NCBI GenBank assembly: GCA_016187945.1
Contig: JACPIT010000009.1
Location: 310,001 to 374,000 of the forward strand
Source: Opitutia bacterium
Lineage (GTDB): Bacteria > Verrucomicrobiota > Verrucomicrobiia > Opitutales > Opitutaceae
Reading direction: 5' to 3'
Length of the DNA: 64,000 bases
Shown: positions 1-64,000 of the stretch, in pieces
Position numbering within the stretch: position 1 is the stretch's first letter
Layout: the number at the start of each line of letters is the position of its first letter
Notes under the pieces: model-generated
The model's database searches: none
What the model was told of the DNA's origin: nothing
The model's input: the letters and a program-made list of their open reading frames with translations, nothing else
Position numbers and translations under genes: made by a program

Positions 1-1198
1 ACTGCGCTTCCCACATCTGGTGCTGACCGACGTCGGTGACGACGATCGTCTCGCGGTCCTTCGTGGCGCGCCAAAGGTCGTTGATCACGTGCGCGGCGTA
101 GAGGTGGCCGTTGTCGGGCAATGCCTGGATGTCGCGCACGGCGGAGTCGCCCTTCATCTCGGCGATCTTCGCCCACCACTCGCCGCGGTCGGACGTGCGG
201 ACCTTCGGGAGGATTTCCTCGAGGACTTCGCGGAGATCGCCGATGAGCGGCACGTCGACGTGAACGTTCTTGTTCACCTCGGACGGGTCGATCTCGACGT
301 GGATCTTCTTCGCGTGCGGCGCGTAGGTTTTCAGATTGCCCGTGACGCGGTCGTCGAAGCGCATGCCGAGCGCGATGAGCAAGTCGGCTTGCTGAATGGC
401 CTGGTTGACCCACGCCTCACCGTGCATGCCCATCATGCCGAGATTGAACGGCGACGAGGCGGGCACGACGCCGAGGCCGAGCAGCGTGACGGCGATCGGG
501 ATGCGGGCGGTGTCGGCGAGCTCGAGCACTTGCGCGGTGGCGCCGGAGAGCTTGATGCCCTGGCCGGCGAGGATCACCGGGCGCTTGGCGGAGTTGATCA
601 ACTCGAGCGCGCGCTCGTATTCGGTCGGCATGGCGCGGAGATTCGGGCGGTAGCCGGCGAGCTTCGGCGCGACGGCATCCCAGTCGAACTCGGCCGTCAT
701 CTGCTGCGCGTCCTTCGTGATGTCGACGAGCACCGGGCCCGGGCGACCGCTCTTGGCGATGTAGAACGCCTCGCGGATCACGCGGGCGATGTCGCCGGTT
801 TTCGTCACGAGGTAATTGTGCTTCGTCACGGGCAACGTGACGCCCGTCACGTCGGTTTCCTGAAACGCATCGGTGCCGAGCGCGCGCGAGCCGACCTGGC
901 CGGTGATGCAGACGATCGGGGACGAGTCCATCATCGCGGTGGCGATGCCGGTGACCATGTTGGTGGCGCCGGGGCCGGAGGTCGCGATGGCGACACCGAC
1001 TTTGCCGCTGGCGCGCGCATAGCCGTCGGCCATGTGCGTGGCGCCTTGCTCGTGGCGCGTGAGGACGTGATGGATTTGCGGGTATTTCGTCATCGCGTCG
1101 TACGTCGGGAGGATTGCGCCGCCCGGATAGCCGAACACGACATCGACGCCCTCGCGAAGGAGGCATTCCCAGATGATTTCTGCGCCGGTGAGTTTCAT
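1..1198 (-). CDS. ilvB: Acetolactate synthase large subunit, partial (3' end cut by window edge)
   Basis: Thiamine-diphosphate enzyme that condenses two pyruvates to acetolactate (or pyruvate with 2-ketobutyrate), the first common step of valine, leucine and isoleucine synthesis. I read 399 codons from the ATG at 1198. The N-terminal ThDP-binding domain shows GYPGGA at residues 23-28 and the catalytic glutamate at E50 in RHEQGATHMADGYARASGK. The central domain continues to about residue 390, where the window ends, so the C-terminal ThDP pyrophosphate-binding domain is not visible. It starts 32 nt after the ilvD stop and is very probably co-transcribed with it, under the attenuator at 3000-3161. 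Anabolic, not pyruvate oxidase, is inferred from the ilvD neighbour and the attenuator. A regulatory subunit gene (ilvN) would be expected beyond the window edge. Confidence 0.95.
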   Translation of the reverse strand, partial: MKLTGAEIIWECLLREGVDVVFGYPGGAILPTYDAMTKYPQIHHVLTRHEQGATHMADGYARASGKVGVAIATSGPGATNMVTGIATAMMDSSPIVCITGQVGSRALGTDAFQETDVTGVTLPVTKHNYLVTKTGDIARVIREAFYIAKSGRPGPVLVDITKDAQQMTAEFDWDAVAPKLAGYRPNLRAMPTEYERALELINSAKRPVILAGQGIKLSGATAQVLELADTARIPIAVTLLGLGVVPASSPFNLGMMGMHGEAWVNQAIQQADLLIALGMRFDDRVTGNLKTYAPHAKKIHVEIDPSEVNKNVHVDVPLIGDLREVLEEILPKVRTSDRGEWWAKIAEMKGDSAVRDIQALPDNGHLYAAHVINDLWRATKDRETIVVTDVGQHQMWEAQ

Positions 1199-1230
1199 AG
1201 GTGGAAGTGAGTTGGGGTTGGTGAAACGGT

Positions 1231-2936
1231 TCAGGAAGTCACCGCGCCGAGCGCGGCGGAGGAAACGGTGGCGGCGTATTTCGCCATCACGCCGCGCTGA
1301 TAGCGCGGGACAGGCGGCGTCCAGCCCTGGCGGCGATACGTGAAATCGACCGCGGGGACCTCGACGTGCAATTTGCGCGCGGCGACATCGATCTCGATGA
1401 TGTCGCCCTCGTGCACGAACGCGATCAAGCCGCCCACGAACGCCTCGGGCGCGACGTGGCCAATCGACATGCCGCGCGTGGCGCCGGAGAAGCGTCCGTC
1501 GGTGAGCAACGCCACCGAGTCGGCCAGGCCGGCGCCCGCGAGCGCGGCGGTGACGCCGAGCATCTCGCGCATGCCGGGGCCGCCCTTGGGCCCTTCATAG
1601 CGGATGACGACAACGTCGCCGGCCTTGATTTTTTGCGCGGTGACGGCAGCCATCGCGTCTTCTTCGCAATTGAACACGCGCGCCGGGCCGCGGTGCTTCT
1701 GCACGCTGCTGCCGGCGACTTTGAGCACGCAGCCCTCCTCGGCGAGATTGCCGCGAAGGATGACGAGGCCGCCGTGCGGCTTGAACGGTTTTTCCACCGA
1801 GCGGATCACCAACTGGCCGGGCGTCTCGGGAGCGTTGCGCACTTCCTCGGCGAGCGAGCGGCCGGTGACCGTCGGGCAGCCGCCCGTGAGCAAATTGCCC
1901 TCGAGCAGACGGCGCAACAGGAGCGTGATGCCGCCCGCGGCGTGCATCTCGGTCGCGGTGTAGAGGCCGCCGGGTTTGAGCGTGGCGATCGTCGGCGTCT
2001 GGTCGCTGAGGCGATCGAAGTCCTCGAGCGAGAGCTTCACGCCGACTTCGTGCGCGAGCGCGAGCAGGTGCAACACGGCGTTGGTCGAGCCACCCGACGC
2101 CGCGACGGCGCGAATGGCGTTCTCGAACGCGGGGCGGATGAAGATCTGCGAGGGGCGCAAGTCGCGGCGCACGAGGTCGACCGCGAGTTCGCCGCAACGA
2201 CGCGCGACGTCTTTCTTCGCCGGATCGACGGCCGGGACGCCGTTCGCACCGGCGGGCGAAATGCCGATGGCCTCCATGACGGTCGCCATGGTGTTCGCGG
2301 TGAACTGGCCGCCGCACGAGCCGGCGGTCGGGCACGCGGCGTTTTCGACGCAGTTGAATTCCTTCTCGTCGATCTTGCCGGCGTTGAACGCGCCGACGGC
2401 TTCGAACACGTCCTGCACCGTCAGCGCCTTGCCGTGGTGTTCGCCGTGATTGATCGAGCCGCCGTAGAGGGCGAGGCCGGGGATGTTGACGCGCGCGAGC
2501 GCCATCATGACGCCGGGGTTGGTCTTGTCGCAGCCGGAGAGGCAGACGAGGCCATCGAGGTAATTGCCGCGCGCGACGAGTTCGATGGAGTCGGCGATGA
2601 CTTCGCGCGAGATGAGCGAGGTCTTCATGCCCTCCGTGCCCATCGTGATGCCGTCGGAGATGGAAACGGTGTTGAACTCCATCGGCGTGCCGCCGGCGGC
2701 GCGGACACCGGCCTTCACGGCCTCGGCGAGTTCGCGGAGGTGGTAGTTGCATGGACCAATTTCGGTCCAGGTGTTCGCGATGCCGATGAGCGGCTTCCGG
2801 TCCAGGTGTTCGCGATGCCGATGAGCGGCTTCTTGAGATCCTCATCGGTGAAACCGACCGCCTTGAGCATGGCGCGCGCGGGTGCGCGGCTGACGCCCTC
2901 GGTGATCGCGGCGGAGTTGCGGCGGAGATCGCTCAT
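1231..2936 (-). pseudogene. ilvD: Dihydroxy-acid dehydratase, frameshifted by a 35-bp tandem duplication
   Basis: IlvD dehydrates 2,3-dihydroxy-isovalerate and its isoleucine homologue to the 2-keto acids. The true N-terminus ([14 protein letters not shown]..., from 2936) runs to [10 protein letters not shown] and then hits an exact 35-bp direct tandem repeat (2763-2797 and 2798-2832). Because 35 is not a multiple of 3, the frame is lost and stops at 2715. Removing one copy restores [25 protein letters not shown] and a full-length protein of about 556 residues. The rest of the gene is intact: [26 protein letters not shown] (Fe-S cluster cysteines), ending AALGAVTS. The longest intact frame (from 2718) lacks about 60 N-terminal residues, including the GPCN cysteine. 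Either a real loss-of-function mutation or an assembly/sequencing error; I cannot tell which from sequence alone. Confidence 0.9.
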
Positions 2937-2999
2937 GCGCGGCGAGCCCCCGTGGAAGGGCGGTTGAAGTGGGCGGTGCTGGGGAGTGTTTTCATTCGG

Positions 3000-3035
3000 A
3001 AAAAAGAAAGGCCACCCGGGTTGGGCGGCCTTTTC
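3000..3035 (-). terminator. Rho-independent terminator in the ilv leader
   Basis: Minus-strand RNA AAAGGCCGCCC, a 5-nt loop AACCC, then GGGUGGCCUUU forms an 11-bp stem (one G-U pair), followed directly by CUUUUUU. It sits between the leader peptide stop and the ilvD start, so it must be conditional for ilvD to be expressed. Confidence 0.88.
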
Positions 3036-3059
3036 GTCACTTGGGAGATTTGTCTCTCT

Positions 3060-3161
3060 TTAGTTGTGCGAAAGCCGCCCGGTGGAGGGGGTAAGCAGAA
3101 TGACGACCGCAATAATAAGGGCGGCAATGAAGTGAAGGGGGAGCTTGATGCTCGACGTCAT
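3060..3161 (-). CDS. Branched-chain amino acid leader peptide (attenuator peptide)
   Basis: A 33-codon open frame starts with ATG at 3161 and ends with TAA at 3060-3062. It contains the run ALIIAVVILL and in total seven Leu, five Ile and two Val codons; the regulatory residues cluster at codons 15-23. It lies upstream of ilvD on the same strand and is followed after about 25 nt by a strong intrinsic terminator. This is the expected arrangement of an ilv leader peptide, whose translation senses charged Leu/Ile/Val tRNA. No strong Shine-Dalgarno is visible before its ATG. The function is inferred from composition and position. Confidence 0.85.
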   Translation of the reverse strand: MTSSIKLPLHFIAALIIAVVILLTPSTGRLSHN

Positions 3162-3236
3162 TCGGAAAAAGAGACGGGCAAATTTCTGGGTGTCAGAGGA
3201 GAATCGGTCAACGGCGCTCTTTCTTTATGACAGCAC

Positions 3237-4199
3237 TCATGCCGCGCGCAAAATCAGCATCAGCGAAACGACGCTAACCACCAGCCACAGACTGATTCCC
3301 ATCGCAAACGGCCGCCAGCCGACCGAGCGCAGATTGTCCCGCGAGAGCGAAGCGCCGATCAAAAACAGCGTCACGGCCAGACCAGCCTTGGCGGCGCTGA
3401 CCCAGAATTGATACACTTGGCCGCCCGCCGGAAACGCCGAGGCCACCGCCGACGCAGCGATGAAGAGCAGCACGAACCACGGCACGACCGCCTTCGCCCC
3501 GCGGCGCTTCTCGAACCAAGCTGCGACGGCGACCATCGGCAAAATCCACAGCGCGCGCGCCAACTTCACCGGCACCGCGATCGCGAGCGACGCCGCGGAA
3601 TACTTCGCCGCCGCGCCGACCACCGAACTGGTGTCGTGGATCGCGATCGCCGCCCAGTAACCGAACTGCTCCGGCGTCAGCCCGAGCGCATGACCGATCG
3701 CCGGAAACGCGAACAACGCGACCGCGTTCAGCACGAACACGCACCCGAGCGCGACCGACATCACGCGCGCCTCCGCGCCGAGCACCGGCCCCATCGCCGC
3801 GATCGCGCTGCCGCCGCAAATCGCCGTGCCGGTCGAGATGAGCTGCCCGGTCGTCCGCTCCACCGCGAACCATCGCGCGAGCGCGAGCCCCAGCGCCATC
3901 GTCGCCGCCAGCGTAAGCGCCGTCGTCATCACACCGGTCGATCCGGCTTTCACGACCGCGCTGAACTGGATGCCGAAACCGAGACCGACCACCGAGCCCT
4001 GCAGCAGATACTTCTGCACCTTGGCGGCGCGCTTCGCGTCCGTGTTGCCCACGAACACCGCAAACACCAGCCCCGCAAACAACGCCACCGGCGGCGTGAT
4101 CCACGGCAGCGCACACGCACCGGCGCAGAGCCACAGCGCGGGCGTTTTCCAAGTTGGCGGGACATCGGCCATCGGACACCATTGCCAACTCTTGACCAT
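3237..4199 (-). CDS. YeiH/UPF0324-family inner-membrane protein (putative sulfate exporter family)
   Basis: Polytopic membrane protein of about 320 residues with eight to ten hydrophobic segments, beginning PALWLCAGACALPWITPPVA. The conserved stretches GSVVGLGFGIQ, GTAICGGSAIAA and AIHDTSSVVGAAA are typical of the YeiH/YadS family, annotated as putative sulfate exporters; the substrate is not experimentally clear for most members. Two start codons are possible: ATG at 4199 (GGAG four bases upstream) and ATG at 4172 (no ribosome-binding site seen); I chose 4199. The longer open frame upstream overlaps divergent queA and is unlikely. Only about 36 bp separate it from queA on the other strand, so promoters must be very compact or overlap the coding ends. 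It follows the ilv control region but is transcribed towards it, so it is probably independent. Confidence 0.85.
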   Translation of the reverse strand: MVKSWQWCPMADVPPTWKTPALWLCAGACALPWITPPVALFAGLVFAVFVGNTDAKRAAKVQKYLLQGSVVGLGFGIQFSAVVKAGSTGVMTTALTLAATMALGLALARWFAVERTTGQLISTGTAICGGSAIAAMGPVLGAEARVMSVALGCVFVLNAVALFAFPAIGHALGLTPEQFGYWAAIAIHDTSSVVGAAAKYSAASLAIAVPVKLARALWILPMVAVAAWFEKRRGAKAVVPWFVLLFIAASAVASAFPAGGQVYQFWVSAAKAGLAVTLFLIGASLSRDNLRSVGWRPFAMGISLWLVVSVVSLMLILRAA

Positions 4200-4235
4200 C
4201 GACTCCAGCCGGGAAACAACCGCCGTTCGCCCGAC

Positions 4236-5495
4236 GTGAAAACCGATCTCTTCGACTATCCGCTTCCCGAGCACCTCATCGCGCAAACGCCCGCACAGCA
4301 GCGCGACGCCTCGCGCCTGCTCGTCGTGCACCGCGCCGAGCGGCGGATCGAGCACCGGCATTTCCGCGAGATCGGCGACTACCTCCGCGCGGGCGACACG
4401 CTCTTCCGCAACAACGCCGCCGTCATCCCGGCTCGCCTCCACGCGCGACGTCCGACCGGCGGCGCCGTCGAGTGCCTGCTGCTCCGCCCGGTCGAATTTG
4501 CAGCCGGGACAACCGCCCTCGAAAACCAAAACTCACGCTCCGCCGTTCCGGGCATTCCGGGCAATCCGCATTCCGCATTCCGCATTCCGCAATCCGCCGA
4601 GTGGTGGTGCCTGCTGCGCCCCGGCCGCAAACTTCCGCCCGGTGAAACGTTCGCCCTCGCCGGCCATTTCACCGCCACCGTGCGCGAGAAAAACGCCGAG
4701 GGACTCTTCCGCGTCGCCTTCGCGTGCGAGAGCGCGAGCGACATTCTCGGTGTCGCCAACCGCATCGGCGAAATGCCGCTGCCTCCCTACATCGGCGAGC
4801 GCCACGACGACACCGATCGCGCGCGCGACCGCGAGCGTTACCAAACCGTCTACGCCGACCGCGCGCACCAAGTCGCCGCCGCCGCGCCCACCGCCGGGCT
4901 GCACTTCACGCCGCAACTCCTCGCGCAACTCGCGGGCGCCGGCGTGCGCTTCGCCGACGTGACGCTCCACGTCGGCCTCGGCACGTTTCGCCCGATCGCG
5001 GCCGAGCACGTCGAGGATCACGTGATCCACCGCGAGATTTACGAAGTCCCCGCCGCCACGCAGACCGCGCTCTTCGCGTCAGCGCGCTCCGCTGCGGATG
5101 CGAGCGCCGACACAGCGTCCGCCGCCGCCACGCCGGCGCTGGCGTCCGGGCCCACCTCCGCCTCGGCACGCGCCCCGTCCGCCGCGCGCCGCATCGCCGT
5201 CGGCACGACCTCGCTGCGCACGCTCGAAGATTTCCGCCGCCGCCACACCGCGCCGCTCGGGCGCGACTTTCTCGGTGAAGCGGACATCTTCATTCATCCG
5301 CCGGCGACGTTCGCCGCTGTCGACGCGCTCATCACGAATTTCCACCAGCCCCGCTCCACCCTGCTCTGCCTCGTCGCCGCGTTTCTCGCTCCCGGCAGCA
5401 CCGACGGCGTGGCGTGGTCCCGCGAGATCTACGCCGAAGCCGCCGCGCGCGGCTATCGTTTCCTCAGCTACGGCGACGCGATGCTCATCGTGTAA
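4236..5495 (+). CDS. queA: S-adenosylmethionine:tRNA ribosyltransferase-isomerase
   Basis: QueA moves the ribosyl group of SAM to 7-aminomethyl-7-deazaguanine in tRNA to give epoxyqueuosine. GTG start at 4236 gives MKTDLFDYPLPEHLIAQTP, the usual QueA N-terminus. Other family blocks are GEMPLPPYI, AAPTAGLHFTPQLL, LHVGLGTFRP, IAVGTTSLRTLE and NFHQPRSTLLCLVAAF. The protein has 419 residues, against about 340-360 for the family. Two insertions explain this: residues about 95-121, translated from an iterated attccgc repeat like one found between genes at 31644-31680, and an Ala/Ser/Pro-rich stretch just before IAVGTTS (about residues 285-320). Both keep the frame. No other queuosine gene is adjacent. 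Confidence 0.95.
   Translation: MKTDLFDYPLPEHLIAQTPAQQRDASRLLVVHRAERRIEHRHFREIGDYLRAGDTLFRNNAAVIPARLHARRPTGGAVECLLLRPVEFAAGTTALENQNSRSAVPGIPGNPHSAFRIPQSAEWWCLLRPGRKLPPGETFALAGHFTATVREKNAEGLFRVAFACESASDILGVANRIGEMPLPPYIGERHDDTDRARDRERYQTVYADRAHQVAAAAPTAGLHFTPQLLAQLAGAGVRFADVTLHVGLGTFRPIAAEHVEDHVIHREIYEVPAATQTALFASARSAADASADTASAAATPALASGPTSASARAPSAARRIAVGTTSLRTLEDFRRRHTAPLGRDFLGEADIFIHPPATFAAVDALITNFHQPRSTLLCLVAAFLAPGSTDGVAWSREIYAEAAARGYRFLSYGDAMLIV
4540..4600 (+). repeat. Iterated attccgc repeat inside queA
   Basis: Three to four copies of the unit attccgc/aatccgc follow gttccgggcattccggg. The same motif string occurs outside genes at 31644-31680. Here it is translated in frame as a low-complexity insert of QueA. 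Confidence 0.75.
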
Positions 5496-5546
5496 CCCCG
5501 GCCGCGCGTCCCTTCCCCCCCCTCCGGCGAGAAGCATGAAACAATT

Positions 5547-5607
5547 ATGGCGTATTACGCCATATTCTCTCTGGTGCACCCTAGCTGGCGAATGTGGCGT
5601 ATTACGC
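5547..5607. promoter_or_regulatory. Two operator-like palindromes upstream of the yceI-type gene
   Basis: A perfect 17-bp palindrome ATGGCGTATTACGCCAT lies at 5547-5563. A second, shorter copy with core GCGTATTACGC lies at 5597-5607. The centres are 47 bp apart, and the region starts about 180 bp before the ATG of the YceI gene in an otherwise empty 248-bp gap. The repeated core in a non-coding gap suggests a transcription-factor site; no factor can be named. Confidence 0.45.
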
Positions 5608-5743
5608 ATTTTGCGAATAAAGGGGACGAGCTGCGACAGGCGCGCGGCTGGCTGGCGCGGGCGGAGACGACGGGCCACGGCAAAACTTAGTTGCATCCGC
5701 AACGAACTCAGCTACCGGTCTGCGTCCTCAACCTCCGAACCAA

Positions 5744-6328
5744 ATGAAACGTCTCCTTACCCTCCTCGCTACGCTCGTGCTCGCCGTCGCTGTTCGCGCC
5801 GACGCCGTCACCTACAAGATCGACCCGGTGCACTCCTCGGTCGGCTTCAGCCTGCGGCACCTCGTCTCGAAGTTCTCCGCGACCTTCACCAAGGTCGACG
5901 GCGCCATCACCTTCGACGAAGCCGCGCCCGAAAAGAGCAGTGTCGAAGCCACTGTCGCGATCGGCTCGGTGAACACGGCTAACGAAAAGCGCGAAGGCCA
6001 TCTCAAGAGCCCCGACTTCTTCGACGAGGCCAAGTTCCCGACCGCCACCTTCAAATCCTCGTCCTGGAAGAAGACGGGCGAGAACACCTTCGACGTCGCC
6101 GGCGACCTCACCATCCGGGGCACCACGAAGCCCGTCGTCCTCCAGGTCTCGCTCCTCGGCACCGGCCCGGGCATGGGCGGCGCCACCATCTCCGGCTGGG
6201 AAGCTACGGCCAAAATCAACCGTAACGATTTCGGCGTTTCCTACGGCCCGAAGATGCTCGGCGACGAGGTCACGCTGAACATCTCGATCGAAGCCGGCCA
6301 CAAGCCCGCGGCCGCCGCGAAGAGCTGA
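5744..6328 (+). CDS. YceI-family secreted lipocalin-like protein
   Basis: 194 residues with a clear Sec signal peptide (MKRLLTLLATLVLAVAVRA, cleavage after about residue 19). The mature part matches the YceI fold family: YKIDPVHSSVGFSLRHL at the start, then FDEAKFPTATFKSS, DLTIRGTTKPV and INRNDFGVSYG. Family members are periplasmic eight-stranded lipocalin-like barrels that bind polyprenoid or other amphiphilic ligands; the physiological role is often unknown. It is monocistronic by position, with the palindromes at 5547-5607 in its upstream region. Confidence 0.92.
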   Translation: MKRLLTLLATLVLAVAVRADAVTYKIDPVHSSVGFSLRHLVSKFSATFTKVDGAITFDEAAPEKSSVEATVAIGSVNTANEKREGHLKSPDFFDEAKFPTATFKSSSWKKTGENTFDVAGDLTIRGTTKPVVLQVSLLGTGPGMGGATISGWEATAKINRNDFGVSYGPKMLGDEVTLNISIEAGHKPAAAAKS

Positions 6329-6390
6329 GCGGATAGCCCGCGACCTCCGGGCGCGGGAAGGCCCGTCCTCGGAGAGGCCGGGCCACCGTC

Positions 6391-6410
6391 GGTCACAGAC
6401 CGCCGCTACA
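6391..6410 (+). repeat. Single copy of the GGTCATAGACCGCCGCTACA repeat family
   Basis: ggtcacagaccgccgctaca, one mismatch from the arms found at 50871-50890 and 60937-60956. It lies in the gap after the YceI gene. Confidence 0.7.
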
Positions 6411-6482
6411 GTTTTCCGAAAGTTCGAGGACGGCCGCGAGGCCGTCCTTTCATTTTCTCCACGCCTTGCTACCGTCCGCCGC

Positions 6483-6842
6483 GTGACCGACGACGAGCTG
6501 CAACACCTGATCGAAGACGCCACCTTCGACTACACGATGGGCGACAACGACACCGCGCTGGCCAAGCTCGCGCGCGCCACCGCCGCCGCGCCCGACTCGT
6601 TCGCCGCGTGGCACGCCGCCGCCGAGATCAACTTCAGCCTGCGCCGCTTCGACGACGCCCTCCTCGCCGCCGAACAAGCCCATCGCCTGCGTCCCGACGA
6701 TCTCTTCATCAACACGACGCTCTCGCGCGTCTGGATGGAAAAAGGCGACAAGGCCAAAGCCGAGCACTTCGGCGCGCAGGCGAAGATCGCGAGCTGGAAA
6801 GATCAGCTCAAGAATCCCGACGCGCATCACGGAGCGCTGTAG
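6483..6842 (+). CDS. Small cytoplasmic tetratricopeptide-repeat protein
   Basis: 119 residues from GTG at 6483, with no signal peptide. It has about three TPR-like helical pairs: DYTMGDNDTALAKLARATAA, AAWHAAAEINFSLRRFDDAL and LFINTTLSRVWMEKGDKAKA, ending in a basic tail. TPR proteins act as protein-binding scaffolds; the partner is unknown. It lies alone between the YceI gene and a convergent membrane-protein gene, so context gives no function. Confidence 0.8.
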   Translation: MTDDELQHLIEDATFDYTMGDNDTALAKLARATAAAPDSFAAWHAAAEINFSLRRFDDALLAAEQAHRLRPDDLFINTTLSRVWMEKGDKAKAEHFGAQAKIASWKDQLKNPDAHHGAL

Positions 6843-6880
6843 GCCGGAGTCGCGCGCGCTTCGCGCGTCCCCGCGTCGGC

Positions 6881-8092
6881 TCAAATCCGCCGCTCGATCA
6901 CCGCACCGGTCGCCGTCTCCCTAAACCGCAACGCGCGCCGCGCCGCGTTGTAGCCGTCGAGCACGATGCCGAGATTCGTTTCGACGATATCGCCGAACGT
7001 GAACGCGGTCGCCCCGACGAGCACGCGCGGGTTGTCGCTCAGCCGCGCGCCGCCGATCTTCACCGCGCGCACCCAGCGCGCGAAACGCAAAGTCGGCTTC
7101 GGCGAATCCGCCGGCACGAAAAATTCTCCGTCGGTGCCGAGCAGCGCCGTCACCGCATCGCGCTTCGGCTTCGCCGATGCGTCGGGCGCGGGTTCGGGAG
7201 TCTGCACCACGATCGACGCCGCGGCCGGTTTCGCCGTCGCGTCGACCGCGGCGTTCGGGTCGTCGAGCATCTTTTCGACGAGTTCGTAGGCTGCTTTGTG
7301 TTTTTCGCCGGCGTCCTTGATCGTCGCCTTCGCCTGTTTCAGCGCGGTGAACGGCGTCGCGGCCGACGAAGTCGCCGGCGTGCCCGCCGGCTTCTCCTCC
7401 GTCGCCGTGGCGGCACCGGAAACCGCGGGCGCGAGCGCGGGCGTCGAGGCCTTGGCCTCCTGCATCCGCTGATATTGAAAGTAGCCCGCGACACATCCCG
7501 CGAGCAGGATCAGCGTCGACCAACTCAGCCAGCGCACTCGCGGCGGTTTCTCGGGGTTGAACTCAAACGGCGTCTCGCTCGTCGACGCGAACGGCGCGGT
7601 CGTCCCGCCTTGCGCGAACGGCGGCATCGTCGCCATCGGCGCGGAGGACATCGGCGTGTTCGCCGGCGCAGGCGCGTGCGGCGACGCGCGACCGGACGCG
7701 ATCGCCGGATTCGGCACGACCGCGGGGATGCGGGCGTTCGCCGGCGCGCGCGGCGCGTGTGTCGCGTTCGTCGCGTTCGTCGCGGGCGTCGTCGGCACGA
7801 CGCTGCGCGCCGGCGCGGCCGGTTTTTCCTCGGGCGCACCGCGCGAACGCGCGCGCTTCGGCGGCGGCTCCACGACGCACGAAAACGGAATCTCGGAAAT
7901 CGCCGGTCGCTTTTCCTCCGGCACGAACGGCGTCGCCGTAGCCGACGAAACGAGGCGGTTGATCAGCGGCGGAGGCACCGGCGGCCAACTGCCTCCCGAG
8001 GGTGCCGACACCTCTCCGCTCGAAGCAGGCGATCCGCTCGCTGGCGGAGGTGTTTGATTGGCCGGGGGTTGGCTCACGGCGCGAGACGACAC
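6881..8092 (-). CDS. Uncharacterised proline/alanine-rich single-pass membrane protein
   Basis: 403 residues. Residues 1-185 are a Pro/Ala/Ser-rich, probably disordered cytoplasmic region that includes PFVPEEKRPAISEIPFS. One membrane segment follows at about 190-208 (LSWSTLILLAGCVAGYF). The rest is a low-complexity linker and a C-terminal block of about 100 residues (FFVPADSPKPTLRFARW ... RVLVGATAFTFGDIVE) that looks folded. I recognise no family. It lies convergent to the TPR gene and divergent to accA, with about 105 bp between the starts. Confidence 0.75.
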   Translation of the reverse strand: MSSRAVSQPPANQTPPPASGSPASSGEVSAPSGGSWPPVPPPLINRLVSSATATPFVPEEKRPAISEIPFSCVVEPPPKRARSRGAPEEKPAAPARSVVPTTPATNATNATHAPRAPANARIPAVVPNPAIASGRASPHAPAPANTPMSSAPMATMPPFAQGGTTAPFASTSETPFEFNPEKPPRVRWLSWSTLILLAGCVAGYFQYQRMQEAKASTPALAPAVSGAATATEEKPAGTPATSSAATPFTALKQAKATIKDAGEKHKAAYELVEKMLDDPNAAVDATAKPAAASIVVQTPEPAPDASAKPKRDAVTALLGTDGEFFVPADSPKPTLRFARWVRAVKIGGARLSDNPRVLVGATAFTFGDIVETNLGIVLDGYNAARRALRFRETATGAVIERRI

Positions 8093-8197
8093 GGGAAAAC
8101 ACCCTAGGCATCAAGGCAAATTCCTCCCGATGCCACGCGGAGCCGAGGGGGCGGCCCGTTGACAGCCGCCCGCGCCGCTCCCTACCCTCCGCGTCCT

Positions 8198-9172
8198 ATG
8201 GACCGACCCGCCTACTTGCTCGAGTTTGAGAAGCCGCTGCGCGAACTCGAAAAGCAGCTCGATGCGCTGCACCAGCAATCGCTCGAGAACAACATCGACA
8301 TGTCCGCCGAACTCGCCGCGATCGAACAGAAGATCGAGGTCACGCGGCGCGAGATCTACTCGGCCCTCACGCCTTGGCAGCGCGTGCTCGTCGCGCGCCA
8401 CCCGAAGCGGCCCTATGCGCTCGATTACGTCGCGGCGCTCTGCACGGATTTCCAGGAGCTGCACGGCGATCGCCAGTTCAAGGACGACCAAGCGCTCGTC
8501 GGTGGCACCGCGTTCTTCGACGGCCGCGCGGTGATGATCGTCGCCCAGCAAAAAGGCCGCGACACCAAGGAAAACATTCTCCGCAACTTCGGCATGCCGC
8601 AGCCCGAGGGTTACCGGAAGGCGCTCCGCCTGATGAAGCTCGCCGAGAAATTCGGCCTGCCCGTCCTCACGTTCATCGACACGCCCGGAGCGTTCCCCGG
8701 CGTCGAGTCCGAGGCGCGCCACGTCTCCGAAGCCATCGCCGTCAACCTCCGCGAAATGGCGATGCTCAAAGTCCCCTCGCTCGCCGTGATCGTCGGCGAA
8801 GGCGGCTCCGGCGGCGCGCTCGGCATCGGCGTGACGGATCGCGTGCTCATTTTCGAGAACAGCTACTACTCGGTCATTTCGCCCGAAGGCTGCGCCGCCA
8901 TCCTCTGGAAGGATCGCGCCCAAGCGCCGAAAGCCGCCGAAGCCTTGAAACTAAACGCGGCGAACCTGAAGGAATTCGGCATCGTCGACGAAGTCATCCC
9001 CGAGCCGCTCGGTGGCGCGCACAACGACCCCGCCGTGGCCGCCGCCGCGCTGAAAGACGCCTTCAAGCGCCACCTCGACGAGTTGCTCGAGAAGTCCGAA
9101 GACGAACTCCTCGACGGCCGCTACGCCCGCTACCGCGAACTCGGCGAATACCGCGAAGTCGCGGCAAAATAA
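8198..9172 (+). CDS. accA: Acetyl-CoA carboxylase carboxyltransferase subunit alpha
   Basis: 324 residues from ATG at 8198 (MDRPAYLLEFEKPLRELEKQ), the usual AccA length and N-terminus. With AccD it transfers carboxyl from biotin on BCCP to acetyl-CoA, the committed step of fatty-acid synthesis. Visible family blocks are RHPKRPYALDYV, ELHGDRQFKDD, FGMPQPEGYRKALRLMKLAE, FIDTPGAFPG and the oxyanion-hole motif GEGGSGGALGIG. It appears monocistronic and is followed by a clear hairpin terminator at 9195-9224. A GTG upstream would extend the frame by 13 residues but has no support. Confidence 0.97.
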   Translation: MDRPAYLLEFEKPLRELEKQLDALHQQSLENNIDMSAELAAIEQKIEVTRREIYSALTPWQRVLVARHPKRPYALDYVAALCTDFQELHGDRQFKDDQALVGGTAFFDGRAVMIVAQQKGRDTKENILRNFGMPQPEGYRKALRLMKLAEKFGLPVLTFIDTPGAFPGVESEARHVSEAIAVNLREMAMLKVPSLAVIVGEGGSGGALGIGVTDRVLIFENSYYSVISPEGCAAILWKDRAQAPKAAEALKLNAANLKEFGIVDEVIPEPLGGAHNDPAVAAAALKDAFKRHLDELLEKSEDELLDGRYARYRELGEYREVAAK

Positions 9173-9194
9173 GCGACGCAAAATTCAACCTCCG

Positions 9195-9224
9195 AAGGCG
9201 CACCCGCAAGGTGCGCCTTTTCGT
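9195..9224 (+). terminator. Terminator after accA
   Basis: Perfect 10-bp stem aaggcgcacc / ggtgcgcctt with 5-nt loop cgcaa, then ttcgtttt, 22 nt after the accA stop. Confidence 0.85.
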
Positions 9225-9364
9225 TTTCCCGATTGCGCCTACTCGAAGTCGCCGCCGCCGGTGGACGCAGACCCACACCTCGATCGCCTATCCGCTCACG
9301 TTCCTCCGCTGAAGATTTTTTGTGCGCGGTTTTTCCGCCCGACGGCGGTAAGAAGAAAACCAGC

Positions 9365-10792
9365 ATGAGCAATGACGCCGAACTCCTCCGACGCTTCGCC
9401 GAAGAGCAGGATCAAGCTGCCTTCGCCACGCTGGTGCAGAGACACGTCGACTTCGTCCACGCATCCGCACTTCGGCAATGTCGCGGCAATGCCCACCTCG
9501 CCCAGGAGGTCACGCAGCAAGTCTTCATCGACGTGTCGCGGTGCGCGGCCCGTCTCGGACGTCATCCGGTCTTCATCGCGTGGTTGCACGCCGCAACCCG
9601 CTTCGCTGTCATGAACCTTCTTCGATCCGAAGCGCGACGTCTCGCCCGCGAAACGCGCGCCGCTCGCGAGGAATCGTCGCTCCGCGACGACACATCGCTC
9701 GACTGGGAAAATCTGCGCCCGGTGCTCGATGAGGTGCTCGGCGAACTCAAAGACCGAGAGCGTTCCGCGGTGTTGCTGCGGTTCTTCGAAGCAAAGTCAT
9801 TGGCGGAGGTGGGCGCCGCGCTTCAGCTCAGCGAGACGGCGGCTCGTTCGTGCGTCGATCGAGCGCTGGACAAGATGCGCGTGCTCCTCGCCCGACGCGG
9901 ACTGACTTCGACCAGCGCAGCCCTCGGTGTGGCGCTGACCAGTCAGCCGCTTTCCGCGGCCCCGTCGGGCCTCGCCGCAGCGATCACTCACATGGCGCTG
10001 GGGCAGTCCGCCGGAGCCGCCTCCGCTGCCTCTCTTCTCCTCATGAAAAAGATCATCCTGGTTACGGCTGGCACTCTCCTGGTTGCCGAGCTGGCCGTAT
10101 CGGTCGGCGAGTTGCGTGCCCAACAGCAGTTGCGAACGGAACTGCGTCAGATCGCCACCGCACGCCCGTCCTCATCCAACATTGCGACCGCGCCCACACC
10201 AGAAGCGTCCGTCCGCGTCGCAGCACCATCGCCCAGCAGCGCCACGACCGCCGAGCTGCTCCAGTTGCAACAGCGCATCGCCGAGTTGAAGGCGCGCCCG
10301 GCCGGCGTCGCGTCCTCGTCCCTTCGAGGCCCGGACAATCTTGGTCGCGCCACGCCCGAAGCGGCGATGAGCACGCTCGCGTGGGCCACACGCACGGGCG
10401 ACGTCGACGCCCTCGCACGCTTCATCGCCTTCTCCGACGATACGCCGGCCAACCGCACCGCGTTCATGGGAAACTTCAGCGAAGCCGTCCGCGCCCGTTA
10501 TGCGACGCCCGAGCAACTTCTGATTGCCGTCAACTTCGCCGAATCGATGCGCGATCCGCCGATCGGACAACAGATCACGAAATCGCAAGGTTACGCGTCC
10601 GGCGTGCACATGGTCTCGGCGTGGACGCGCTACGCTTCCGGCCGCGAGGCGGTCAGCGCGTTGCCGTTTCAAGAATCCGCAGAAGGCTGGACGCTCACGC
10701 CGGTCGCCCTCGTCGGCGACAAAGCTCCGATCGCGTGGCTCCGCTCGCGGCTCGATCCCGCGACCGGCAGCATTCTGCCGCCCAAAAAATAA
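9365..10792 (+). CDS. ECF-type sigma-70 factor fused to a membrane-anchored C-terminal domain
   Basis: 475 residues from ATG at 9365. Residues about 10-80 are sigma region 2 (FATLVQRHVDFVHASALRQC, EEVTQQVFIDVSR-like block), and 115-180 are region 4 (LDEVLGELKDRERSAVLLRF, LQLSETAARSCVDRALDKMR). After an Ala-rich linker a membrane segment follows at about 225-243 (KKIILVTAGTLLVAELAVSV), then a coiled stretch and a C-terminal domain of about 145 residues (LGRATPEAAMSTLAWATRTG...). Normal ECF factors end after region 4 at about 190 residues. The adjacent gene encodes the same kind of membrane-plus-tail protein without sigma domains. I infer that the tail tethers or senses for the sigma factor, replacing a separate anti-sigma protein. 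Confidence 0.9.
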   Translation: MSNDAELLRRFAEEQDQAAFATLVQRHVDFVHASALRQCRGNAHLAQEVTQQVFIDVSRCAARLGRHPVFIAWLHAATRFAVMNLLRSEARRLARETRAAREESSLRDDTSLDWENLRPVLDEVLGELKDRERSAVLLRFFEAKSLAEVGAALQLSETAARSCVDRALDKMRVLLARRGLTSTSAALGVALTSQPLSAAPSGLAAAITHMALGQSAGAASAASLLLMKKIILVTAGTLLVAELAVSVGELRAQQQLRTELRQIATARPSSSNIATAPTPEASVRVAAPSPSSATTAELLQLQQRIAELKARPAGVASSSLRGPDNLGRATPEAAMSTLAWATRTGDVDALARFIAFSDDTPANRTAFMGNFSEAVRARYATPEQLLIAVNFAESMRDPPIGQQITKSQGYASGVHMVSAWTRYASGREAVSALPFQESAEGWTLTPVALVGDKAPIAWLRSRLDPATGSILPPKK

Positions 10793-10793
10793 C

Positions 10794-11510
10794 ATGCGCC
10801 TGCCCACTCTCATCGCTGTTTCGCTGATCACCGTCGGAAGTGGCCTGGCGGTCACCCTCAGCTTGCGCCACCAGAGCGGCCGGCTGCGGCAACAGCTCGC
10901 TCAAACACGCGAGCGCAACGCGACGCAGCCGGCTCCCGCGACGAGCACGACGCCTCACATTGCGCCCAACCGGTCCGTGTCCGCCGAAATCGACGCCGCG
11001 CGCAGCGAGATTGCAGCACTCGAGGCACGCGCCGAACGCGAACGGACCGCCACCATTTCAACGGACTTGGCGCCACCCGGCCTGACGCGCCTCGAAGATC
11101 TGCACGACGTCGGCCGCCAGACGCCAGGCGCAGCCGTGCACACCCTGCTCTGGGCCGCGTGCCGCGGCGACGACACGGCGCTCGCCAACACGCTTCTTCT
11201 CGAGGCGGAAGCGCGCGCGAAAGCCGCGGCGTTTCTCGCCGACTTGCCCGATTCCGCCCGCGAAAAACTTCCGACCCCCGAAAGTTTCGCCGCGCTGTTC
11301 TTGTCTGACGGACTGACGAAGGTGACCGCCGTCCGGATCGGCGAGGCCACTGCAATTGATCCCGATAACGCGACCGTCCGGCTCGAAGGAATCATGAATC
11401 GCGAGCTCCAACTGCCACTCCGGCGCGCGACCACCGGATGGCAGATCGTCGTCGGAGAAAAGCAAATCGACTGGGCGATCACGCAGCTCCGCGCTTCGCC
11501 GGCGAAGTAA
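10794..11510 (+). CDS. Membrane-anchored protein paralogous to the sigma factor's C-terminal tail
   Basis: 238 residues from ATG at 10794, which overlaps no coding sequence but follows the previous stop by one base, so the two are translationally close. An N-terminal membrane segment (LIAVSLITVGSGLAVTLSL) is followed by a predicted coiled coil (residues 22-85) and a domain beginning DVGRQTPGAAVHTLLWAACR. This aligns by eye with LGRATPEAAMSTLAWATRTG of the preceding protein, and both end in a block with GW(T/Q) followed by W(L/A). No enzymatic motif is seen. A partner of the upstream sigma factor is the simplest inference. Confidence 0.8.
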   Translation: MRLPTLIAVSLITVGSGLAVTLSLRHQSGRLRQQLAQTRERNATQPAPATSTTPHIAPNRSVSAEIDAARSEIAALEARAERERTATISTDLAPPGLTRLEDLHDVGRQTPGAAVHTLLWAACRGDDTALANTLLLEAEARAKAAAFLADLPDSAREKLPTPESFAALFLSDGLTKVTAVRIGEATAIDPDNATVRLEGIMNRELQLPLRRATTGWQIVVGEKQIDWAITQLRASPAK

Positions 11511-11519
11511 CGCACCAAA

Positions 11520-11548
11520 ACAAAAAAGCGCGCGGTGGACCGCGCGCT
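11520..11548 (-). terminator. Terminator of the leuCD operon
   Basis: Minus-strand agcgcgcggt / accgcgcgct stem followed by TTTTTTG, 24 nt after the leuD stop. The T-run is on the minus strand, so it serves leuD rather than the plus-strand gene. Confidence 0.8.
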
Positions 11549-11571
11549 GGAAGAATAGCTGTGTCGCCGCG

Positions 11572-12174
11572 TTACGCCGCGAGATACGGGAGCTTCTTCG
11601 CGGTCTCCTTCACGGCGGGGATGCCATCGAGCAGTTCGCCGATGGCGTCCCAGCGGCCGTTCACGAGCGCGTCGCGGGCGCTGTCGCGCTGCGTGATCGG
11701 CACGCTCTGGCTGTCGAAGCGCACTTCGAGATTCTCGAGATCGATCGTGATTTCAGCGGACGGATTCGCCTCCACGAACGCGGCGATCTTGGCGATGTCC
11801 TCGCGCTTCGCCGTCACGCAGGGCATGCCGAGCGTCGTGCTGTTGCCGAAGAAAATCTCCGCGAAGTTTTCCGCGATCACGGCCTTGAAGCCGTATTTCT
11901 GGATCGCCTGCGGCGCGTGCTCGCGGGAGGAGCCGCAGCCGAAGTTCGCGCCGGAGAGGAGAATCGTCGCGCCCTCGTAGCGCGGCTCGTTGAGAGGATG
12001 CGCGGCCTTCGAGCCGTCCGGATTGTGGCGGACGTCGTAGAAGAGGAATTCGCCGAGACCGTCGAACGTGACGCACTTCATGAAGCGCGCCGGGATGATG
12101 CGATCGGTGTCGATGTCGTTGCCGGGGACGTTGACCGCGCGGCCGGTGACGGAGGTGATTTTTGCGAGAGCCAT
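11572..12174 (-). CDS. leuD: 3-isopropylmalate dehydratase small subunit
   Basis: 200 residues. Together with LeuC it isomerises 2-isopropylmalate to 3-isopropylmalate in leucine synthesis. It shows GNDIDTDRIIPARFMK near the N-terminus and the swivel-domain signature GANFGCGSSREHAPQAI, with GNSTTLGMPC downstream. Length is as usual for the family. The gap to leuC is 111 bp and holds an imperfect inverted repeat (12181-12271). Co-transcription with leuC is likely, ending at the terminator at 11520-11548. Confidence 0.96.
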   Translation of the reverse strand: MALAKITSVTGRAVNVPGNDIDTDRIIPARFMKCVTFDGLGEFLFYDVRHNPDGSKAAHPLNEPRYEGATILLSGANFGCGSSREHAPQAIQKYGFKAVIAENFAEIFFGNSTTLGMPCVTAKREDIAKIAAFVEANPSAEITIDLENLEVRFDSQSVPITQRDSARDALVNGRWDAIGELLDGIPAVKETAKKLPYLAA

Positions 12175-12180
12175 GAGGCT

Positions 12181-12271
12181 AGTTTAAGTTGAGAGTTTAA
12201 GTTGAAGAAGGTCGGGAGGGCGGAGCGGGAAGCGAAGGCGTGAACCTAAACTTCAACTTCCCACTTCAACT
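12181..12271. repeat. Inverted repeat with iterated arms, between leuC and leuD
   Basis: Arm 1 (12181-12207) contains two copies of gtttaagttga; arm 2 (12243-12271) is its imperfect complement, with cttcaacttc and cacttcaact. It belongs to the structural class of paired arms made of short tandem units seen at several other gaps. Confidence 0.6.
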
Positions 12272-12285
12272 GGAGGTTTGCGCGG

Positions 12286-13704
12286 TCAGTTGACCGCGAA
12301 AACTTCCCGGGCGTCCGCGACGGTGCCGGTGACGGCGGCGGCGGCGACCATGACGGGACTCATCAGGATCGTGCGGCCGGTGACGGAGCCTTGGCGGCCC
12401 TTGAAGTTGCGGTTCGACGAGCTCGCGCAGAGCTGATCGCCGACGAGTTTGTCGGGATTCATCGCGAGGCACATCGAGCAACCCGCGCCGCGCCACTCGA
12501 AGCCGGCTTCGGCGAGGATCTTGTCGATGCCTTCCTTTTCGCACTGGAGCGCGACGATCTGCGAGCCGGGGACGGCGATCGCCTTCACGCCGGGAGCGAC
12601 GCGCTTGCCTTTGACGTATTTGGCGACTTCGCGGAAATCCGAGAGGCGGCCGTTCGTGCACGAGCCGAGGAAGGCGACGTCGATCTTCGTGCCCTTGATG
12701 GGCGCGCCGGCGGGCAACTTCATGTAAGCGAGCGCTTCGATGATGCCGGCCTTGTCGTCGGCTGAGGTCGCCGTGTCGGGGCTCGGGATGTTTTCCGCGA
12801 TCGAGATGCCCTGGCCGGGATTGATGCCCCAGGTGACCGTCGGCGCGATCGTGGCGGCGTCGATCTTCACGACGTCGTCGTAATGGCAACCGGCGTCGCT
12901 CGCGAAAGATTTCCAGCGCGCCACGGCGGCGTCCCACGCGGCGCCTTGCGGCGAATACGGGCGGTCCTTCAGGTAGGCGAACGTCGTCTCGTCGGGATTG
13001 ACGTAGCCGACGCGCGCGCCGCCTTCGATGGACATGTTGCACACGGTCATGCGCTCTTCCATCGAGAAGCCGTCGAACACGCTGCCGGCATACTCGTAGG
13101 CGTAGCCCGTGCCGCCGTTCACGCCGAGCGTGCGGATGATGTGGAGGATCACGTCCTTCGCGTAGACGCCGGGGCGGAGTTTGCCGTTCACCTCGATGCG
13201 GCGAACTTTCAACTGGCCGAGCGCCATCGTCTGCGTGGCGAGCACGTCGCGCACTTGCGAGGTGCCGATGCCGAACGCGATCGCGCCGAACGCGCCGTGC
13301 GTGCTCGTGTGCGAGTCGCCGCACGCGATCGTCGTGCCGGGCTGCGTGATGCCCTGCTCCGGACCGACGATGTGCACGACGCCCTGCTTGCCGCTCGCGC
13401 GGTCGAAGAACGTGATGCCGAACTGCGCGCAGTTTTTCCGCAGCTCGTCCATCATCGCCTGCGCCAGCGGATCGGCGTAGGGCTCGACGAGCTGGTCGGT
13501 CGGCACGATGTGGTCGACCGTCGCGAAGGTGCGGTGCGGCATCAGCACCGGGAGCTTGAGATCGCGGAGCATGCCGAAAGCCTGCGGCGACGTGACCTCG
13601 TGGATGAGGTGCGTGCCGATGAGCAACTGCGTCTGGCCGTTGGCCAGTTTCTTGACCGTGTGAGCGGCCCAGACTTTTTGGAAGAGGGATTGGGGAGCGG
13701 ACAT
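12286..13704 (-). CDS. leuC: 3-isopropylmalate dehydratase large subunit
   Basis: 472 residues, the normal LeuC length, starting [20 protein letters not shown]. Aconitase-family protein with a [4Fe-4S] cluster. Visible motifs are [28 protein letters not shown] (first cluster cysteine) and [10 protein letters not shown] (the other two), then [10 protein letters not shown]. It precedes leuD on the same strand and is divergent from a LysR-type gene across a 170-bp gap that holds a perfect 19-bp inverted repeat. Regulation by that LysR protein is plausible but not shown. Confidence 0.97.
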
Positions 13705-13729
13705 GAGAGTGTTTCGAAGAATCTTTCCT

Positions 13730-13799
13730 CTTTCTCTTAATCTTTCTCTTTCGTCAGATTGAATTTGGCGCCCAGAACGAGAGAAAGATTAAGAGAAAG
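13730..13799. repeat. Perfect 19-bp inverted repeat in the leuC/LysR gap
   Basis: Arms ctttctcttaatctttctc (13730-13748) and its exact complement (13781-13799) are separated by 32 nt. Each arm contains two partial copies of tctttctc. It may be an operator, a hairpin in the leuC leader, or one of the iterated-arm repeats. Confidence 0.65.
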
Positions 13800-13874
13800 C
13801 GGAAGGAGAAAGATGGGGAAGACGCGCAGCTTACCAGCTTCTTGCCATAACCGGAAATACCTCTTTCATCGCGA

Positions 13875-14792
13875 TTGATGCCGCGCGAGTATCAATATCC
13901 CTTCGAACTCCGCCACCTCGTCTGCTTCCGCGAGGTCGCGCGCCAACTGCATTTCCGCAAGGCGGCGGAGGCGCTCGCGATCGCCCAACCGGCGCTCTCC
14001 CGCACCATCGCCCAGCTCGAGGCATCGCTCGGCGTCGATCTCCTCAACCGCACGCAGCGCCGCGTCGAGCTGACCGCGGCCGGCAAAGCCTTCCTCGACC
14101 GCATCGAGCCGCTGCTGCGCGCGCTCGCCGCGGTGCCGGGCGACATCCAGGCGCTCGCCGGCGGCCAGGTCGGACTCGTGCGCGTGGCCTTCACCGGCCT
14201 CGCGATGGCGACGGTGCTGCCGGGCATCCTGCGCGAGTTCAACCGCCGCTATCCCGGCGTGCGCGTGGAGTTGAACGAGTCGCCGACGTCCGCGCAGCTC
14301 GAATCGCTGAAGGCCGGCGAAATCGCGTGCGGTTTTTTTCATCCCGACGAGCAAACGCCGGCCGGCCTCGCCACGAAGGTGCTGCTCCGGGAAAAAAACG
14401 GCGTGCTCCTGCCGGGCGATCATCCGCTCGCACACGGGAAAAAGAAACTGCGGCTGCGCGACCTCGCCGGCACGCCGTTCGTGATGTTCCCGCGCGCGCA
14501 CAACCCCGGCTTCTACGACCGCGTGCTCGCGGCGTTTCAACAGGCCGGCGTCACGCCCCGCATCGCGGACGAGGTCTGGCCGCGCGCCAATGCCATCGGC
14601 CTCGTGCGCGCGGGGCTCGGAGCGACCTTCATGTGTCCTTCGGAGGCGCGGCAGTTGCCGGTCGAAGTCAGCTTCCGTCCGCTCGACGGTCCGGCGCCCG
14701 AGAGTCGCCTCGTCCTCGGCTGGCGCAAAGGCGCGGCGCCCGAACCGGCATTGAACGCGTTTCTCCTCGTGGCCGGCGCGGAGGCGAATTGA
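13875..14792 (+). CDS. LysR-family transcriptional regulator
   Basis: 305 residues. The N-terminal winged helix-turn-helix is clear (ELRHLVCFREVARQLHFRKA, then QPALSRTIAQLEASLGVDLL), followed by the linker helix and a periplasmic-binding-protein-like effector domain from about residue 90 (GLVRVAFTGLAMATVLPGIL). Its divergent position to leuC suggests control of leucine synthesis, but the sequence resembles general CynR/BenM-type regulators and another target is possible. The start at 13875 is preceded by a gap containing the 19-bp inverted repeat. Confidence 0.93.
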   Translation: MMPREYQYPFELRHLVCFREVARQLHFRKAAEALAIAQPALSRTIAQLEASLGVDLLNRTQRRVELTAAGKAFLDRIEPLLRALAAVPGDIQALAGGQVGLVRVAFTGLAMATVLPGILREFNRRYPGVRVELNESPTSAQLESLKAGEIACGFFHPDEQTPAGLATKVLLREKNGVLLPGDHPLAHGKKKLRLRDLAGTPFVMFPRAHNPGFYDRVLAAFQQAGVTPRIADEVWPRANAIGLVRAGLGATFMCPSEARQLPVEVSFRPLDGPAPESRLVLGWRKGAAPEPALNAFLLVAGAEAN

Positions 14793-14844
14793 GCGACCGC
14801 CGCGCATCGCCGCGCATCGCCCGAGCGCCGCCGGACGACGCGGT

Positions 14845-14924
14845 TGTAGGAGCGGCTTTACGCCGCGATTGCTGCGCTGCGCATGCCGCCCCCGAACGAA
14901 TCGCGGCGTAAAGCCGCTCCTACA
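14845..14924. repeat. REP-like pair, TGTAGGAGCGGCTTTACGCC family
   Basis: Perfect 26-bp inverted arms at 14845-14870 and 14899-14924 (core GGAGCGGCTTTACGCCGCGA). The family recurs at 15981-16006 and 38949-39028. Confidence 0.85.
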
Positions 14925-14947
14925 ACTTTCGCGAACGAGGGTTCGCG

Positions 14948-15008
14948 GTAGCGCGGTGCTTCAGCGCGCGCTCGGGCACTCTCGGCGCGGGCTGAAGCAC
15001 CGCGCTAC
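14948..15008. repeat. REP-like pair, GTAGCGCGGTGCTTCAGC family
   Basis: Perfect 18-bp arms at 14948-14965 and 14991-15008. It lies 23 bp after the preceding pair; the same two families lie side by side in the same order at 38949-39113. Confidence 0.85.
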
Positions 15009-15065
15009 TTTTCGCACGAATTCTCCTATTCGGCGCCTTTTCGACACCGTGCGTTCAATATGCCC

Positions 15066-15740
15066 TCAGTCGTTTCTCGCCACCGCGGCGCGCGTGCTCA
15101 TTCCGCGGCGTTGCCCGGCCGTCGTGGCGGCGGCGAAGGTGCGGCCGCCGCGTCGTTGCCCGCCCGGACCGGAGTTCGAGCGGGCCGCGCTGCTCGCCCG
15201 CGAACCGCGCCGGCCGCTGCCTTGGTTTTGATTCGACCAACGCGCGCGTCCGCCGCGCGCAGCCACGGCGCGCACGTCACGGGGATTCCAGCGAGCGAAG
15301 CCGCCGCTAGCACGACCGCCGCGCGATGCCACCTCGCGGAGTTCGTCGGCGTCCCAGCGCGCGAAGCCGCCGCTGGCCTTGCCGCCGCGCGACGCCACCG
15401 CCCGGACGTCCTCCGGCGCCCAGCGCGCGAAACCGCCGCTGGCTTTGCCGCCGCGCGAAGCGACTTGGCGGAGCTCTTCGGGACTCCAGCGGGCGAAACC
15501 GCCGCTCGCTTTGCCGCCGCGCGACGCGATCTCGCGTTGCCGGGCCGGGTCCATCGCGGCGAAACCGCGTTTGCTTTTGCCGCTTTTCTTGCCCCCGGAG
15601 GACTGGGAGCGGCTTGGCGCGCCGCTGCGCGCCTGCGAGCGAGTGCGGCCGGAGCGCCCGCTCATCGCTTTGCCCCCGCGGTGGGATTGTCGGGTGCGGC
15701 CGCGTCCGGTCGCTTTGGAACGTGAAGAGATTCTCGCCAT
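15066..15740 (-). CDS. KGG-repeat protein (GsiB/Con-10-like, stress-associated)
   Basis: 224 residues, very basic and Gly/Ser/Arg-rich, with no membrane segment. The ATG at 15740 is preceded by a good ribosome-binding site (GAAAGGCG). Residues about 70-165 hold five tandem units of about 19-20 residues with consensus ASRGGKASGGFARW(S/A/D)P(E/D)(E/D)(L/V)R. This is the KGG pattern of general-stress proteins such as GsiB and Con-10. Both tails are disordered and arginine-rich. Desiccation or stress protection is the family inference, and nucleic-acid binding is possible from the charge. A longer upstream frame to 15875 has no support. Confidence 0.85.
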   Translation of the reverse strand: MARISSRSKATGRGRTRQSHRGGKAMSGRSGRTRSQARSGAPSRSQSSGGKKSGKSKRGFAAMDPARQREIASRGGKASGGFARWSPEELRQVASRGGKASGGFARWAPEDVRAVASRGGKASGGFARWDADELREVASRGGRASGGFARWNPRDVRAVAARGGRARWSNQNQGSGRRGSRASSAARSNSGPGGQRRGGRTFAAATTAGQRRGMSTRAAVARND

Positions 15741-16084
15741 GGTCGCCTTTCGTTGGTTACGCGAACGGATACCATCGCCGCGCTTCGCTCGCCATCCGGC
15801 GCGGCTAGGCCCGGTGTATGCGAAGAACCACCGGGATAAACGACCCATCCACGCCCCGCAGTTCGCCCGACGCATGCGCCGGGACTCTCTCGACGCCGCG
15901 CGCTGCAGCGCGGCGGGGAGTCTTCGCGGGGAGCAAAACGAACGACGCCGCGATTCGAACGTGGTGCACGCAACGCAGCCGGTCGCGGCGTAAAGCCGCT
16001 CCTACAGTTTCCGCTGCCGCTGCAGCAGGCGCTTCGGCGTGCGGTCTGCCGTCGCCAAGACTACGGCGGACAAGTCGGCGGACA
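15741..16084. other. Gap without a recognised gene
   Basis: About 340 bp between the KGG gene and the tRNA. It holds one arm of the GGAGCGGCTTTACGCC repeat (15981-16006, ggtcgcggcgtaaagccgct then cctaca) and a GC-rich 8-bp hairpin around 15895-15918. I see no convincing coding frame. Confidence 0.6.
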
Positions 16085-16111
16085 CTTTTCTTTCGCCGCG
16101 CGAAAGAAAAG
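16085..16111 (-). terminator. Hairpin directly after tRNA-Leu
   Basis: Perfect 11-bp arms cttttctttcg (16085-16095) and cgaaagaaaag (16101-16111) with a 5-nt loop, starting one base after the tRNA CCA end. No long T-run follows; probably a terminator or processing hairpin. Confidence 0.55.
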
Positions 16112-16199
16112 TGGTGCCCGGAGAGGGGGTCGAACCCACACGCCTTTAGAGGGCGACGGATTTTGAGTCCGTTGCGTCTGCCAATTCCGCCATCCGGGC
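16112..16199 (-). tRNA. tRNA-Leu (anticodon CAA)
   Basis: Minus strand begins GCCCGGATGGCGGAATTGGC and ends with GGTTCGACCCCCTC, the acceptor complement CCGGGCA and an encoded CCA (16112-16114). The anticodon stem ACGGA/TCCGT closes the loop CTCAAAA, giving CAA, and a long class II variable arm follows, as expected for leucine. The acceptor stem GCCCGGA/TCCGGGC pairs fully. Confidence 0.95.
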
Positions 16200-16295
16200 G
16201 AACCAAGGCCGCGAAAGAAACCGCGCGAGCGAGGGAAGTAAACTCTGATTTTCAGACCCCTTCGCTGAGGGCTGTGCGCCCTCCCACCCGGCTTT

Positions 16296-16742
16296 TTAAC
16301 GAACAGCGGAATCAGCAGAAATAGGTTTGGGCGGTGGATGCGCAAAACGCTTAAAGAACTGATCGGGATCTACCGACGAGAAACCGAGCATTTCCTCGAC
16401 CAGGATATTCTCGCCTGTGACGGGATTTGTGATCTCGGCGATGATGAAATCCCAATCGCCGCCAATGTAGCTCACCTTGGCATCGCGGACAGTGATGACC
16501 GTGCCGGCCGGAATCGTAGCCACAAATTTCGCCGCGGGATTCTCATTGCCGACGAGATCAAGGTGATAGGGCACCACATCGTAGTTATGTCGCTTCATTT
16601 TGCATAGCTTGAGTTCATAGCGAGTCGCGAACTGCTTCCCAATCAAGTGCTGGTATTTCGCCGAGCGGTCTTGGATAGATGCGCAGCCGGCAAAAATGCA
16701 CCCGACGAGAAACCAAAATATCAGGATCGCTGCAGTTTTCAT
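16296..16742 (-). CDS. Small lipoprotein of unknown function
   Basis: 148 residues from ATG at 16742. A signal sequence with lipobox IFAGC puts the lipidated cysteine at about residue 20. The mature part has no family I recognise; it contains GKQFATRYELKLCKMK and IPAGTVITVRDAKVSYIGGD, which reads like a small beta-barrel or SH3-like domain. Base composition is visibly lower in GC than the neighbours (nearer 50 %) and codon use is less biased, which suggests recent acquisition. It stands alone between the tRNA-Leu gene and the large surface-protein gene; a position next to a tRNA gene is common for acquired DNA. Confidence 0.8.
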   Translation of the reverse strand: MKTAAILIFWFLVGCIFAGCASIQDRSAKYQHLIGKQFATRYELKLCKMKRHNYDVVPYHLDLVGNENPAAKFVATIPAGTVITVRDAKVSYIGGDWDFIIAEITNPVTGENILVEEMLGFSSVDPDQFFKRFAHPPPKPISADSAVR

Positions 16743-16936
16743 GTGAGGAGCATTTCTTAATCAGTGAAGAAGCTCACTGCGGTTGGCCCGCCGGCTATAC
16801 TTGGGCGCAGGCGGTTTCAGGCAAGGCTACGGTCGGATCTGGGAGATCGCTGTAGCCGCGCTTGAGTGAAACGAAAGCGTGGCCGCTGCGTGCCTCGAAG
16901 CGGCCACGTTGTCGCTTCGCTCCAACGCGGCTACTT

Positions 16937-19900
16937 TCAATTCGATCCATTCGTCGGCCGCGCACGCTTCGCCTCCCGCCGCGCTCGGGCGAGGGCGAGC
17001 AGGGCGATCGCGGCCGCGAACCATCCGCTCGGCGCGCCGCCGCCACCGCCGCTCGAACCGGACGTGGTCGGCGTGCTGGGCGTCGTCGTGCCGGAAGAAC
17101 CGCTGCCGTTGTTCGTGTTGCCGTTCGACGCCGAGGTTGTGGGCGGGGCGTAGAGCGTCGTGAATTTCGTGAAGGCGTCGAGGCCGACCTTCGAGCCGGT
17201 GCGCCGGCCGACGAAGTCATCGGCGGAAATGTGAATGCCGCCGAAGAGGCGCGAGAGGCCGGCTTGGTCGGCCGCGTCGTAGTAGGTCGCCCATTGCAGC
17301 GTGATGTCCTGCGACGGGCCGTATTCGAAGCCGAGGCTGCCTTTCGCGAACGTCGCGCTGGCGAGTCCGCCGGGGAAAAACTCGCTGCCGGTAAAGCGCG
17401 CGAGCACCTCGGCGCCGGCGCGGCTGAACGTGCTGTGGCCGGAAATGTAGGCGGGGAACGCCGGCGTGACGAACGTCTCGCGCTGATACGGCATCCAATA
17501 GCCGCCGAGAATCCAGCCGGTGCCGGAGGTCATCGTCGGGCTGGGCGGCGTGCCGAGCCAGGTTTTTACGGCGATCTTGCCGATCGAGTTGGCGAGGTGC
17601 GCGTGGCGTTCGCCGGGCGCGGAGGATTGCGCGGTGACGACCTCGATCACGCCGGGCACGAGCGGGAGGCCGTCGGCGTGGTAGCCGGGTTGCGCGGGGT
17701 CGGAGGACTGGCCGAGCGCGGCGAGGTAGCGGATCATCGTGAGCGGACGCGCGGAGTTGTATTCCCACTTGAGCGTCCAGGCGGCGCACGCGGCGTCGTG
17801 CAGCGCGCCGTTGAGCGCGAGGTAGCCGGCGACGTCCCACTCGAGGCGACGGAGCACGATGTTGCCGCCGCGGTAGCGGAAGGTCTGCGCGGAGTGGTCG
17901 CTGATTTGGTTGAACAACACATTCCAGTGGCCGGGCGGCGTCTCGGATTGCGGGCCGTCGGCCCAAAACTCGGCGAGCACGCGCGCGTAGTCGCCGCGCA
18001 GGACGACGTTGCTCGCGTAAGGCTGATTCGTCGTCGGGTTCGTCGCGTGGCCTTTGCCGTCGTTCGTGCCGAGCGAATTGTTGAGCAATTTTCCTGGCGA
18101 GATGTCGATCGTGGCGCCGTCGGCGACGGTGAGCTGGGAAGAATACTCGAGCACCTCGCGGGCTTGGCGGATGTATTCGGCGCGCGTGCTGGCGGCGAAT
18201 TGCGGCGGCGGACCGGGATCGTCGACGAGGAAGCGGTTCGTGTTGCGCCCGAGCGCGAAGGTGCGCGTGGCGATCGCGTTCACGCCGACAAACGACTGCG
18301 TGACGTTGCCGAGAATGATGCCGTTTTGCGTGATCGTGTTGGCGAGGTTGAGCGGTTGCCAGAGATCGGGGTTCACGCCGTTGCCGATGCCGTAGGTCTG
18401 CGTGAGCAAAGCGGGGTTCATCACGGCGAAGTTCGTCGCGTCGACGTAGCCGTTGGCCTCGTTGGCGCCGTCGTCGCGGTTGAGGTCGAGGATGCGTTGC
18501 GCGATGCGGATGCCGGTGGCGGAGGGCGTCGTGCCGGAGGCGTCGGTGAGGTCGGGGTTGTAGCCGTATTGCTGCATGAGCCAGCGGATGCCGGCGGTGG
18601 TCGCGGCGACGCCGGGGCTGCGCGCGAAACGGGCTTTGATGAACGTGTAGGCGGCGTAACTCATCGCTTCGCGCTGCGCGGCGATGCGGTCGGCCTCGGC
18701 GGCGGGGAGCGCGACGGTTTCCTTGGTGAACATTTCCTTTTGCCGCGCCCAGCCGTCGGTTTCGTAGGCCCAGAACGTGTCCCAGAGCACGGTGGAGAGG
18801 TGGTAGAGATTGCGCGCGTGCACGGGCGGGTTGGGCGTGTCTTTGCGGATGCCGTCGAGCAGCGCTTCGTTCCACCAGCGCGCGACGCTCTTCGCGGCGA
18901 GATTGGCCGTGACGGTGACAACTGCGCCACGACTCGTGACGGAGCCGTTCGGATTCGTGACGGTGACGGTGTAGGTGCCGGCGTCGACCGGCTCGGTGCG
19001 CGGGAGCGTGAGCGTGGCGCTGGTCGCGCCGGTGAGGCGCGTGCCGTCTTTGAACCAGTTGAAGACGTTGCCGGCACCGGAGGCGGCGACGCTCAGCGTG
19101 AGCGAGGCGTCCTTGCCGATCGAGACGTCGCTCGGCTGGGTCGTGATGACCGGCGCGTTGGTGCTCGGCGGCGGCGTGGTGCCGTTGCCGGCTTCGGTGA
19201 CGGTGAGCAACTGATCGGCGGTCACGTCGGTCAGTTCCTGCACGGTGCCGCTCGGCCATTTGACCGTGACGCGCGAGATCGTCGTGGCGGCGCCGAGGCC
19301 GAAATGCAGGCGCGGTTCGCGTTGGCCGATGTAGGCGTTGGTGGGGTTGTAGACGGCGATTTGCGAACGGCCGCCGGCGGTGATCGTGACTTCGGCGCCG
19401 TAGCCGTCGCGGTTCGAGGAGGTGCCGATGAATTTCAGCGCGAGCCAGTGCGCGCTGGCGGCGCCTTCGTTGTGGTAGAGGATGCGCGAGCCGACGGTCT
19501 GCGTGAAGAACACGTCCTCGCGGCCGTCGTTGTCGTAGTCGAAGATGACGGCGCTGCGCCCGAGGCCGGTGTCGGTGACGTGGTAGAGCAGCGAGGCGTC
19601 GGTGAAGCTGCCGCCGTTGTTCAGGAAAAATTTCGACGAATCGGTCGCGAACTGCGCCACGAGTTGCAGGGTGCTCGAATAGCCGTTGGTCGCGACGAGG
19701 TCGGGCCAGCCGTCGTTGTTCGCGTCGAGCGCCGCGGCGCCCCAGCCCCAGCCGGAGAGCGATGCGCCGCCGGCGTCGGCCACTGGCGCGAAGCGGCGCT
19801 CGCCGAGGTTGCGGAAAAGGAGATTCGCCGACGCCATCTCGTTCCCGCCCGAGCGGGCGGTCAGCATCACTGCGGTCATGAAGACGTCGAGTCGGCCGTC

Positions 19901-20785
19901 GCCGTCGAAATCGAGCACGGTCACGCCCATGCCGTCCGCGCCGTTGGCCACGCCGCTGCCTTGCGTGCCGTTCGTGAACGTGCCGTCGCCGTTGTTCCAC
20001 CACAGTTGCGTCGTGCCGAAGTCGCCCGCGACGAACGCGTCCGGGTAGCCGTTGCCGTCGAAGTCCGCCCAGGCCGATGCGTAGCTGAACATCGTCGGGC
20101 CGACCGCCGGCTGCATGAGGCCGGACGCCGCGGTTTTGTTCTCGAAGAAGGCCGGAGCGGCGCGCCCGCGGTTGTGCAGCAGCGCCGCGTGCGAGGCGTC
20201 TTCGCTCGAGGACGGCACGTCCCACTCCGAGAAATGGATGTCGAGGTAGCCATCGCGATCGTAGTCGACGAGCGAAACCGACTGACCGCGGTGCCCGGTG
20301 CCGGTCACCGGCACGTCGGCGCCGCGCTCGACGGCGGCCTCGCGAAAGTGGCCCGTGCCGTCGTTGAGAAACAGGAAATAGCGCGCGCCGCCGACGGGCG
20401 ACATCACGAGATCGGTGTCGCCGTCGTTGTCGAGATCGCCGGCGGCGATGCCGCCGATGTCAGACACGCCGTCGAGGCCGCGCGCGGCGGCTTGCTCGCC
20501 GAACGTGCCGTTGCGGTTGTTGAGGAAGACGAGGCACGGCGCACCGGTGCGCGCGACGATCAGATCGGTCCAGCCGTCGCCATCGAGGTCGCAGGCGCAT
20601 GCCGCGCCGCCCACGCTGTTGAAGTCGAGTGCGGTGTCGGTGTGCCCGAGCGCGGAGGTCGGGGCGTTCACGTTGAGACCAGCGGAGGCGGCGCGCTCGA
20701 CAAATTGCGCCCGCGAGACGACGGCGGCGGCACACGAAAGCGCCAATGCCAACACCAGCCCGAGGGGGAAGCGGGGGGATTTCAT
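16937..20785 (-). CDS. Large surface protein: FG-GAP/ASPIC-UnbV, Ig-like and vanadium-haloperoxidase domains
   Basis: 1282 residues from ATG at 20785. A signal peptide (residues 1-27, ending SRAQ) is followed by FG-GAP/VCBS units to about 450, with calcium-type loops such as DLDGDGWTDL, DLDNDGDTDL and DFDGDGRLDV. An ASPIC/UnbV block follows at 455-515, an Ig-like domain at about 550-630 (QPSDVSIGKDASLTLSV) and a PAP2/vanadium-haloperoxidase-type domain at 640-1200. That domain has all three signature motifs: K-X6-RP in KWEYNSARP (about 1008), SGHSTF (about 1113), and SRLFGGIHISAD fitting S-R-X3-G-X-H-X3-D. The C-terminus (Gly run, hydrophobic helix, Arg cluster) looks like a GlyGly-CTERM sorting signal. 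A cell-surface or secreted haloperoxidase or phosphatase is inferred. Confidence 0.9.
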   Translation of the reverse strand: MKSPRFPLGLVLALALSCAAAVVSRAQFVERAASAGLNVNAPTSALGHTDTALDFNSVGGAACACDLDGDGWTDLIVARTGAPCLVFLNNRNGTFGEQAAARGLDGVSDIGGIAAGDLDNDGDTDLVMSPVGGARYFLFLNDGTGHFREAAVERGADVPVTGTGHRGQSVSLVDYDRDGYLDIHFSEWDVPSSSEDASHAALLHNRGRAAPAFFENKTAASGLMQPAVGPTMFSYASAWADFDGNGYPDAFVAGDFGTTQLWWNNGDGTFTNGTQGSGVANGADGMGVTVLDFDGDGRLDVFMTAVMLTARSGGNEMASANLLFRNLGERRFAPVADAGGASLSGWGWGAAALDANNDGWPDLVATNGYSSTLQLVAQFATDSSKFFLNNGGSFTDASLLYHVTDTGLGRSAVIFDYDNDGREDVFFTQTVGSRILYHNEGAASAHWLALKFIGTSSNRDGYGAEVTITAGGRSQIAVYNPTNAYIGQREPRLHFGLGAATTISRVTVKWPSGTVQELTDVTADQLLTVTEAGNGTTPPPSTNAPVITTQPSDVSIGKDASLTLSVAASGAGNVFNWFKDGTRLTGATSATLTLPRTEPVDAGTYTVTVTNPNGSVTSRGAVVTVTANLAAKSVARWWNEALLDGIRKDTPNPPVHARNLYHLSTVLWDTFWAYETDGWARQKEMFTKETVALPAAEADRIAAQREAMSYAAYTFIKARFARSPGVAATTAGIRWLMQQYGYNPDLTDASGTTPSATGIRIAQRILDLNRDDGANEANGYVDATNFAVMNPALLTQTYGIGNGVNPDLWQPLNLANTITQNGIILGNVTQSFVGVNAIATRTFALGRNTNRFLVDDPGPPPQFAASTRAEYIRQAREVLEYSSQLTVADGATIDISPGKLLNNSLGTNDGKGHATNPTTNQPYASNVVLRGDYARVLAEFWADGPQSETPPGHWNVLFNQISDHSAQTFRYRGGNIVLRRLEWDVAGYLALNGALHDAACAAWTLKWEYNSARPLTMIRYLAALGQSSDPAQPGYHADGLPLVPGVIEVVTAQSSAPGERHAHLANSIGKIAVKTWLGTPPSPTMTSGTGWILGGYWMPYQRETFVTPAFPAYISGHSTFSRAGAEVLARFTGSEFFPGGLASATFAKGSLGFEYGPSQDITLQWATYYDAADQAGLSRLFGGIHISADDFVGRRTGSKVGLDAFTKFTTLYAPPTTSASNGNTNNGSGSSGTTTPSTPTTSGSSGGGGGAPSGWFAAAIALLALARARREAKRARPTNGSN

Positions 20786-20951
20786 CGCGTGACGAAAGGG
20801 GTAGGCCGCGATGCGAAGGCGGCGCGCAGAGCAGCGCAAACGGAATCTCTCACCCAGAAGGGTGAGCGAAGATTTCTCCGGCAAATGAAAGAGATCTCGC
20901 CTCGCGCCGCCCGGGCGTTGACGCCGCGCGCGCCGCGCGAGACAGTGCGGC

Positions 20952-21722
20952 ATGCCCGACTTTCGCGCCTACGCTCCCGACGCGACCGCGGACGCGACCG
21001 AGATTCGGCTCGCCGCGGACGAAAGTCATCATCTCGTGGTCGTGAACCGCTGCACGCGCGGCGACCCGGTCGTCGCCTTCGACGGGCGCGGACGCGAGTG
21101 GCTGTGCGAATGCGCCGATCCCGCGAAGGCCGGCGCTGTGCTGCGCGTGAAATCGACGCACCAAGCCGCTCCCCTGCCCTGCGCGATCACGCTGGCGCAA
21201 TCGATGCCGAAGGGCGCGACGATGGACGAGATCGTGCGGCAGGCGACGGAACTCGGCGCCGCGCGCATCGTGCCGCTCGTAACGGAGCGCACGCAGGTGC
21301 ACCTCGACGGCGATCGCGCGGAGAAAAAAATCGAGAAGTGGCGCGTCGCCGCCGTCGAAGCGGCGAAGCAATGCGGCAACCCGTGGGTGCCGGAAATCGC
21401 GCCGCTGACGAAGCTCGACGCGCTGCTCAACGCGAGCGCAAAGGATTTCGACCTCAAGCTCGTCGCGAGCCTCCACGCCGGCGCGAAGCCGCTACAGGAA
21501 ACGATCGCGCACTGGCGCGCGCATCACGCCGCAGCCGGACACGGCAAACCGAAGCGCGCGCTCTGGCTCGTCGGGCCAGAGGGGGATTTTTCGCCCGCCG
21601 AAACGACCGCGTGCCTGATGGCCGGCTGCGCGCCCGTGACGCTCGGACCGCTGGTGTTGCGCTGCGACACGGCGGCCGTGGCCGCACTGAGCGTGCTGAG
21701 CTACGAGCTGAGTTCGCCGTAG
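20952..21722 (+). CDS. rsmE: 16S rRNA (uracil-1498-N3)-methyltransferase
   Basis: 256 residues, SPOUT-class methyltransferase. The N-terminal PUA-like part begins MPDFRAYAPD with HHLVVVNRCTRGDPVVAFDG. The knot domain shows QSMPKGATMDEIVRQATELG, PLVTERTQV, WLVGPEGDFSPAE and LGPLVLRCDTAAVAALSVL, the last being the SAM-binding knot (usually LGxRILRxETA). It methylates U1498 of 16S rRNA in the 30S subunit. It is divergent from the large surface-protein gene with about 166 bp between. A repeat follows its stop immediately. Confidence 0.95.
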   Translation: MPDFRAYAPDATADATEIRLAADESHHLVVVNRCTRGDPVVAFDGRGREWLCECADPAKAGAVLRVKSTHQAAPLPCAITLAQSMPKGATMDEIVRQATELGAARIVPLVTERTQVHLDGDRAEKKIEKWRVAAVEAAKQCGNPWVPEIAPLTKLDALLNASAKDFDLKLVASLHAGAKPLQETIAHWRAHHAAAGHGKPKRALWLVGPEGDFSPAETTACLMAGCAPVTLGPLVLRCDTAAVAALSVLSYELSSP

Positions 21723-21927
21723 GTCCGGCTTCAGCCGGACCGCAGCGATCGAGAGAAAAACGATGCCCTCGCAGGGAAAACGCGTGCGCCGCCCGCGGCG
21801 TGAGTCGCGTCGTAGCGGCCGACGTCAGTTGGGTGGCTTGTTCTTCGCGCGGTTCGCGGCGATCCCAGCCGACTCACGTCGGCTGCTACGCGAAACGTCG
21901 AACCGGGCCGGCTGAAGCCGGCGCTAC
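21719..21927. repeat. Cluster of intergenic palindromes after rsmE
   Basis: gtaggtccggcttcagccgg (21720-21739) is followed by an inverted pair built on gtagcggccgacgtcagt (21812-21829) and cacgtcggctgctac (21875-21889), and then by ggccggctgaagccggcgct (21907-21926). Related units occur at 43323-43388 and 49508-49533. Confidence 0.7.
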
Positions 21928-21928
21928 T

Positions 21929-22414
21929 TCACTGGCGACTTGCGAGGTATTTCGCGACGTCGTCGCCGGAGACGCGGCCGCCGGGGCCGGTGGCTTCGAT
22001 GTCGAAAATTTTGGTCGGATCGAGGCCGGCTTCCTGCGCCAGCTTCGTCGCGCGCGGCGTCCAGACGAGCACCTTCGCCGCTGGAGCGGGCACGTGCGGC
22101 GCGGCGTGCGCGGCGGCCTCGGTGTCGTGTTTTGCGGTGGCGATGGCGAGGTGCTGGAGGCTCGCGTCGGCCGTCTCCATGCGGAAGAGCGCTTCGCCGG
22201 AGCGCTTCACGTCGCCCTTGCTGCCCTTCACTTCGACGATCGTGCCTTCGGCGGGCGATTCGAAGTCGAAGGCGGATTTGTCGCTCTCGAGTTCGGCGAG
22301 CTTCTGGCCTTTGGCGACCTTGGCGCCGGGCGCGACGACGAGGTTGATGATGGTGAGTTCGCTCACCGTGGCGCCCATCGAGGGCATCGGAACGTCGATC
22401 AGGAACGTGGACAT
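21929..22414 (-). CDS. Stand-alone lipoyl domain plus E3-binding domain (2-oxoacid dehydrogenase E2-like, no catalytic domain)
   Basis: 161 residues from ATG at 22414. Residues 1-80 are a lipoyl domain: VPMPSMGATVSE, then the lipoyl-lysine motif LESDKSAFDFESP (K about 48). After an Ala/Pro/His linker comes a peripheral-subunit-binding domain (TPRATKLAQEAGLDPTKIFD, then ATGPGGRVSGDDVAKYL) up to the stop. A complete E2 would continue with a catalytic domain of about 230 residues carrying HxxxDG; this is absent and the stop is clean. The neighbours (rsmE, kdsA) do not help. It could be a lipoyl carrier or assembly factor for a dehydrogenase complex encoded elsewhere. Confidence 0.88.
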   Translation of the reverse strand: MSTFLIDVPMPSMGATVSELTIINLVVAPGAKVAKGQKLAELESDKSAFDFESPAEGTIVEVKGSKGDVKRSGEALFRMETADASLQHLAIATAKHDTEAAAHAAPHVPAPAAKVLVWTPRATKLAQEAGLDPTKIFDIEATGPGGRVSGDDVAKYLASRQ

Positions 22415-22757
22415 GGGGATTTCGTTTTGCGCGAAGTTGCGGGGCGGCGCTGGAGCGGTCAATGCCGCGTCCGACGGGAAATCGACGGCAGCGCGGGATA
22501 GAAATTTCACGGGCGCGCGGCGGCGACTGACTAATGAGCGGAGCGACGTCCGCAAAGAGTGGCGGCCGGCTTCGAACCCTGCGGTTGCCAGAATCTCGCT
22601 GCGCGCGGGGTGCCGCCGCCCACGGGAACGGCGATATAATATCGCCGCTCCAACCGGAGTGGCTCGCGCGCGCGGGGCGCTCCGGCTCCGGAAACTCGCG
22701 CGGCGTGGCGCAGGCGTCTCGCCTGCTGCGGGCGTCGAGGCAGGCGGGACGCCGGTG
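22415..22757. other. Gap with two palindromic elements, no gene seen
   Basis: 343 bp between the lipoyl gene and kdsA. It contains a perfect 19-bp palindrome CGGCGATATAATATCGCCG (22629-22647) and an inverted pair of the type caggcgtctcgcctg ... caggcgggacgcc (about 22708-22754). Open frames here are not supported by start sites or homology. Confidence 0.6.
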
Positions 22758-23549
22758 CTACTTTCCGGCGCGCCAGATCGCGAGGCACTGCGCGATGAGC
22801 TGCGGCAGCTCGGGCAACGGGATCATGTTCGGGCCGTCGGAGATCGCGTTGGCCGGGTCGGGATGCGTCTCGATGAAGAGGCCGTCGGCGCCGGCCGCGA
22901 GCGCGGCCTTGGCGAGCGGCGGCACGAATTCGCGGCGCCCGCCGGATTTGCCGCCGGCCGCACCGGGCAGTTGCACGCTGTGCGTGGCGTCGAAGATCGC
23001 GGGATAGCCGAGCGCCTTCATCATCGCGAAGGAGCGCATGTCGACGACGAGGTTTTGGTAACCGAAAGTCGTGCCGCGCTCGCATTGCCAGATTTCGGCG
23101 GCTTTGCCGTCGCGGAGCTTGCCGACGACGAACTCCATTTCCTGCGGCGAGAGGAACTGGCCTTTCTTCACGTTCACGGTCTTGCCGGTCGCGGCGGCGG
23201 CGAGGAGCAGGTCGGTCTGGCGGCAGAGGAACGCGGGGATCTGGAGCACGTCGCAGACTTGCGCGACGGCGTCGGCCTGCTGGCGCTCGTGGACATCGGT
23301 GAGGACCGGGAAGCCGAACTCGCGTTTGATGAGCGCGAGCAGGCGCAGGCCTTCCTCCATGCCCGTGCCGCGATCGCCGGCGAGCGAGGTGCGGTTGGCC
23401 TTGTCGAACGAGCCCTTGAAAACGATGTTCAGCTCCGGGTGCGCGGCGGCGAGTTGCTTGAGCGTTGTCGCGACAGCGCGGCAGACGGACTCGTTCTCGA
23501 GCGAGCACGGGCCGGCGATGAGGAGGAGTTTCTGCGGGTCGAAAATCAT
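22758..23549 (-). CDS. kdsA: 3-deoxy-8-phosphooctulonate synthase (KDO-8-P synthase)
   Basis: 263 residues. It condenses phosphoenolpyruvate with arabinose-5-phosphate to give KDO-8-phosphate for lipopolysaccharide inner core, which implies a diderm envelope. Visible motifs are [67 protein letters not shown] and [11 protein letters not shown]. It lies 76 bp downstream of pyrG on the same strand; a pyrG-kdsA pairing is common in Gram-negative bacteria and suggests co-transcription. Presence of the second-half Cys in FLCRQ and the metal-binding His/Glu/Asp residues suggests the usual enzyme; the metal class was not determined. Confidence 0.96.
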
Positions 23550-23625
23550 GGGGCGTCAGGCTGGTAGGGCGAGTCGTCCCCGACGAGCCGATTTCTCGAG
23601 CGGCGGCTCACCGGGACGGTTCGCC

Positions 23626-25894
<2,269 letters not shown>

Positions 25895-25940
25895 GCCGCG
25901 CCAAGCCCGCCCGGCCCCATTGACTCTCCTCGGAGTTTTT

Positions 25941-26086
25941 CACCACGAAACACACCAAACACACGAAAAGGAATACCTGGCCGGCCGCAGGCACTGCCAG
26001 CAGGTCCATCACCTGAAAACGGCGCGGTCAACAGCCGCACTCCGTCAGCTTCCACCGATTTCGTGTGCTTCGTGTCTTTCGTGGTT
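25941..26086. repeat. Inverted repeat with iterated arms (CACGAAACACAC type)
   Basis: Arm 1 (25941-25969) reads as successive cacgaaacac / accaaacac / acacgaaaa units; arm 2 (26059-26086) is the complementary tttcgtgtgcttcgtgtctt then tcgtggtt. A single arm of the same kind lies at 43409-43436. Confidence 0.8.
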
Positions 26087-26135
26087 CCTCAAACGTATTG
26101 ATCGGTCCTCCGCCCGCAGTCTTCCGTCCTCCGCA

Positions 26136-27155
26136 ATGATGCCCAAGCACACCGCACCGCACTCCTTCGAACTCATCGGCGTCGGCAATCCGATCATGGA
26201 CTTGCTCGCGCACGTCGACGAAGCGTTTTTGAAAACGCACGTCGCCGGCGAGAAAGGCGGCATGGTGCTCGTCGACGACGAGGACATCGTCGCCCTCCTC
26301 CACCACCTCGGCGACCGCATCGCCATGATGCCGGGCGGCTCGGCGGCCAACACCACGCTCGGCGCTACCAAGCTCGGTCTCAAAACCACTTTCCTCGGCA
26401 AAATCGGCGGCGACATCACCGCGGAGAACTACTTCGAAAACTTCGTCGCCGCCGGCGGCGACGGCTCGCGCTTCAAACGCGCCGTGCTGCCCAACGGCCG
26501 CTGCCTCTCCCTCGTCACGTCCGACGGCCAGCGCACCATGCGCACGCACCTCGGCGCCGCCATGACGCTCAGCCCCGACGAAGTGACGCTCGAGGATTTC
26601 CGCGGCTGCCGCCACGCGCACATCGAAGGCTACCTGATGTTCAACCCCGCGCTCGCGCAAAAGGTCGTCGACACCGCGCGCGCCGCCGGTTGCACGCTCA
26701 GCCTCGACCTCGCGTCGTTCGAGGTCGTCAACGTCGCCCGCGACTGGATTTTCGAACAACTCCGCGCCGGCCTCGACGTCGTCATCGGCAACGAAGACGA
26801 AGCGAAGGCCCTCTTCCACCGCGACGACTCCTACGAAAACTTCGCCCGCGAACTCGCACGCTTCGGCGGCATCGCCGCCGTGAAGATGGGCAAGGACGGC
26901 GCGTGGGTGGCCAAGGGCAGCGAACTGCACCGCATCTTCCCCGTCAGCGTCGAGCGCGTGGTCGACACCACCGGCGCCGGCGATGCCTGGGCCGCGGGTT
27001 TTCTCTACGGCTACCTGCGCGGCAAATCGCTCGCTCTCGCCGGCGCGATCGGCTCGATGATGGGCGCGGAGACCGTGCAACACCTCGGCGCCTCGATCCC
27101 CGACATCCACTGGCCCCGCCTCCGCGCCCACGCGGAAGATTTCGGGAAACCGTAA
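26136..27155 (+). CDS. PfkB-family sugar or nucleoside kinase (adenosine-kinase-like)
   Basis: 339 residues from ATG at 26136 (second ATG directly after). Ribokinase-fold family: ELIGVGNPIMDLLAHVDEAF near the N-terminus, GGSAANTTLGATKLGLKTTF (substrate-binding block) and the ATP/anion-hole signature DTTGAGDAWAAGFLYGYL with the catalytic Asp. GKIGGDITAENYF and TSDGQRTMRTHLGAA are typical of the adenosine-kinase/fructokinase branch often annotated as adenosine kinase in bacteria. The substrate is not certain. It is flanked upstream by the iterated repeat and has no operon partner. Confidence 0.88.
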   Translation: MMPKHTAPHSFELIGVGNPIMDLLAHVDEAFLKTHVAGEKGGMVLVDDEDIVALLHHLGDRIAMMPGGSAANTTLGATKLGLKTTFLGKIGGDITAENYFENFVAAGGDGSRFKRAVLPNGRCLSLVTSDGQRTMRTHLGAAMTLSPDEVTLEDFRGCRHAHIEGYLMFNPALAQKVVDTARAAGCTLSLDLASFEVVNVARDWIFEQLRAGLDVVIGNEDEAKALFHRDDSYENFARELARFGGIAAVKMGKDGAWVAKGSELHRIFPVSVERVVDTTGAGDAWAAGFLYGYLRGKSLALAGAIGSMMGAETVQHLGASIPDIHWPRLRAHAEDFGKP

Positions 27156-27220
27156 ACGCGCGTTTCCGATATTGAACGAAGCGCTCCGTCGCACATCGTC
27201 GATGCCGTAGGGCGCGACAC

Positions 27221-27664
27221 ATGATCTCCTTGCGACGTCTGTTCCCGATTCTGGCTCCCGCGGTCCTCATCGCATGTTTTCTCGCGATCGTTCTCTTCGA
27301 TAATCGGTCGACGTTGTCGGAAGATTCAGCGGACGATTCAGGAACGTATCCGGAACCAGAAACTCTATCACTGCCGCACGGTCGTGTGCTCTACATCGTC
27401 GTCGAACCGGACGGCGTTTATATCGGCAAAGAGCGCGTGCCGCCGGATGAATTTGCGGATTACCTCCGCGCGCGGACGCGTTTGTTCAGTCCGGACTACT
27501 TCATCATCGCGGGCACAGACGCCGCCCAGTTCGGCGATGTCGTGCGCGCCTTCGATGCGGCGCGCGGAACGTTTCGCGTCGATTACATGATGGAAACGCG
27601 CCCGCTTCCGACGGGCACGCGCCGCCCGCGAATTCGGGTGGCTCAAAATTTCTGGGACTACTAG
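27221..27664 (+). CDS. Orphan ExbD/TolR-like periplasmic protein
   Basis: 147 residues. One N-terminal membrane segment (ILAPAVLIACFLAIVLF, residues 10-26) is followed by a periplasmic domain with YIVVEPDGVYIGKERVPPDE and SPDYFIIAGTDAAQFGDVV. The order (beta strand with a bound-value pattern, helix, strand, helix) resembles the C-terminal domain of ExbD/TolR. The usual membrane-segment Asp of ExbD is not obvious, and no ExbB/TolQ or TonB gene is near. I give the resemblance as an inference; unknown function is the fallback. Confidence 0.55.
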   Translation: MISLRRLFPILAPAVLIACFLAIVLFDNRSTLSEDSADDSGTYPEPETLSLPHGRVLYIVVEPDGVYIGKERVPPDEFADYLRARTRLFSPDYFIIAGTDAAQFGDVVRAFDAARGTFRVDYMMETRPLPTGTRRPRIRVAQNFWDY

Positions 27665-27677
27665 CGCATCCCGGTTC

Positions 27678-28604
27678 TCACCAACGGAAACTCCGCACGA
27701 ACGCCGCGAAGAACGGCGCGAGCGAGAAACCGAAGCGCGGGTTGATCTCCAGGACGATCGGCACGCCGTCGCGCTCCTTGTAGTTCACGCAGCACAGTCC
27801 CTCGAACTCCGCCGCGTTCAGCATCGCCTCGAACAGCGCCACGTGCCGCGAGCGACAGCGCCGATGCAGCGCCACCGGATCGCGCCCGCGGATCGAGCGG
27901 CCGTTGGGCATCCGAAAACTCAGCGTCAACGCGCGGCGCGTGCTCCCGCCGAAGTGCAGCAGGTGCGCCGTGTATTCCATTTCGCCGCCGATCCACTCCT
28001 GCCGGAGAAAATCCGCCGAAGCGAGCTGCGCCGCCAACGCCGCCTCGTCCGCAGCGCCGGCGACGCAAAACGCGTTGCGCGCGCACGCGTCCCAGCGGCG
28101 CTTGAGCATGTAGGGCCAGCGGCCAGGCGCGGCATCGCCGGGCAGGTGCGCCGCGAAGCCGCGAGCGCGCAGGTGCGCGATCAACTCCGCCTTGTCGTCG
28201 CAGCGCCGGATCGCCGCGAGCGAAGGCAACGGCAGCGGATTGCGCCGTCGCAACGCGTCGTCGCGCGCCGCGACTTCGAGCGCCGCGATCGTCAGCGGCA
28301 CCACCACGTCGAAATCCCCGCCGCCCGCCGGCATCTCCGCCATCGCCACCGCGTGGCCGGTGCCGTGAAAACTCCGACGCAACGCCGCCTCCACCTCCGG
28401 CCACGGTGTCACCAGCACGCGGCGTCCGCGTGGCAACCGGACGCGATCGAGCGCGACCTGTCCGGCCATGAACGCACGATCGCGCCACTTCCGGATGCTT
28501 TTCAGCGTGGAAATAGAAAGGGGCAACGTTCGCAGCGTGCGGATGTGCGCTCCCGTGGCAATCCCGACGCGGCCCAAAGGCGCGGCTCCGACGGACGGCG
28601 CCAT
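27678..28604 (-). CDS. ATP-grasp domain protein of unknown substrate
   Basis: 308 residues from ATG at 28604. An N-terminal Rossmann-like part (RRVLVTPWPEVEAALRRSF) is followed by an ATP-grasp half: RCDDKAELIAHLRARGFAAH, YMLKRRWDACARNA, QEWIGGEMEYTAHLLHFGG and the Mg-binding ending VLEINPRFGFSLAPF (E-x-N-x-R). ATP-grasp enzymes activate a carboxylate as acyl phosphate and ligate it to an amine or thiol. The substrate cannot be told. It is divergent from the small secreted protein gene, with the starts almost back to back, and ends convergent to the ExbD-like gene with 13 bp between stops. Confidence 0.8.
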   Translation of the reverse strand: MAPSVGAAPLGRVGIATGAHIRTLRTLPLSISTLKSIRKWRDRAFMAGQVALDRVRLPRGRRVLVTPWPEVEAALRRSFHGTGHAVAMAEMPAGGGDFDVVVPLTIAALEVAARDDALRRRNPLPLPSLAAIRRCDDKAELIAHLRARGFAAHLPGDAAPGRWPYMLKRRWDACARNAFCVAGAADEAALAAQLASADFLRQEWIGGEMEYTAHLLHFGGSTRRALTLSFRMPNGRSIRGRDPVALHRRCRSRHVALFEAMLNAAEFEGLCCVNYKERDGVPIVLEINPRFGFSLAPFFAAFVRSFRW

Positions 28605-28642
28605 TGACCGAACCTTCCGCCGCGATCACTGTCCCACCCGTG

Positions 28643-29161
28643 ATGCGCTCGCCCCGACGCCCTCTCGCGCTGCTCGCCGCGGCGGTTTTCCTTGTGTTGC
28701 CCTCGCTGCACGCGGACGAAACGCCGACGCCCACCACGTCCGTCCGCACCAACGAAGCGCTGCTCTCGCGGCTGCCGAAATTCAACCCGGCGAAGAGCGA
28801 TGCCGCGAAGAAAGCCGCCGCCGAGGAGGCCGCGCGCAAGGCCGCCGCCGCCGCTTCCGGCAACACCGAGACGCGGGAGAAAGACGGCATCGTCTACCTG
28901 CCCGACTACGGCGTCATCGAAAAGAAGGTCGAGCAACCGCGCGCCGACGAATGGCTCAGCAAACAGGAACTCGACCGCGTCGCCGTCCGCCGCATGGAGG
29001 CGAAGATGAACACGCTCGAAATGATTCTCAACCGCTGGAGCATCCCGTTCCTCACGCCATCGTTCAAGGACCGCGCCCGCGCCGACTACGAAGCCGAGCG
29101 CAACGCCGAGGAAAACGCGCGCCTCCAGCACGTCATCGACGTGTCGAACGGGAAGAAGTAG
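28643..29161 (+). CDS. Small secreted or periplasmic protein of unknown function
   Basis: 172 residues from ATG at 28643 (a GTG immediately before it is also possible). A signal peptide ending about SLHADE is followed by an Ala/Lys-rich helical stretch (DAAKKAAAEEAARKAAAAAS) and a charged C-terminal half. This contains GIVYLPDYGVIEKKVEQPR and helices with RMEAKMNTLEMILNRWSIPF. It resembles a periplasmic helical or coiled-coil protein; no family recognised. It lies 38 bp from the divergent ATP-grasp gene start and 145 bp before birA. Confidence 0.7.
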   Translation: MRSPRRPLALLAAAVFLVLPSLHADETPTPTTSVRTNEALLSRLPKFNPAKSDAAKKAAAEEAARKAAAAASGNTETREKDGIVYLPDYGVIEKKVEQPRADEWLSKQELDRVAVRRMEAKMNTLEMILNRWSIPFLTPSFKDRARADYEAERNAEENARLQHVIDVSNGKK

Positions 29162-29209
29162 GGCCGACTTCAGCCGGCCCCGAATCATCCGTCGCAGCCG
29201 GACAATTTT

Positions 29210-29294
29210 TTTCACAGGAGGAAACGGAGGGAACGGAGAAAAACCCACGCGCCGCGCCGCCGTTTCTCCGTTCTCTCCGTTTCCTCCTGTGAAA
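29210..29294. repeat. Inverted repeat with 32-nt iterated arms upstream of birA
   Basis: Arm 1 (29210-29241) carries ggaggaaacgga then gggaacggaga; arm 2 (29263-29294) is its complement with a single mismatch in 32. It ends 12 bp before the birA start used here, so the hairpin would sit in the leader of that mRNA. Confidence 0.85.
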
Positions 29295-29305
29295 ACTGCC
29301 TTGGT

Positions 29306-30349
29306 GTGAACTCCTCGCTCCACTTGCCAGCACGCGCCGCACCGCTCAAATTCCCTCGCGTGCCCGACACCGACGTCACGATCCTCCGCGAGTTCCTCGC
29401 CCACCCCGGCGAACTCGTCACCGGCACGCGCCTCGCGCAACAACTCGGCATCACGCGCGTCGCCGTCTTCTTTCACCTGAAGCGGCTGATCGACGAAGGT
29501 TTCAAAATCGAGTCCGAGCCGCGCCGCGGCTACCGGTTGATCGCACCGCCCGAGCACCTGCACGAAGCGCTCATCCGCACCCACCTCGGCCGCACGCGCG
29601 CGCCGCACCTCGTGTGCCTCGACACCGTCGACTCGACCAACAGCGAAGCCGAGCGCCGCCTCGCCTCCGACGAGCCCGTGCCGCTCGTCATCCTCGCGCG
29701 CCAGCAAACCCGCGGCCGCGGCCGGCGCGGGCGCGCGTGGCACAGCGCCGCCAACGGCAACCTCTACGCCACCTTCGTTTGGCGCCCGCAGCTCGAGCCG
29801 GAGCGCTTGCAGGACTTCACGCTCTGGCTCGGCGTCAGCGTGTGCGAGCTGGTGGAAAATTTCTGCAAGCTCGCGCCCGGCCTCAAGTGGCCCAACGACC
29901 TGCTCCTCGACGGCCGCAAGGCCGGCGGCATGCTCACCGAGGCGCGCATCGACGCCGACCAGGTGCGCGATCTCGTCTTCGGACTCGGCCTCAACGTCAA
30001 CGGCCGCGCCGCCGATCTCCCCGTCGACCTCCGCCGTATCGCCACCTCGCTCGCCGAGGTCACCGCCGCGCCGCTCGATTTGAACAAGTTCGCCGCGGCG
30101 CTCATCGGGCGCGTCGGCCAGGCTTACGCCGAGTTTATCGACGGCTCCTACCGCGCGCGTTTCGCCGACTTGTGGCACCGCTACGACGTCCTGCGCGGCA
30201 AGCCCGTCACCGTCATCCAAGGCACACGCACCGTCCGCGGCACCGCGACCGGCATCGACGACGAGGGCTCGCTCATCGTGCGCACCGATGCCGGGCCGAC
30301 GGAACGCTTCCGCGCCGGCGAGGTCACGTTAGGCAAGGACGTGGCCTGA
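29306..30349 (+). CDS. birA: Biotin-[acetyl-CoA-carboxylase] ligase with N-terminal repressor domain
   Basis: 347 residues if the GTG at 29306 is used; a GTG at 29360 (MPDTDVTILREFLAHPGEL) would give 329 and fits the family start better. Helix-turn-helix at residues about 20-75 (GTRLAQQLGITRVAVFFHLK). The ligase domain contains DTVDSTNSEAE, RQQTRGRGRRGRAWHS (biotinyl-AMP loop), LKWPNDLLL and GGMLTEARID. A C-terminal SH3-like domain ends VTLGKDVA. It attaches biotin to BCCP of acetyl-CoA carboxylase (accA is at 8198) and may repress biotin genes. The upstream inverted repeat could affect its expression. Confidence 0.94.
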   Translation: MNSSLHLPARAAPLKFPRVPDTDVTILREFLAHPGELVTGTRLAQQLGITRVAVFFHLKRLIDEGFKIESEPRRGYRLIAPPEHLHEALIRTHLGRTRAPHLVCLDTVDSTNSEAERRLASDEPVPLVILARQQTRGRGRRGRAWHSAANGNLYATFVWRPQLEPERLQDFTLWLGVSVCELVENFCKLAPGLKWPNDLLLDGRKAGGMLTEARIDADQVRDLVFGLGLNVNGRAADLPVDLRRIATSLAEVTAAPLDLNKFAAALIGRVGQAYAEFIDGSYRARFADLWHRYDVLRGKPVTVIQGTRTVRGTATGIDDEGSLIVRTDAGPTERFRAGEVTLGKDVA

Positions 30350-30488
30350 CGTGCGGTTTTTCTGGTGACCCGGGCTCTCCGAGCACGGGATTCTCGCGCC
30401 CGGGGAATGCGAGCCGCCCGCCCGACTTCGACGCTTGCGATGCGGACGCAAAGCCCGTGTTAATGGCGCGGCGTCCGCACTTTGCCGC

Positions 30489-31514
30489 ATGGCAGAAATT
30501 TCCGACAACACCATCGAGGTCGAGCACCTCATCAAGCACTACGGCTCCCTCGCCGCAGTGAACGACATCAGCTTCTCCGTGAAGCGCGGCGAGATCGTCG
30601 GCCTGCTCGGCCCGAACGGCGCGGGCAAGAGCACCACGATGCGCATCCTCACCGGCTACCTGCCGGCGACGACCGGCTCCGTGCGCATTTGCGGCCACCC
30701 CGTCGCGAGCCACCCCGAGCTGACGAAGCGCCACGTCGGCTACATGCCGGAAAACAACCCCCTCCCCGAAGATCTGCGCGTCTCCGAATATCTCTGGTTC
30801 CGCGGCCGTCTGAAAGAGATGCCGCGTTCCAAACTCCGCGTCCGCATCGACGAGGTGCTCGAACTCTGCGACCTGAAACGCAACCGCCACAAGATCATCG
30901 GCCGCCTCTCCAAAGGCAATAAGCAGCGCGTCGGCATCGCCGAGGCGATCCTCGCCGAACCGGACGTCATCATCATGGACGAGCCGACGATCGGCCTCGA
31001 CCCGCACCAAATCCTCATCGTGCGCGACCTCATCGCCAGCCTCCGCGGCCGCATGAGCGTCATCATCTCCTCGCACATCCTCCCCGAGATCGAAGTCACC
31101 TGCGACCGCGTGCTCATCATCAACGGCGGCCGCATCGTCGCCCAGGGCTCGCCCGCGCACCTGCGCCAGGAAATCTTCGGCCACTCCACCTACCGCCTCG
31201 AACTCTCCGGCGACGCCGCGACACTCCCGGTGCTCCTCGCCGATGTCGATCCGACGATCAAAATCGCCAGCGTCAGCGACTGCGCGCCCGACGGTTTCTG
31301 CGTCGTGATGCTCACCACCAACTCCGAAACCGACCTCGGCGAAAAACTCCTGCAAACGCTCCCGACCCGCGGTTTCCGCCTGCGCGCACTCAGCCGCTCG
31401 CTGCCGACGCTCGAGGACGTTTTTCTCGCCGCCACGCGTCGCAGTTGGGACGCCCGCGCACCGGACGCCACACCCGCCGCCGCCCCGAGCCGCCCGCCGC
31501 TGCCGAAGATATGA
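30489..31514 (+). CDS. ABC transporter ATP-binding protein (GldA-like)
   Basis: 341 residues from ATG at 30489 (MAEISDNTIEVEHLIKHYG). Walker A GPNGAGKST, signature region LSKGNKQRVGIAEAIL, Walker B VIIMDEPTIGLDP and the H-loop SSHIL are all present. The C-terminal 100 residues are the extension usual in GldA/CcmA-like subfamilies. It heads an operon with a permease, a GldG-like protein and a DUF4340 protein. In Bacteroidota the GldAFG set supports gliding; in Verrucomicrobia the same set is common and its transported substrate is unknown. Confidence 0.93.
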   Translation: MAEISDNTIEVEHLIKHYGSLAAVNDISFSVKRGEIVGLLGPNGAGKSTTMRILTGYLPATTGSVRICGHPVASHPELTKRHVGYMPENNPLPEDLRVSEYLWFRGRLKEMPRSKLRVRIDEVLELCDLKRNRHKIIGRLSKGNKQRVGIAEAILAEPDVIIMDEPTIGLDPHQILIVRDLIASLRGRMSVIISSHILPEIEVTCDRVLIINGGRIVAQGSPAHLRQEIFGHSTYRLELSGDAATLPVLLADVDPTIKIASVSDCAPDGFCVVMLTTNSETDLGEKLLQTLPTRGFRLRALSRSLPTLEDVFLAATRRSWDARAPDATPAAAPSRPPLPKI

Positions 31515-31539
31515 AGGCCGCAAGACCAACCACCGAAAC

Positions 31540-31680
31540 CTGTCATTCAGAGCGCAGCGAAGAATCCAGTGGGATGTGCGGTGCGCGCGCGTCTGGATTC
31601 TTCGCTCCGCTCAGAATGACCAGCGCGCGCCGCTCCGCCGCCCCGTTCCGCAATCCGCATTTCGCATTCCGCATTTCCTA
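31540..31680. repeat. Inverted pair (GTCATTCAGAGCG type) and attccgc repeat between ABC genes
   Basis: Arms gtcattcagagcgcagcgaa (from 31541) and complementary gaattcttcgctccgctcag type sequence ending at 31620, with gaagaatccag in each, are followed by gttccgcaatccgcatttcg at 31645-31664, the attccgc repeat also seen in queA. Confidence 0.75.
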
Positions 31681-31681
31681 A

Positions 31682-32443
31682 ATGCGCCACTTCCTCACGA
31701 TCCTCTCGCACGAAATCCGCTCGCTGCTCTTCAACCCGAGCACCTACGTCGCGGCCGTGCTCTTCCTCGGCGTGATGGGCTTCATCTTCGCGGTGATGCT
31801 CGACGATTACAGCCGCGCACCGCGCGAGGCGCTCCCGGCAGTGACCTTCTTCCAGCTCTTCTGGATTCCCGTGTTCTTCATGGTGCCGCTGCTCACGATG
31901 AAGTCCCTCGCCGAAGAGCGCCGCCTCGGCACGCTCGAGACGCTGCTCACCACGCCGGTCAACACCACCGAGGTCGTGCTCGGGAAATTCGGCGCAGCTT
32001 ACATCCTGTATCTGCTCCTCTGGGGCTCTACCGCCGGCTTCCACTACGTCCTGCAACACTACGCGCGCGACGCGCGCCTGCTCGACTGGGGCCCGCTCGC
32101 CGGCGGCTATGCGTTCATCGCGATCAGCGGCCTGATGTTCGTCGCCATCGGCATTTTCGCGAGCGCGCTCACGCGCAGCCAGGCTGTCGCCGGCATCCTC
32201 TGTTTCACCCTCCTCTTCGCGCTGATCCTCGGCCTGAGTTACCTCGGCGACGCGACCTTGCTCCAACAAGAAGCGTTTTCTCCGCTGAAGAGCACCGTCC
32301 AGTCCCTCCAGGTTTTCAGCCATCTCGACGACTTCACCCACGGCGTCATCGATACGCGCCAGGTGTTTTTCTATCTCACCGGCGCCGTGCTCGCGCTGAT
32401 CTTCAGCATCCTCGGCGTCGAGGCGAAGCTTCTCCAAGGCTGA
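31682..32443 (+). CDS. ABC-2-type permease (GldF-like)
   Basis: 253 residues with six membrane segments: residues 20-40 (TYVAAVLFLGVMGFIFAVML), about 60-80, 100-125, 140-165, 175-200 and 225-250. SLAEERRLGTLETLLTTPVN is the conserved cytoplasmic coupling block of ABC-2 permeases. It follows the ATPase gene after a 167-bp gap of repeats and precedes the GldG-like gene by 4 nt. It should form the membrane part of the transporter. Confidence 0.92.
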   Translation: MRHFLTILSHEIRSLLFNPSTYVAAVLFLGVMGFIFAVMLDDYSRAPREALPAVTFFQLFWIPVFFMVPLLTMKSLAEERRLGTLETLLTTPVNTTEVVLGKFGAAYILYLLLWGSTAGFHYVLQHYARDARLLDWGPLAGGYAFIAISGLMFVAIGIFASALTRSQAVAGILCFTLLFALILGLSYLGDATLLQQEAFSPLKSTVQSLQVFSHLDDFTHGVIDTRQVFFYLTGAVLALIFSILGVEAKLLQG

Positions 32444-32447
32444 CCGC

Positions 32448-33923
32448 ATGCCGCACTTCGCCGAAAGTTTCCGCACCGCGCGCTGGATTCGCATGATCAA
32501 CCTGCTCCTGCAGGCCGTGCTTTTCCTCAGCTTGTTCGGCGGGTTGAATTACGTCGCGCAAAACCATTTCGGCCGCTTCGACCTCACGAAATCCCGCCGC
32601 TACTCGCTCTCCGCCGAGACGCGCTCCTACCTCGACCGCCTCGACAAGCCCGTGCAGATATACGTCACCTTCCGCGACGAGAAGGACGACGAGGAACTCG
32701 CCCAAGCCTACGCCGATCTTCGCGGCCTCCTCCGCGAATACGTCTACGCGACGCGCAACAACGACGAACACCGCCGCATCGGCGTCGACTTCGTCGACAT
32801 CTACCAGAACCCGAAGCAGGCGCAGGCCCTGGGCCTCGAGCAGGCGCACAACGTCGTCGTCGTCACTTCCGGCGAGCGCCGCCGCCTCGTGACCATCGAC
32901 GAACTCTACCGCATCAAGAATAAGAAGACCCGCGAAGCCTTCCGCGGCGAAGCCACGCTCACCGCCGCCATCCTCGACGTCACCGCTTCCTCCCGGAAAA
33001 AAATCTACTTCGTCCAAGGTCACGGCGAAGCCCAGCCCGACGACGTCTCCGAACGCGGCCTCTCGCAACTCCGCGACGCGCTCCGCCAGCGCAACTACGA
33101 CCTCGACGCCCTCGACCTCACCCGCACCCGCAAAATTCCGGACGACGCCGCGCTCCTCCTCATCGTCGGCCCGACCGCGCGCTTTCAACGCTTCGAGGAA
33201 GAGCTGCTGCGTGACTATCTCCAAACCCGCGCCGGCAGCATCGTGCTCATGCTCGACCCCGGCAAGCAGCACGGCCTCGACGTCCTCCTCTTCGATTGGG
33301 GCATCATCGCCTACGACGACGTCATCTACGATCCCAGCGCCGCCGCCAGCGCCGAGAGCGGCGAGATTCTCATCAACCACTACACGGTGCACCCGATCAC
33401 GCAGACGCTGATTCCCAACCAAGTTTACGTCCTCATCGGCTGGGCCCGCACCGTCGCCGCCGATCCCGGCGCGCCCGTCGAGGACGGCATTAAAGTCCAG
33501 ACGCTCGCCGCCACCAGCGATTCCGCCTGGGGCGAACGCGGTTATCGCCTCCCCGGCCCGCGCCAATACACGCCCGGCCAGGATCTGCGCGGCAACCTCG
33601 GCATTCTCACCGTCGCCGAGCGCGTGAAGCCCGCCAACCTCCCGCTCAGCATCCCCGGCGGCCGCCTCGCCGTCTTCGGCACCTCCGACCTCATCACCAA
33701 CAACCGCATCATCACGCTCGGCAACCTCAACCTCTTCCTCGCCACGGTGAACTGGGCGGTCGACCGCGATGTCGATCTCAACATCCCCGCCCGTCCCATC
33801 GAGCGCTTCCAGCTCGCCCTCTCGCAGGAGGAACTCGGCCGCTTGCGCCTCGGTCTTCTCGTCGTCGTCCCCGGCGCCGTCGCCCTCCTCGGCCTCGTCG
33901 TCTACTGGACGCGACGCAGCTAA
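32448..33923 (+). CDS. GldG-like ABC-transport auxiliary protein
   Basis: 491 residues with a membrane segment at about 18-38 (LLLQAVLFLSLFGGLNYV) and another near the C-terminus (LVVVPGAVALLGLVVYW). Between them lies the large extracytoplasmic domain: DLTKSRRYSLSAETRSYLDR near the start, FVQGHGEAQPDD (typical of GldG), LLLIVGPTARF and IPGGRLAVFGTSDLITNN. This is the GldG/Gldg-family arrangement. It follows the permease by 4 nt, so translational coupling is likely. Confidence 0.9.
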   Translation: MPHFAESFRTARWIRMINLLLQAVLFLSLFGGLNYVAQNHFGRFDLTKSRRYSLSAETRSYLDRLDKPVQIYVTFRDEKDDEELAQAYADLRGLLREYVYATRNNDEHRRIGVDFVDIYQNPKQAQALGLEQAHNVVVVTSGERRRLVTIDELYRIKNKKTREAFRGEATLTAAILDVTASSRKKIYFVQGHGEAQPDDVSERGLSQLRDALRQRNYDLDALDLTRTRKIPDDAALLLIVGPTARFQRFEEELLRDYLQTRAGSIVLMLDPGKQHGLDVLLFDWGIIAYDDVIYDPSAAASAESGEILINHYTVHPITQTLIPNQVYVLIGWARTVAADPGAPVEDGIKVQTLAATSDSAWGERGYRLPGPRQYTPGQDLRGNLGILTVAERVKPANLPLSIPGGRLAVFGTSDLITNNRIITLGNLNLFLATVNWAVDRDVDLNIPARPIERFQLALSQEELGRLRLGLLVVVPGAVALLGLVVYWTRRS

Positions 33924-33925
33924 CC

Positions 33926-34047
33926 AAAGGCTGAACGACTGAACGGCAGAAAAGCTGAATCCGAATAACCGCGCACAGCCCTTCCGCCTTTCCGTCCTTC
34001 CGCCCTTCTCTCGCCCGCCCTTCCGCTCTTCAGTCCTTCAGCCCTTT
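33926..34047. repeat. Inverted repeat with iterated arms (CTGAACG type)
   Basis: Arm 1 33926-33951 (ggctgaacgactgaacggca) and complementary arm 2 34021-34047 (cttcagtccttcagccc) lie around a pyrimidine-rich spacer of cttccg units. It fills the gap before the DUF4340 gene. Confidence 0.7.
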
Positions 34048-34053
34048 CCTCCC

Positions 34054-36024
34054 GTGCGCTCCAAAGTCACCGTCGTCCTCCTCTTCCTGAACGTCGTCCT
34101 GTTCTACTACATTTTTAACTACGAGGGCCGCGTCCAGATTCACGAGACCACCAAGCGCGTGCTCGGCGCCGAGACCGCCAACATCGAAAAATTTTCCCGC
34201 GTCAGCCGCAACGCCCCGACCGTCTCCGCCGAGAAGAGCGAGAAAAACGGCGGCAACTGGTGGCTCACCCAACCGTTCGAGTGGCCGGCCAACCGCAACG
34301 CCGTCGACCATGTCCTCCACGAGCTCCAGTTCCTCGAACACGAGACCAGCTTCGCCGTCGCCGACCTCGCCAAGAACGGCCAATCCCTCGCCGACTTCGG
34401 CCTCGCCGACCCGGCGATGACGTTCACGTTCACCTCCGCCGGCAAAAATTACGTCCTGCGCGTCGGCAACAGCACCGAAATCAGCAACCGCCTCTACGTC
34501 CTCTCGCCCGACGGCACGCGCATCCACGTCGTCGGCCGCGGCCTCGCCGACACGCTCGGTCTCGGTGCCGACCGCCTCCGCTCGGACGCCGTGTTCACCA
34601 TCCCCGTTTTCGAGGTCCGCTCCCTCGCCCTGCAAACCGCCGCCGCGAAAACCCGCCTCCGCCGCGACGGCCCGCGTTGGGAAATCGAGGCGCCCATCCG
34701 CGCCCGCGCCGACAAGAAGGAAACCGAAACCAGCATCACCGAAGTCACCGCCCTGCAGGTCCGCCGCTTCCTCGAAGCCCGCGACGCCGACTCCGCCAAG
34801 ACCGGCCTCGCGAACCCGCAGCTCCGCGTCACCCTCGACGGCAACGCCCGCCGCGAGACGCTCCTCATCGGCAATCTCGCCTCCGCCGCGCCCGCCGCCG
34901 ACACGATCGGTCCAGTCGAGGTTTACGCGAAGCTCGAGGACAAACCCGTCGTCTTCGTCACCGTCCTCAACGCCGGCCAGAAGCCCAGCGAAGATCGTTT
35001 CGGCCTCCTCGACCGCCTCCGTCTCGCACAGGACAAACTCCGCGACCGCCACGTGCTCGACTTCGACTACGCCAGCGTCACCGCGCTCGCCGTCGCCGCA
35101 CCCGACCGCCCCGAGCTGACGCTCCAGCGCCTCGACGCCGCGCCCGGCACCGCCGAGCCCTGGCAAGTCGTCCTTCGCGGCGCCGCGGGCCAGATTCCGC
35201 AAACCCTCCCCGCCGACACCGAGCGCGTGCAGGATTTTCTCCAGCGCCTGAAATTTCTCACCGCGGCAAAATTCCTCAGCGACGCCCCCTCCGCCGCCGA
35301 CCTCGAGAGCTACGGCTTCAACCGCCCCGAGCGCGAGGTCACGCTCAACCTCCGCACCGGCGGCGGCCCGAAAGGCGACGAGCCGTCCACCACCACGCTC
35401 CAGATCGGCACCAAGCCCGCCGCCCCCGGCGTCGCCTACGCTCGCGTCGCCAACGCGCCCTTCGTCTACGAAATCCCGCCCGACCTCCTCGAAGACGTCC
35501 CGGTCAACGCGCTGTATTTCCGCCAGCGCGTCCTGCGCGAGCTGCCCGAAGGCACGCACGTCACCGCGCTCACGCTCACCGACCTCGCGAACAACAGCGT
35601 CATCGTCACGCTGAACGCCGCCGCCGGCGCCGAGCTCACGCCGCAAAGCATCGCCGCCTCCGACGCCCCCGAGGCGAAACGCGCCGCCTTCACCACGCTC
35701 CTCGCCGAAGTCCGCAAGCTCCGCGCCAAACGCTTCGTCGCCGATACTTTCGATCTCACGCGCGCCACGCTCAACGGCACCAATCCGCCGTGGCGCTACC
35801 GGCTCGACGTCGCGCTCGTCCTCACCGGCGGCGCCGCGCAGAGCGTCACGTCGAAACTCTTCCTCACCGAACGCCTCGGCGGCACCACGCAGCTCGGCGG
35901 CACCGAAGAATTCGGCGGCGTCACCTACGAGCTGCCGCAAGAGCTCATCGACGCCCTTTTCGCCCTCACCTACGCGCCGCAACACGACCCCGGTCCGCCG
36001 CCGACCGAGAAGCCCAAAGACTGA
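34054..36024 (+). CDS. DUF4340-domain protein of the GldG-type operon
   Basis: 656 residues from GTG at 34054. One N-terminal membrane segment (TVVLLFLNVVLFYYIF, residues 4-20) is followed by a large periplasmic region. Two DUF4340-like parts are visible: WWLTQPFEWPANRNAVDHVL with FGLADPAMTFTFTSAGKNYV, and later VQDFLQRLKFLTAAKFLSDA with LESYGFNRPEREVTLNL. DUF4340 proteins accompany GldA/F/G-type transporters, which fits this operon. Biochemical role unknown. Confidence 0.88.
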   Translation: MRSKVTVVLLFLNVVLFYYIFNYEGRVQIHETTKRVLGAETANIEKFSRVSRNAPTVSAEKSEKNGGNWWLTQPFEWPANRNAVDHVLHELQFLEHETSFAVADLAKNGQSLADFGLADPAMTFTFTSAGKNYVLRVGNSTEISNRLYVLSPDGTRIHVVGRGLADTLGLGADRLRSDAVFTIPVFEVRSLALQTAAAKTRLRRDGPRWEIEAPIRARADKKETETSITEVTALQVRRFLEARDADSAKTGLANPQLRVTLDGNARRETLLIGNLASAAPAADTIGPVEVYAKLEDKPVVFVTVLNAGQKPSEDRFGLLDRLRLAQDKLRDRHVLDFDYASVTALAVAAPDRPELTLQRLDAAPGTAEPWQVVLRGAAGQIPQTLPADTERVQDFLQRLKFLTAAKFLSDAPSAADLESYGFNRPEREVTLNLRTGGGPKGDEPSTTTLQIGTKPAAPGVAYARVANAPFVYEIPPDLLEDVPVNALYFRQRVLRELPEGTHVTALTLTDLANNSVIVTLNAAAGAELTPQSIAASDAPEAKRAAFTTLLAEVRKLRAKRFVADTFDLTRATLNGTNPPWRYRLDVALVLTGGAAQSVTSKLFLTERLGGTTQLGGTEEFGGVTYELPQELIDALFALTYAPQHDPGPPPTEKPKD

Positions 36025-36037
36025 CGCTCCGTTTCCT

Positions 36038-36060
36038 GTAGCGGCGGTCTATGACCGCCC
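36038..36060. repeat. TGTAGCGGCGGTCTATGACC repeat overlapping an alternative start
   Basis: tgtagcggcggtctatgacc then gcc, self-complementary around agaccg/cggtct. The ATG at 36051 lies inside it and is in frame with the downstream gene. Confidence 0.75.
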
Positions 36061-36110
36061 GCTCGTCCTGCGTCTACAGTCCTCCGTCCTTCGTCTTCCG
36101 CCCTCCGTCC

Positions 36111-38930
36111 GTGCCCGTCCGCCGTCCCAGTTCCGCCACCGCCGTCACCCGCTTCTGCCTCTCGTCGCTGGCGACGGTCGCGTGCTGGGCGCTCTGGATC
36201 GCGCTCGGCGTTCTCCTCGCCGCGCAAATCTGGATCGCGACGGCGCACGAGTTGCCCGTGCCGCCGCTCGTCCTCCACGCCATCCAAAAACGCCTCGGCG
36301 AAGCCAGCCTCGACGCCACCTTCGCGCGCGCGCAGTTCGACCCGACCGGCAAGCTCCTCGCGGAATCCGTTCGCGTGCGCTCGCGCCAGTTCGAGGATCC
36401 GCTGCTCATCGCCCGCAGCCTCTACGTGCGCAAAAGTTTCTGGTCCTTCCTCTCCGGCCAGCACGCGCCCGACGAAATCCGTCTCGAAGGCGGCACGCTC
36501 CAGCTCCCCGCCCCGCTCTCGCCCAGCGGCATCGCCGAGCCCGTGTTCCGCGAGATCAGCGCGACGCTGCACCTCGAGCGCAACCTCCTGCGCATCGATC
36601 AGCTCAACTTCCGCGCCGGCAACCTCACCGTCACCGCCCGCGGCGACTTGCTCCTCCCGTCGCGTGGCGCCACGCCGTCCGATCCGGCGAAAATCATCGG
36701 ACAGGCGCTCCAATACGCCCGCCGCCTCGTGCGCGAGCTGCCCCAACTCGACGCGCTCGAACACCCGCTCCTCGACGTCGTGCTCGAAGCGCGCCCCGGC
36801 GTCGGCAACGTCGCCGAAATCCGCCTCAACGCCGACGCGCTGCGCCTCGGCGGCGCCTGGCCCACGCTCGCCCGCGGCCTCGAAGCCCGCACGACGCTCC
36901 GCCTCGACGGCGCCGGCTCGCGCCCGCTGCGCATCGCCATCGCCGCGGACGACACCGTCGTGCGCGATCAAATCCAGATCGATCGCGTCCGCGGCATCGT
37001 CGCGACCGACCTCGACCTCTCCGCCCCGCAACCGCCGCGCGCCGCGCTCGCGCTGCTGACCCTCGACCGCCTGGCCGCGTTCGACGAGGAAATCGCCACC
37101 CCCGTGCTGCGCGTCGACTGGCAGCAGGATCGCCCCGTCCACGCCACGCTGAGCCTGCGCGCCCACGACACCGCCTTCGCCCTCGCGAGCGACATCGACG
37201 TCTCGTCCGAGAGCGCGAAACTCGCCCTCGACGGACGCGTGCCGCCCTCGTTCGTCGACGCCGTGCTGCCGAAGCGCACGCCGAAACTCGCGCCCTATTT
37301 CGTCTTCGGCGATCCCGTCGACCTGCACGCCGAGGTGACGATCGGCGAAGGCTGGCGCTTCGAGCTGCTCCGGTCGCGCGTGCGCGTGATGCGCCTCAAT
37401 TCCCACGGCGTCCCCGTCACCCACGCTCGCGGCCGCATCGACGTCGACCGCGACGGCAATTTCCTCGCCTACGACGCCGTCGCGCGCCTCGGCGAGAATT
37501 TCGCGCGCGGCAGCTACTTCATGAATTTGCGCTCGTGGGACTACCGCTTCCTCCTCGCCGGCGCGCTCCACCCGCCCGCCATCTCCGGCTGGTTCCGCTC
37601 CGACTGGTGGCCGAAATTCTGGGAAGCCAGCTTCGCGTTCCCCGGCGCCCCGCCCGTCGCCGACGTCGACGTGATCGGCAACTGGCGCAACGCCGCCAAA
37701 ACCGCGTATTACGGCAGCACCGACGCCGTCACGGCGAAAGTGCTCGGCGCCGATTTCGAGCGCGCGCACGCGATCGTGTTCGTGCGCCCGCAATTCGCCC
37801 ATGCCTTCGATCTCCGCGTCGAGCGCGCCGGCGGCGCGCAGCGCGCCAGCGGCTGGTTCAAACGCATCGCCGATCCCGCCACGCACGAGCAGCGCCGCCT
37901 CGAATTCGATCTCGCTGGCAATCTCGAGCCCGCCACGTTGCGCCACCTCGGCCGCGACGTCGCCACCACGCTGCTCAAGCCGTGGGTCTTCAGCCGTCCG
38001 GCGCAGATTCACTTCTGGGGCGCCACCGATTTCGCCGACGGCAGGAGCACGCCCGACCTCCGCTTCGCCGGCTCCGCCGCCGGCGGCGTGAGCTACGAGG
38101 GTTTCCCGCTCGAGAGCCTCGAAGCCGATGGCGCCGTCAACGGCCCCGAGGTGAAACTCGACCACCTCCTCATCGGCGTCGCCGGCGGACGCGGCACCGC
38201 CAAGGCCTCGCTCGTCACGCCCGAAGGCGCGCGCCGGCTCGGTTTCGATTTCTACATCGAAAACGCCGACATGGTGCGCGCCATCCGCGCGATCAACGAA
38301 TACGAGATCGCCCGCGGCGCCATCGAGCGCAACGCCTCGCCGAACCAGGAACTGCTCAAACGCGCCAGCGGCGGCAAACTCACCTTCGCCGTCTCCGCCA
38401 GCGGCAATCCCGACGACCTGAAAACCTTCGTCGGCAGCGGCAACGTCCAGCTCGCGGGCGCCGAGCTCGGCGAGGTCCACCTCTTCGGCCTCCTCTCGCA
38501 GGTGCTCAGCAGCCTCTCGCTGAATTTCTCCTCGCTGAAACTCGACACGCTGCGCGCGAGCTACCAGGTCGCGAACGGCGTCGCGCATTTCCCCGACGTG
38601 CGCGTCACCGGCCCCACCGCGCTGATCGAGGCGAAGGGCGACTACCGTCTCACGGATCGCACGCTCGACTTCACCGCGAAGTTCAAGCCCTACGAGGAAA
38701 ACAGAAACCCGCTGACCTTCGTCGTCGGCATCATCGCCAATCCGCTCGCGAGCATCCTCGACCTCCGTCTCACCGGCCCGATCCAGAAGCCGAACTGGTC
38801 CGTCTCGCTCCTCGGCGGCGGCGCGGCCAAGCCCGCGGAAGCGAAACCCGCCATGCCCACGCCACAAACCACGCCGCCCGTCCCGGACCCAAAGTCCATC
38901 ACGCCCGAGAAATCTCCGCGCGGTAAATAA
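36111..38930 (+). CDS. AsmA-like envelope protein
   Basis: 939 residues from GTG at 36111. The frame is open from an ATG at 36051, but that ATG lies inside a repeat, so I prefer the GTG. One membrane segment near the N-terminus (ALWIALGVLLAAQIWI), then a long beta-rich periplasmic region. The C-terminal 150 residues carry the AsmA-like block (GGKLTFAVSASGNPDDLKTF, LDTLRASYQVANGVAHFPDV, IANPLASILDLRLTGPIQKP). AsmA/TamB-type proteins bridge the periplasm and move phospholipids or assist outer-membrane assembly; that role is by family inference. It ends the operon from 30489, 86 bp after the DUF4340 gene. Confidence 0.85.
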   Translation: MPVRRPSSATAVTRFCLSSLATVACWALWIALGVLLAAQIWIATAHELPVPPLVLHAIQKRLGEASLDATFARAQFDPTGKLLAESVRVRSRQFEDPLLIARSLYVRKSFWSFLSGQHAPDEIRLEGGTLQLPAPLSPSGIAEPVFREISATLHLERNLLRIDQLNFRAGNLTVTARGDLLLPSRGATPSDPAKIIGQALQYARRLVRELPQLDALEHPLLDVVLEARPGVGNVAEIRLNADALRLGGAWPTLARGLEARTTLRLDGAGSRPLRIAIAADDTVVRDQIQIDRVRGIVATDLDLSAPQPPRAALALLTLDRLAAFDEEIATPVLRVDWQQDRPVHATLSLRAHDTAFALASDIDVSSESAKLALDGRVPPSFVDAVLPKRTPKLAPYFVFGDPVDLHAEVTIGEGWRFELLRSRVRVMRLNSHGVPVTHARGRIDVDRDGNFLAYDAVARLGENFARGSYFMNLRSWDYRFLLAGALHPPAISGWFRSDWWPKFWEASFAFPGAPPVADVDVIGNWRNAAKTAYYGSTDAVTAKVLGADFERAHAIVFVRPQFAHAFDLRVERAGGAQRASGWFKRIADPATHEQRRLEFDLAGNLEPATLRHLGRDVATTLLKPWVFSRPAQIHFWGATDFADGRSTPDLRFAGSAAGGVSYEGFPLESLEADGAVNGPEVKLDHLLIGVAGGRGTAKASLVTPEGARRLGFDFYIENADMVRAIRAINEYEIARGAIERNASPNQELLKRASGGKLTFAVSASGNPDDLKTFVGSGNVQLAGAELGEVHLFGLLSQVLSSLSLNFSSLKLDTLRASYQVANGVAHFPDVRVTGPTALIEAKGDYRLTDRTLDFTAKFKPYEENRNPLTFVVGIIANPLASILDLRLTGPIQKPNWSVSLLGGGAAKPAEAKPAMPTPQTTPPVPDPKSITPEKSPRGK

Positions 38931-38948
38931 GCCCGCGCCGCCGGAAGT

Positions 38949-39113
38949 TGTAGGAGCGGCTTTACGCGGCGATTCGATCGAGCGCGGCAGCCGCATCGCC
39001 GCAATCGCGGCGTAAAGCCGCTCCTACAGTTCGCGCGAGCGACGGTCGGGGTAGCGCGGTGCTTCAGCCCGGGCCGAAAATCCTCCCGCGCAAATGCCGA
39101 AGCACCGCGCTAC
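38949..39113. repeat. Two REP-like pairs side by side
   Basis: Arms of the GGAGCGGCTTTACGC family at 38949-38974 and 39003-39028, followed by the GTAGCGCGGTGCTTCAGC family at 39051-39068 and 39099-39113. Same order as at 14845-15008. Confidence 0.85.
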
Positions 39114-39202
39114 CTTCTACCTCCGTCGCCAGGGTCTCGCGCAATCCGACCCAAGCAGTTGCCCGCGAATCACGCGAATTCGCCCGAATGAACCTAGATT
39201 CC

Positions 39203-39351
39203 GCAGTTGAAACGCGGAGAGCGCGGAGGACGCGGAGTAGAACGCGGGAAAATCCGGCTCCCGAAAGACTCACCCGGCGGGTGAAGGGCCGCGGAGCGGA
39301 ATGATCGGAGTTTCTCATCGGCGCTCTCCGCGTCCTCCGCGTTTCAACTGC
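39203..39351. repeat. Inverted repeat with iterated arms (ACGCGGAG type)
   Basis: Arm 1 (39203-39237) has gcagttgaaacgcggaga then gcgcggagg, acgcggag; arm 2 (39321-39351) is complementary and ends gcgtttcaactgc. The 555-bp gap 38931-39485 holds this and the preceding repeats and no gene I can support. Confidence 0.85.
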
Positions 39352-39485
39352 GTTTTTTAGGATGAAGATCGTCGATCTCCGGCTCGCCGATCGGCCCGTC
39401 GATCCGGCGGAGGAAAGAAAATTTTCCCCTCTGCATTCGCGACAATTCGCATCATTCGCGGGAAGCTTTCTGAAGAAGCGCCGTG

Positions 39486-41738
39486 TCAGCCCTTCTTCGG
39501 CTCCGGCGCGGCCGCGGCAGGCGCCTCCGTCTTCGGAGCCTCCGTCTTTGGCGGCGCCGAGCGTTCCTGCCAGAAATACCGCGCCTTCCCGTTCTCGTCC
39601 GCGTGCTGCATCGCATCCCAACGCGTCCACGCCGCCGCGCCGACGAGCACGGCGACGATCGTCCAGCCCACCACGAGCCGTTTCCGCCGCGCGGCCGCCT
39701 TGTCCTCGTAAGGATCTTCGAGCGACACGCGCGAGCCGGCGGGCTTTTTCGCCATTTCGGTGAGCGCGGAGCCGAACGGGATGTTGATCTTCACGCGACC
39801 GTTCACCGCCCAGCCGTTCGCCTCGAGCAGCGGCCCGAGCGTGCGCTGGCGGAGCTTCAGCCACGCGATCGCCATCGAGGGAATCGAGATCACGAGCATC
39901 ACGCCCACGACCACGAGCGGCAATTGCCAGGGCGCGAGCTTCGCGAGTCCGGTGGCGATCGCGCCGAGCGCGCCCATGATTGCTCCGGCGGCGACGCCCA
40001 ACGCGGCCACGGTGCCGACGTCGATTTTCTTCGGCGGCGCGCCGGACGCGGGCGTATTCTTGTCCATGTTGGCGGTCTGCTCGGCCGCCGTGGCGAGCTT
40101 CGTGGACGATGCGGCTTCGGCGGCGGCGGCGCGCTTCGCGACCTGCTCCTCGATCATCCGCATGAATTTCTTGTAGGGCGACCAAAACGCCTGCCGGATG
40201 CTGATCGGGTTATCGACGATACTCGTGACGACCGCATCCCAGTCGTTGCCCGCGCGGTCCCAAAACACGCCGTGGCGCCCAACGAACAGGTAGTCGCTGT
40301 CGCCCTGCGTGAAACACGCCGCGATCGCCATCGTCTTGCCGCCCGTGCGCGTGCACGTGCAGTAGGCGATGTAGGTCTTGCTCATCGCCGCGAGCGGGCT
40401 CGGACCGTCGACGCGCACGCACAGCTCGGTGCTGCGGCTGTCGAGGTAGAGCGTGCCGGCCTGGAAAATCGCCCAGCGGTCGCGCGAGTAGAAATCGGCG
40501 AAGTTGACGAAATTGTGCAGCAGCGCGCGCAGGTCGCGGTGGTAGTGCGCGAGGCGGTCGACATCGCTCAGCGCCTTGAACTGCGGCTCGAGCGCCTTGT
40601 CCTGCGCGACCAGCGCGGCGAGTTTCGCGCGGCCGTCGCTGGCGAGAATTTCCTTCACGCGCGCGAGGCCGAGTTTTTCCACGGCGCTGCCGCCCTTCGT
40701 GCCAAGCCACGTCTCGTAGGCGGCGAACTGCGCGTTCAGCGCGCGCCACTCGTCCTCGTTCAGCGCGCGCTTCTCGGCGCCGTGCACGGGCGCGACGGCG
40801 GCGCGGTGCAGCGTCGCGAGCGCGTCGGCCCACGCGGGGTTCACGCCGTCGAGCAATGGCAGCGGCTGCGCCGGCGCGATGCGCGCGAGCGGAAAGCCGG
40901 CGACTTCCTCGGCGGTGACTTTCAAGTCCTTCGCGGCAACCGCAAGGTAGTCGGCCTCGGCGCGGTTGAGCGCGCCGATCGCGCGCGCGTCGAACGCCGC
41001 CAGCCGGCAGCGCGCGAAATAATCCTCCACCTTCGCGCGCACGGCGCGGAGCGCGGCGACCGCGGCGTCGGTTTGCTCGCCGAGCACGGCGATGTCCTTG
41101 GCGGAACTTTGGCCGACCCAATCGACGTAGGCGGAAAGTTGCGCGAAGAACTCGTCGATCTTCTCCGCGGAGACGCCCGGCGCGCCGGTGCGGTCCGCGA
41201 CGCCGCCAACCGTCGCGAGGATGTCCTTGATGAGCGCCTGCACCGCCGCGTCGTCGGTCGCGTCGGGCGGGATGACGCCGTCGCCGTTGACGGCGCTGCT
41301 TGCGAAAATTTTCGCCGTGTCGCTCGTGTCCGCCGGCGAGATCGCGGCCGCGTCCGCCTTGCCGAGGTTGGCGAGCACGCGGCGCGCGGAGGCGAGGAGA
41401 GCCTGGCCGTCGGACGTGGCGTCGGTGATCGCGGCGAGCGGGAGCGCGGTGTCGCCCATGAGTAGCGCCGCGGGATCGCGCAGGCGCGCGGAGGCCCACT
41501 TCACGGCGGCGAGCAGCTCGGGCACGCGGATGCGGCCGTCGTTGTCGGTGTCGATCAGCGCGAGCGTTTTCTCGGGGAGCTCGAGGCCATTGACCGGGCA
41601 GCTCAGCGCGACCCAGAGCTTCGGGTCGAGTTGGTCGAGGTGCGCGAGATCGGCCGCGGTTTCGAGCGCGACTTGGTCGAGTCCGCCGGTGCGGAAAAAT
41701 TTCCAGCTATGGGCTGCGGAGGCAGTAGGCGTTTCCAT
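39486..41738 (-). CDS. Uncharacterised EF-hand-containing membrane protein
   Basis: 750 residues from ATG at 41738. An EF-hand loop at about residues 62-73 (DTDNDGRIRVPE, D-x-D-x-D-G pattern) follows a helix, so calcium binding is likely; a second, weaker loop reads SSAVNGDGVIPPDATDD. A long soluble region (residues 100-520) contains PLARIAPAQPLPLLDGVNPAW and YCTCTRTGGKTMAIAACFTQ. Near 560-630 lie two or three membrane segments (VAALGVAAGAIMGALGAIAT, QLPLVVVGVMLVISIPSMAI), and one more near 690, then a Pro/Ala/Glu tail. No enzyme family recognised. It is convergent with the AsmA-like gene and divergent from the UspA gene. Confidence 0.82.
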   Translation of the reverse strand: METPTASAAHSWKFFRTGGLDQVALETAADLAHLDQLDPKLWVALSCPVNGLELPEKTLALIDTDNDGRIRVPELLAAVKWASARLRDPAALLMGDTALPLAAITDATSDGQALLASARRVLANLGKADAAAISPADTSDTAKIFASSAVNGDGVIPPDATDDAAVQALIKDILATVGGVADRTGAPGVSAEKIDEFFAQLSAYVDWVGQSSAKDIAVLGEQTDAAVAALRAVRAKVEDYFARCRLAAFDARAIGALNRAEADYLAVAAKDLKVTAEEVAGFPLARIAPAQPLPLLDGVNPAWADALATLHRAAVAPVHGAEKRALNEDEWRALNAQFAAYETWLGTKGGSAVEKLGLARVKEILASDGRAKLAALVAQDKALEPQFKALSDVDRLAHYHRDLRALLHNFVNFADFYSRDRWAIFQAGTLYLDSRSTELCVRVDGPSPLAAMSKTYIAYCTCTRTGGKTMAIAACFTQGDSDYLFVGRHGVFWDRAGNDWDAVVTSIVDNPISIRQAFWSPYKKFMRMIEEQVAKRAAAAEAASSTKLATAAEQTANMDKNTPASGAPPKKIDVGTVAALGVAAGAIMGALGAIATGLAKLAPWQLPLVVVGVMLVISIPSMAIAWLKLRQRTLGPLLEANGWAVNGRVKINIPFGSALTEMAKKPAGSRVSLEDPYEDKAAARRKRLVVGWTIVAVLVGAAAWTRWDAMQHADENGKARYFWQERSAPPKTEAPKTEAPAAAAPEPKKG

Positions 41739-41903
41739 GTCCGTGTGTGGTGCGCGAAGTCTTGATCCTCGCGGGAGCTTGGCAAACGCGAAGCGGCGCG
41801 GCCCACCGGGGCGAGTTTCCGGGAGAAAACCGGGCCCAAGGATGGCGTAACTCACCGCAAGAATTGCGCTGCACGCGGGCGGAAGCGGAGCGATAATGGG
41901 GCC

Positions 41904-42350
41904 ATGAAAACGTTCCTCGTTCCGATCGATTTCTCCGCGGTGACCGAGGAAGTGATCGACACCGCCGTGAGCTTTGCCCGCGCGTTCGAGGGCAAAGTTG
42001 CGTTGATCCACGTCGTGCAGCCGCCGGTCGTGACGAGCGAATTCGCGCTGCCCGTCGAGGTGCTGCAGGAAGCCGTCGCCAGCGGCGAGCGCGCCGCGAA
42101 GACGAAGCTCGACACCTACGTCGAGATGTTCCGCAACGCCGGCCTCGCCTGCGAAGCGAAAGTCGCGCACGGCCCGCCGGTCACGATGATCCGCGAGGAA
42201 GCCGCGCGCGTGAAAGCCGATTACATCGTCATCGGTTCGCACGGACACGGGAAACTCTACGACTTCCTCGTCGGCAGCACCGCCAGCGGCGTGATGAAGA
42301 AGGCGACCTGCGGCGTCATCATTGTGCCGCACGCGGACAAGAATCGCTGA
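41904..42350 (+). CDS. Universal stress protein, UspA family
   Basis: 148 residues starting MKTFLVPIDFSAVTEEVIDT. The single Usp domain has the ATP-binding type end G-x2-G-x9-G-S: VIGSHGHGKLYDFLVGSTASG, followed by CGVIIVPHA. Usp proteins accumulate under growth arrest or stress and bind nucleotides or regulate partners; the target is unknown. It is divergent from the EF-hand protein gene with about 165 bp between, and is followed by palindromes and the esterase gene. Confidence 0.93.
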   Translation: MKTFLVPIDFSAVTEEVIDTAVSFARAFEGKVALIHVVQPPVVTSEFALPVEVLQEAVASGERAAKTKLDTYVEMFRNAGLACEAKVAHGPPVTMIREEAARVKADYIVIGSHGHGKLYDFLVGSTASGVMKKATCGVIIVPHADKNR

Positions 42351-42357
42351 GCGAAAG

Positions 42358-42380
42358 GTAGCGCCGGTCTGCGACCGGCG
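42358..42380. repeat. Short palindrome of the GTAGCGCCGGTCTGCGACCG family
   Basis: gtagcgccggtctgcgaccg then gcg, followed by a degenerate second copy (ccggccggtcgccgaccggc). Similar to 49463-49485. Confidence 0.65.
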
Positions 42381-42577
42381 TCGGTGAATTTGGCCCGCGC
42401 AACCGGCCGGTCGCCGACCGGCCCCGCTTCACGCGGCGAAACGCCGGGTGGGAGCGAGCGAGCTTGCGACGAATCCCACGATACGCTTCGCTGGGCTCCG
42501 CTCGCGTTGGGCCGCGAGCCGCACCTCACCCTCGTTCGTTCCAACCGGTTTCCTTCCGCGGAGACCAACGTCGCCTC

Positions 42578-43309
42578 ATGCACCGCGAAATTCACCAGTG
42601 GCACTCGCCCCGCCTCGACAAGAAAATGGATGTAGCCATCTACGGCCATTACGGCTTCGCGCTGTTGATGTTTCCGACGGCCGCGGCGGACTACCTCGAA
42701 TACCAGCGCTTCCACGTCATCGACTCGATCGCGCACCTCATCGACAGCGGGAAGGTGAAGGTGTTTTCGATCAACTCGATCAACAACGAGAGTTGGATGA
42801 ACCGCTACATGCAGCCGCGCGCGAAGGCCGTGCGTCACCAGCAGTTCAACGCCTACGTCGCCGACGAAGTCGTGCCGTTCATCCACACCCATTGCCACGG
42901 CGCCACGCCCATCATCACCGCGGGCGCGTCGTTCGGCGCGCTCCACAGCGCGAACACGCTCTTCCGTCGCCCCGACCTCATCGACGGCTGCATCGCCATG
43001 AGCGGCGCCTACGACCTCAAGGACTACACCGACGGCTATTGGGACGACGACGTCTACTTCAACTCGCCGCTCGACTACCTGCCGAACCTCACCGACGAAA
43101 CCGTCCTCGCCCAACTCCGCGCGAAGCAGCACATCCACATCGTCGGCGGTCGCGGCGCCTATGAAGCCCCGCAATCCGCCGAAGCCCTCGGCCGCGTGCT
43201 CACGAGCAAAGGCATCCCGCACGAGATCGACCTCTGGGGCCCCGACGTGAATCACGACTGGCCCTGGTGGCGAAAGATGCTGCCGCATTATCTCGAGACG
43301 AGATTTTAA
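42578..43309 (+). CDS. Esterase-family alpha/beta hydrolase
   Basis: 243 residues from ATG at 42578. Alpha/beta-hydrolase nucleophile elbow AGASFGALHS (G-x-S-x-G) at about residue 122, an acid region around HIHIVGGRGAYEAPQ and the catalytic His in DVNHDWPWWRKML. Such proteins are annotated as esterases related to the S-formylglutathione hydrolase/Ag85-like group; the substrate is unknown. No signal peptide, so cytoplasmic. It lies between UspA and a convergent lysine-degradation unit. Confidence 0.88.
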   Translation: MHREIHQWHSPRLDKKMDVAIYGHYGFALLMFPTAAADYLEYQRFHVIDSIAHLIDSGKVKVFSINSINNESWMNRYMQPRAKAVRHQQFNAYVADEVVPFIHTHCHGATPIITAGASFGALHSANTLFRRPDLIDGCIAMSGAYDLKDYTDGYWDDDVYFNSPLDYLPNLTDETVLAQLRAKQHIHIVGGRGAYEAPQSAEALGRVLTSKGIPHEIDLWGPDVNHDWPWWRKMLPHYLETRF

Positions 43310-43322
43310 GCCGCGCAAAAAC

Positions 43323-43436
43323 GTAGCAGCCGACGTGAGGAGGCTGTCTTGCGGCGACGTTCGCCAGCCTCCCCACGTCGGCTGCTACGAGATCTGACAC
43401 GCGCCGATTTTCGTGCGCTTCGTGTGTTTCGTGGGC
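43323..43436. repeat. REP-like pair and single iterated arm
   Basis: Arms gtagcagccgacgtgaggag (from 43323) and complementary ctccccacgtcggctgctac (to 43388), then a single ttttcgtgcgcttcgtgtgt arm (43409-43436) of the cacgaaacac type. Confidence 0.75.
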
Positions 43437-43473
43437 ACCCTCTTCTTCCGCCCACCTCGCAACGCGCCGCGCC

Positions 43474-45033
43474 TCAGCTCCCGAACTTAATCCCCTGCGC
43501 GAGTGGTAGCGCGTTGGAGTAGTTCACCGTGGCGGTCTGGCGGCGCATGTAGATTTTCCACGAGTCGCTGCCGCTCTCGCGGCCGCCGCCCGTCTCCTTT
43601 TCGCCGCCGAACGCGCCGCCGATTTCCGCGCCGCTCGTGCCGATGTTGACGTTCGCAATGCCGCAATCGCTGCCGGTCGCGGCGAGGAATTGCTCCGCTT
43701 CGCGCACGTCGGTCGTGAAGATCGCTGAGCTGAGGCCTTGCGGCACCTCGTTGTGCCACGCGAGCGCATCGGCGAATTTCCGGTAGCTCATCACGTAGAG
43801 GATCGGCGCGAAGGTTTCCTCGTGGACCATCTTCATGTCGTGCCGCGCCTCGACGATGCACGGCCGCACGTAACAGCCGCCCGGATAACGCGCGCCCTTC
43901 AGCGGCTCGCCGCCGTAGAGAATCTTGCCGCCTTCCTCCTGCACGGCCTTCAACGCCGCCTGCATGTCGGCGACGCCCTGCTGATTGATGAGCGGCCCCA
44001 TGAGCGTGCCGGCGTCGGCGGGGTTGCCGACGACCACCTGCTCGTAGGCGGCGATGAGCCGCTTCACGAGCTTCTGGCGGATCGACTCGTGGACGATGAT
44101 GCGGCGCGTTGTCGTGCAACGCTGGCCCGCGGTGCCGACGGCGCCGAAGAGAATCGCGCGCACGGCGAGGTCGAGGTCGGCGCTCGGCGCGACGACGATG
44201 GCGTTGTTGCCGCCGAGTTCGAGAATCGTGCGACCGAGGCGACGGCCGACGACCTCGCCGACGTGACGGCCCATCTTGGAGGAGCCGGTGGCGGAAATGA
44301 GCGGCACGCGCTTGTCGTGCAGGAGGCGCTCGCCGACCACAGCGCCTTCACCGATGAGCAGCGTGAAGAGCGCGGGGTCGACGTTGTTCGCGCGCGCGAC
44401 TTTCTCGGCGAGCTTCGTGACCGCGACGGCGCAGAGCGGCGTGAGGCTCGACGGTTTCCAGACGCTCGCATCGCCGCACACGGCGGCGAGCGCGGTGTTC
44501 CAGGCCCAGACGGCGACGGGGAAATTAAACGCCGTGACCACACCGACGACGCCGAGCGGATGCCACTGCTCCATCATGCGGTGCTCCGGGCGCTCCGAGG
44601 CGATCGTGAGGCCGTAGAGCTGGCGCGAAAGGCCGGTCGCGAAATCGCAGATGTCGATCATCTCCTGCACCTCGCCCTGGCCTTCGGCGACGATCTTGCC
44701 GGCCTCGAGCGTCACGAGTGCGCCGAGTTCGCTCTTCACGTCGCGCAGCGCGTTGCCGAGCTGGCGGATGACCTCGCCGCGTTTTGGCGCGGGCACGGTG
44801 CGCCATTGCTCGAAGGCCGCGGCGGCACGACGGAGCGCGCGCTCGTATTCCTCGGGCGTGGCGGTGCGAACCTGCGCGAGCAGCGAGCCGTCGATCGGCG
44901 AGTGGCTGGAGAGCAATTTGCCCGAGCCGCCCCACTCGCCGTCGAACACGCCGGCGTTGGTTTTGCGGCTGAGGCCGAGTTTCGGAAAAATGGATTTCGC
45001 GAGCGCGGAAACGGAGGAAGAAGCGGTAGCCAT
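43474..45033 (-). CDS. Aldehyde dehydrogenase, ALDH7 (alpha-aminoadipic semialdehyde dehydrogenase) type
   Basis: 519 residues. It oxidises an aldehyde with NAD+. Motifs: GVVGVVTAFNFPVAVWAWN, ATGSSKMGRHVG, ILELGGNNAIVVAPSADLDL (Glu general base), AVGTAGQRCTTTRR (nucleophile Cys) and GGAFGGEKETGGGRESGSDS. The last block and the Asn-Asn in ELGGNN are typical of ALDH7A1/antiquitin, which oxidises alpha-aminoadipic semialdehyde in lysine breakdown. The upstream gene on the same strand is a saccharopine dehydrogenase-type reductase, which supports that substrate. They are 108 bp apart with an inverted repeat between. Confidence 0.92.
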   Translation of the reverse strand: MATASSSVSALAKSIFPKLGLSRKTNAGVFDGEWGGSGKLLSSHSPIDGSLLAQVRTATPEEYERALRRAAAAFEQWRTVPAPKRGEVIRQLGNALRDVKSELGALVTLEAGKIVAEGQGEVQEMIDICDFATGLSRQLYGLTIASERPEHRMMEQWHPLGVVGVVTAFNFPVAVWAWNTALAAVCGDASVWKPSSLTPLCAVAVTKLAEKVARANNVDPALFTLLIGEGAVVGERLLHDKRVPLISATGSSKMGRHVGEVVGRRLGRTILELGGNNAIVVAPSADLDLAVRAILFGAVGTAGQRCTTTRRIIVHESIRQKLVKRLIAAYEQVVVGNPADAGTLMGPLINQQGVADMQAALKAVQEEGGKILYGGEPLKGARYPGGCYVRPCIVEARHDMKMVHEETFAPILYVMSYRKFADALAWHNEVPQGLSSAIFTTDVREAEQFLAATGSDCGIANVNIGTSGAEIGGAFGGEKETGGGRESGSDSWKIYMRRQTATVNYSNALPLAQGIKFGS

Positions 45034-45060
45034 GGGAGAAATTTACTTGAGATCAATTAA

Positions 45061-45124
45061 CCACGGATTCCACGGATGCCACGGATAAGAAAGGAACGAT
45101 CCGTGCAATCCGTGTAATCCGTGG
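45061..45124. repeat. Inverted repeat with iterated arms (CCACGGAT type)
   Basis: Arm 1 (45061-45086) is three units of ccacggat(t/g); arm 2 (45099-45124) is complementary with few mismatches. It lies in the gap between the two lysine-degradation genes. Confidence 0.85.
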
Positions 45125-45141
45125 TCCAAGGATTGGTTGAT

Positions 45142-46215
45142 TTATTTTCCGTAGACCCGGCCGCCCCATTGGGTGCCGAGGAAATCTTTCAGCGAAACGG
45201 ATTCCTGCTTCACGAAGCCGGGACCGAGTTTCTTCTTCGCGAACAGCTCAAGCACGCCGACGATGCCGGCAGCCGTCGTGAGCTGGATGGCGTTGAGCTT
45301 CCGGCCCTCGATGACAGCGCCGTAGAGTTTCTTGATGAAGCTGCGCTGCTTCAGGCCGCCGTGCGCGTCACGGCCGACGACGTTGACGTAGAACACCACG
45401 ACGTCGTTCTCGGTGAGCGGCACTTCCTGGTCGAAGATCTGCGTCACGAGTTCCTGCCGCGGCGCGAGGTTCAGGTCGTGCAGGAGGAACTTCATCAGGT
45501 CGCGGTGACCCGGGTAGCGCATGGTCTTGTAGTTCAGTTCCTGCACTTTTCCGGCGAAGGTCTCGCACATCGTCGCGACGCCGCCGGAGGTGTTGAACGC
45601 CTCGTATTCCGTGCCGTCGATCGTGATGCGCTCCATGCCGTCGAGCGGCATCGTCGTCACGTGCTTGCCGCCGAAGAGCGCCTCGCCGACCTGGCAGTAT
45701 TCGTTGATGAGGCCGGCGGTGCTCCAACTGAGATAATACTTCATCTGGTTGCTCGCGTCGCCAGGCAGCGCGCCGACGCGCATCTCGCACAGGCGCACCT
45801 GCTCGAGCGACGAGGCGAGCGAGCCGCCCACGATGTTGATCGCACCGGGCGCGAGGCCGCATTGCGGCATGAAGGTCGCCTTCGATTTCGCCGCGAGTTC
45901 GCGGATGAAGGCCGTCGTCTCGACGTCCTCGGTGAGGTCGAAATAACTGATGCCCGCCTTCGCGCAGGTGGAAGCGATCGCCTTGTTGAGGAAATACGGC
46001 GCGGCGCTCACGACGGCGTCGACGCCCTTCACGAACGCGGCGAGTTGCGCGGTCTCGTTGACGTCGACCTGCTTGAACTTCGATTTCTTGAGTGTGCTCA
46101 GGTCGATGTTGGTGCGCGCGTCGGCGAGGACGACGCCCGTGCAGAACTTCGAGGACTCGAGGAGCGTGGCGATGGTAGCGCCGACTTTGCCGGCACCGAC
46201 GATTCCGATCTTCAT
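45142..46215 (-). CDS. Saccharopine dehydrogenase-family protein
   Basis: 357 residues. Rossmann NAD(P) motif at the N-terminus (KIGIVGAGKVGATIATLL), then DVNETAQLAAFVKGVDAVVS and AGISYFDLTEDVE, typical of the saccharopine-dehydrogenase (LYS9-like) family. It likely produces alpha-aminoadipic semialdehyde from saccharopine, the substrate of the ALDH7 encoded just downstream. A lysine-ketoglutarate reductase is not adjacent, so the first step would be encoded elsewhere. Related carboxynorspermidine-type dehydrogenases belong to the same superfamily and are the main alternative. Confidence 0.85.
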   Translation of the reverse strand: MKIGIVGAGKVGATIATLLESSKFCTGVVLADARTNIDLSTLKKSKFKQVDVNETAQLAAFVKGVDAVVSAAPYFLNKAIASTCAKAGISYFDLTEDVETTAFIRELAAKSKATFMPQCGLAPGAINIVGGSLASSLEQVRLCEMRVGALPGDASNQMKYYLSWSTAGLINEYCQVGEALFGGKHVTTMPLDGMERITIDGTEYEAFNTSGGVATMCETFAGKVQELNYKTMRYPGHRDLMKFLLHDLNLAPRQELVTQIFDQEVPLTENDVVVFYVNVVGRDAHGGLKQRSFIKKLYGAVIEGRKLNAIQLTTAAGIVGVLELFAKKKLGPGFVKQESVSLKDFLGTQWGGRVYGK

Positions 46216-46439
46216 GCGGGGAATGAGAGGAGATCCGCCGCGTCGCGCGCGGGAATGCGGCGGCGGCAGCGGGGGTAATTTTCCCGGAGTTAACGGGCGG
46301 CGCGTGTCATATCCAAGCCGTTTCGCCTTCGCCTTTCGGTCATTACGGCGCGTGCGGCGGTGTTAAGACAGATTAACCGCGCGTGATTTCGTTCGCGAGG
46401 CTCGCCAACTCGTCGCGCGCCACTACGTTCGTTCTTCCG

Positions 46440-49400
46440 ATGAGCGCTGGAGCTTCTGCTGTCGATCTCTCCTCACTCGCGTCGCGCCTCCATGGCGAGT
46501 TGCACCGCGATCACATGATGCGCGCCCTCTACGCGACGGACGCCTCCGAATACCAGGAGATGCCGCTCGCCGTGGCGTTCCCGCGCGACGAACACGACGT
46601 CGGCGAACTCGTCCGCTTCGCGCACGAGCATGGCGTCGCGCTCGTCCCGCGCGCCGCCGGCACCTCCCTCGCGGGCCAGGTCGTCAGCCACGGCATCATC
46701 GTCGACGCCGGCCGCTACATGAACGCCATCCTCGCGACCGACGCCAACGCGCGCCGCGTGCGCGTGCAGCCGGGCATCGTGCGCAACAACCTCAACGTCG
46801 CCCTCGCGCCGCTGAAACTTTTCTTCCCGCCCGAGACCGCCACCGCCAACCGCGCGATGATCGGCGGCATGGTCGGCAACAACTCCTGCGGCGCCAACTC
46901 CATCGTCTACGGCACCACGCGCGAGCACCTCGTCTCCGCGCGCGGCTTCCTCACCGACGGCTCGCTCGTCACCTTCGGCCCGCTCACGCGCGCCGAGTTC
47001 GACGCGAAATGCGCCGGCCCCGCGACCTCGCTCGAAGCGAAAATCTACCGCACCGTCCGCGATCTCCTCGCTGACGCGAAGAATCGCCAGCTCATCCGCG
47101 ACAACTACCCGAAGCCCACCGTCACGCGCCGCAACACCGGCTACGCGCTCGACCGCTTGATGGAGTGCGACGTCTTCGACGCGTCGTCCGCCAAGCCCTT
47201 CAACCTCTGCCAGCTCCTCGCCGGCTCCGAGGGCACGCTGTTCTTCGGCACCGAGTTCGAGCTCAACCTCGAACCGATCCCGCCCGCGGGCGGCCTGCTC
47301 TGCGCACATTTCAAGACGATCGACGAGTCGCTGCGCGCGACCTTGATCGCGATGCGCCACAAGCCATTCGGCTGCGAACTCATCGACCGCCACATCCTCG
47401 AGTGCACCAAGGCCAACCTCGAGCAGGCGAAAAACCGCTTCTTCGTCCAAGGCGATCCGGGCGCCGTGCTGGTCATCGAGATTCGGAACACCGACCGCGC
47501 GGTCATCGAGCGCGAGTTCGCCGCCATCGAGGCCGAGTGCCGTGCCGCGGGCTTCGGCTACGCGTTCCCCACCGTCTGGGGCGCCGACGTCAACCGCGTC
47601 TGGGACCTGCGCCGCGCCGGCCAGGGCCTCATGAACAACGTCGAAGGCGACGCCAAGCCCCGCGAAGTCGTCGAAGACACCGCGGTCGCCGTAGAGGATT
47701 TGCCGGCCTACATCGCCGACTTCGACGCGATGCTGAAATCGAAATACGGCGTCAGCACCGTTTACTACGCGCACGCCGGCGCCGGCGAGCTGCACACGCG
47801 TCCGCTCTTCAACCTGAAAACCGCGGAAGGCCTGCGCCTGTTCCGCGGCATCGCCACCGACGTCGCGATCCTCGTGAAGAAATACCGCGGCTCGCTCTCC
47901 GGCGAGCACGGCGACGGCCGCCTGCGCGGCGAGTTCATCAAGTTCATGGTCGGCGACGAGTGCTACGCGATGATGCGCCGCATCAAGGAGACGTTCGACC
48001 CGCAGGGCATTTTCAATCCGGGCAAGATCATCGACACGCCGCCGATGGACAGCTCGCTGCGCCACTCGCCGGATCACGCCGAGCCGAAATACGACACGTT
48101 CTTCGACTTCGCTTCCTCGCAAGGCGTGCTCGGCGCCGCCGAAAAATGCACCGGCGTCGGCGAGTGCCGCAAATCGCACTTCGCCGGCGGCACCATGTGC
48201 CCGAGCTACATGGCCACGCGCGACGAGAAAGCCTCCACGCGCGGCCGCGCCAACATCCTCCGCCACGCGCTCTCGCATCCCGAAGACCTGACCGATCCGT
48301 GGGACAGCCCCGAGATCGCCGACGTCATGGACCTCTGCCTCTCGTGCAAAGGCTGCAAAGCCGAGTGCCCGTCGAACGTCGACATGGCGCGCCTCAAAGC
48401 CGAGTGGGCGCAGCACTATCAGGATGCGCACGGCGTGAAGCTCCGCTCGCGCCTCGTCGCCAATTTTTCGAAGAGCATGCGCATGGCCTCGCTCTGGCCC
48501 GCCGCCTACAACTGGGTCATCTCGCAGCCAGACCTCTCGCTCTGGATCAAAAAATTCGCCCGCTTCCACCCGAAGCGCAGCATGCCCGAGCTCTCGCTGG
48601 TCACGCTGGCGAAATGGCACAAAAAGAACGCGAACCGCCTGCAACCCGTGGGCAGCGCGCTCGCGCGCGCCGATTCCCCTGCCACGCCCGAAGCGCGCGC
48701 AAGCGCGCTGACCCACCAGCCCGCCTACCCCAACGGCCGCGTCTACCTCTTCTGCGACGAGTTCACCAACTACAACGACGCCGACGTCGGCGCCGCCGCG
48801 ACCGAATTGCTCAACCGCCTCGGCTACGAAGTCGTCATCCCCGAGCACGTCGACTCCGGCCGCGCGCACTTCTCGAAGGGCCTCGTCCGCGAAGCGCGCG
48901 AGTTCGCCATCCGCAACGTCGAGTTGCTCAAAGACGTCGTCACCGCGCAAACGCCGCTCATCGGCATCGAGCCGTCGGCGATCCTCGGTTTCCGCGACGA
49001 GTATCCCGACCTCGTCCCCGCCGAACTAAAATCCGCCGCGAAGGCCCTCGCGAAGAACGCGCTGCTGATCGACGAGTTCATCGCCCGCGAAGCCGACGCC
49101 GACCGCATCAAGAAATCCGCGTTCACGACGCGCGCGCAAACGATCAAGCTTCACGGCCACTGCCACCAGAAGGCGCTCTCGTCGCTCGTGCCGTCGGTGA
49201 AGATGCTCGAGTTGCCCGCGAACTACAAAGTGCAGCTCATCCCCAGCGGCTGCTGCGGCATGGCGGGCTCATTCGGTTACGAGGAGGAACACTACGAAGT
49301 CTCGCAGCAAATCGGCGAACTCGTGCTCTTCCCCACCGTGCGCAAAACGCCAGAGGACGTGCTCATCGCCGCGCCCGGCACGAGCTGCCGCCACCAGATC

Positions 49401-49463
49401 AAAGACGGCACCGGCCGCCAAGCGCAGCACCCGATCGTGATCCTGCGCGACGCTCTGGCGTAG
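46440..49463 (+). CDS. FAD-binding and Fe-S oxidoreductase fusion (D-lactate/2-hydroxyacid dehydrogenase type)
   Basis: 1007 residues from ATG at 46440 (a GTG at 46383 adds 19). Residues 1-540 are a VAO-type flavin dehydrogenase: VPRAAGTSLAGQVVSHGIIV, GGMVGNNSCGANSIVYGTTR and YAHAGAGELHTRPLFNL. Residues 560-700 have two Fe-S binding motifs: CTGVGECRKSHFAGGTMCPS and CLSCKGCKAECPSNVD. The C-terminal part has CCG-type motifs (HGHCHQKAL, PSGCCGMAGSFGYE). This is the GlcD plus GlcF-like one-chain architecture, oxidising a 2-hydroxyacid at the membrane; the substrate is inferred. Residues about 737-760 are encoded by an inverted REP pair inserted in frame (48648-48718). Confidence 0.92.
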   Translation: MSAGASAVDLSSLASRLHGELHRDHMMRALYATDASEYQEMPLAVAFPRDEHDVGELVRFAHEHGVALVPRAAGTSLAGQVVSHGIIVDAGRYMNAILATDANARRVRVQPGIVRNNLNVALAPLKLFFPPETATANRAMIGGMVGNNSCGANSIVYGTTREHLVSARGFLTDGSLVTFGPLTRAEFDAKCAGPATSLEAKIYRTVRDLLADAKNRQLIRDNYPKPTVTRRNTGYALDRLMECDVFDASSAKPFNLCQLLAGSEGTLFFGTEFELNLEPIPPAGGLLCAHFKTIDESLRATLIAMRHKPFGCELIDRHILECTKANLEQAKNRFFVQGDPGAVLVIEIRNTDRAVIEREFAAIEAECRAAGFGYAFPTVWGADVNRVWDLRRAGQGLMNNVEGDAKPREVVEDTAVAVEDLPAYIADFDAMLKSKYGVSTVYYAHAGAGELHTRPLFNLKTAEGLRLFRGIATDVAILVKKYRGSLSGEHGDGRLRGEFIKFMVGDECYAMMRRIKETFDPQGIFNPGKIIDTPPMDSSLRHSPDHAEPKYDTFFDFASSQGVLGAAEKCTGVGECRKSHFAGGTMCPSYMATRDEKASTRGRANILRHALSHPEDLTDPWDSPEIADVMDLCLSCKGCKAECPSNVDMARLKAEWAQHYQDAHGVKLRSRLVANFSKSMRMASLWPAAYNWVISQPDLSLWIKKFARFHPKRSMPELSLVTLAKWHKKNANRLQPVGSALARADSPATPEARASALTHQPAYPNGRVYLFCDEFTNYNDADVGAAATELLNRLGYEVVIPEHVDSGRAHFSKGLVREAREFAIRNVELLKDVVTAQTPLIGIEPSAILGFRDEYPDLVPAELKSAAKALAKNALLIDEFIAREADADRIKKSAFTTRAQTIKLHGHCHQKALSSLVPSVKMLELPANYKVQLIPSGCCGMAGSFGYEEEHYEVSQQIGELVLFPTVRKTPEDVLIAAPGTSCRHQIKDGTGRQAQHPIVILRDALA
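48648..48718. repeat. REP pair inside the oxidoreductase coding sequence
   Basis: Unit 1 (48648-48678) gtgggcagcgcgctcgcgcg, close to the unit at 51663-51694 (gtgggccagcgcgcttgcgc). Unit 2 (48691-48718) aagcgcgcgcaagcgcgctg, identical in core to 51574-51600 and 52229-52256. The pair is inverted, as beside the RAYT gene, and leaves the reading frame open. Confidence 0.9.
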
Positions 49464-49533
49464 TAGCGCCGGTCTTCGACCGGCGTCTGATCCGGCGCGC
49501 AACCCAAGTAGGGCCGGCTTCAGCCGGCCCTAC
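49463..49533. repeat. Two palindromes between the oxidoreductase and sensor genes
   Basis: gtagcgccggtcttcgaccg at 49463-49482, and a near-perfect 26-bp palindrome at 49508-49533 (gtagggccggctt then cagccggccctac). Confidence 0.75.
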
Positions 49534-49595
49534 GGCGCGCGCAGCGTGACTTTCGTCACATTCCCAGCCAGCGTGCGTTCTGCTACTCTGCCGCC

Positions 49596-50792
49596 ATGAG
49601 GCTTCCCTGCCCCGATCCGCAAAATCCGCACGCGCACCACCGCACCGATCTCTACGGAGCCTTCGCGTTCGGTTGCGTGATCCTCACGTGTTTCATGCAG
49701 TTCGTCGTGGCCAACCGCATCAACGGTTCGCTCTCGCAAGTCGCCGCGACGTTTATCCTCGGTGCGCTCTACGCCGCCCTCGGCATCCTCAACGACGGCA
49801 TCGCCGTCCGCTGCGGCATGCAGTGGCGCGACCGCATTTTCGTGGCGATGATCGCCATCGTGACCGCGATGGTGTTCGTCAGCCCGGTCCGCGGCTTCTT
49901 CGCGATCATCGTGCTGCCGCTGATGAGCCAGGCGATCTTCGACTACTCGCCCCGCCGCGCGCTCCTGGTTGGCCTCTACCTCTATGCCGTCAGCATCGGC
50001 GTGCTCGGTTACTACTACGGCGTCCGCGCGATCCCCGAGGCGATGATCAGCTATCTCGCGGCCTTCGCGTTCACGGCCGCCTTCACTTTCATCACTCGTC
50101 GCGCGCTCGATGCTCGCGACCGCGAGGGGAAGCTCCGGGCCGAGCTCGAGGAGGCCAACGAAAAACTCCGCGCCTACGCCGCCCAAGCCGAGGAACTCGC
50201 CACCACGCGCGAGCGCAATCGCCTTGCCCGCGAAATCCACGACGGCGTCGGCCATTACCTCACCGTCGTGAAAACCCAGCTCGATGTCGCCGCGGCCGTC
50301 TGCACCACGAATCCCGAGCAGGCCAAGGCCAACGTCGAAAAAGCCGCCAAGCTCACCGCCGAAGCGCTCGACGACGTCCGCCGCTCCGTCGGCGCGCTCC
50401 GCACCGACACCGCTCGCCCGCCGCTGCCCGACGCCATCAAGCAACTCGCCGCGCACGGCGAGCCCGTCCCCGCCGTCGCCATCGAAGGCACGCCGCGCGC
50501 GCTCCCGCCCGCCGTCGAGCACGCGCTCTTCCGCGCCGCGCAGGAAGGCCTCACCAACATCCGCAAACACGCTCGCGCCAGCTCTGCGCTCGTGCGCCTC
50601 GATTTCCGCGACGCGCAACGCGTGCAGCTCGAACTTTCCGACAACGGCGTCGGCCTGAACGGCAACGGCGCCGCCAGCGGCGGCTTCGGCCTCACCGGTC
50701 TGCGCGAACGCGTGGAACTCCTCGGCGGCACCGTCGCCGCCGCCAACCGCCTCGAAGGTGGCTTCGCCTTGCGCGTCGAGGTGCCGGCGTGA
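49596..50792 (+). CDS. Sensor histidine kinase, NarX/DesK-like (HisKA_3)
   Basis: 398 residues. Residues 20-165 hold about six membrane helices without a large periplasmic domain (YGAFAFGCVILTCFMQFVVA first). A coiled stretch follows at 170-205. The phospho-acceptor is the His in RLAREIHDGVGHYL (about 213), and a HATPase follows with N-box RAAQEGLTNIRKHA, DNGVGLNGNG and GGFGLTGLRERVELLGG. It pairs with the response-regulator gene 108 bp downstream. The signal is unknown; helices without a sensory loop suggest a signal in or near the membrane. Confidence 0.93.
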   Translation: MRLPCPDPQNPHAHHRTDLYGAFAFGCVILTCFMQFVVANRINGSLSQVAATFILGALYAALGILNDGIAVRCGMQWRDRIFVAMIAIVTAMVFVSPVRGFFAIIVLPLMSQAIFDYSPRRALLVGLYLYAVSIGVLGYYYGVRAIPEAMISYLAAFAFTAAFTFITRRALDARDREGKLRAELEEANEKLRAYAAQAEELATTRERNRLAREIHDGVGHYLTVVKTQLDVAAAVCTTNPEQAKANVEKAAKLTAEALDDVRRSVGALRTDTARPPLPDAIKQLAAHGEPVPAVAIEGTPRALPPAVEHALFRAAQEGLTNIRKHARASSALVRLDFRDAQRVQLELSDNGVGLNGNGAASGGFGLTGLRERVELLGGTVAAANRLEGGFALRVEVPA

Positions 50793-50817
50793 AACGCCAG
50801 CCCACATTCTCTTTCAC

Positions 50818-50890
50818 TGTAGCGGCGCTCTATAACCGCCGGCCCGGCCCGCGACGCGCGTCTCTTTCTCGGTCATAGACCGCCGCTACA
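50818..50890. repeat. REP-like pair between kinase and regulator genes
   Basis: tgtagcggcgctctataacc (from 50818) and complementary ggtcatagaccgccgctaca (50871-50890). It lies in the intercistronic gap of the two-component operon. Confidence 0.85.
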
Positions 50891-50900
50891 GGACTATCCC

Positions 50901-51566
50901 GTGAGCATTTCAAAAAAACTCCGTCTCCTCCTCGTCGACGACCAGTCGCTCTTCCGTGAAGCGCTCCGCGCACTCCTCACGCTCCAGCCCGACTTCGAGA
51001 TCGTCGCCGAAGCCGAGAACGGCGAGCGCGCGCTCGCGCTCGCGAAAGCTCACAAACCCGACGTCGTGCTCATGGACCTCCGCATGCCGGTCATGGGCGG
51101 AGTGGAAGCCACGCGCCGCCTCGGCCAGCTCGTGCCCACCGCGCGCGTCGTCGTGCTGACCACCTTCGACGAGGACGAGGAAATCTTCGAAGCCATGCGC
51201 GCCGGCGCGCTGGGCTATTTGCTGAAAGCCTGCTCCGCCGACAAACTCTGCGAGTCCGTGCGCGCCGCCGCCAAGGGCGCCTCGGTCCTCGAGCCGAGCG
51301 TCGCCGCCAAAATGATGGCCGAGCTGAATCGCTTGTCCGCGCGCGAAGGCAAAAAAATTTCCCAGCCGCTCGCCGAGCCGCTCTCGTCGCGCGAACTCGG
51401 CGTGCTGCGCTTGCTCGCCGTCGGCCGCAGCAACAAGGAGATCGGCTCCGAGCTCGGCATCACCGAGGGCACGGTGAAGAACCACATGACGAACGTTCTC
51501 GGCAAACTCGGCGTGCTCGACCGCACCCAAGCCGCCCTCCGCGCCCGCGAACTCGGATTGATTTGA
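50901..51566 (+). CDS. NarL/FixJ-family response regulator
   Basis: 221 residues from GTG at 50901. Receiver domain with the acidic pair LLLVDDQ, phospho-acceptor Asp in VLMDLRMPVMGG, and Lys in LLKA. The LuxR-type DNA-binding domain is at about 155-215 (LSSRELGVLRLLAVGRSNKE, ITEGTVKNHM). It acts downstream of the HisKA_3 kinase encoded just before it. Target genes unknown. A REP unit begins 5 bp after its stop. Confidence 0.95.
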   Translation: MSISKKLRLLLVDDQSLFREALRALLTLQPDFEIVAEAENGERALALAKAHKPDVVLMDLRMPVMGGVEATRRLGQLVPTARVVVLTTFDEDEEIFEAMRAGALGYLLKACSADKLCESVRAAAKGASVLEPSVAAKMMAELNRLSAREGKKISQPLAEPLSSRELGVLRLLAVGRSNKEIGSELGITEGTVKNHMTNVLGKLGVLDRTQAALRARELGLI

Positions 51567-51570
51567 GTCC

Positions 51571-51694
51571 GGAAAGCGCGCGCAAGCGCGCTGACCCACA
51601 TCCGGCGGACGCTCATCCTTAGCCCAGCGCGCAAGCCCGCAGACCACGACGCAACGCCCCCCTGTGGGCCAGCGCGCTTGCGCGCGCCTTTCCC
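51571..51694. repeat. REP elements 5' of the RAYT gene
   Basis: Unit 1 (51571-51600) aaagcgcgcgcaagcgcgct then gacccaca; unit 2 (51663-51694) inverted, tgtgggccagcgcgcttgcg then cgcgcc. A degenerate third copy lies around 51622-51645. Confidence 0.92.
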
Positions 51695-51711
51695 GCAGGC
51701 ACAATGGATTT

Positions 51712-52221
51712 ATGTCCACCGGCCCCGGTTTCGAAGCGCTCCGCCGCGGCCGCCTCTCGACTCCCGCTGCTCGATATTTTCTCACGCTCGGAACCGATCG
51801 CCGCCAGGCTGGACTTTCGAGTCCCCGCATCGCCGCCGCACTTCGCAACGAGATCGATGCCCTCGATGCCGACGCCTCCTGGTATTTGCATGGCGCGGTG
51901 ATCATGCCGGATCACCTGCACCTTCTCGCTACCCTCGGGAGTCGACTGACGCTCGGCCAAGCAATCGGCCGATTCAAAGCCAAGACACGCGCCCTATTGG
52001 CTACCACGCGACTCCGGTGGCAAGGCAACTACTTTGATCACCGACTGCGTCCCGACGACTCCATCGAGTCGGTGATTCGCTACATGTTTCTGAATCCGTA
52101 TCGCGCTCAGCTCCTCCCTCCTACCGAGCGGTATCCGTGGTTCTGGTTGGGAACCGAGGAATCAAAATGGTTCCACGCCACGCCAGCGGACCAACTGCCG
52201 GAGATCGAGTGGTTGCAGTGA
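51712..52221 (+). CDS. REP-associated tyrosine transposase (RAYT, Y1/HUH single-strand nuclease)
   Basis: 169 residues from ATG at 51712, a usual RAYT length. The HUH-type motif is HLH at 68-70 in GAVIMPDHLHLLATLG. The catalytic tyrosine is Y124 in SVIRYMFLNPYRAQLL, and WQGNYFDHRLRPDDSIES is the conserved block before it. RAYTs cut REP single strands and are thought to spread REP elements; they are domesticated single-copy genes rather than typical IS. Both flanks carry inverted REP pairs (51571-51694 and 52226-52329), the arrangement of a REPtron. An alternative start upstream lies within the REP and is rejected. Confidence 0.95.
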   Translation: MSTGPGFEALRRGRLSTPAARYFLTLGTDRRQAGLSSPRIAAALRNEIDALDADASWYLHGAVIMPDHLHLLATLGSRLTLGQAIGRFKAKTRALLATTRLRWQGNYFDHRLRPDDSIESVIRYMFLNPYRAQLLPPTERYPWFWLGTEESKWFHATPADQLPEIEWLQ

Positions 52222-52225
52222 TGGC

Positions 52226-52329
52226 GGGAAAGCGCGCGCAAGCGCGCTGACCCACACCCGCCTTTCGTAGGCCAGCGCTGCCATCACGTCCGCCCTCTGT
52301 AGGCCAGCGCGCTTGCGCGCGCCTCCCCC
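52226..52329. repeat. REP elements 3' of the RAYT gene
   Basis: Unit 3 (52226-52256) gggaaagcgcgcgcaagcgc then gctgacccaca, 5 bp after the RAYT stop; unit 4 (52298-52329) inverted, tgtaggccagcgcgcttgcg then cgcgcc. A degenerate copy lies between. Confidence 0.92.
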
Positions 52330-52416
52330 GCCCGTGATCCAAGTCATGCCGCGACATGACCTCGACCCTGACCTCCGGCTCATCCGCCGCGCGCCGCCGC
52401 CTGCTACGCTGCGGGC

Positions 52417-54828
52417 ATGTCCTCCGCTTTCGCCGATCTCGCCGCCGCGTTTCGCTCGCTTTGCCGTGCGCCCGGGTTTCCCACCCTCGCGCTCGCCATG
52501 CTCGCGCTCGGCATCGGCGCGAACGTCGCTATCTTTTCCATTTTCCGCTCGATCGTCCTGAGTCCGCTGCCCTACGCGCAGCCCGAACGTCTCGTCGGCT
52601 TCACGTCCGTCAATTCCGCCAAGGCCGTCACGATGCCCGCGCTGTCCGCGGCGGCGTTTCGCGACTATCGCGAGCGGTCAAAATCATTCGAGAAACTCGC
52701 CGCCTTCCGTCCGGACTTCGCCTCCTACGCGCCGGCCGGCGGCGATCCGCTGCAACTCGTCGCCGCGCACGTCACCGAGGATTTTTTCGCGACCTTCGGC
52801 GTAAAGCCGCTCCTCGGCCGGCCCTTCGCCGCGGACGAGTTCAGCTTCTCCGCGCCGCACACCGCGCTGCTCAGCCACGCTGCGTGGCGCCGGCTGTTCG
52901 GCGAACGCACGAGCGCCGTCGGCGAAACGATCACCCTCAACGATGTGCCGACGACGATCATCGGCGTGATGCCCGACGATTTTCGTGAGCCGGAATTCGT
53001 CGAAGTGTGGCTGCCCTTTCCGCCAGAGGCGCCGGAATATTTCGTGCGCGATTCGCGTTTCTGGAGCACGATCGGCCGGCTCGCGCCCGGCGTCTCGGCG
53101 GGTGCCGCACAAGCCGAGGTCGCGACGATCGCCGACGCGCTCGCACGCGAATTTTCGGCGACGGACAAGGGCTGGACGACGCAAATCCAACCGCTGCTCA
53201 CGCTGCGCATCGGCGACATGCGCCGCTCACTGCTCCTGCTCGTCGGCGCCGTCGGTCTCGTGCTGCTCGTCGCCTGCGTGAACCTCGCCAACCTCATGCT
53301 CGCCCGCGGCGTCTCGCGCCTGCAGGAACTCGCCGTGCGCCTCGCTCTCGGCGCGACGCCGCAGCGACTCGCGCGCGCGGTGCTCACCGAGAGTCTGCTG
53401 CTGGCGCTGCTCGGCGGCGCGGCTGGCGTCGTGCTCGCGTGGGCCGGCCTGCCGCTCCTCGCGCGCCAATTGCCGGGCGGTCTCGTGCCGCGCTCGCACG
53501 CGATCGCGGTCGACGGCGGCGCGTTGCTCTTCGCGCTTGGTGCGGCGGTGTTGACCGGTCTCGTTTTCGGCGCCTTGCCGGCGTGGCAGGTGTTGCGCGC
53601 GAACGTCAACGAGACGCTCAAGTCCGGCGGCAGCCGCGGTGGCACGAGCCGCTTCGCCGCGCGCGCGCAGGCCGGCCTCGTCGCCGGCCAGGTTGCACTG
53701 ACGCTGGTCGTGCTGTCTGGGGCCGCGTTGTTGATGAAGAGCCTCCTCAATCTCCAGCGCACGCCGCCGGGCTTCGACGCCCGCGACGTGCTCACAGTGC
53801 GCCTCGCTCCGCCGCAGACAAAATGGGAAACCTTCACCGAGCTCGCCGCTTACTACGACCGCGCGGTCGACGAGGTGCGCCGCGTGCCCGGCGTGCAATC
53901 GGCCGGCATCAGCTCGAGCGCGCCGCTCTGCGGCATCACGCTGCGCTACCCGTTCTGGGTGCAAGGACGCGCGAGGACCGACGGCGATGCGGACGACGCC
54001 GTGTTCAACAGCGTCACGGCCGACTTTCTCCGCACCCTGCGCATCCCGATCGTGCAAGGTCGCGGGCTCGACACGCGCGACGATGCCCAGGCGCCGAAGG
54101 TTTGCCTGATCAACCAGACGCTCGCGAAGCGCCTCTTCGGCACCGCGAATCCGCTCGGCCAGCGCCTCCAGACGCTGCCGTGGCTCGCAAGCGAGTATCG
54201 CGAGATCGTCGGTGTCGTGGCCGACGTGAAGCAGGACAACCTCTCCGAACCGCCGCCCGCGCAGCTCTACGTGCCGCAGCAGCAGAGCCCGTGGTTTTTC
54301 ACGACACTCGTCGTCCGCGCGCAAGGCGGCACCGCTCTCACCGGTGCGATCCAAGCCGCTCTGCGCCGCGCCGACCCGACGGCGTCGATGACGATCCGCT
54401 CGCTGGAGGACAACATCGCGCGCTCCGCCACGCTGCCACGACTGCGCACCGTGTTGTTCGCGCTCTTCGGCGGCGTCGCGCTCGGGCTCTCGGCCTTCGG
54501 CATCTACGCCAGCCTCGCGTTCACGGTCAGCCAGCGCACGCGCGAGATCGGCGTGCGCATGGCACTCGGCGCGAGTCCGGTGCGCGTGCTCGGCGAGACG
54601 CTCGGCCGCACTGGACGGCTCGTCGCGCTCGGCATCGCCGCCGGCCTCGTCGGTGCGCTCGCGCTCGCGCAACTGCTGCGCGGCCTGCTCTACGGCGTCG
54701 AGCCGGCCGATCCGTGGGTGCTCGCCGGGCTGCTGGTTTTCGTGCCGCTCGTCGCGCTCGCCGCCAGCGCGCACCCGGCGATCGCCGCCGCGCGCCTCAA
54801 CCCCGTTCACGCCCTGCAACACGAATGA
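52417..54828 (+). CDS. ADOP-type ABC permease (MacB-like, duplicated FtsX domains)
   Basis: 803 residues. An N-terminal membrane helix (TLALAMLALGIGANVAIFSI) is followed by a periplasmic MacB_PCD core (SVNSAKAVTMPALSAAAFRD, AYAPAGGDPLQLV-like block). Then come two FtsX-type membrane regions, with helices at about 270-300, 320-350, 375-400 and again at 690-800 (TREIGVRMALGASPVRVLGE). The internal MSxxNLxR-type break between the halves is the pattern of Acidobacterial duplicated orphan permeases, which usually lack an adjacent ATPase; none is adjacent here. The substrate is unknown. Confidence 0.9.
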   Translation: MSSAFADLAAAFRSLCRAPGFPTLALAMLALGIGANVAIFSIFRSIVLSPLPYAQPERLVGFTSVNSAKAVTMPALSAAAFRDYRERSKSFEKLAAFRPDFASYAPAGGDPLQLVAAHVTEDFFATFGVKPLLGRPFAADEFSFSAPHTALLSHAAWRRLFGERTSAVGETITLNDVPTTIIGVMPDDFREPEFVEVWLPFPPEAPEYFVRDSRFWSTIGRLAPGVSAGAAQAEVATIADALAREFSATDKGWTTQIQPLLTLRIGDMRRSLLLLVGAVGLVLLVACVNLANLMLARGVSRLQELAVRLALGATPQRLARAVLTESLLLALLGGAAGVVLAWAGLPLLARQLPGGLVPRSHAIAVDGGALLFALGAAVLTGLVFGALPAWQVLRANVNETLKSGGSRGGTSRFAARAQAGLVAGQVALTLVVLSGAALLMKSLLNLQRTPPGFDARDVLTVRLAPPQTKWETFTELAAYYDRAVDEVRRVPGVQSAGISSSAPLCGITLRYPFWVQGRARTDGDADDAVFNSVTADFLRTLRIPIVQGRGLDTRDDAQAPKVCLINQTLAKRLFGTANPLGQRLQTLPWLASEYREIVGVVADVKQDNLSEPPPAQLYVPQQQSPWFFTTLVVRAQGGTALTGAIQAALRRADPTASMTIRSLEDNIARSATLPRLRTVLFALFGGVALGLSAFGIYASLAFTVSQRTREIGVRMALGASPVRVLGETLGRTGRLVALGIAAGLVGALALAQLLRGLLYGVEPADPWVLAGLLVFVPLVALAASAHPAIAAARLNPVHALQHE

Positions 54829-54893
54829 TCCGTCCCCCGCCGAACTCCGTAATTCGGAGTTCGGCGGCGAGCGGGTAGCGCTCCTTTCCGAAC

Positions 54894-55661
54894 ATGAAAA
54901 TCCAGTCCCACTCCCTCCTCGCCGCGGTCGCGGCGATCTGTCTCACGGTCGCCGCTTCGGCGCAGACCGCGCTCGAAACCGCGGGCGCGGCGCTCAAGTT
55001 CGGCGATCTCGCCGCGGCCGATGCCGCACTCGCTCCGCTCGCCACCGGCGAGAAACCCGATCCCGCCGCGCTGAATCTGCTCAGCCAGGTGCGGATGGCG
55101 CAGAAAAACACCAAGGACGCGATCGCGCTGGCAGAGAAAGCCGCGCAGCTCGCGCCCGACAACGCCGATTACCACGCCCAGCTCGGCATCGCCCTCAGCG
55201 CGCGCATGCCGGAGCTCGCCTTCATGCAACAGGCGATGATCGCCGGCAAAATGCGCAAGGCCTTCGAGCGCGCCGTCGCGCTCGATCCCAAGAACGCCAA
55301 CGCCCTCGTCGGCCTCGCGCGCTACTTCGCCAACGCCCCGGAGATTGCCGGCGGCAGCCTCATCAAGGCGGCCGAGTTTGCCGCCCGACTGAAGGAACTG
55401 GACCCGTTCCTCGGCGAGAGCGAACTCGGTCGCATCGCCGAGCGCGGCGAAAAACTCTCGGAGGCGCTCGCCCATTACGAGGCCGCCGCGCAGACGAAGC
55501 CCGACGCCGGCGCGCAATTCAACTACGGCCGCGTCCTCGCCAAACTCGGGAAGACGGACGAAGCCCGCACGCGCTTCGAGGCGACGCTGAAGCTCAACCC
55601 GAACTTCGAGGCCGCCCGCAAAGCGCTGGCCGAACTCGCCGCTCCCGCCGCCGCACATTGA
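54894..55661 (+). CDS. Secreted or periplasmic TPR protein (paralogue 1)
   Basis: 255 residues. A signal peptide ends about ASAQT, then tetratricopeptide units: GAALKFGDLAAADAALAPL, LNLLSQVRMAQKNTKDAIAL, YHAQLGIALSARMPELAFMQ, RKAFERAVALDPKNANALVG and AQFNYGRVLAKLGKTDEART. Very similar in layout to the gene at 56411, with the shared motif MRKAFE(R/K)A(V/L)xLD and the RY(F/Y) that follows. Likely a periplasmic scaffold; partner unknown. It is 65 bp after the ADOP permease gene and may be read from the same transcript. Confidence 0.85.
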   Translation: MKIQSHSLLAAVAAICLTVAASAQTALETAGAALKFGDLAAADAALAPLATGEKPDPAALNLLSQVRMAQKNTKDAIALAEKAAQLAPDNADYHAQLGIALSARMPELAFMQQAMIAGKMRKAFERAVALDPKNANALVGLARYFANAPEIAGGSLIKAAEFAARLKELDPFLGESELGRIAERGEKLSEALAHYEAAAQTKPDAGAQFNYGRVLAKLGKTDEARTRFEATLKLNPNFEAARKALAELAAPAAAH

Positions 55662-55740
55662 ACCGCATTCGGAGTGCCTGGCGCGCGCTTCGGCTCAGTT
55701 CCCTTGGCCGGGTGCAATCTAGGCGGCACATCCTGACGCC

Positions 55741-56313
55741 ATGAAAAATCTCCTTCTTCTCCTCGCATTGCTCGGCGCGGTTTCGTCCGGCGGCGCGGTC
55801 GAGCCGCTCGCGATTCCCGGCGGCCCCGCGCCGATGATCGATCAGCATCTCGATGATCCCGCTTGGCAAAACGCGGCCCGCCGCCTGCTCCCCGACGGGA
55901 CGGAAATCTGGGCCCAGCAGGACGACGTCTATTTCTACTTCGCCATCAAGGCACCCACGCCGCGCATCTTCGGCATGGAGTTCTACATCGCCGAGGCGCC
56001 CGGCCGACTCGTCGATCTCCACGCGTCGGCGTATCTCGGCGAACGCGTCGCCGAGAACGGTCGTTGGCCGGACTGGACCTGGTGGAACGCGGATCGCTGG
56101 ACTGCCACGATCGTGCCCTACCTGATGGAGAATAACCAGCGGACCTTCACCGCGCTCGCGGGCAAGGAATTCCAATTCAGCAAAGCCCGCTTTTCGGCCG
56201 CCCACTATCGCATCCGGTTCGAGTTTCACTACCGCCGCGACCAGTCGACGGTTTATCCGGCGAGTTCCGCGGAGTTCGATCCGACGGACTGGCTCGAGAT
56301 CGTGCTGCGTTGA
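55741..56313 (+). CDS. Secreted CBM9/DOMON-like protein
   Basis: 190 residues with a signal peptide (MKNLLLLLALLGAVSSGG). The mature part begins PMIDQHLDDPAWQNAARRLL, the D-G/H-x-L-D-D-P-x-W pattern of carbohydrate-binding module family 9 / DOMON-like domains. EIWAQQDDVYFYFAIKAP and FHYRRDQSTVYPASSAEF follow in a beta-sandwich style. Ligand unknown; carbohydrate or heme binding are the family options. It lies between the two TPR paralogues, so the three may work together outside the cytoplasm. Confidence 0.7.
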   Translation: MKNLLLLLALLGAVSSGGAVEPLAIPGGPAPMIDQHLDDPAWQNAARRLLPDGTEIWAQQDDVYFYFAIKAPTPRIFGMEFYIAEAPGRLVDLHASAYLGERVAENGRWPDWTWWNADRWTATIVPYLMENNQRTFTALAGKEFQFSKARFSAAHYRIRFEFHYRRDQSTVYPASSAEFDPTDWLEIVLR

Positions 56314-56410
56314 CACGCACGCGCGGCGATCGCGGAGCCAAGCTCGTCGTTGACCCGTGCCACGCGCGCGGTCTTGCTCGAGGCGTCTCGCGCTCGCGCG
56401 GCGACAATCC

Positions 56411-57184
56411 ATGACTTCGATCCGTCTTCTTGCGTGCCTCCTCCTCAGCTCCGCGGTCGCCGCGCTGGCTCAATCGCCCACCGAGCGCGCGGAAGCGTTG
56501 CTCGATCAAGGCGAGTTTCTCGCCGCCGAACGACTGATCGAATCGCTCGCGCTCGCGAAGAAGCCCGACCCGGTCGCGGTCTGGGAGCTCAGTCGCGTGC
56601 GCACCGGCCAGCATCAGACGGAGGAAGCCATCCGGCTCGCGGAAAAGGCGATCAAGCTCGACGCGAAACAAGCGCGCTTCCACGCGCAGCTCGGCTCCGC
56701 GATCGTCGAACACATGTCCGAAATCAGCCGCCTCGACCAGGGCTCCTTCGGCAACCGCATGCGCAAGGCATTCGAGAAGGCGCTCGAACTCGACGCGAAC
56801 AACCTCGTCGCGCTCCTCGGCCTGTCGCGCTACTATTGGTCCACTCCGCCGTCGATGGGAGGCGACCTCGCAAAGGCGCTTCAGTTCGCCGAGCGGGCGC
56901 GCAAGATCGACCCGTTGAAAGGCGAACTGGAAATCGGCGCGGTCGCGGGACGCAAGGGCGACTTCGCCACGGCGCTGAAACATTTCGAAGCGGCCGCGGA
57001 GCTGAACCCGCGGAACCTCGACGCGCAGCTCTCGTGCGGCCACGTCCTCCTGCGCCTCGGCCGGATGCGTGAGGCGCGCGAGCATTACGAGGCGGCGCTG
57101 ACGATATCGCCGAAGTCCGACATGGCCCGCAAGGCGCTCGAAGCGCTCGACGCAGCGCAGAAAGCGGCCGACGCGAAACGCTGA
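56411..57184 (+). CDS. Secreted or periplasmic TPR protein (paralogue 2)
   Basis: 257 residues from ATG at 56411; a longer frame from 56357 adds an improbable N-terminus. A signal peptide ends about AALAQS, then TPR units such as AERLIESLALAKKPDPVAVW, RTGQHQTEEAIRLAEKAI, MRKAFEKALELDANNLVALL, LSRYYWSTPPSMGGDLAKAL and LSCGHVLLRLGRMREAREHY. Paralogous to 54894, probably by tandem duplication with the CBM9-like gene between. Partner unknown. Confidence 0.85.
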   Translation: MTSIRLLACLLLSSAVAALAQSPTERAEALLDQGEFLAAERLIESLALAKKPDPVAVWELSRVRTGQHQTEEAIRLAEKAIKLDAKQARFHAQLGSAIVEHMSEISRLDQGSFGNRMRKAFEKALELDANNLVALLGLSRYYWSTPPSMGGDLAKALQFAERARKIDPLKGELEIGAVAGRKGDFATALKHFEAAAELNPRNLDAQLSCGHVLLRLGRMREAREHYEAALTISPKSDMARKALEALDAAQKAADAKR

Positions 57185-57322
57185 CCTGCGCGCCTCGCCG
57201 AGCGCGCTCGGCCGGCAGCGCCACTTCGGATTGCGCGGTGCACCTCGCAATCCGAGCGCGGGAGGGTCCGCGCTTTCTTTCCGCGCGGTTTTGTGTCTTT
57301 TAGTCGGGCAACCCTCCGCCCC

Positions 57323-58603
57323 ATGTCCATCGACTACGCTGCCCGGCGCGCCCGCCTCGCGCCCGCTCTCGGTCTGAGTGCCGACGAAATTCTCCTCGTC
57401 GCCGCCGGCCACCAGCAACCGAAACCCGAATTGAGCGACGCGCTGCTGCCGTTCATCGCGCACCAGGAGTATTATTATCTGACCGGCCACGCGGAGGCGC
57501 GCGGCGGAATCCTCGCCTACGACGCGGCGAAGAACGAGTGGACGTCGTTCGTCTCCGAGGTGACGGAAATGGAGCGCGTGTGGGATGGCGCGGAACAGTT
57601 GCCCGGAGAATTTCTCGGCCGGTTCGATGCGTGGCTCGCAGTGCGCCGCGGCCGCCGCATCGCGATGCTCGGCGCGCCGATCGCCGGCGTGGCGGCGGAC
57701 GAAGCACTCACGGCGCGGGTGCGCGATGCGTTGCGCCACGCCCGTCGCCCGAAAGAGCCGGGTGAAATCGCGCTGATGAAACGCTGTGCGCTCGCGACGG
57801 CGGAGGGTTACGCGGCGGTGCAGCCGTTCCTGCGCGCCGGCGTGAGCGAGCGCCGCATGCAGATCGAACTCGAAGCGGGATTTTTCCGCGGCGGCGCCGA
57901 CAAGACCGGTTACGACACCATCGTGGGCGTCGGCAAGCAGGCGGCGGTTTTTCATGGCTCGCCGTCGACGCAGCGCGTGGCGCGGGAGGGCGATTTCATT
58001 CTGATCGACGCCGGCGGCGAGAGGGAGCGCTACGTGATCGATGTCACGCGCACCTACGTGGCCGGCGGGAAACCGAGCGCGTTTCAGCGCGACCTCTACG
58101 CGGCGGTGAAGAACGCGCACGCGCGCGCCTGCGCGAGGTGCGTGCCGGGCGCAGAATGGAAGGACATCCATTTCGGCGCCGCGATCGACATGATCGGCAG
58201 CCTCGTGGACATGGGTGTGATGCGCGGCAACGCGTCATCGCTCGTCGAGCAGGAGGCGCACATGCTGTTCTATCCGCACGGCGTCGGCCACATGCTCGGC
58301 CTCGGTGTGCGCGACGGCAGCGGACTCGAGCCCGGGCGTGTCAAAGACCCGCGGCCTTGCCTGAAGAGCCTGCGCATGGATTTGATCCTGCGCCCGGGCT
58401 ACATCGTGACGATCGAGCCGGGACTGTATTTCATCCCGGCGCTGCTGAACGATCCGGCGCGGCGCGCGAAGTATCGCGACTGCTTGAACTGGTCGCTCGC
58501 CGAGCAGCATCTCGGCCTCGGCGGCGTGCGCATCGAGGACAACATGCTCGTGACTGCCGGCGCGCCGGAAAATCTGACGGCGATGGTTCCGCAGGCGTTT
58601 TGA
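57323..58603 (+). CDS. pepP: Xaa-Pro aminopeptidase (M24B family)
   Basis: 426 residues from ATG at 57323. The N-terminal aminopeptidase-P domain includes PELSDALLPFIAHQEYYYLT and SFVSEVTEMERVWDGAEQLP. The catalytic pita-bread domain shows the five metal ligands: DAGGERERYVIDVTRTY (two Asp), HGVGHMLGLGV (His), TIEPGLYF (Glu) and RIEDNMLV (Glu). It removes N-terminal residues preceding proline, with two Mn2+ ions. It is cytoplasmic (no signal peptide) and stands alone. Confidence 0.92.
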   Translation: MSIDYAARRARLAPALGLSADEILLVAAGHQQPKPELSDALLPFIAHQEYYYLTGHAEARGGILAYDAAKNEWTSFVSEVTEMERVWDGAEQLPGEFLGRFDAWLAVRRGRRIAMLGAPIAGVAADEALTARVRDALRHARRPKEPGEIALMKRCALATAEGYAAVQPFLRAGVSERRMQIELEAGFFRGGADKTGYDTIVGVGKQAAVFHGSPSTQRVAREGDFILIDAGGERERYVIDVTRTYVAGGKPSAFQRDLYAAVKNAHARACARCVPGAEWKDIHFGAAIDMIGSLVDMGVMRGNASSLVEQEAHMLFYPHGVGHMLGLGVRDGSGLEPGRVKDPRPCLKSLRMDLILRPGYIVTIEPGLYFIPALLNDPARRAKYRDCLNWSLAEQHLGLGGVRIEDNMLVTAGAPENLTAMVPQAF

Positions 58604-58726
58604 GGCGCGCACGCGGCATCGAAGGCGGCCACGCGGGCCTTCTGCGCGGCAGGAACGCACGAGACTGACGATGCGAGCGCGGCGGGCAGAGAAATCACTC
58701 CGCCACCACGCGGGCGAGCCTCGCGC

Positions 58727-59422
58727 TCACGACGCTTGGTCGTTCGTCGGCCGGTTGCGGGCCATCAAGCCGGGGGCGAACACCGAGACGAGCAGGCCGA
58801 CGATCAAGACGGCCATGACGAACACGGCGGCGAGGCCCGCGAGCAGCGGCCAGCCGGCAAACGCCAGGAGCAGGCTGCTGAAGAAGCGCGAGTCTTCCGC
58901 GTAGCGGTCGCGGAGATCCCGGCCTTGCTGCTGCACGTGATCGGCCGCGTCGTCGAGGGCGTTTTGGTAGCTGTCGTGAAAGGGGCGAAGGACGTCGGTG
59001 TTGTAGCGGTTCGCGTCCTCGAGTTTCCTGGCGCGCGCGAGCGCGAGGAAGGTGTCGACCTTCTCGTCGTATTCGCGCGAGTAGCGCTCGATCGTGCCGC
59101 GCAGCGGAGTCTCCGCGAAGGCCTCGACGCGGGCGACGTCGCGCGCGTGGACTTGGGCGAGATTGCTGCTCTCGTCCATCTGCGGCAGGAGGTCGGCCCA
59201 AGCGTTTTCGTTGTCCGGATCGACGATGCGGCGGGCGAGGCGTTGCACGGCGCTCAGCTCGCGCGAGAGCGTGCGCAGGCCGTTGAGCGTGGGCACGCTG
59301 CGGTCGAGCAGGTGCGCGTAGCGCTGGTTGACGTTGCGGAGAACGTAGAGGCTGAGGAGGCCGACCGCGAGGTTCGACGCCAGCAGCCCGATCATCAGCC
59401 AGAATTTGAGACGGCTAAGCAT
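58727..59422 (-). CDS. Membrane protein with chemoreceptor-like four-helix-bundle sensor, no output domain
   Basis: 231 residues from ATG at 59422 (a longer frame from 59470 is less likely). Membrane segments at residues 5-25 (LKFWLMIGLLASNLAVGLLS) and about 185-215 (LAGWPLLAGLAAVFVMAVLI-type) frame a helical periplasmic domain. This has RTLSRELSAVQRLARRIVDP and ALDDAADHVQQQGRDLRDRY, like a 4HB_MCP ligand domain. Methyl-accepting, HAMP or kinase domains are absent and the gene ends cleanly after the second membrane helix. It could be a truncated receptor or a stand-alone sensor acting with a partner. Confidence 0.75.
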   Translation of the reverse strand: MLSRLKFWLMIGLLASNLAVGLLSLYVLRNVNQRYAHLLDRSVPTLNGLRTLSRELSAVQRLARRIVDPDNENAWADLLPQMDESSNLAQVHARDVARVEAFAETPLRGTIERYSREYDEKVDTFLALARARKLEDANRYNTDVLRPFHDSYQNALDDAADHVQQQGRDLRDRYAEDSRFFSSLLLAFAGWPLLAGLAAVFVMAVLIVGLLVSVFAPGLMARNRPTNDQAS

Positions 59423-59556
59423 GCGGGGGTGCCGGAGACGTAGGGTAAAATAGGACGTGTTGCACGACAAAAGGTCGCGGGGGATTTCCCGGTCCGCGCG
59501 AAGAAAAAACGTGCGGCGGCAATTGTCTTTTCGTGCGGCGAGAAGCGCGGTAAGGC

Positions 59557-60405
59557 ATGGCGCGCCTCGTGAACGCTGCGCTCACATCGTCTGCCCTTCC
59601 TGCGCTGCCGCCGCGCCTGGTGTGCCTGCGCGATGGGCGCGACTACCGGTTGCGACCGCTCGGACCGGCGGATGCGCCGCGAGTCGCGGAGATGTTCGCG
59701 ACGCTTTCGACCGAGAGCATCCGGGCGCGTTACGGTTACCTCATCCATGACATGTCGCCCGAGCGCGCGACGCGGCTGGTGGACGTCGACCCGCAACGCG
59801 AGGCGCCGCTCGGGATTTTCGAGTGCGATGCGGCGGGGCGCGAGGGGCGCCTCTGGGCGATGGGGCGACTCGTGCACGCCCCCGACAACCAGTCGGCCGA
59901 ATGCGCGTTCCTCGTGCACGACAGCCAACGACGGCTCGGCATGGCGTCGACCCTGCTCAAATACCTGCGCGTGCTCGGCCGGCGTCGCGGCTTGCCGCGG
60001 CTGTTCGCCCAAGTGCGACGCGAAAACAAGGCGATGCTCAACGTCTTCATCCAAAACGGCGCGCGCCTCCACTTCGCGCCGGACAGCGACGTGGTGGAGA
60101 TCGACATCCCGCTGCGGCTGCCGAAGATTCTATTCGACAAAGGCGCGCCCGCTCCTTCGATTCCCGGGATGTCCTCGCCGGAGAAAAAAGGAGTCTCGCT
60201 CGTCGCAGTCGTGGCCGACCTCGTGTTCGTCGCCGCGTTTTTCAGCTTCTTCTATTACGTGCTGCAATCGCACGTGCCGTCGAACGACCCGACGATGATC
60301 CGCTTCTGGGCGACGATGGCGGCCGCGTGCATGAGCGGCGTGTTCTGGCTGGCGCTGCAAATGCTGAAGACGGTGTTCCGCTTCCAGCGCGCGAGTCGCA
60401 AGTAA
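59557..60405 (+). CDS. GNAT acetyltransferase with C-terminal membrane domain
   Basis: 282 residues. Residues 25-185 read as a GNAT fold: YRLRPLGPADAPRVAEMFAT, then ECAFLVHDSQRRLGMASTLL (acetyl-CoA pyrophosphate loop, R/Q-x-x-G-x-G/A variant RRLGMA) and NKAMLNVFIQNGARLHF. Residues about 205-275 are two membrane helices (LVAVVADLVFVAAFFSFFYY and WATMAAACMSGVFWLALQML). GNAT proteins are usually soluble, so the membrane anchor is unusual. Substrate unknown. mntR follows after 24 nt and may be co-transcribed. Confidence 0.82.
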   Translation: MARLVNAALTSSALPALPPRLVCLRDGRDYRLRPLGPADAPRVAEMFATLSTESIRARYGYLIHDMSPERATRLVDVDPQREAPLGIFECDAAGREGRLWAMGRLVHAPDNQSAECAFLVHDSQRRLGMASTLLKYLRVLGRRRGLPRLFAQVRRENKAMLNVFIQNGARLHFAPDSDVVEIDIPLRLPKILFDKGAPAPSIPGMSSPEKKGVSLVAVVADLVFVAAFFSFFYYVLQSHVPSNDPTMIRFWATMAAACMSGVFWLALQMLKTVFRFQRASRK

Positions 60406-60429
60406 CGCCGATTCTCCCGGCCCGCTCCC

Positions 60430-60864
60430 GTGGCCAGTTCCGCCTCCCGCCCCCGCACGTCCGTCGCCGCGGAGGACTATCTTGAAAAGATCGAGCAACT
60501 GATCTCGCGCAAGGGCTACGCGCGCGTGGTCGACATCGCGGCGGAGCTGAAAATTTCGCAGGCCAGCGTCACGGCCATGGTGCAGAAGCTCGATGCCGAG
60601 GGCTTCGTGAAATACGAGAAATACCGCGGCATGGTGCTGACCAGCACCGGGCTCGAAGTCGCCCGCCGGATCGCGCACCGGCACCAGTTGCTCACGGAAT
60701 TCCTGCGCGCCATCGGCGTCGCCGACGAGAAAGTGATCTACGACGACGTCGAAGGCATGGAGCACCACATCAGTCCCGAGACGTTCGCCGCGATCGAAGC
60801 GCTCACGCGTTATCTCGAGAAAAACCCGAACGTGATGGCGAAAGCGACGGCAGCGAAGAAGTGA
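60430..60864 (+). CDS. mntR: DtxR/MntR-family metal-dependent repressor
   Basis: 144 residues from GTG at 60430. The winged helix (EDYLEKIEQLISRKGYARVV, ELKISQASVTAMVQKLDAEG) and dimerisation/metal region (AHRHQLLTEFLRAIGVADEK, YDDVEGMEHHISPETFAA) match MntR. The ligand set His, Glu-x2-Glu/His and the GMEHH motif point to manganese. It lacks the SH3-like domain of full-length DtxR, as MntR does. No manganese transporter is adjacent. A REP-like pair follows the stop. Confidence 0.9.
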   Translation: MASSASRPRTSVAAEDYLEKIEQLISRKGYARVVDIAAELKISQASVTAMVQKLDAEGFVKYEKYRGMVLTSTGLEVARRIAHRHQLLTEFLRAIGVADEKVIYDDVEGMEHHISPETFAAIEALTRYLEKNPNVMAKATAAKK

Positions 60865-60883
60865 GGCGCGGCGCCGGAGCTTC

Positions 60884-60956
60884 TGTAGCGGCGGTCTACG
60901 ACCGCCGAGTCGGACGCGGCATCACCATCGTTCGGCGGTCATAGACCGCCGCTACA
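60884..60956. repeat. REP-like pair between mntR and tatC
   Basis: tgtagcggcggtctacgacc then gccg (60884-60907), and the complementary cggcggtcatagaccgccgc then taca (60933-60956). It lies between the convergent stops of mntR and tatC. Confidence 0.85.
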
Positions 60957-60970
60957 AGAAGCGAGATCGC

Positions 60971-61795
60971 TCACCCGCGCACGTTGCGGCGGGAGGTGAT
61001 GCGCGAGGCGACGAGGATAGCGATCTCGTAGAGCACGATCAGCGGCAGCGCGAAGAGGCACTGGTTGAACGGGTCCGGCGTCGGAGTGACGATCGCCGCG
61101 ATGATGAACATCACGACGATCGCGTGCCGGCGATATTTGCGCAGCGTCGCTACCTCAATCAGCCCCATGTAGACCGCGAGCACGACGAGCAGCGGGAACT
61201 CGAAGGCCGCGCCCATGCCGAGCACCATCCACATGAGCAGCGAGTAGTATTTGTCCGCCGTCCACATGATCGTGTAGCCGAGCATTTCGTTCAGCTCGAA
61301 GGCCACGCGGATGGTGTTGGGCGTGAGAAAATAGTAGCCGAACGCCGCGCCGCCGAGGAACAGCGCGAACGCCGACAGCCCCGTCGGCACGATCACGCGC
61401 AGCTCTTTTTCGTTCAGCGCGGGCGAGATGAAGCGGCCGAGAAAGTAGATCCAGAACGGCAGCGAAAAGACGATGCCACCGATCAGGCAAATATCGATGA
61501 TGACCGTGAAAACGCCCATCGGGCTGTTCGTCACCAGGTCGGTTTTCATCCGCGGGAAGCTCGCCTTCACCTGCTCGAGCGGCGCGTTCAACAGCGTCGA
61601 GGCGTCGTCGAGCCGGTAGGCGATCACCGTCACGAAAATCGCGAAAACGATCGCGCACTTGATGAGCGTCCAGCGCAGTTCCTCGAGGTGATCGAGGAAT
61701 CCCATCGGCTTCTCGCGCGGGCCCGGCGCCGGTTCCCCGCTGGCCGCGGGCAGGCCTTCGTCGTCGTAGGGGGAATTGGGCGGCGTATCGCTCAA
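60971..61795 (-). CDS. tatC: Twin-arginine translocase subunit TatC
   Basis: 274 residues. A polar N-terminus of about 28 residues is followed by FLDHLEELRWTLIKCAIVFA, the conserved TatC cytoplasmic signature and first helix. Six membrane helices follow, with IYFLGRFISPALNEKELRVI, FALFLGGAAFGYYFLTPNTI, FEFPLLVVLAVYMGLIEVAT and AIVTPTPDPFNQCLFALPLI. TatC recognises twin-arginine signal peptides and exports folded proteins with TatA/B, which are not in this window. It is divergent from ppdK across 284 bp. Confidence 0.95.
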   Translation of the reverse strand: MSDTPPNSPYDDEGLPAASGEPAPGPREKPMGFLDHLEELRWTLIKCAIVFAIFVTVIAYRLDDASTLLNAPLEQVKASFPRMKTDLVTNSPMGVFTVIIDICLIGGIVFSLPFWIYFLGRFISPALNEKELRVIVPTGLSAFALFLGGAAFGYYFLTPNTIRVAFELNEMLGYTIMWTADKYYSLLMWMVLGMGAAFEFPLLVVLAVYMGLIEVATLRKYRRHAIVVMFIIAAIVTPTPDPFNQCLFALPLIVLYEIAILVASRITSRRNVRG

Positions 61796-62079
61796 GCCGG
61801 AGCAACAGAGGGGGTTTTCCGGCGCGGCGCAATCCCGGCTTCACCGCACCGTCCGCCTAAATCTCCGCGCGGGCGTCTTTTCGGGCCCACTCCCGGATTG
61901 CGACGCTGCCAACATCGCGCGCGGCGACGATGGGCCGGAGCAGCCGGAGCGCCTTCTGGGCACCGCTCGCAAGAAATGACACGTAATTCGCAAGCGTGCG
62001 CCGTTGACACTTTTCCCGCTTCCGACTGCGATACACGCTCTCCGTCAGCGGTTCGTTATCACCCGAAAATTTAACCTCC

Positions 62080-64000
62080 ATGGCCAAGAAAACTCCCGCC
62101 AAGAAGGCCGTTAAGAAAACGGCTCCTGCCAAGAAACCCGCCGCGAAAAAAGCGGCTCCGAAATCCGCCGGACGCGCCAAAGCACCGTCCGCCAAAGGCC
62201 CCAAATACGTTTACACGTGGGGCGCCGGCAAAGCTGACGGCGACGGCTCGATGAAGCCGCTGCTCGGCGGCAAGGGCGCCAACCTCGCCGAGATGACCCG
62301 CATCGGCCTGCCCGTTCCTCCGGGATTCACGGTCACGACCGAAGTCTGCACTTACTACTACGCGAACAAGCGCACCTATCCCGCCTCCCTCCAGGCGCAG
62401 ATGGAAGCCGGCGTCGCGAACATGGAAAAGATCATGGGCACGAAGTTCGGCGCCACCGAAGGCATGCCGCTCCTCGTCGCCGTCCGCTCCGGCGCTCGTG
62501 ACTCGATGCCCGGCATGATGGACACGATCCTCAACCTCGGCCTCAACGACCAGACCGTCATCGCGCTCGAGAAGGCCACCAACAACCCGCGCTTCGCGTG
62601 GGATTGCTACCGCCGCTTCATCCAGATGTATGGCGACGTCGTGCTCGGCGTGCAAAAGCGCCCCGACGAAGACCACGAGCCGTTCGAGACCGTCATCCAC
62701 GGTTTCAAGCACGAGAAATATCACGCCGATATCGAAGACTCGAAGCTCACCGCCGAGGACCAACAGGAACTCGTGAAGCGCTTCAAGGCCCTCGTCGCCG
62801 AGCGCACCGGCAAGCAATTCCCGAACAATCCCTGGGACCAGCTCCGCGGCGCCGCCGGTGCCGTGTTCGGCTCCTGGATGAACGACCGCGCGATCGTCTA
62901 CCGCCGCAAATACAACATCCCCACCGAGTGGGGCACCGCCGTCAACGTGCAGGCCATGGTGTTCGGCAACACCGGCGAAAACTCCGGCTCCGGCGTCGCG
63001 TTCACCCGCAACCCGGCCAACGGCACCAACGAATTCTACGGCGAGTTCCTCATCAACGCTCAGGGTGAAGACGTCGTCGCCGGCGTCCGCACGCCCGAGC
63101 CCGTTGCCCAGCTCAAGAACCACCTCCCCGAGGCCTACGCGCAGCTCCTCAAGGTCCGCAAGACCCTCGAGGCGCACTTCAAGGACGTGCAGGACGTCGA
63201 GTTCACCATCCAGGAAGGCAAGCTGTTCATGCTCCAGACGCGCAACGGCAAGCGCACCGCCGCCGCCGCGCTGAAGTTCGCCGCCGACATGGTGAAGGAA
63301 AAGCTCATCGACTGGCAGACCGCGGTTCTCCGCAACCCGGCCGACCAGCTCGAGCAGCTCCTCGCCCCGATCTTCGACCTCGGCGAAGTCGCCAAGGCGA
63401 CCGTCATCGCCACCGGCCTCCCCGCCGGCCCCGGCGCCGCCACCGGCAAGATATACTTCAACGCCGACCGCGCCGTCGTCGCCGCCGAGAAGGGCGACAA
63501 GGTCCTCCTCGTCCGCGTCGAGACCTCGCCCGAAGACCTCCGCGGCATGATCGCCGCCGAAGGCATCCTCACCGCTCGCGGTGGCGTTTCCTCGCACGCC
63601 GCGCTCGTCGCCCGCCAGATGGGCAAGGTCTGCGTGTGCGGCGCTTCCGCCGTCAACATCAACTACGACACGAAGACCGCCTCCATCGCCGGCCAGACCT
63701 TCAAGGAAGGCGACTACCTCTCGATCGACGGCACGTCCGGCACGGTTTACGCCGGCCAGATCAAGACCGCTCCGTCGGAGATCATCGCCGGCCTCGTCAA
63801 CGGTGACGAAGTCGCGAAGGCCACGGAGAAGTTCAAGAACTACACCCAGCTCATGAAGTGGTGCGCCCAGGCCACCAAGCTGTCCGTCCGCACCAACGCC
63901 GACACGCCCGAGCAGGCGCGCATCGCCGTCGCGTTCGGCGCCGTCGGCATCGGTCTCACCCGCACGGAGCACATGTTCTTCGAGGGCGACCGCATCGACG
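62080..64000 (+). CDS. ppdK: Pyruvate, phosphate dikinase with a histone-H1-like N-terminal tail (3' end cut by window edge)
   Basis: 640 codons are visible from ATG at 62080. PPDK interconverts pyruvate and phosphoenolpyruvate using ATP and phosphate. Residues 1-42 are almost all Lys, Ala, Pro and Ser ([20 protein letters not shown] and so on), not part of normal PPDK. The enzyme begins at about residue 45 ([20 protein letters not shown]) with [40 protein letters not shown] and [19 protein letters not shown] in the ATP-grasp part. The phosphohistidine is in [20 protein letters not shown]. The PEP/pyruvate barrel has started ([28 protein letters not shown]) when the window ends. Confidence 0.96.

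What the first reader, a model, noticed from the sequence alone, without database searches (positions are those of the whole stretch)
3000..3161. Complete ilv attenuator readable from sequence, outside the classical enteric setting
A leader peptide whose core reads ALIIAVVILL is followed by a terminator, and four 7-nt segments (GCCGCCC, GGGCGGC, GCCGCCC, GGGUGGC) are positioned for the classic 1:2, 2:3, 3:4 switch. The control codons sit between segments 1 and 2. Segments 1 and 3 are identical, so the antiterminator and the 1:2 structure compete exactly. Translation-coupled ilv attenuation is known in Gammaproteobacteria and some Actinobacteria; I am not aware of it being described for this lineage, but I cannot search.
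Basis: partly seen in the sequence, partly recalled or inferred. Interest (0 to 1): 0.75.

Follow-up and report, generated by a model that had tools for sequence, protein, structure and literature searches.

The report
Branched-chain amino-acid attenuator in Opitutaceae
Ahead of a valine/isoleucine/leucine operon in a bacterium of the family Opitutaceae sits a tiny leader gene and RNA switch that looks like the textbook amino-acid attenuator and is conserved in the relatives examined that carry the same operon, a known kind of switch in a bacterial group where it seems not to have been described.

Summary
The feature is real. On the minus strand, leader ORF 3161-3060 (MTSSIKLPLHFIAALIIAVVILLTPSTGRLSHN) is followed by an intrinsic terminator (3033-3000), then ilvD (ATG 2936). 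It is the only site in the window with leader, terminator and antiterminator; 20 shuffled windows gave none. Nearest named kin are Opitutaceae, Verrucomicrobiota. Of 252 family genomes, 31 (3 of 49 genera) hold this type of ilvD. All 31 have an Ile/Leu/Val-rich leader and terminator, 30 with an exact antiterminator match; the full set occurs in 0 of 73 outgroup and 0 of 41 other Opitutaceae ilvD loci. ilvD heads an operon ilvD-ilvB-ilvN-ilvC-leuA-cimA-leuB. Leaders prefer Ile ATT (77 of 90) where the operon's genes use it in 4%. Phe/Tyr-rich leaders precede DAHP synthase in about ten genera, and His-run leaders precede hisG in the genus. Best reading: classical ribosome-mediated attenuation, new for this group as far as my searches reach. 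No expression data exist here.

The parts
3225..3232 (-). TGTCATAA box upstream of the promoter-like element; TGTCATA lies within 110 nt upstream of the leader in 21 of 31 relatives; role unknown
   Evidence: coordinates
3207..3211 (-). TTGAC, candidate -35 element, 39-51 nt before the leader ATG in 31 of 31 relatives
   Evidence: that it is a -35 element is inference
3060..3161 (-). leader ORF, 33 aa, MTSSIKLPLHFIAALIIAVVILLTPSTGRLSHN; no Shine-Dalgarno-like motif found before it
3074..3080 (-). segment 2 (GGGCGGC), Gly-Arg codons of the leader; 5' arm of the antiterminator
3023..3033 (-). segment 3 with extension (AAAGGCCGCCC); shared by antiterminator and terminator
3000..3017 (-). segment 4 (GGGTGGCCTTT, 3017-3007) and T-rich tract: 3' half of the intrinsic terminator
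1231..2936 (-). ilvD (dihydroxy-acid dehydratase), first gene of the operon; frame broken in this assembly by a 35-bp tandem duplication at 2763-2832
1..1198 (-). 5' part of ilvB (acetolactate synthase large subunit), next gene of the operon; ilvN, ilvC, leuA, cimA, leuB follow outside the window

Best explanation
A ribosome-mediated transcription attenuator controlling the branched-chain amino-acid operon ilvD-ilvB-ilvN-ilvC-leuA-cimA-leuB. RNA polymerase starts a little upstream of 3161, and a ribosome translates the leader. With charged Ile, Leu and Val tRNAs plentiful, the ribosome reaches the leader's end and covers segment 2, so segment 3 pairs with segment 4 and the terminator stops transcription at about 3000. 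When one of these tRNAs is scarce, the ribosome stalls in the ALIIAVVILL stretch, segment 2 stays free and pairs with segment 3, the terminator cannot form, and the operon is transcribed. Shown here: the parts, their conservation, the mutually exclusive pairings and the operon content. Inferred: transcription start, translation of the leader, stalling, and regulation.
For: 31 of 31 genomes with this ilvD carry leader plus terminator, 30 of 31 also the antiterminator by exact 6-nt match (the exception, L037, keeps GGGCG); full set in 0 of 73 outgroup and 0 of 41 other Opitutaceae ilvD loci. Terminator: 98.7% of cells paired and 11 cells with changes on both sides, neither reached in 500 shuffles; its 2 pairs with such a change are reached in 23 of 500. 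Antiterminator: 98.3% paired. Per genome the region's fold energy is -15.9 to -26.6 kcal/mol for 2:3 and -17.1 to -27.2 for 3:4. The core is rewritten between clades (LIIAVVILL, ALIALITVVLALLA) while staying rich in I/L/V. Seldom-used codons are concentrated: ATT is 77 of 90 Ile codons in the 31 leaders and 4% of 125 in six operon genes of this genome; CTT 71 of 182 Leu codons and 4% of 218. The operon's enzymes belong to Ile, Val and Leu synthesis. A similar design precedes DAHP synthase with Phe/Tyr/Trp codons.
Against: No expression, translation or transcription-start data. The antiterminator helix is almost invariant and shows no pair with changes on both sides, so covariation supports only the terminator. 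The 1:2 helix of the textbook model is not conserved. Val codons in the leaders show no bias to seldom-used ones (GTC 79 of 123, 57% in the operon genes). No ribosome-binding motif is seen before the leader. In Streptomyces, mutating candidate regulatory codons of a similar-looking ilvB leader had no effect on regulation (PMC1262725, passages), and in Corynebacterium a change of one Val codon did not disrupt regulation (PMC10272879, passages), so anatomy alone can mislead. In this assembly ilvD itself is frame-broken.
Confidence: 0.88

Rival explanations
1. The hairpin is only the 3'-end terminator of the upstream co-directional PF03601 gene, and the ORF is incidental.
For: The upstream gene (3237-4529, minus) is co-directional and ends about 75 nt before the leader ATG.
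Against: The main part of that gene is the upstream neighbour in only 5 of 31 relatives (2 more match only its first 100 or so residues), yet leader and terminator are present in all 31. It does not explain the I/L/V conservation, the codon bias, or the complementarity of the terminator arm to the leader's end.
Confidence: 0.03
2. The ORF encodes a small membrane peptide with a function of its own; the terminator sets basal operon expression.
For: The core is hydrophobic and the peptide is conserved.
Against: By eye the hydrophobic run is only about 10-16 residues and its order is rewritten between clades; segment 2 is fixed as nucleotides (GGG in 31 of 31, then CGG in 30 and CGA in 1). Leaders of similar plan before DAHP synthase and hisG are Phe/Tyr- or His-rich.
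Confidence: 0.05
3. A metabolite- or protein-binding leader RNA (riboswitch type) with an accidental ORF.
For: There are local hairpins upstream of segment 2; in the g38 (Lacunisphaera-type) genomes GTCCTGGCC/GGCCACGGAC has three pairs changed on both sides, reached in 1 of 500 shuffles.
Against: No Rfam family reaches its threshold in window 1-8000; the two rows listed up to E 5 are TLS-PK2 elsewhere and Phe_leader here at 23.7 bits against 55. The upstream hairpins differ between clades, whereas I/L/V codons and segments 2-4 are shared.
Confidence: 0.04

Closest known systems
Enterobacterial ilvGMEDA, ilvBN and leu leader-peptide attenuators (recalled, not fetched)
   Same: Leader peptide rich in I/L/V, terminator before the first gene, antiterminator whose 5' arm lies in the distal leader ORF, control of BCAA genes.
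   Different: Other phylum; an operon that starts with ilvD and includes leuA, cimA and leuB; no Rfam leader family above threshold; textbook 1:2 helix not conserved; no ribosome-binding motif seen before the leader.
ilvB leaders of Actinobacteria (ilvB-II of Corynebacterium, PMC10272879; PMC1262725), passages seen
   Same: uORF rich in BCAA codons, with terminator, ahead of a BCAA operon.
   Different: Ahead of ilvB, not ilvD; in those passages single or candidate regulatory codon changes did not abolish regulation, and attenuation is proposed for Corynebacterium but doubted for Streptomyces.
ilvB-OMG motif (PMC10272879, passages)
   Same: uORFs rich in BCAA and Thr codons, 41 representatives from various phyla.
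   Different: Precedes ilvB; no row for it (I did not check whether the Rfam copy holds it).
ilvD motif of Veillonella (PMC8632094, passages)
   Same: Precedes ilvD; some representatives with a possible terminator.
   Different: Only Veillonella; classed there as a weak riboswitch candidate with long stems; no uORF mentioned in the passages seen.
Rfam His_leader (RF00514)
   Same: hisG leaders of the same genus align over the full model, 38.5 and 38.3 bits.
   Different: Below the gathering score of 49; concerns hisG, not this site.

Membership tests
Ribosome-mediated (leader-peptide) transcription attenuator | Short leader ORF with clustered codons for the operon's end products | tested here: met
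   31 of 31 relatives; codon bias for Ile and Leu, not Val
Ribosome-mediated (leader-peptide) transcription attenuator | Intrinsic terminator between leader and first gene | tested here: met
   31 of 31; 11-bp helix, 98.7% of cells paired
Ribosome-mediated (leader-peptide) transcription attenuator | Mutually exclusive antiterminator with its 5' arm in the distal part of the leader ORF | tested here: met
   98.3% of cells paired, energies of similar range; 30 of 31 by exact match; no covariation because nearly invariant
Ribosome-mediated (leader-peptide) transcription attenuator | Segment 1:2 protector or pause helix | tested here: inconclusive
Ribosome-mediated (leader-peptide) transcription attenuator | Operon makes the amino acids of the control codons | tested here: met
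   ilvD-ilvB-ilvN-ilvC-leuA-cimA-leuB
Ribosome-mediated (leader-peptide) transcription attenuator | Stalling at control codons changes read-through | not testable with these tools
   needs an experiment
Rfam Phe_leader (RF01859) | Score at or above gathering | tested here: not met
   23.7 bits against 55
Rfam His_leader (RF00514), for the hisG leader noticed in passing | Score at or above gathering | tested here: not met
   38.5 and 38.3 bits against 49 in 2 of the 4 hisG loci given, no row for the other 2

The most novel reading that the evidence does not exclude
Opitutaceae (Verrucomicrobiota) run a general, perhaps independently evolved system of leader-peptide attenuation: separate leaders for BCAA (ilv-leu operon), aromatic (DAHP synthase) and histidine (hisG) genes. 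The ilv and DAHP-synthase leaders would be translated from very short or absent 5' untranslated regions without a Shine-Dalgarno site (in 21 of 23 DAHP-synthase leaders the ATG or GTG start lies 36-38 nt after TTGAC), and a second small cistron lies between terminator and ilvD.
Probability: 0.5. Interest if true: 0.62.

Novelty: new member of a known kind. Interest (0 to 1): 0.5.

Why it matters
It extends amino-acid attenuation, with comparative support, to Verrucomicrobiota, where my literature searches found no description, and points to it in three pathways of one family. It makes testable whether transcription and translation are coupled closely enough for attenuation in this phylum, and how a ribosome starts a leader ORF that has no visible binding site. 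It also shows turnover: the ilvD attenuator is confined to 3 of 49 genera, those with a distinct type of ilvD.

Tried and rejected
Tried and rejected. (1) Exact 1:2 competition as a conserved feature: not supported. (2) One search counted a structure string that I mistyped; ignored and replaced. (3) Upstream-gene terminator: rejected by changing neighbours. I opened 23 loci of weaker matches (output cut in the middle) and followed those before DAHP synthase. (5) Second small ORF after the terminator: ATG start 4-21 nt after the T-run and stop within -29 to +11 of the ilvD start in 28 of 31, TTG start in 2 more; but codon-position counts show no third-position excess in g1 plus g28 (510/411/460) and a modest one in g38 (1082/1077/1356), so coding function is not shown. 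(6) Tryptophan leader before trpE: none in 11 loci by a run-of-W screen; G000 has no trpE match over the cut-off. (7) Horizontal origin of this ilvD: in a FastTree tree of 139 sequences (midpoint root) the 35 IlvD from attenuated loci (some genomes twice; the window's own and L042 not included) form one clade (support 1.0) that groups with the outgroup set (0.82) apart from all 30 other Opitutaceae IlvD; the outgroup was chosen by similarity to the query, so donor and direction stay open. (8) One DAHP-synthase row (L242) looks like the end of an upstream gene and is left out of my count. (9) A looser screen of the 73 outgroup loci (I/L/V-rich ORF alone, TTG starts allowed) listed such ORFs in 18; (ATG or GTG starts, terminator required) left 1, and none with antiterminator. 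(10) The hisG leaders: my terminator pattern was met in 6 of 11, and no antiterminator match of 6 nt was found by that test.

Full report
Observation. On the minus strand of the window the leader ORF runs from ATG 3161 to the TAA ending at 3060 and encodes MTSSIKLPLHFIAALIIAVVILLTPSTGRLSHN. The terminator lies at 3033-3000 and ilvD starts at 2936. A search of both strands for an I/L/V-rich short ORF, a terminator, and complementarity of the terminator's 5' arm to the ORF end found the full set only here; 60971-61114 was listed without antiterminator. Twenty shuffled windows gave one row without antiterminator and none with it.

Lineage and target. The six closest named records are two Candidatus Didemnitutus, two 'Opitutia bacterium', one Lacunisphaera and one uncultured Verrucomicrobia MAG, with IlvD 79-89% identical; after them identity drops to 63% and below, mostly in Acidobacteriota. 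Both genera are Opitutaceae, Verrucomicrobiota. I call the window's genome Opitutaceae on that ground; its own genus name is not given by the tools. Downstream of ilvD, on the same strand, come ilvB, ilvN, ilvC, leuA, cimA and leuB, each over the cut-off of at least one NCBIfam model of that name. The same order was found by motif in G040 and in the g38 genome G176 (where leuB's frame is open for only 108 codons); in G027 ilvB and leuA were found by motif. The leader's control amino acids are the products of this pathway.

Conservation. Of 252 genomes of the family, 31 hold an IlvD close to that of the window's genus (E <= 1e-200), in 3 of 49 genera. Two genus members lack it (G100, G102; both under 75% complete). 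In all 31 a leader ORF of 32-34 codons carries a Gly-Arg codon pair near its end, which is segment 2. An automatic detector found leader plus terminator in 31 of 31 and an antiterminator match of 6 nt in 30. In 73 outgroup loci it found one leader plus terminator and no full set, and in 41 other Opitutaceae ilvD loci (two genomes counted twice) nothing; 3 of the 73 and 2 of the 41 had less than 420 nt of upstream sequence. The main part of the window's upstream neighbour lies upstream in only 5 of 31, so the leader stays with the operon.

RNA structure (29 distinct of 31 sequences). The terminator helix (11 bp) is paired in 98.7% of cells, with 11 cells of change on both sides; no shuffle of 500 reaches either. 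These fall in 2 pairs, a number reached in 23 of 500 shuffles. The antiterminator (segment 2 with 3, 8 bp) is paired in 98.3% of cells but is nearly invariant, so it carries no covariation. Fold energies are -15.9 to -26.6 kcal/mol for the 2:3 stretch and -17.1 to -27.2 for 3:4; in single genomes they differ by up to about 8 either way. Other upstream hairpins exist: in g38 one inside the control codons with three pairs changed on both sides (reached in 1 of 500 shuffles), in g1 plus g28 GCCGC/GCGGU. These may be pause hairpins; that is inference.

Codons. In six operon genes of this genome ATT makes up 4% of 125 Ile codons and CTT 4% of 218 Leu codons, but ATT is 77 of 90 Ile codons and CTT 71 of 182 Leu codons in the 31 leaders. 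Val shows no such bias (GTC 79 of 123 against 57%). Seldom-used codons fit slow, starvation-sensitive translation; selection against stable RNA structure is an alternative.

Start of the leader. A TTGAC motif lies 39-51 nt before the leader ATG in 31 of 31, and none of four Shine-Dalgarno-like words is seen. If TTGAC is the -35 element, the 5' untranslated region is very short. In 21 of 23 DAHP-synthase leaders an ATG or GTG start lies 36-38 nt after TTGAC; L255 has 41 and L276 none in range. Such a fixed distance would fit nearly leaderless mRNAs. This is inference without mapped transcripts.

Similar design elsewhere. The covariance model of the ilvD leader picked up a second attenuator in the same genome (44.2 bits) ahead of a 3-deoxy-7-phosphoheptulonate (DAHP) synthase, with leader MLQSFAYFFFAFAGFFAPRTMGG (the enzyme's NCBIfam matches are strong, best E 1.1e-82, but below their curated cut-offs). 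Of 70 DAHP-synthase loci examined (of 102 matched genomes; L230 had only 84 nt upstream), 24 rows have an F/Y/W-rich ORF plus terminator. I discard L242, leaving 23 in 10 of 42 genera; 19 also have the antiterminator (9 genera). Seven hundred shuffled upstream regions gave 2 and 0. A stricter version found 9 of 70, with 0 of 1400 shuffles. Ahead of hisG, all 11 genus loci found have a short ORF with a His run (10 with at least 4 His in 10 residues; L348 reads PHHHP). My terminator pattern was met in 6 of these 11 and no 6-nt antiterminator match was found, but 2 of 4 loci given to Rfam align to His_leader, below its threshold. So the his case rests on His runs and that resemblance. trpE showed none in 11 loci.

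Literature. [quoted passage not shown] it adds one in Firmicutes, and the word Verrucomicrobia does not occur in its main text. PMC10272879 (passages) reports BCAA-rich uORFs in the ilvB-OMG motif from various phyla. Searches joining Verrucomicrobia or Opitutus terms with leader-peptide or attenuation terms gave three papers, which I judged off-topic from their listings only. For DAHP synthase with leader peptide and attenuation I saw only a listing of ten papers. The library holds open-licence PMC papers only, so absence from print is not established.

Verdict. The mechanism is classical; the phylum, the whole-operon target and the parallel leaders are the new part. Regulation itself has not been shown.

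Noticed in passing
window 2763-2832: A perfect 35-bp tandem duplication inside the 5' part of ilvD breaks its reading frame in this assembly; ten genus relatives show no such break. Real mutation or assembly error cannot be told apart here.
   Followed up: partly
window 2995-2933, minus strand: Second small ORF ([20 protein letters not shown]) starts right after the terminator and its stop overlaps the ilvD start; a similarly placed small ORF occurs in 30 of 31 relatives (28 ATG, 2 TTG). Possible translational coupling; coding constraint not shown.
   Followed up: partly
L208 (own genome C1:104404-104523, minus): Phe/Tyr-rich leader and terminator ahead of a DAHP synthase gene, similar design, found in 23 of 70 loci in 10 of 42 genera.
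   Followed up: yes
L355 (own genome C9, upstream of hisG 289014-289583): Leader MIRNHHHHHAS with His_leader-like folding (38.5 bits, threshold 49) ahead of hisG; a His-run ORF is seen in 11 of 11 genus hisG loci.
   Followed up: partly
window 3225-3232 and relatives: TGTCATAA box roughly 20-30 nt upstream of the TTGAC element; TGTCATA present in 21 of 31 relatives, doubled in L038. Possible regulator site.
   Followed up: no
L158-L177, between terminator and ilvD: In many g38 (Lacunisphaera-type) genomes a short hairpin (such as CTGCCGAAA..TTTCGGCAG) precedes ilvD within the second small ORF, seen by eye with varying stems, not counted.
   Followed up: no
L331 (G176), leuB near 9318-10393 of the reverse strand: leuB of this single-contig genome has an open frame of only 108 codons, and leuB-like residues continue in another frame.
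   Followed up: no
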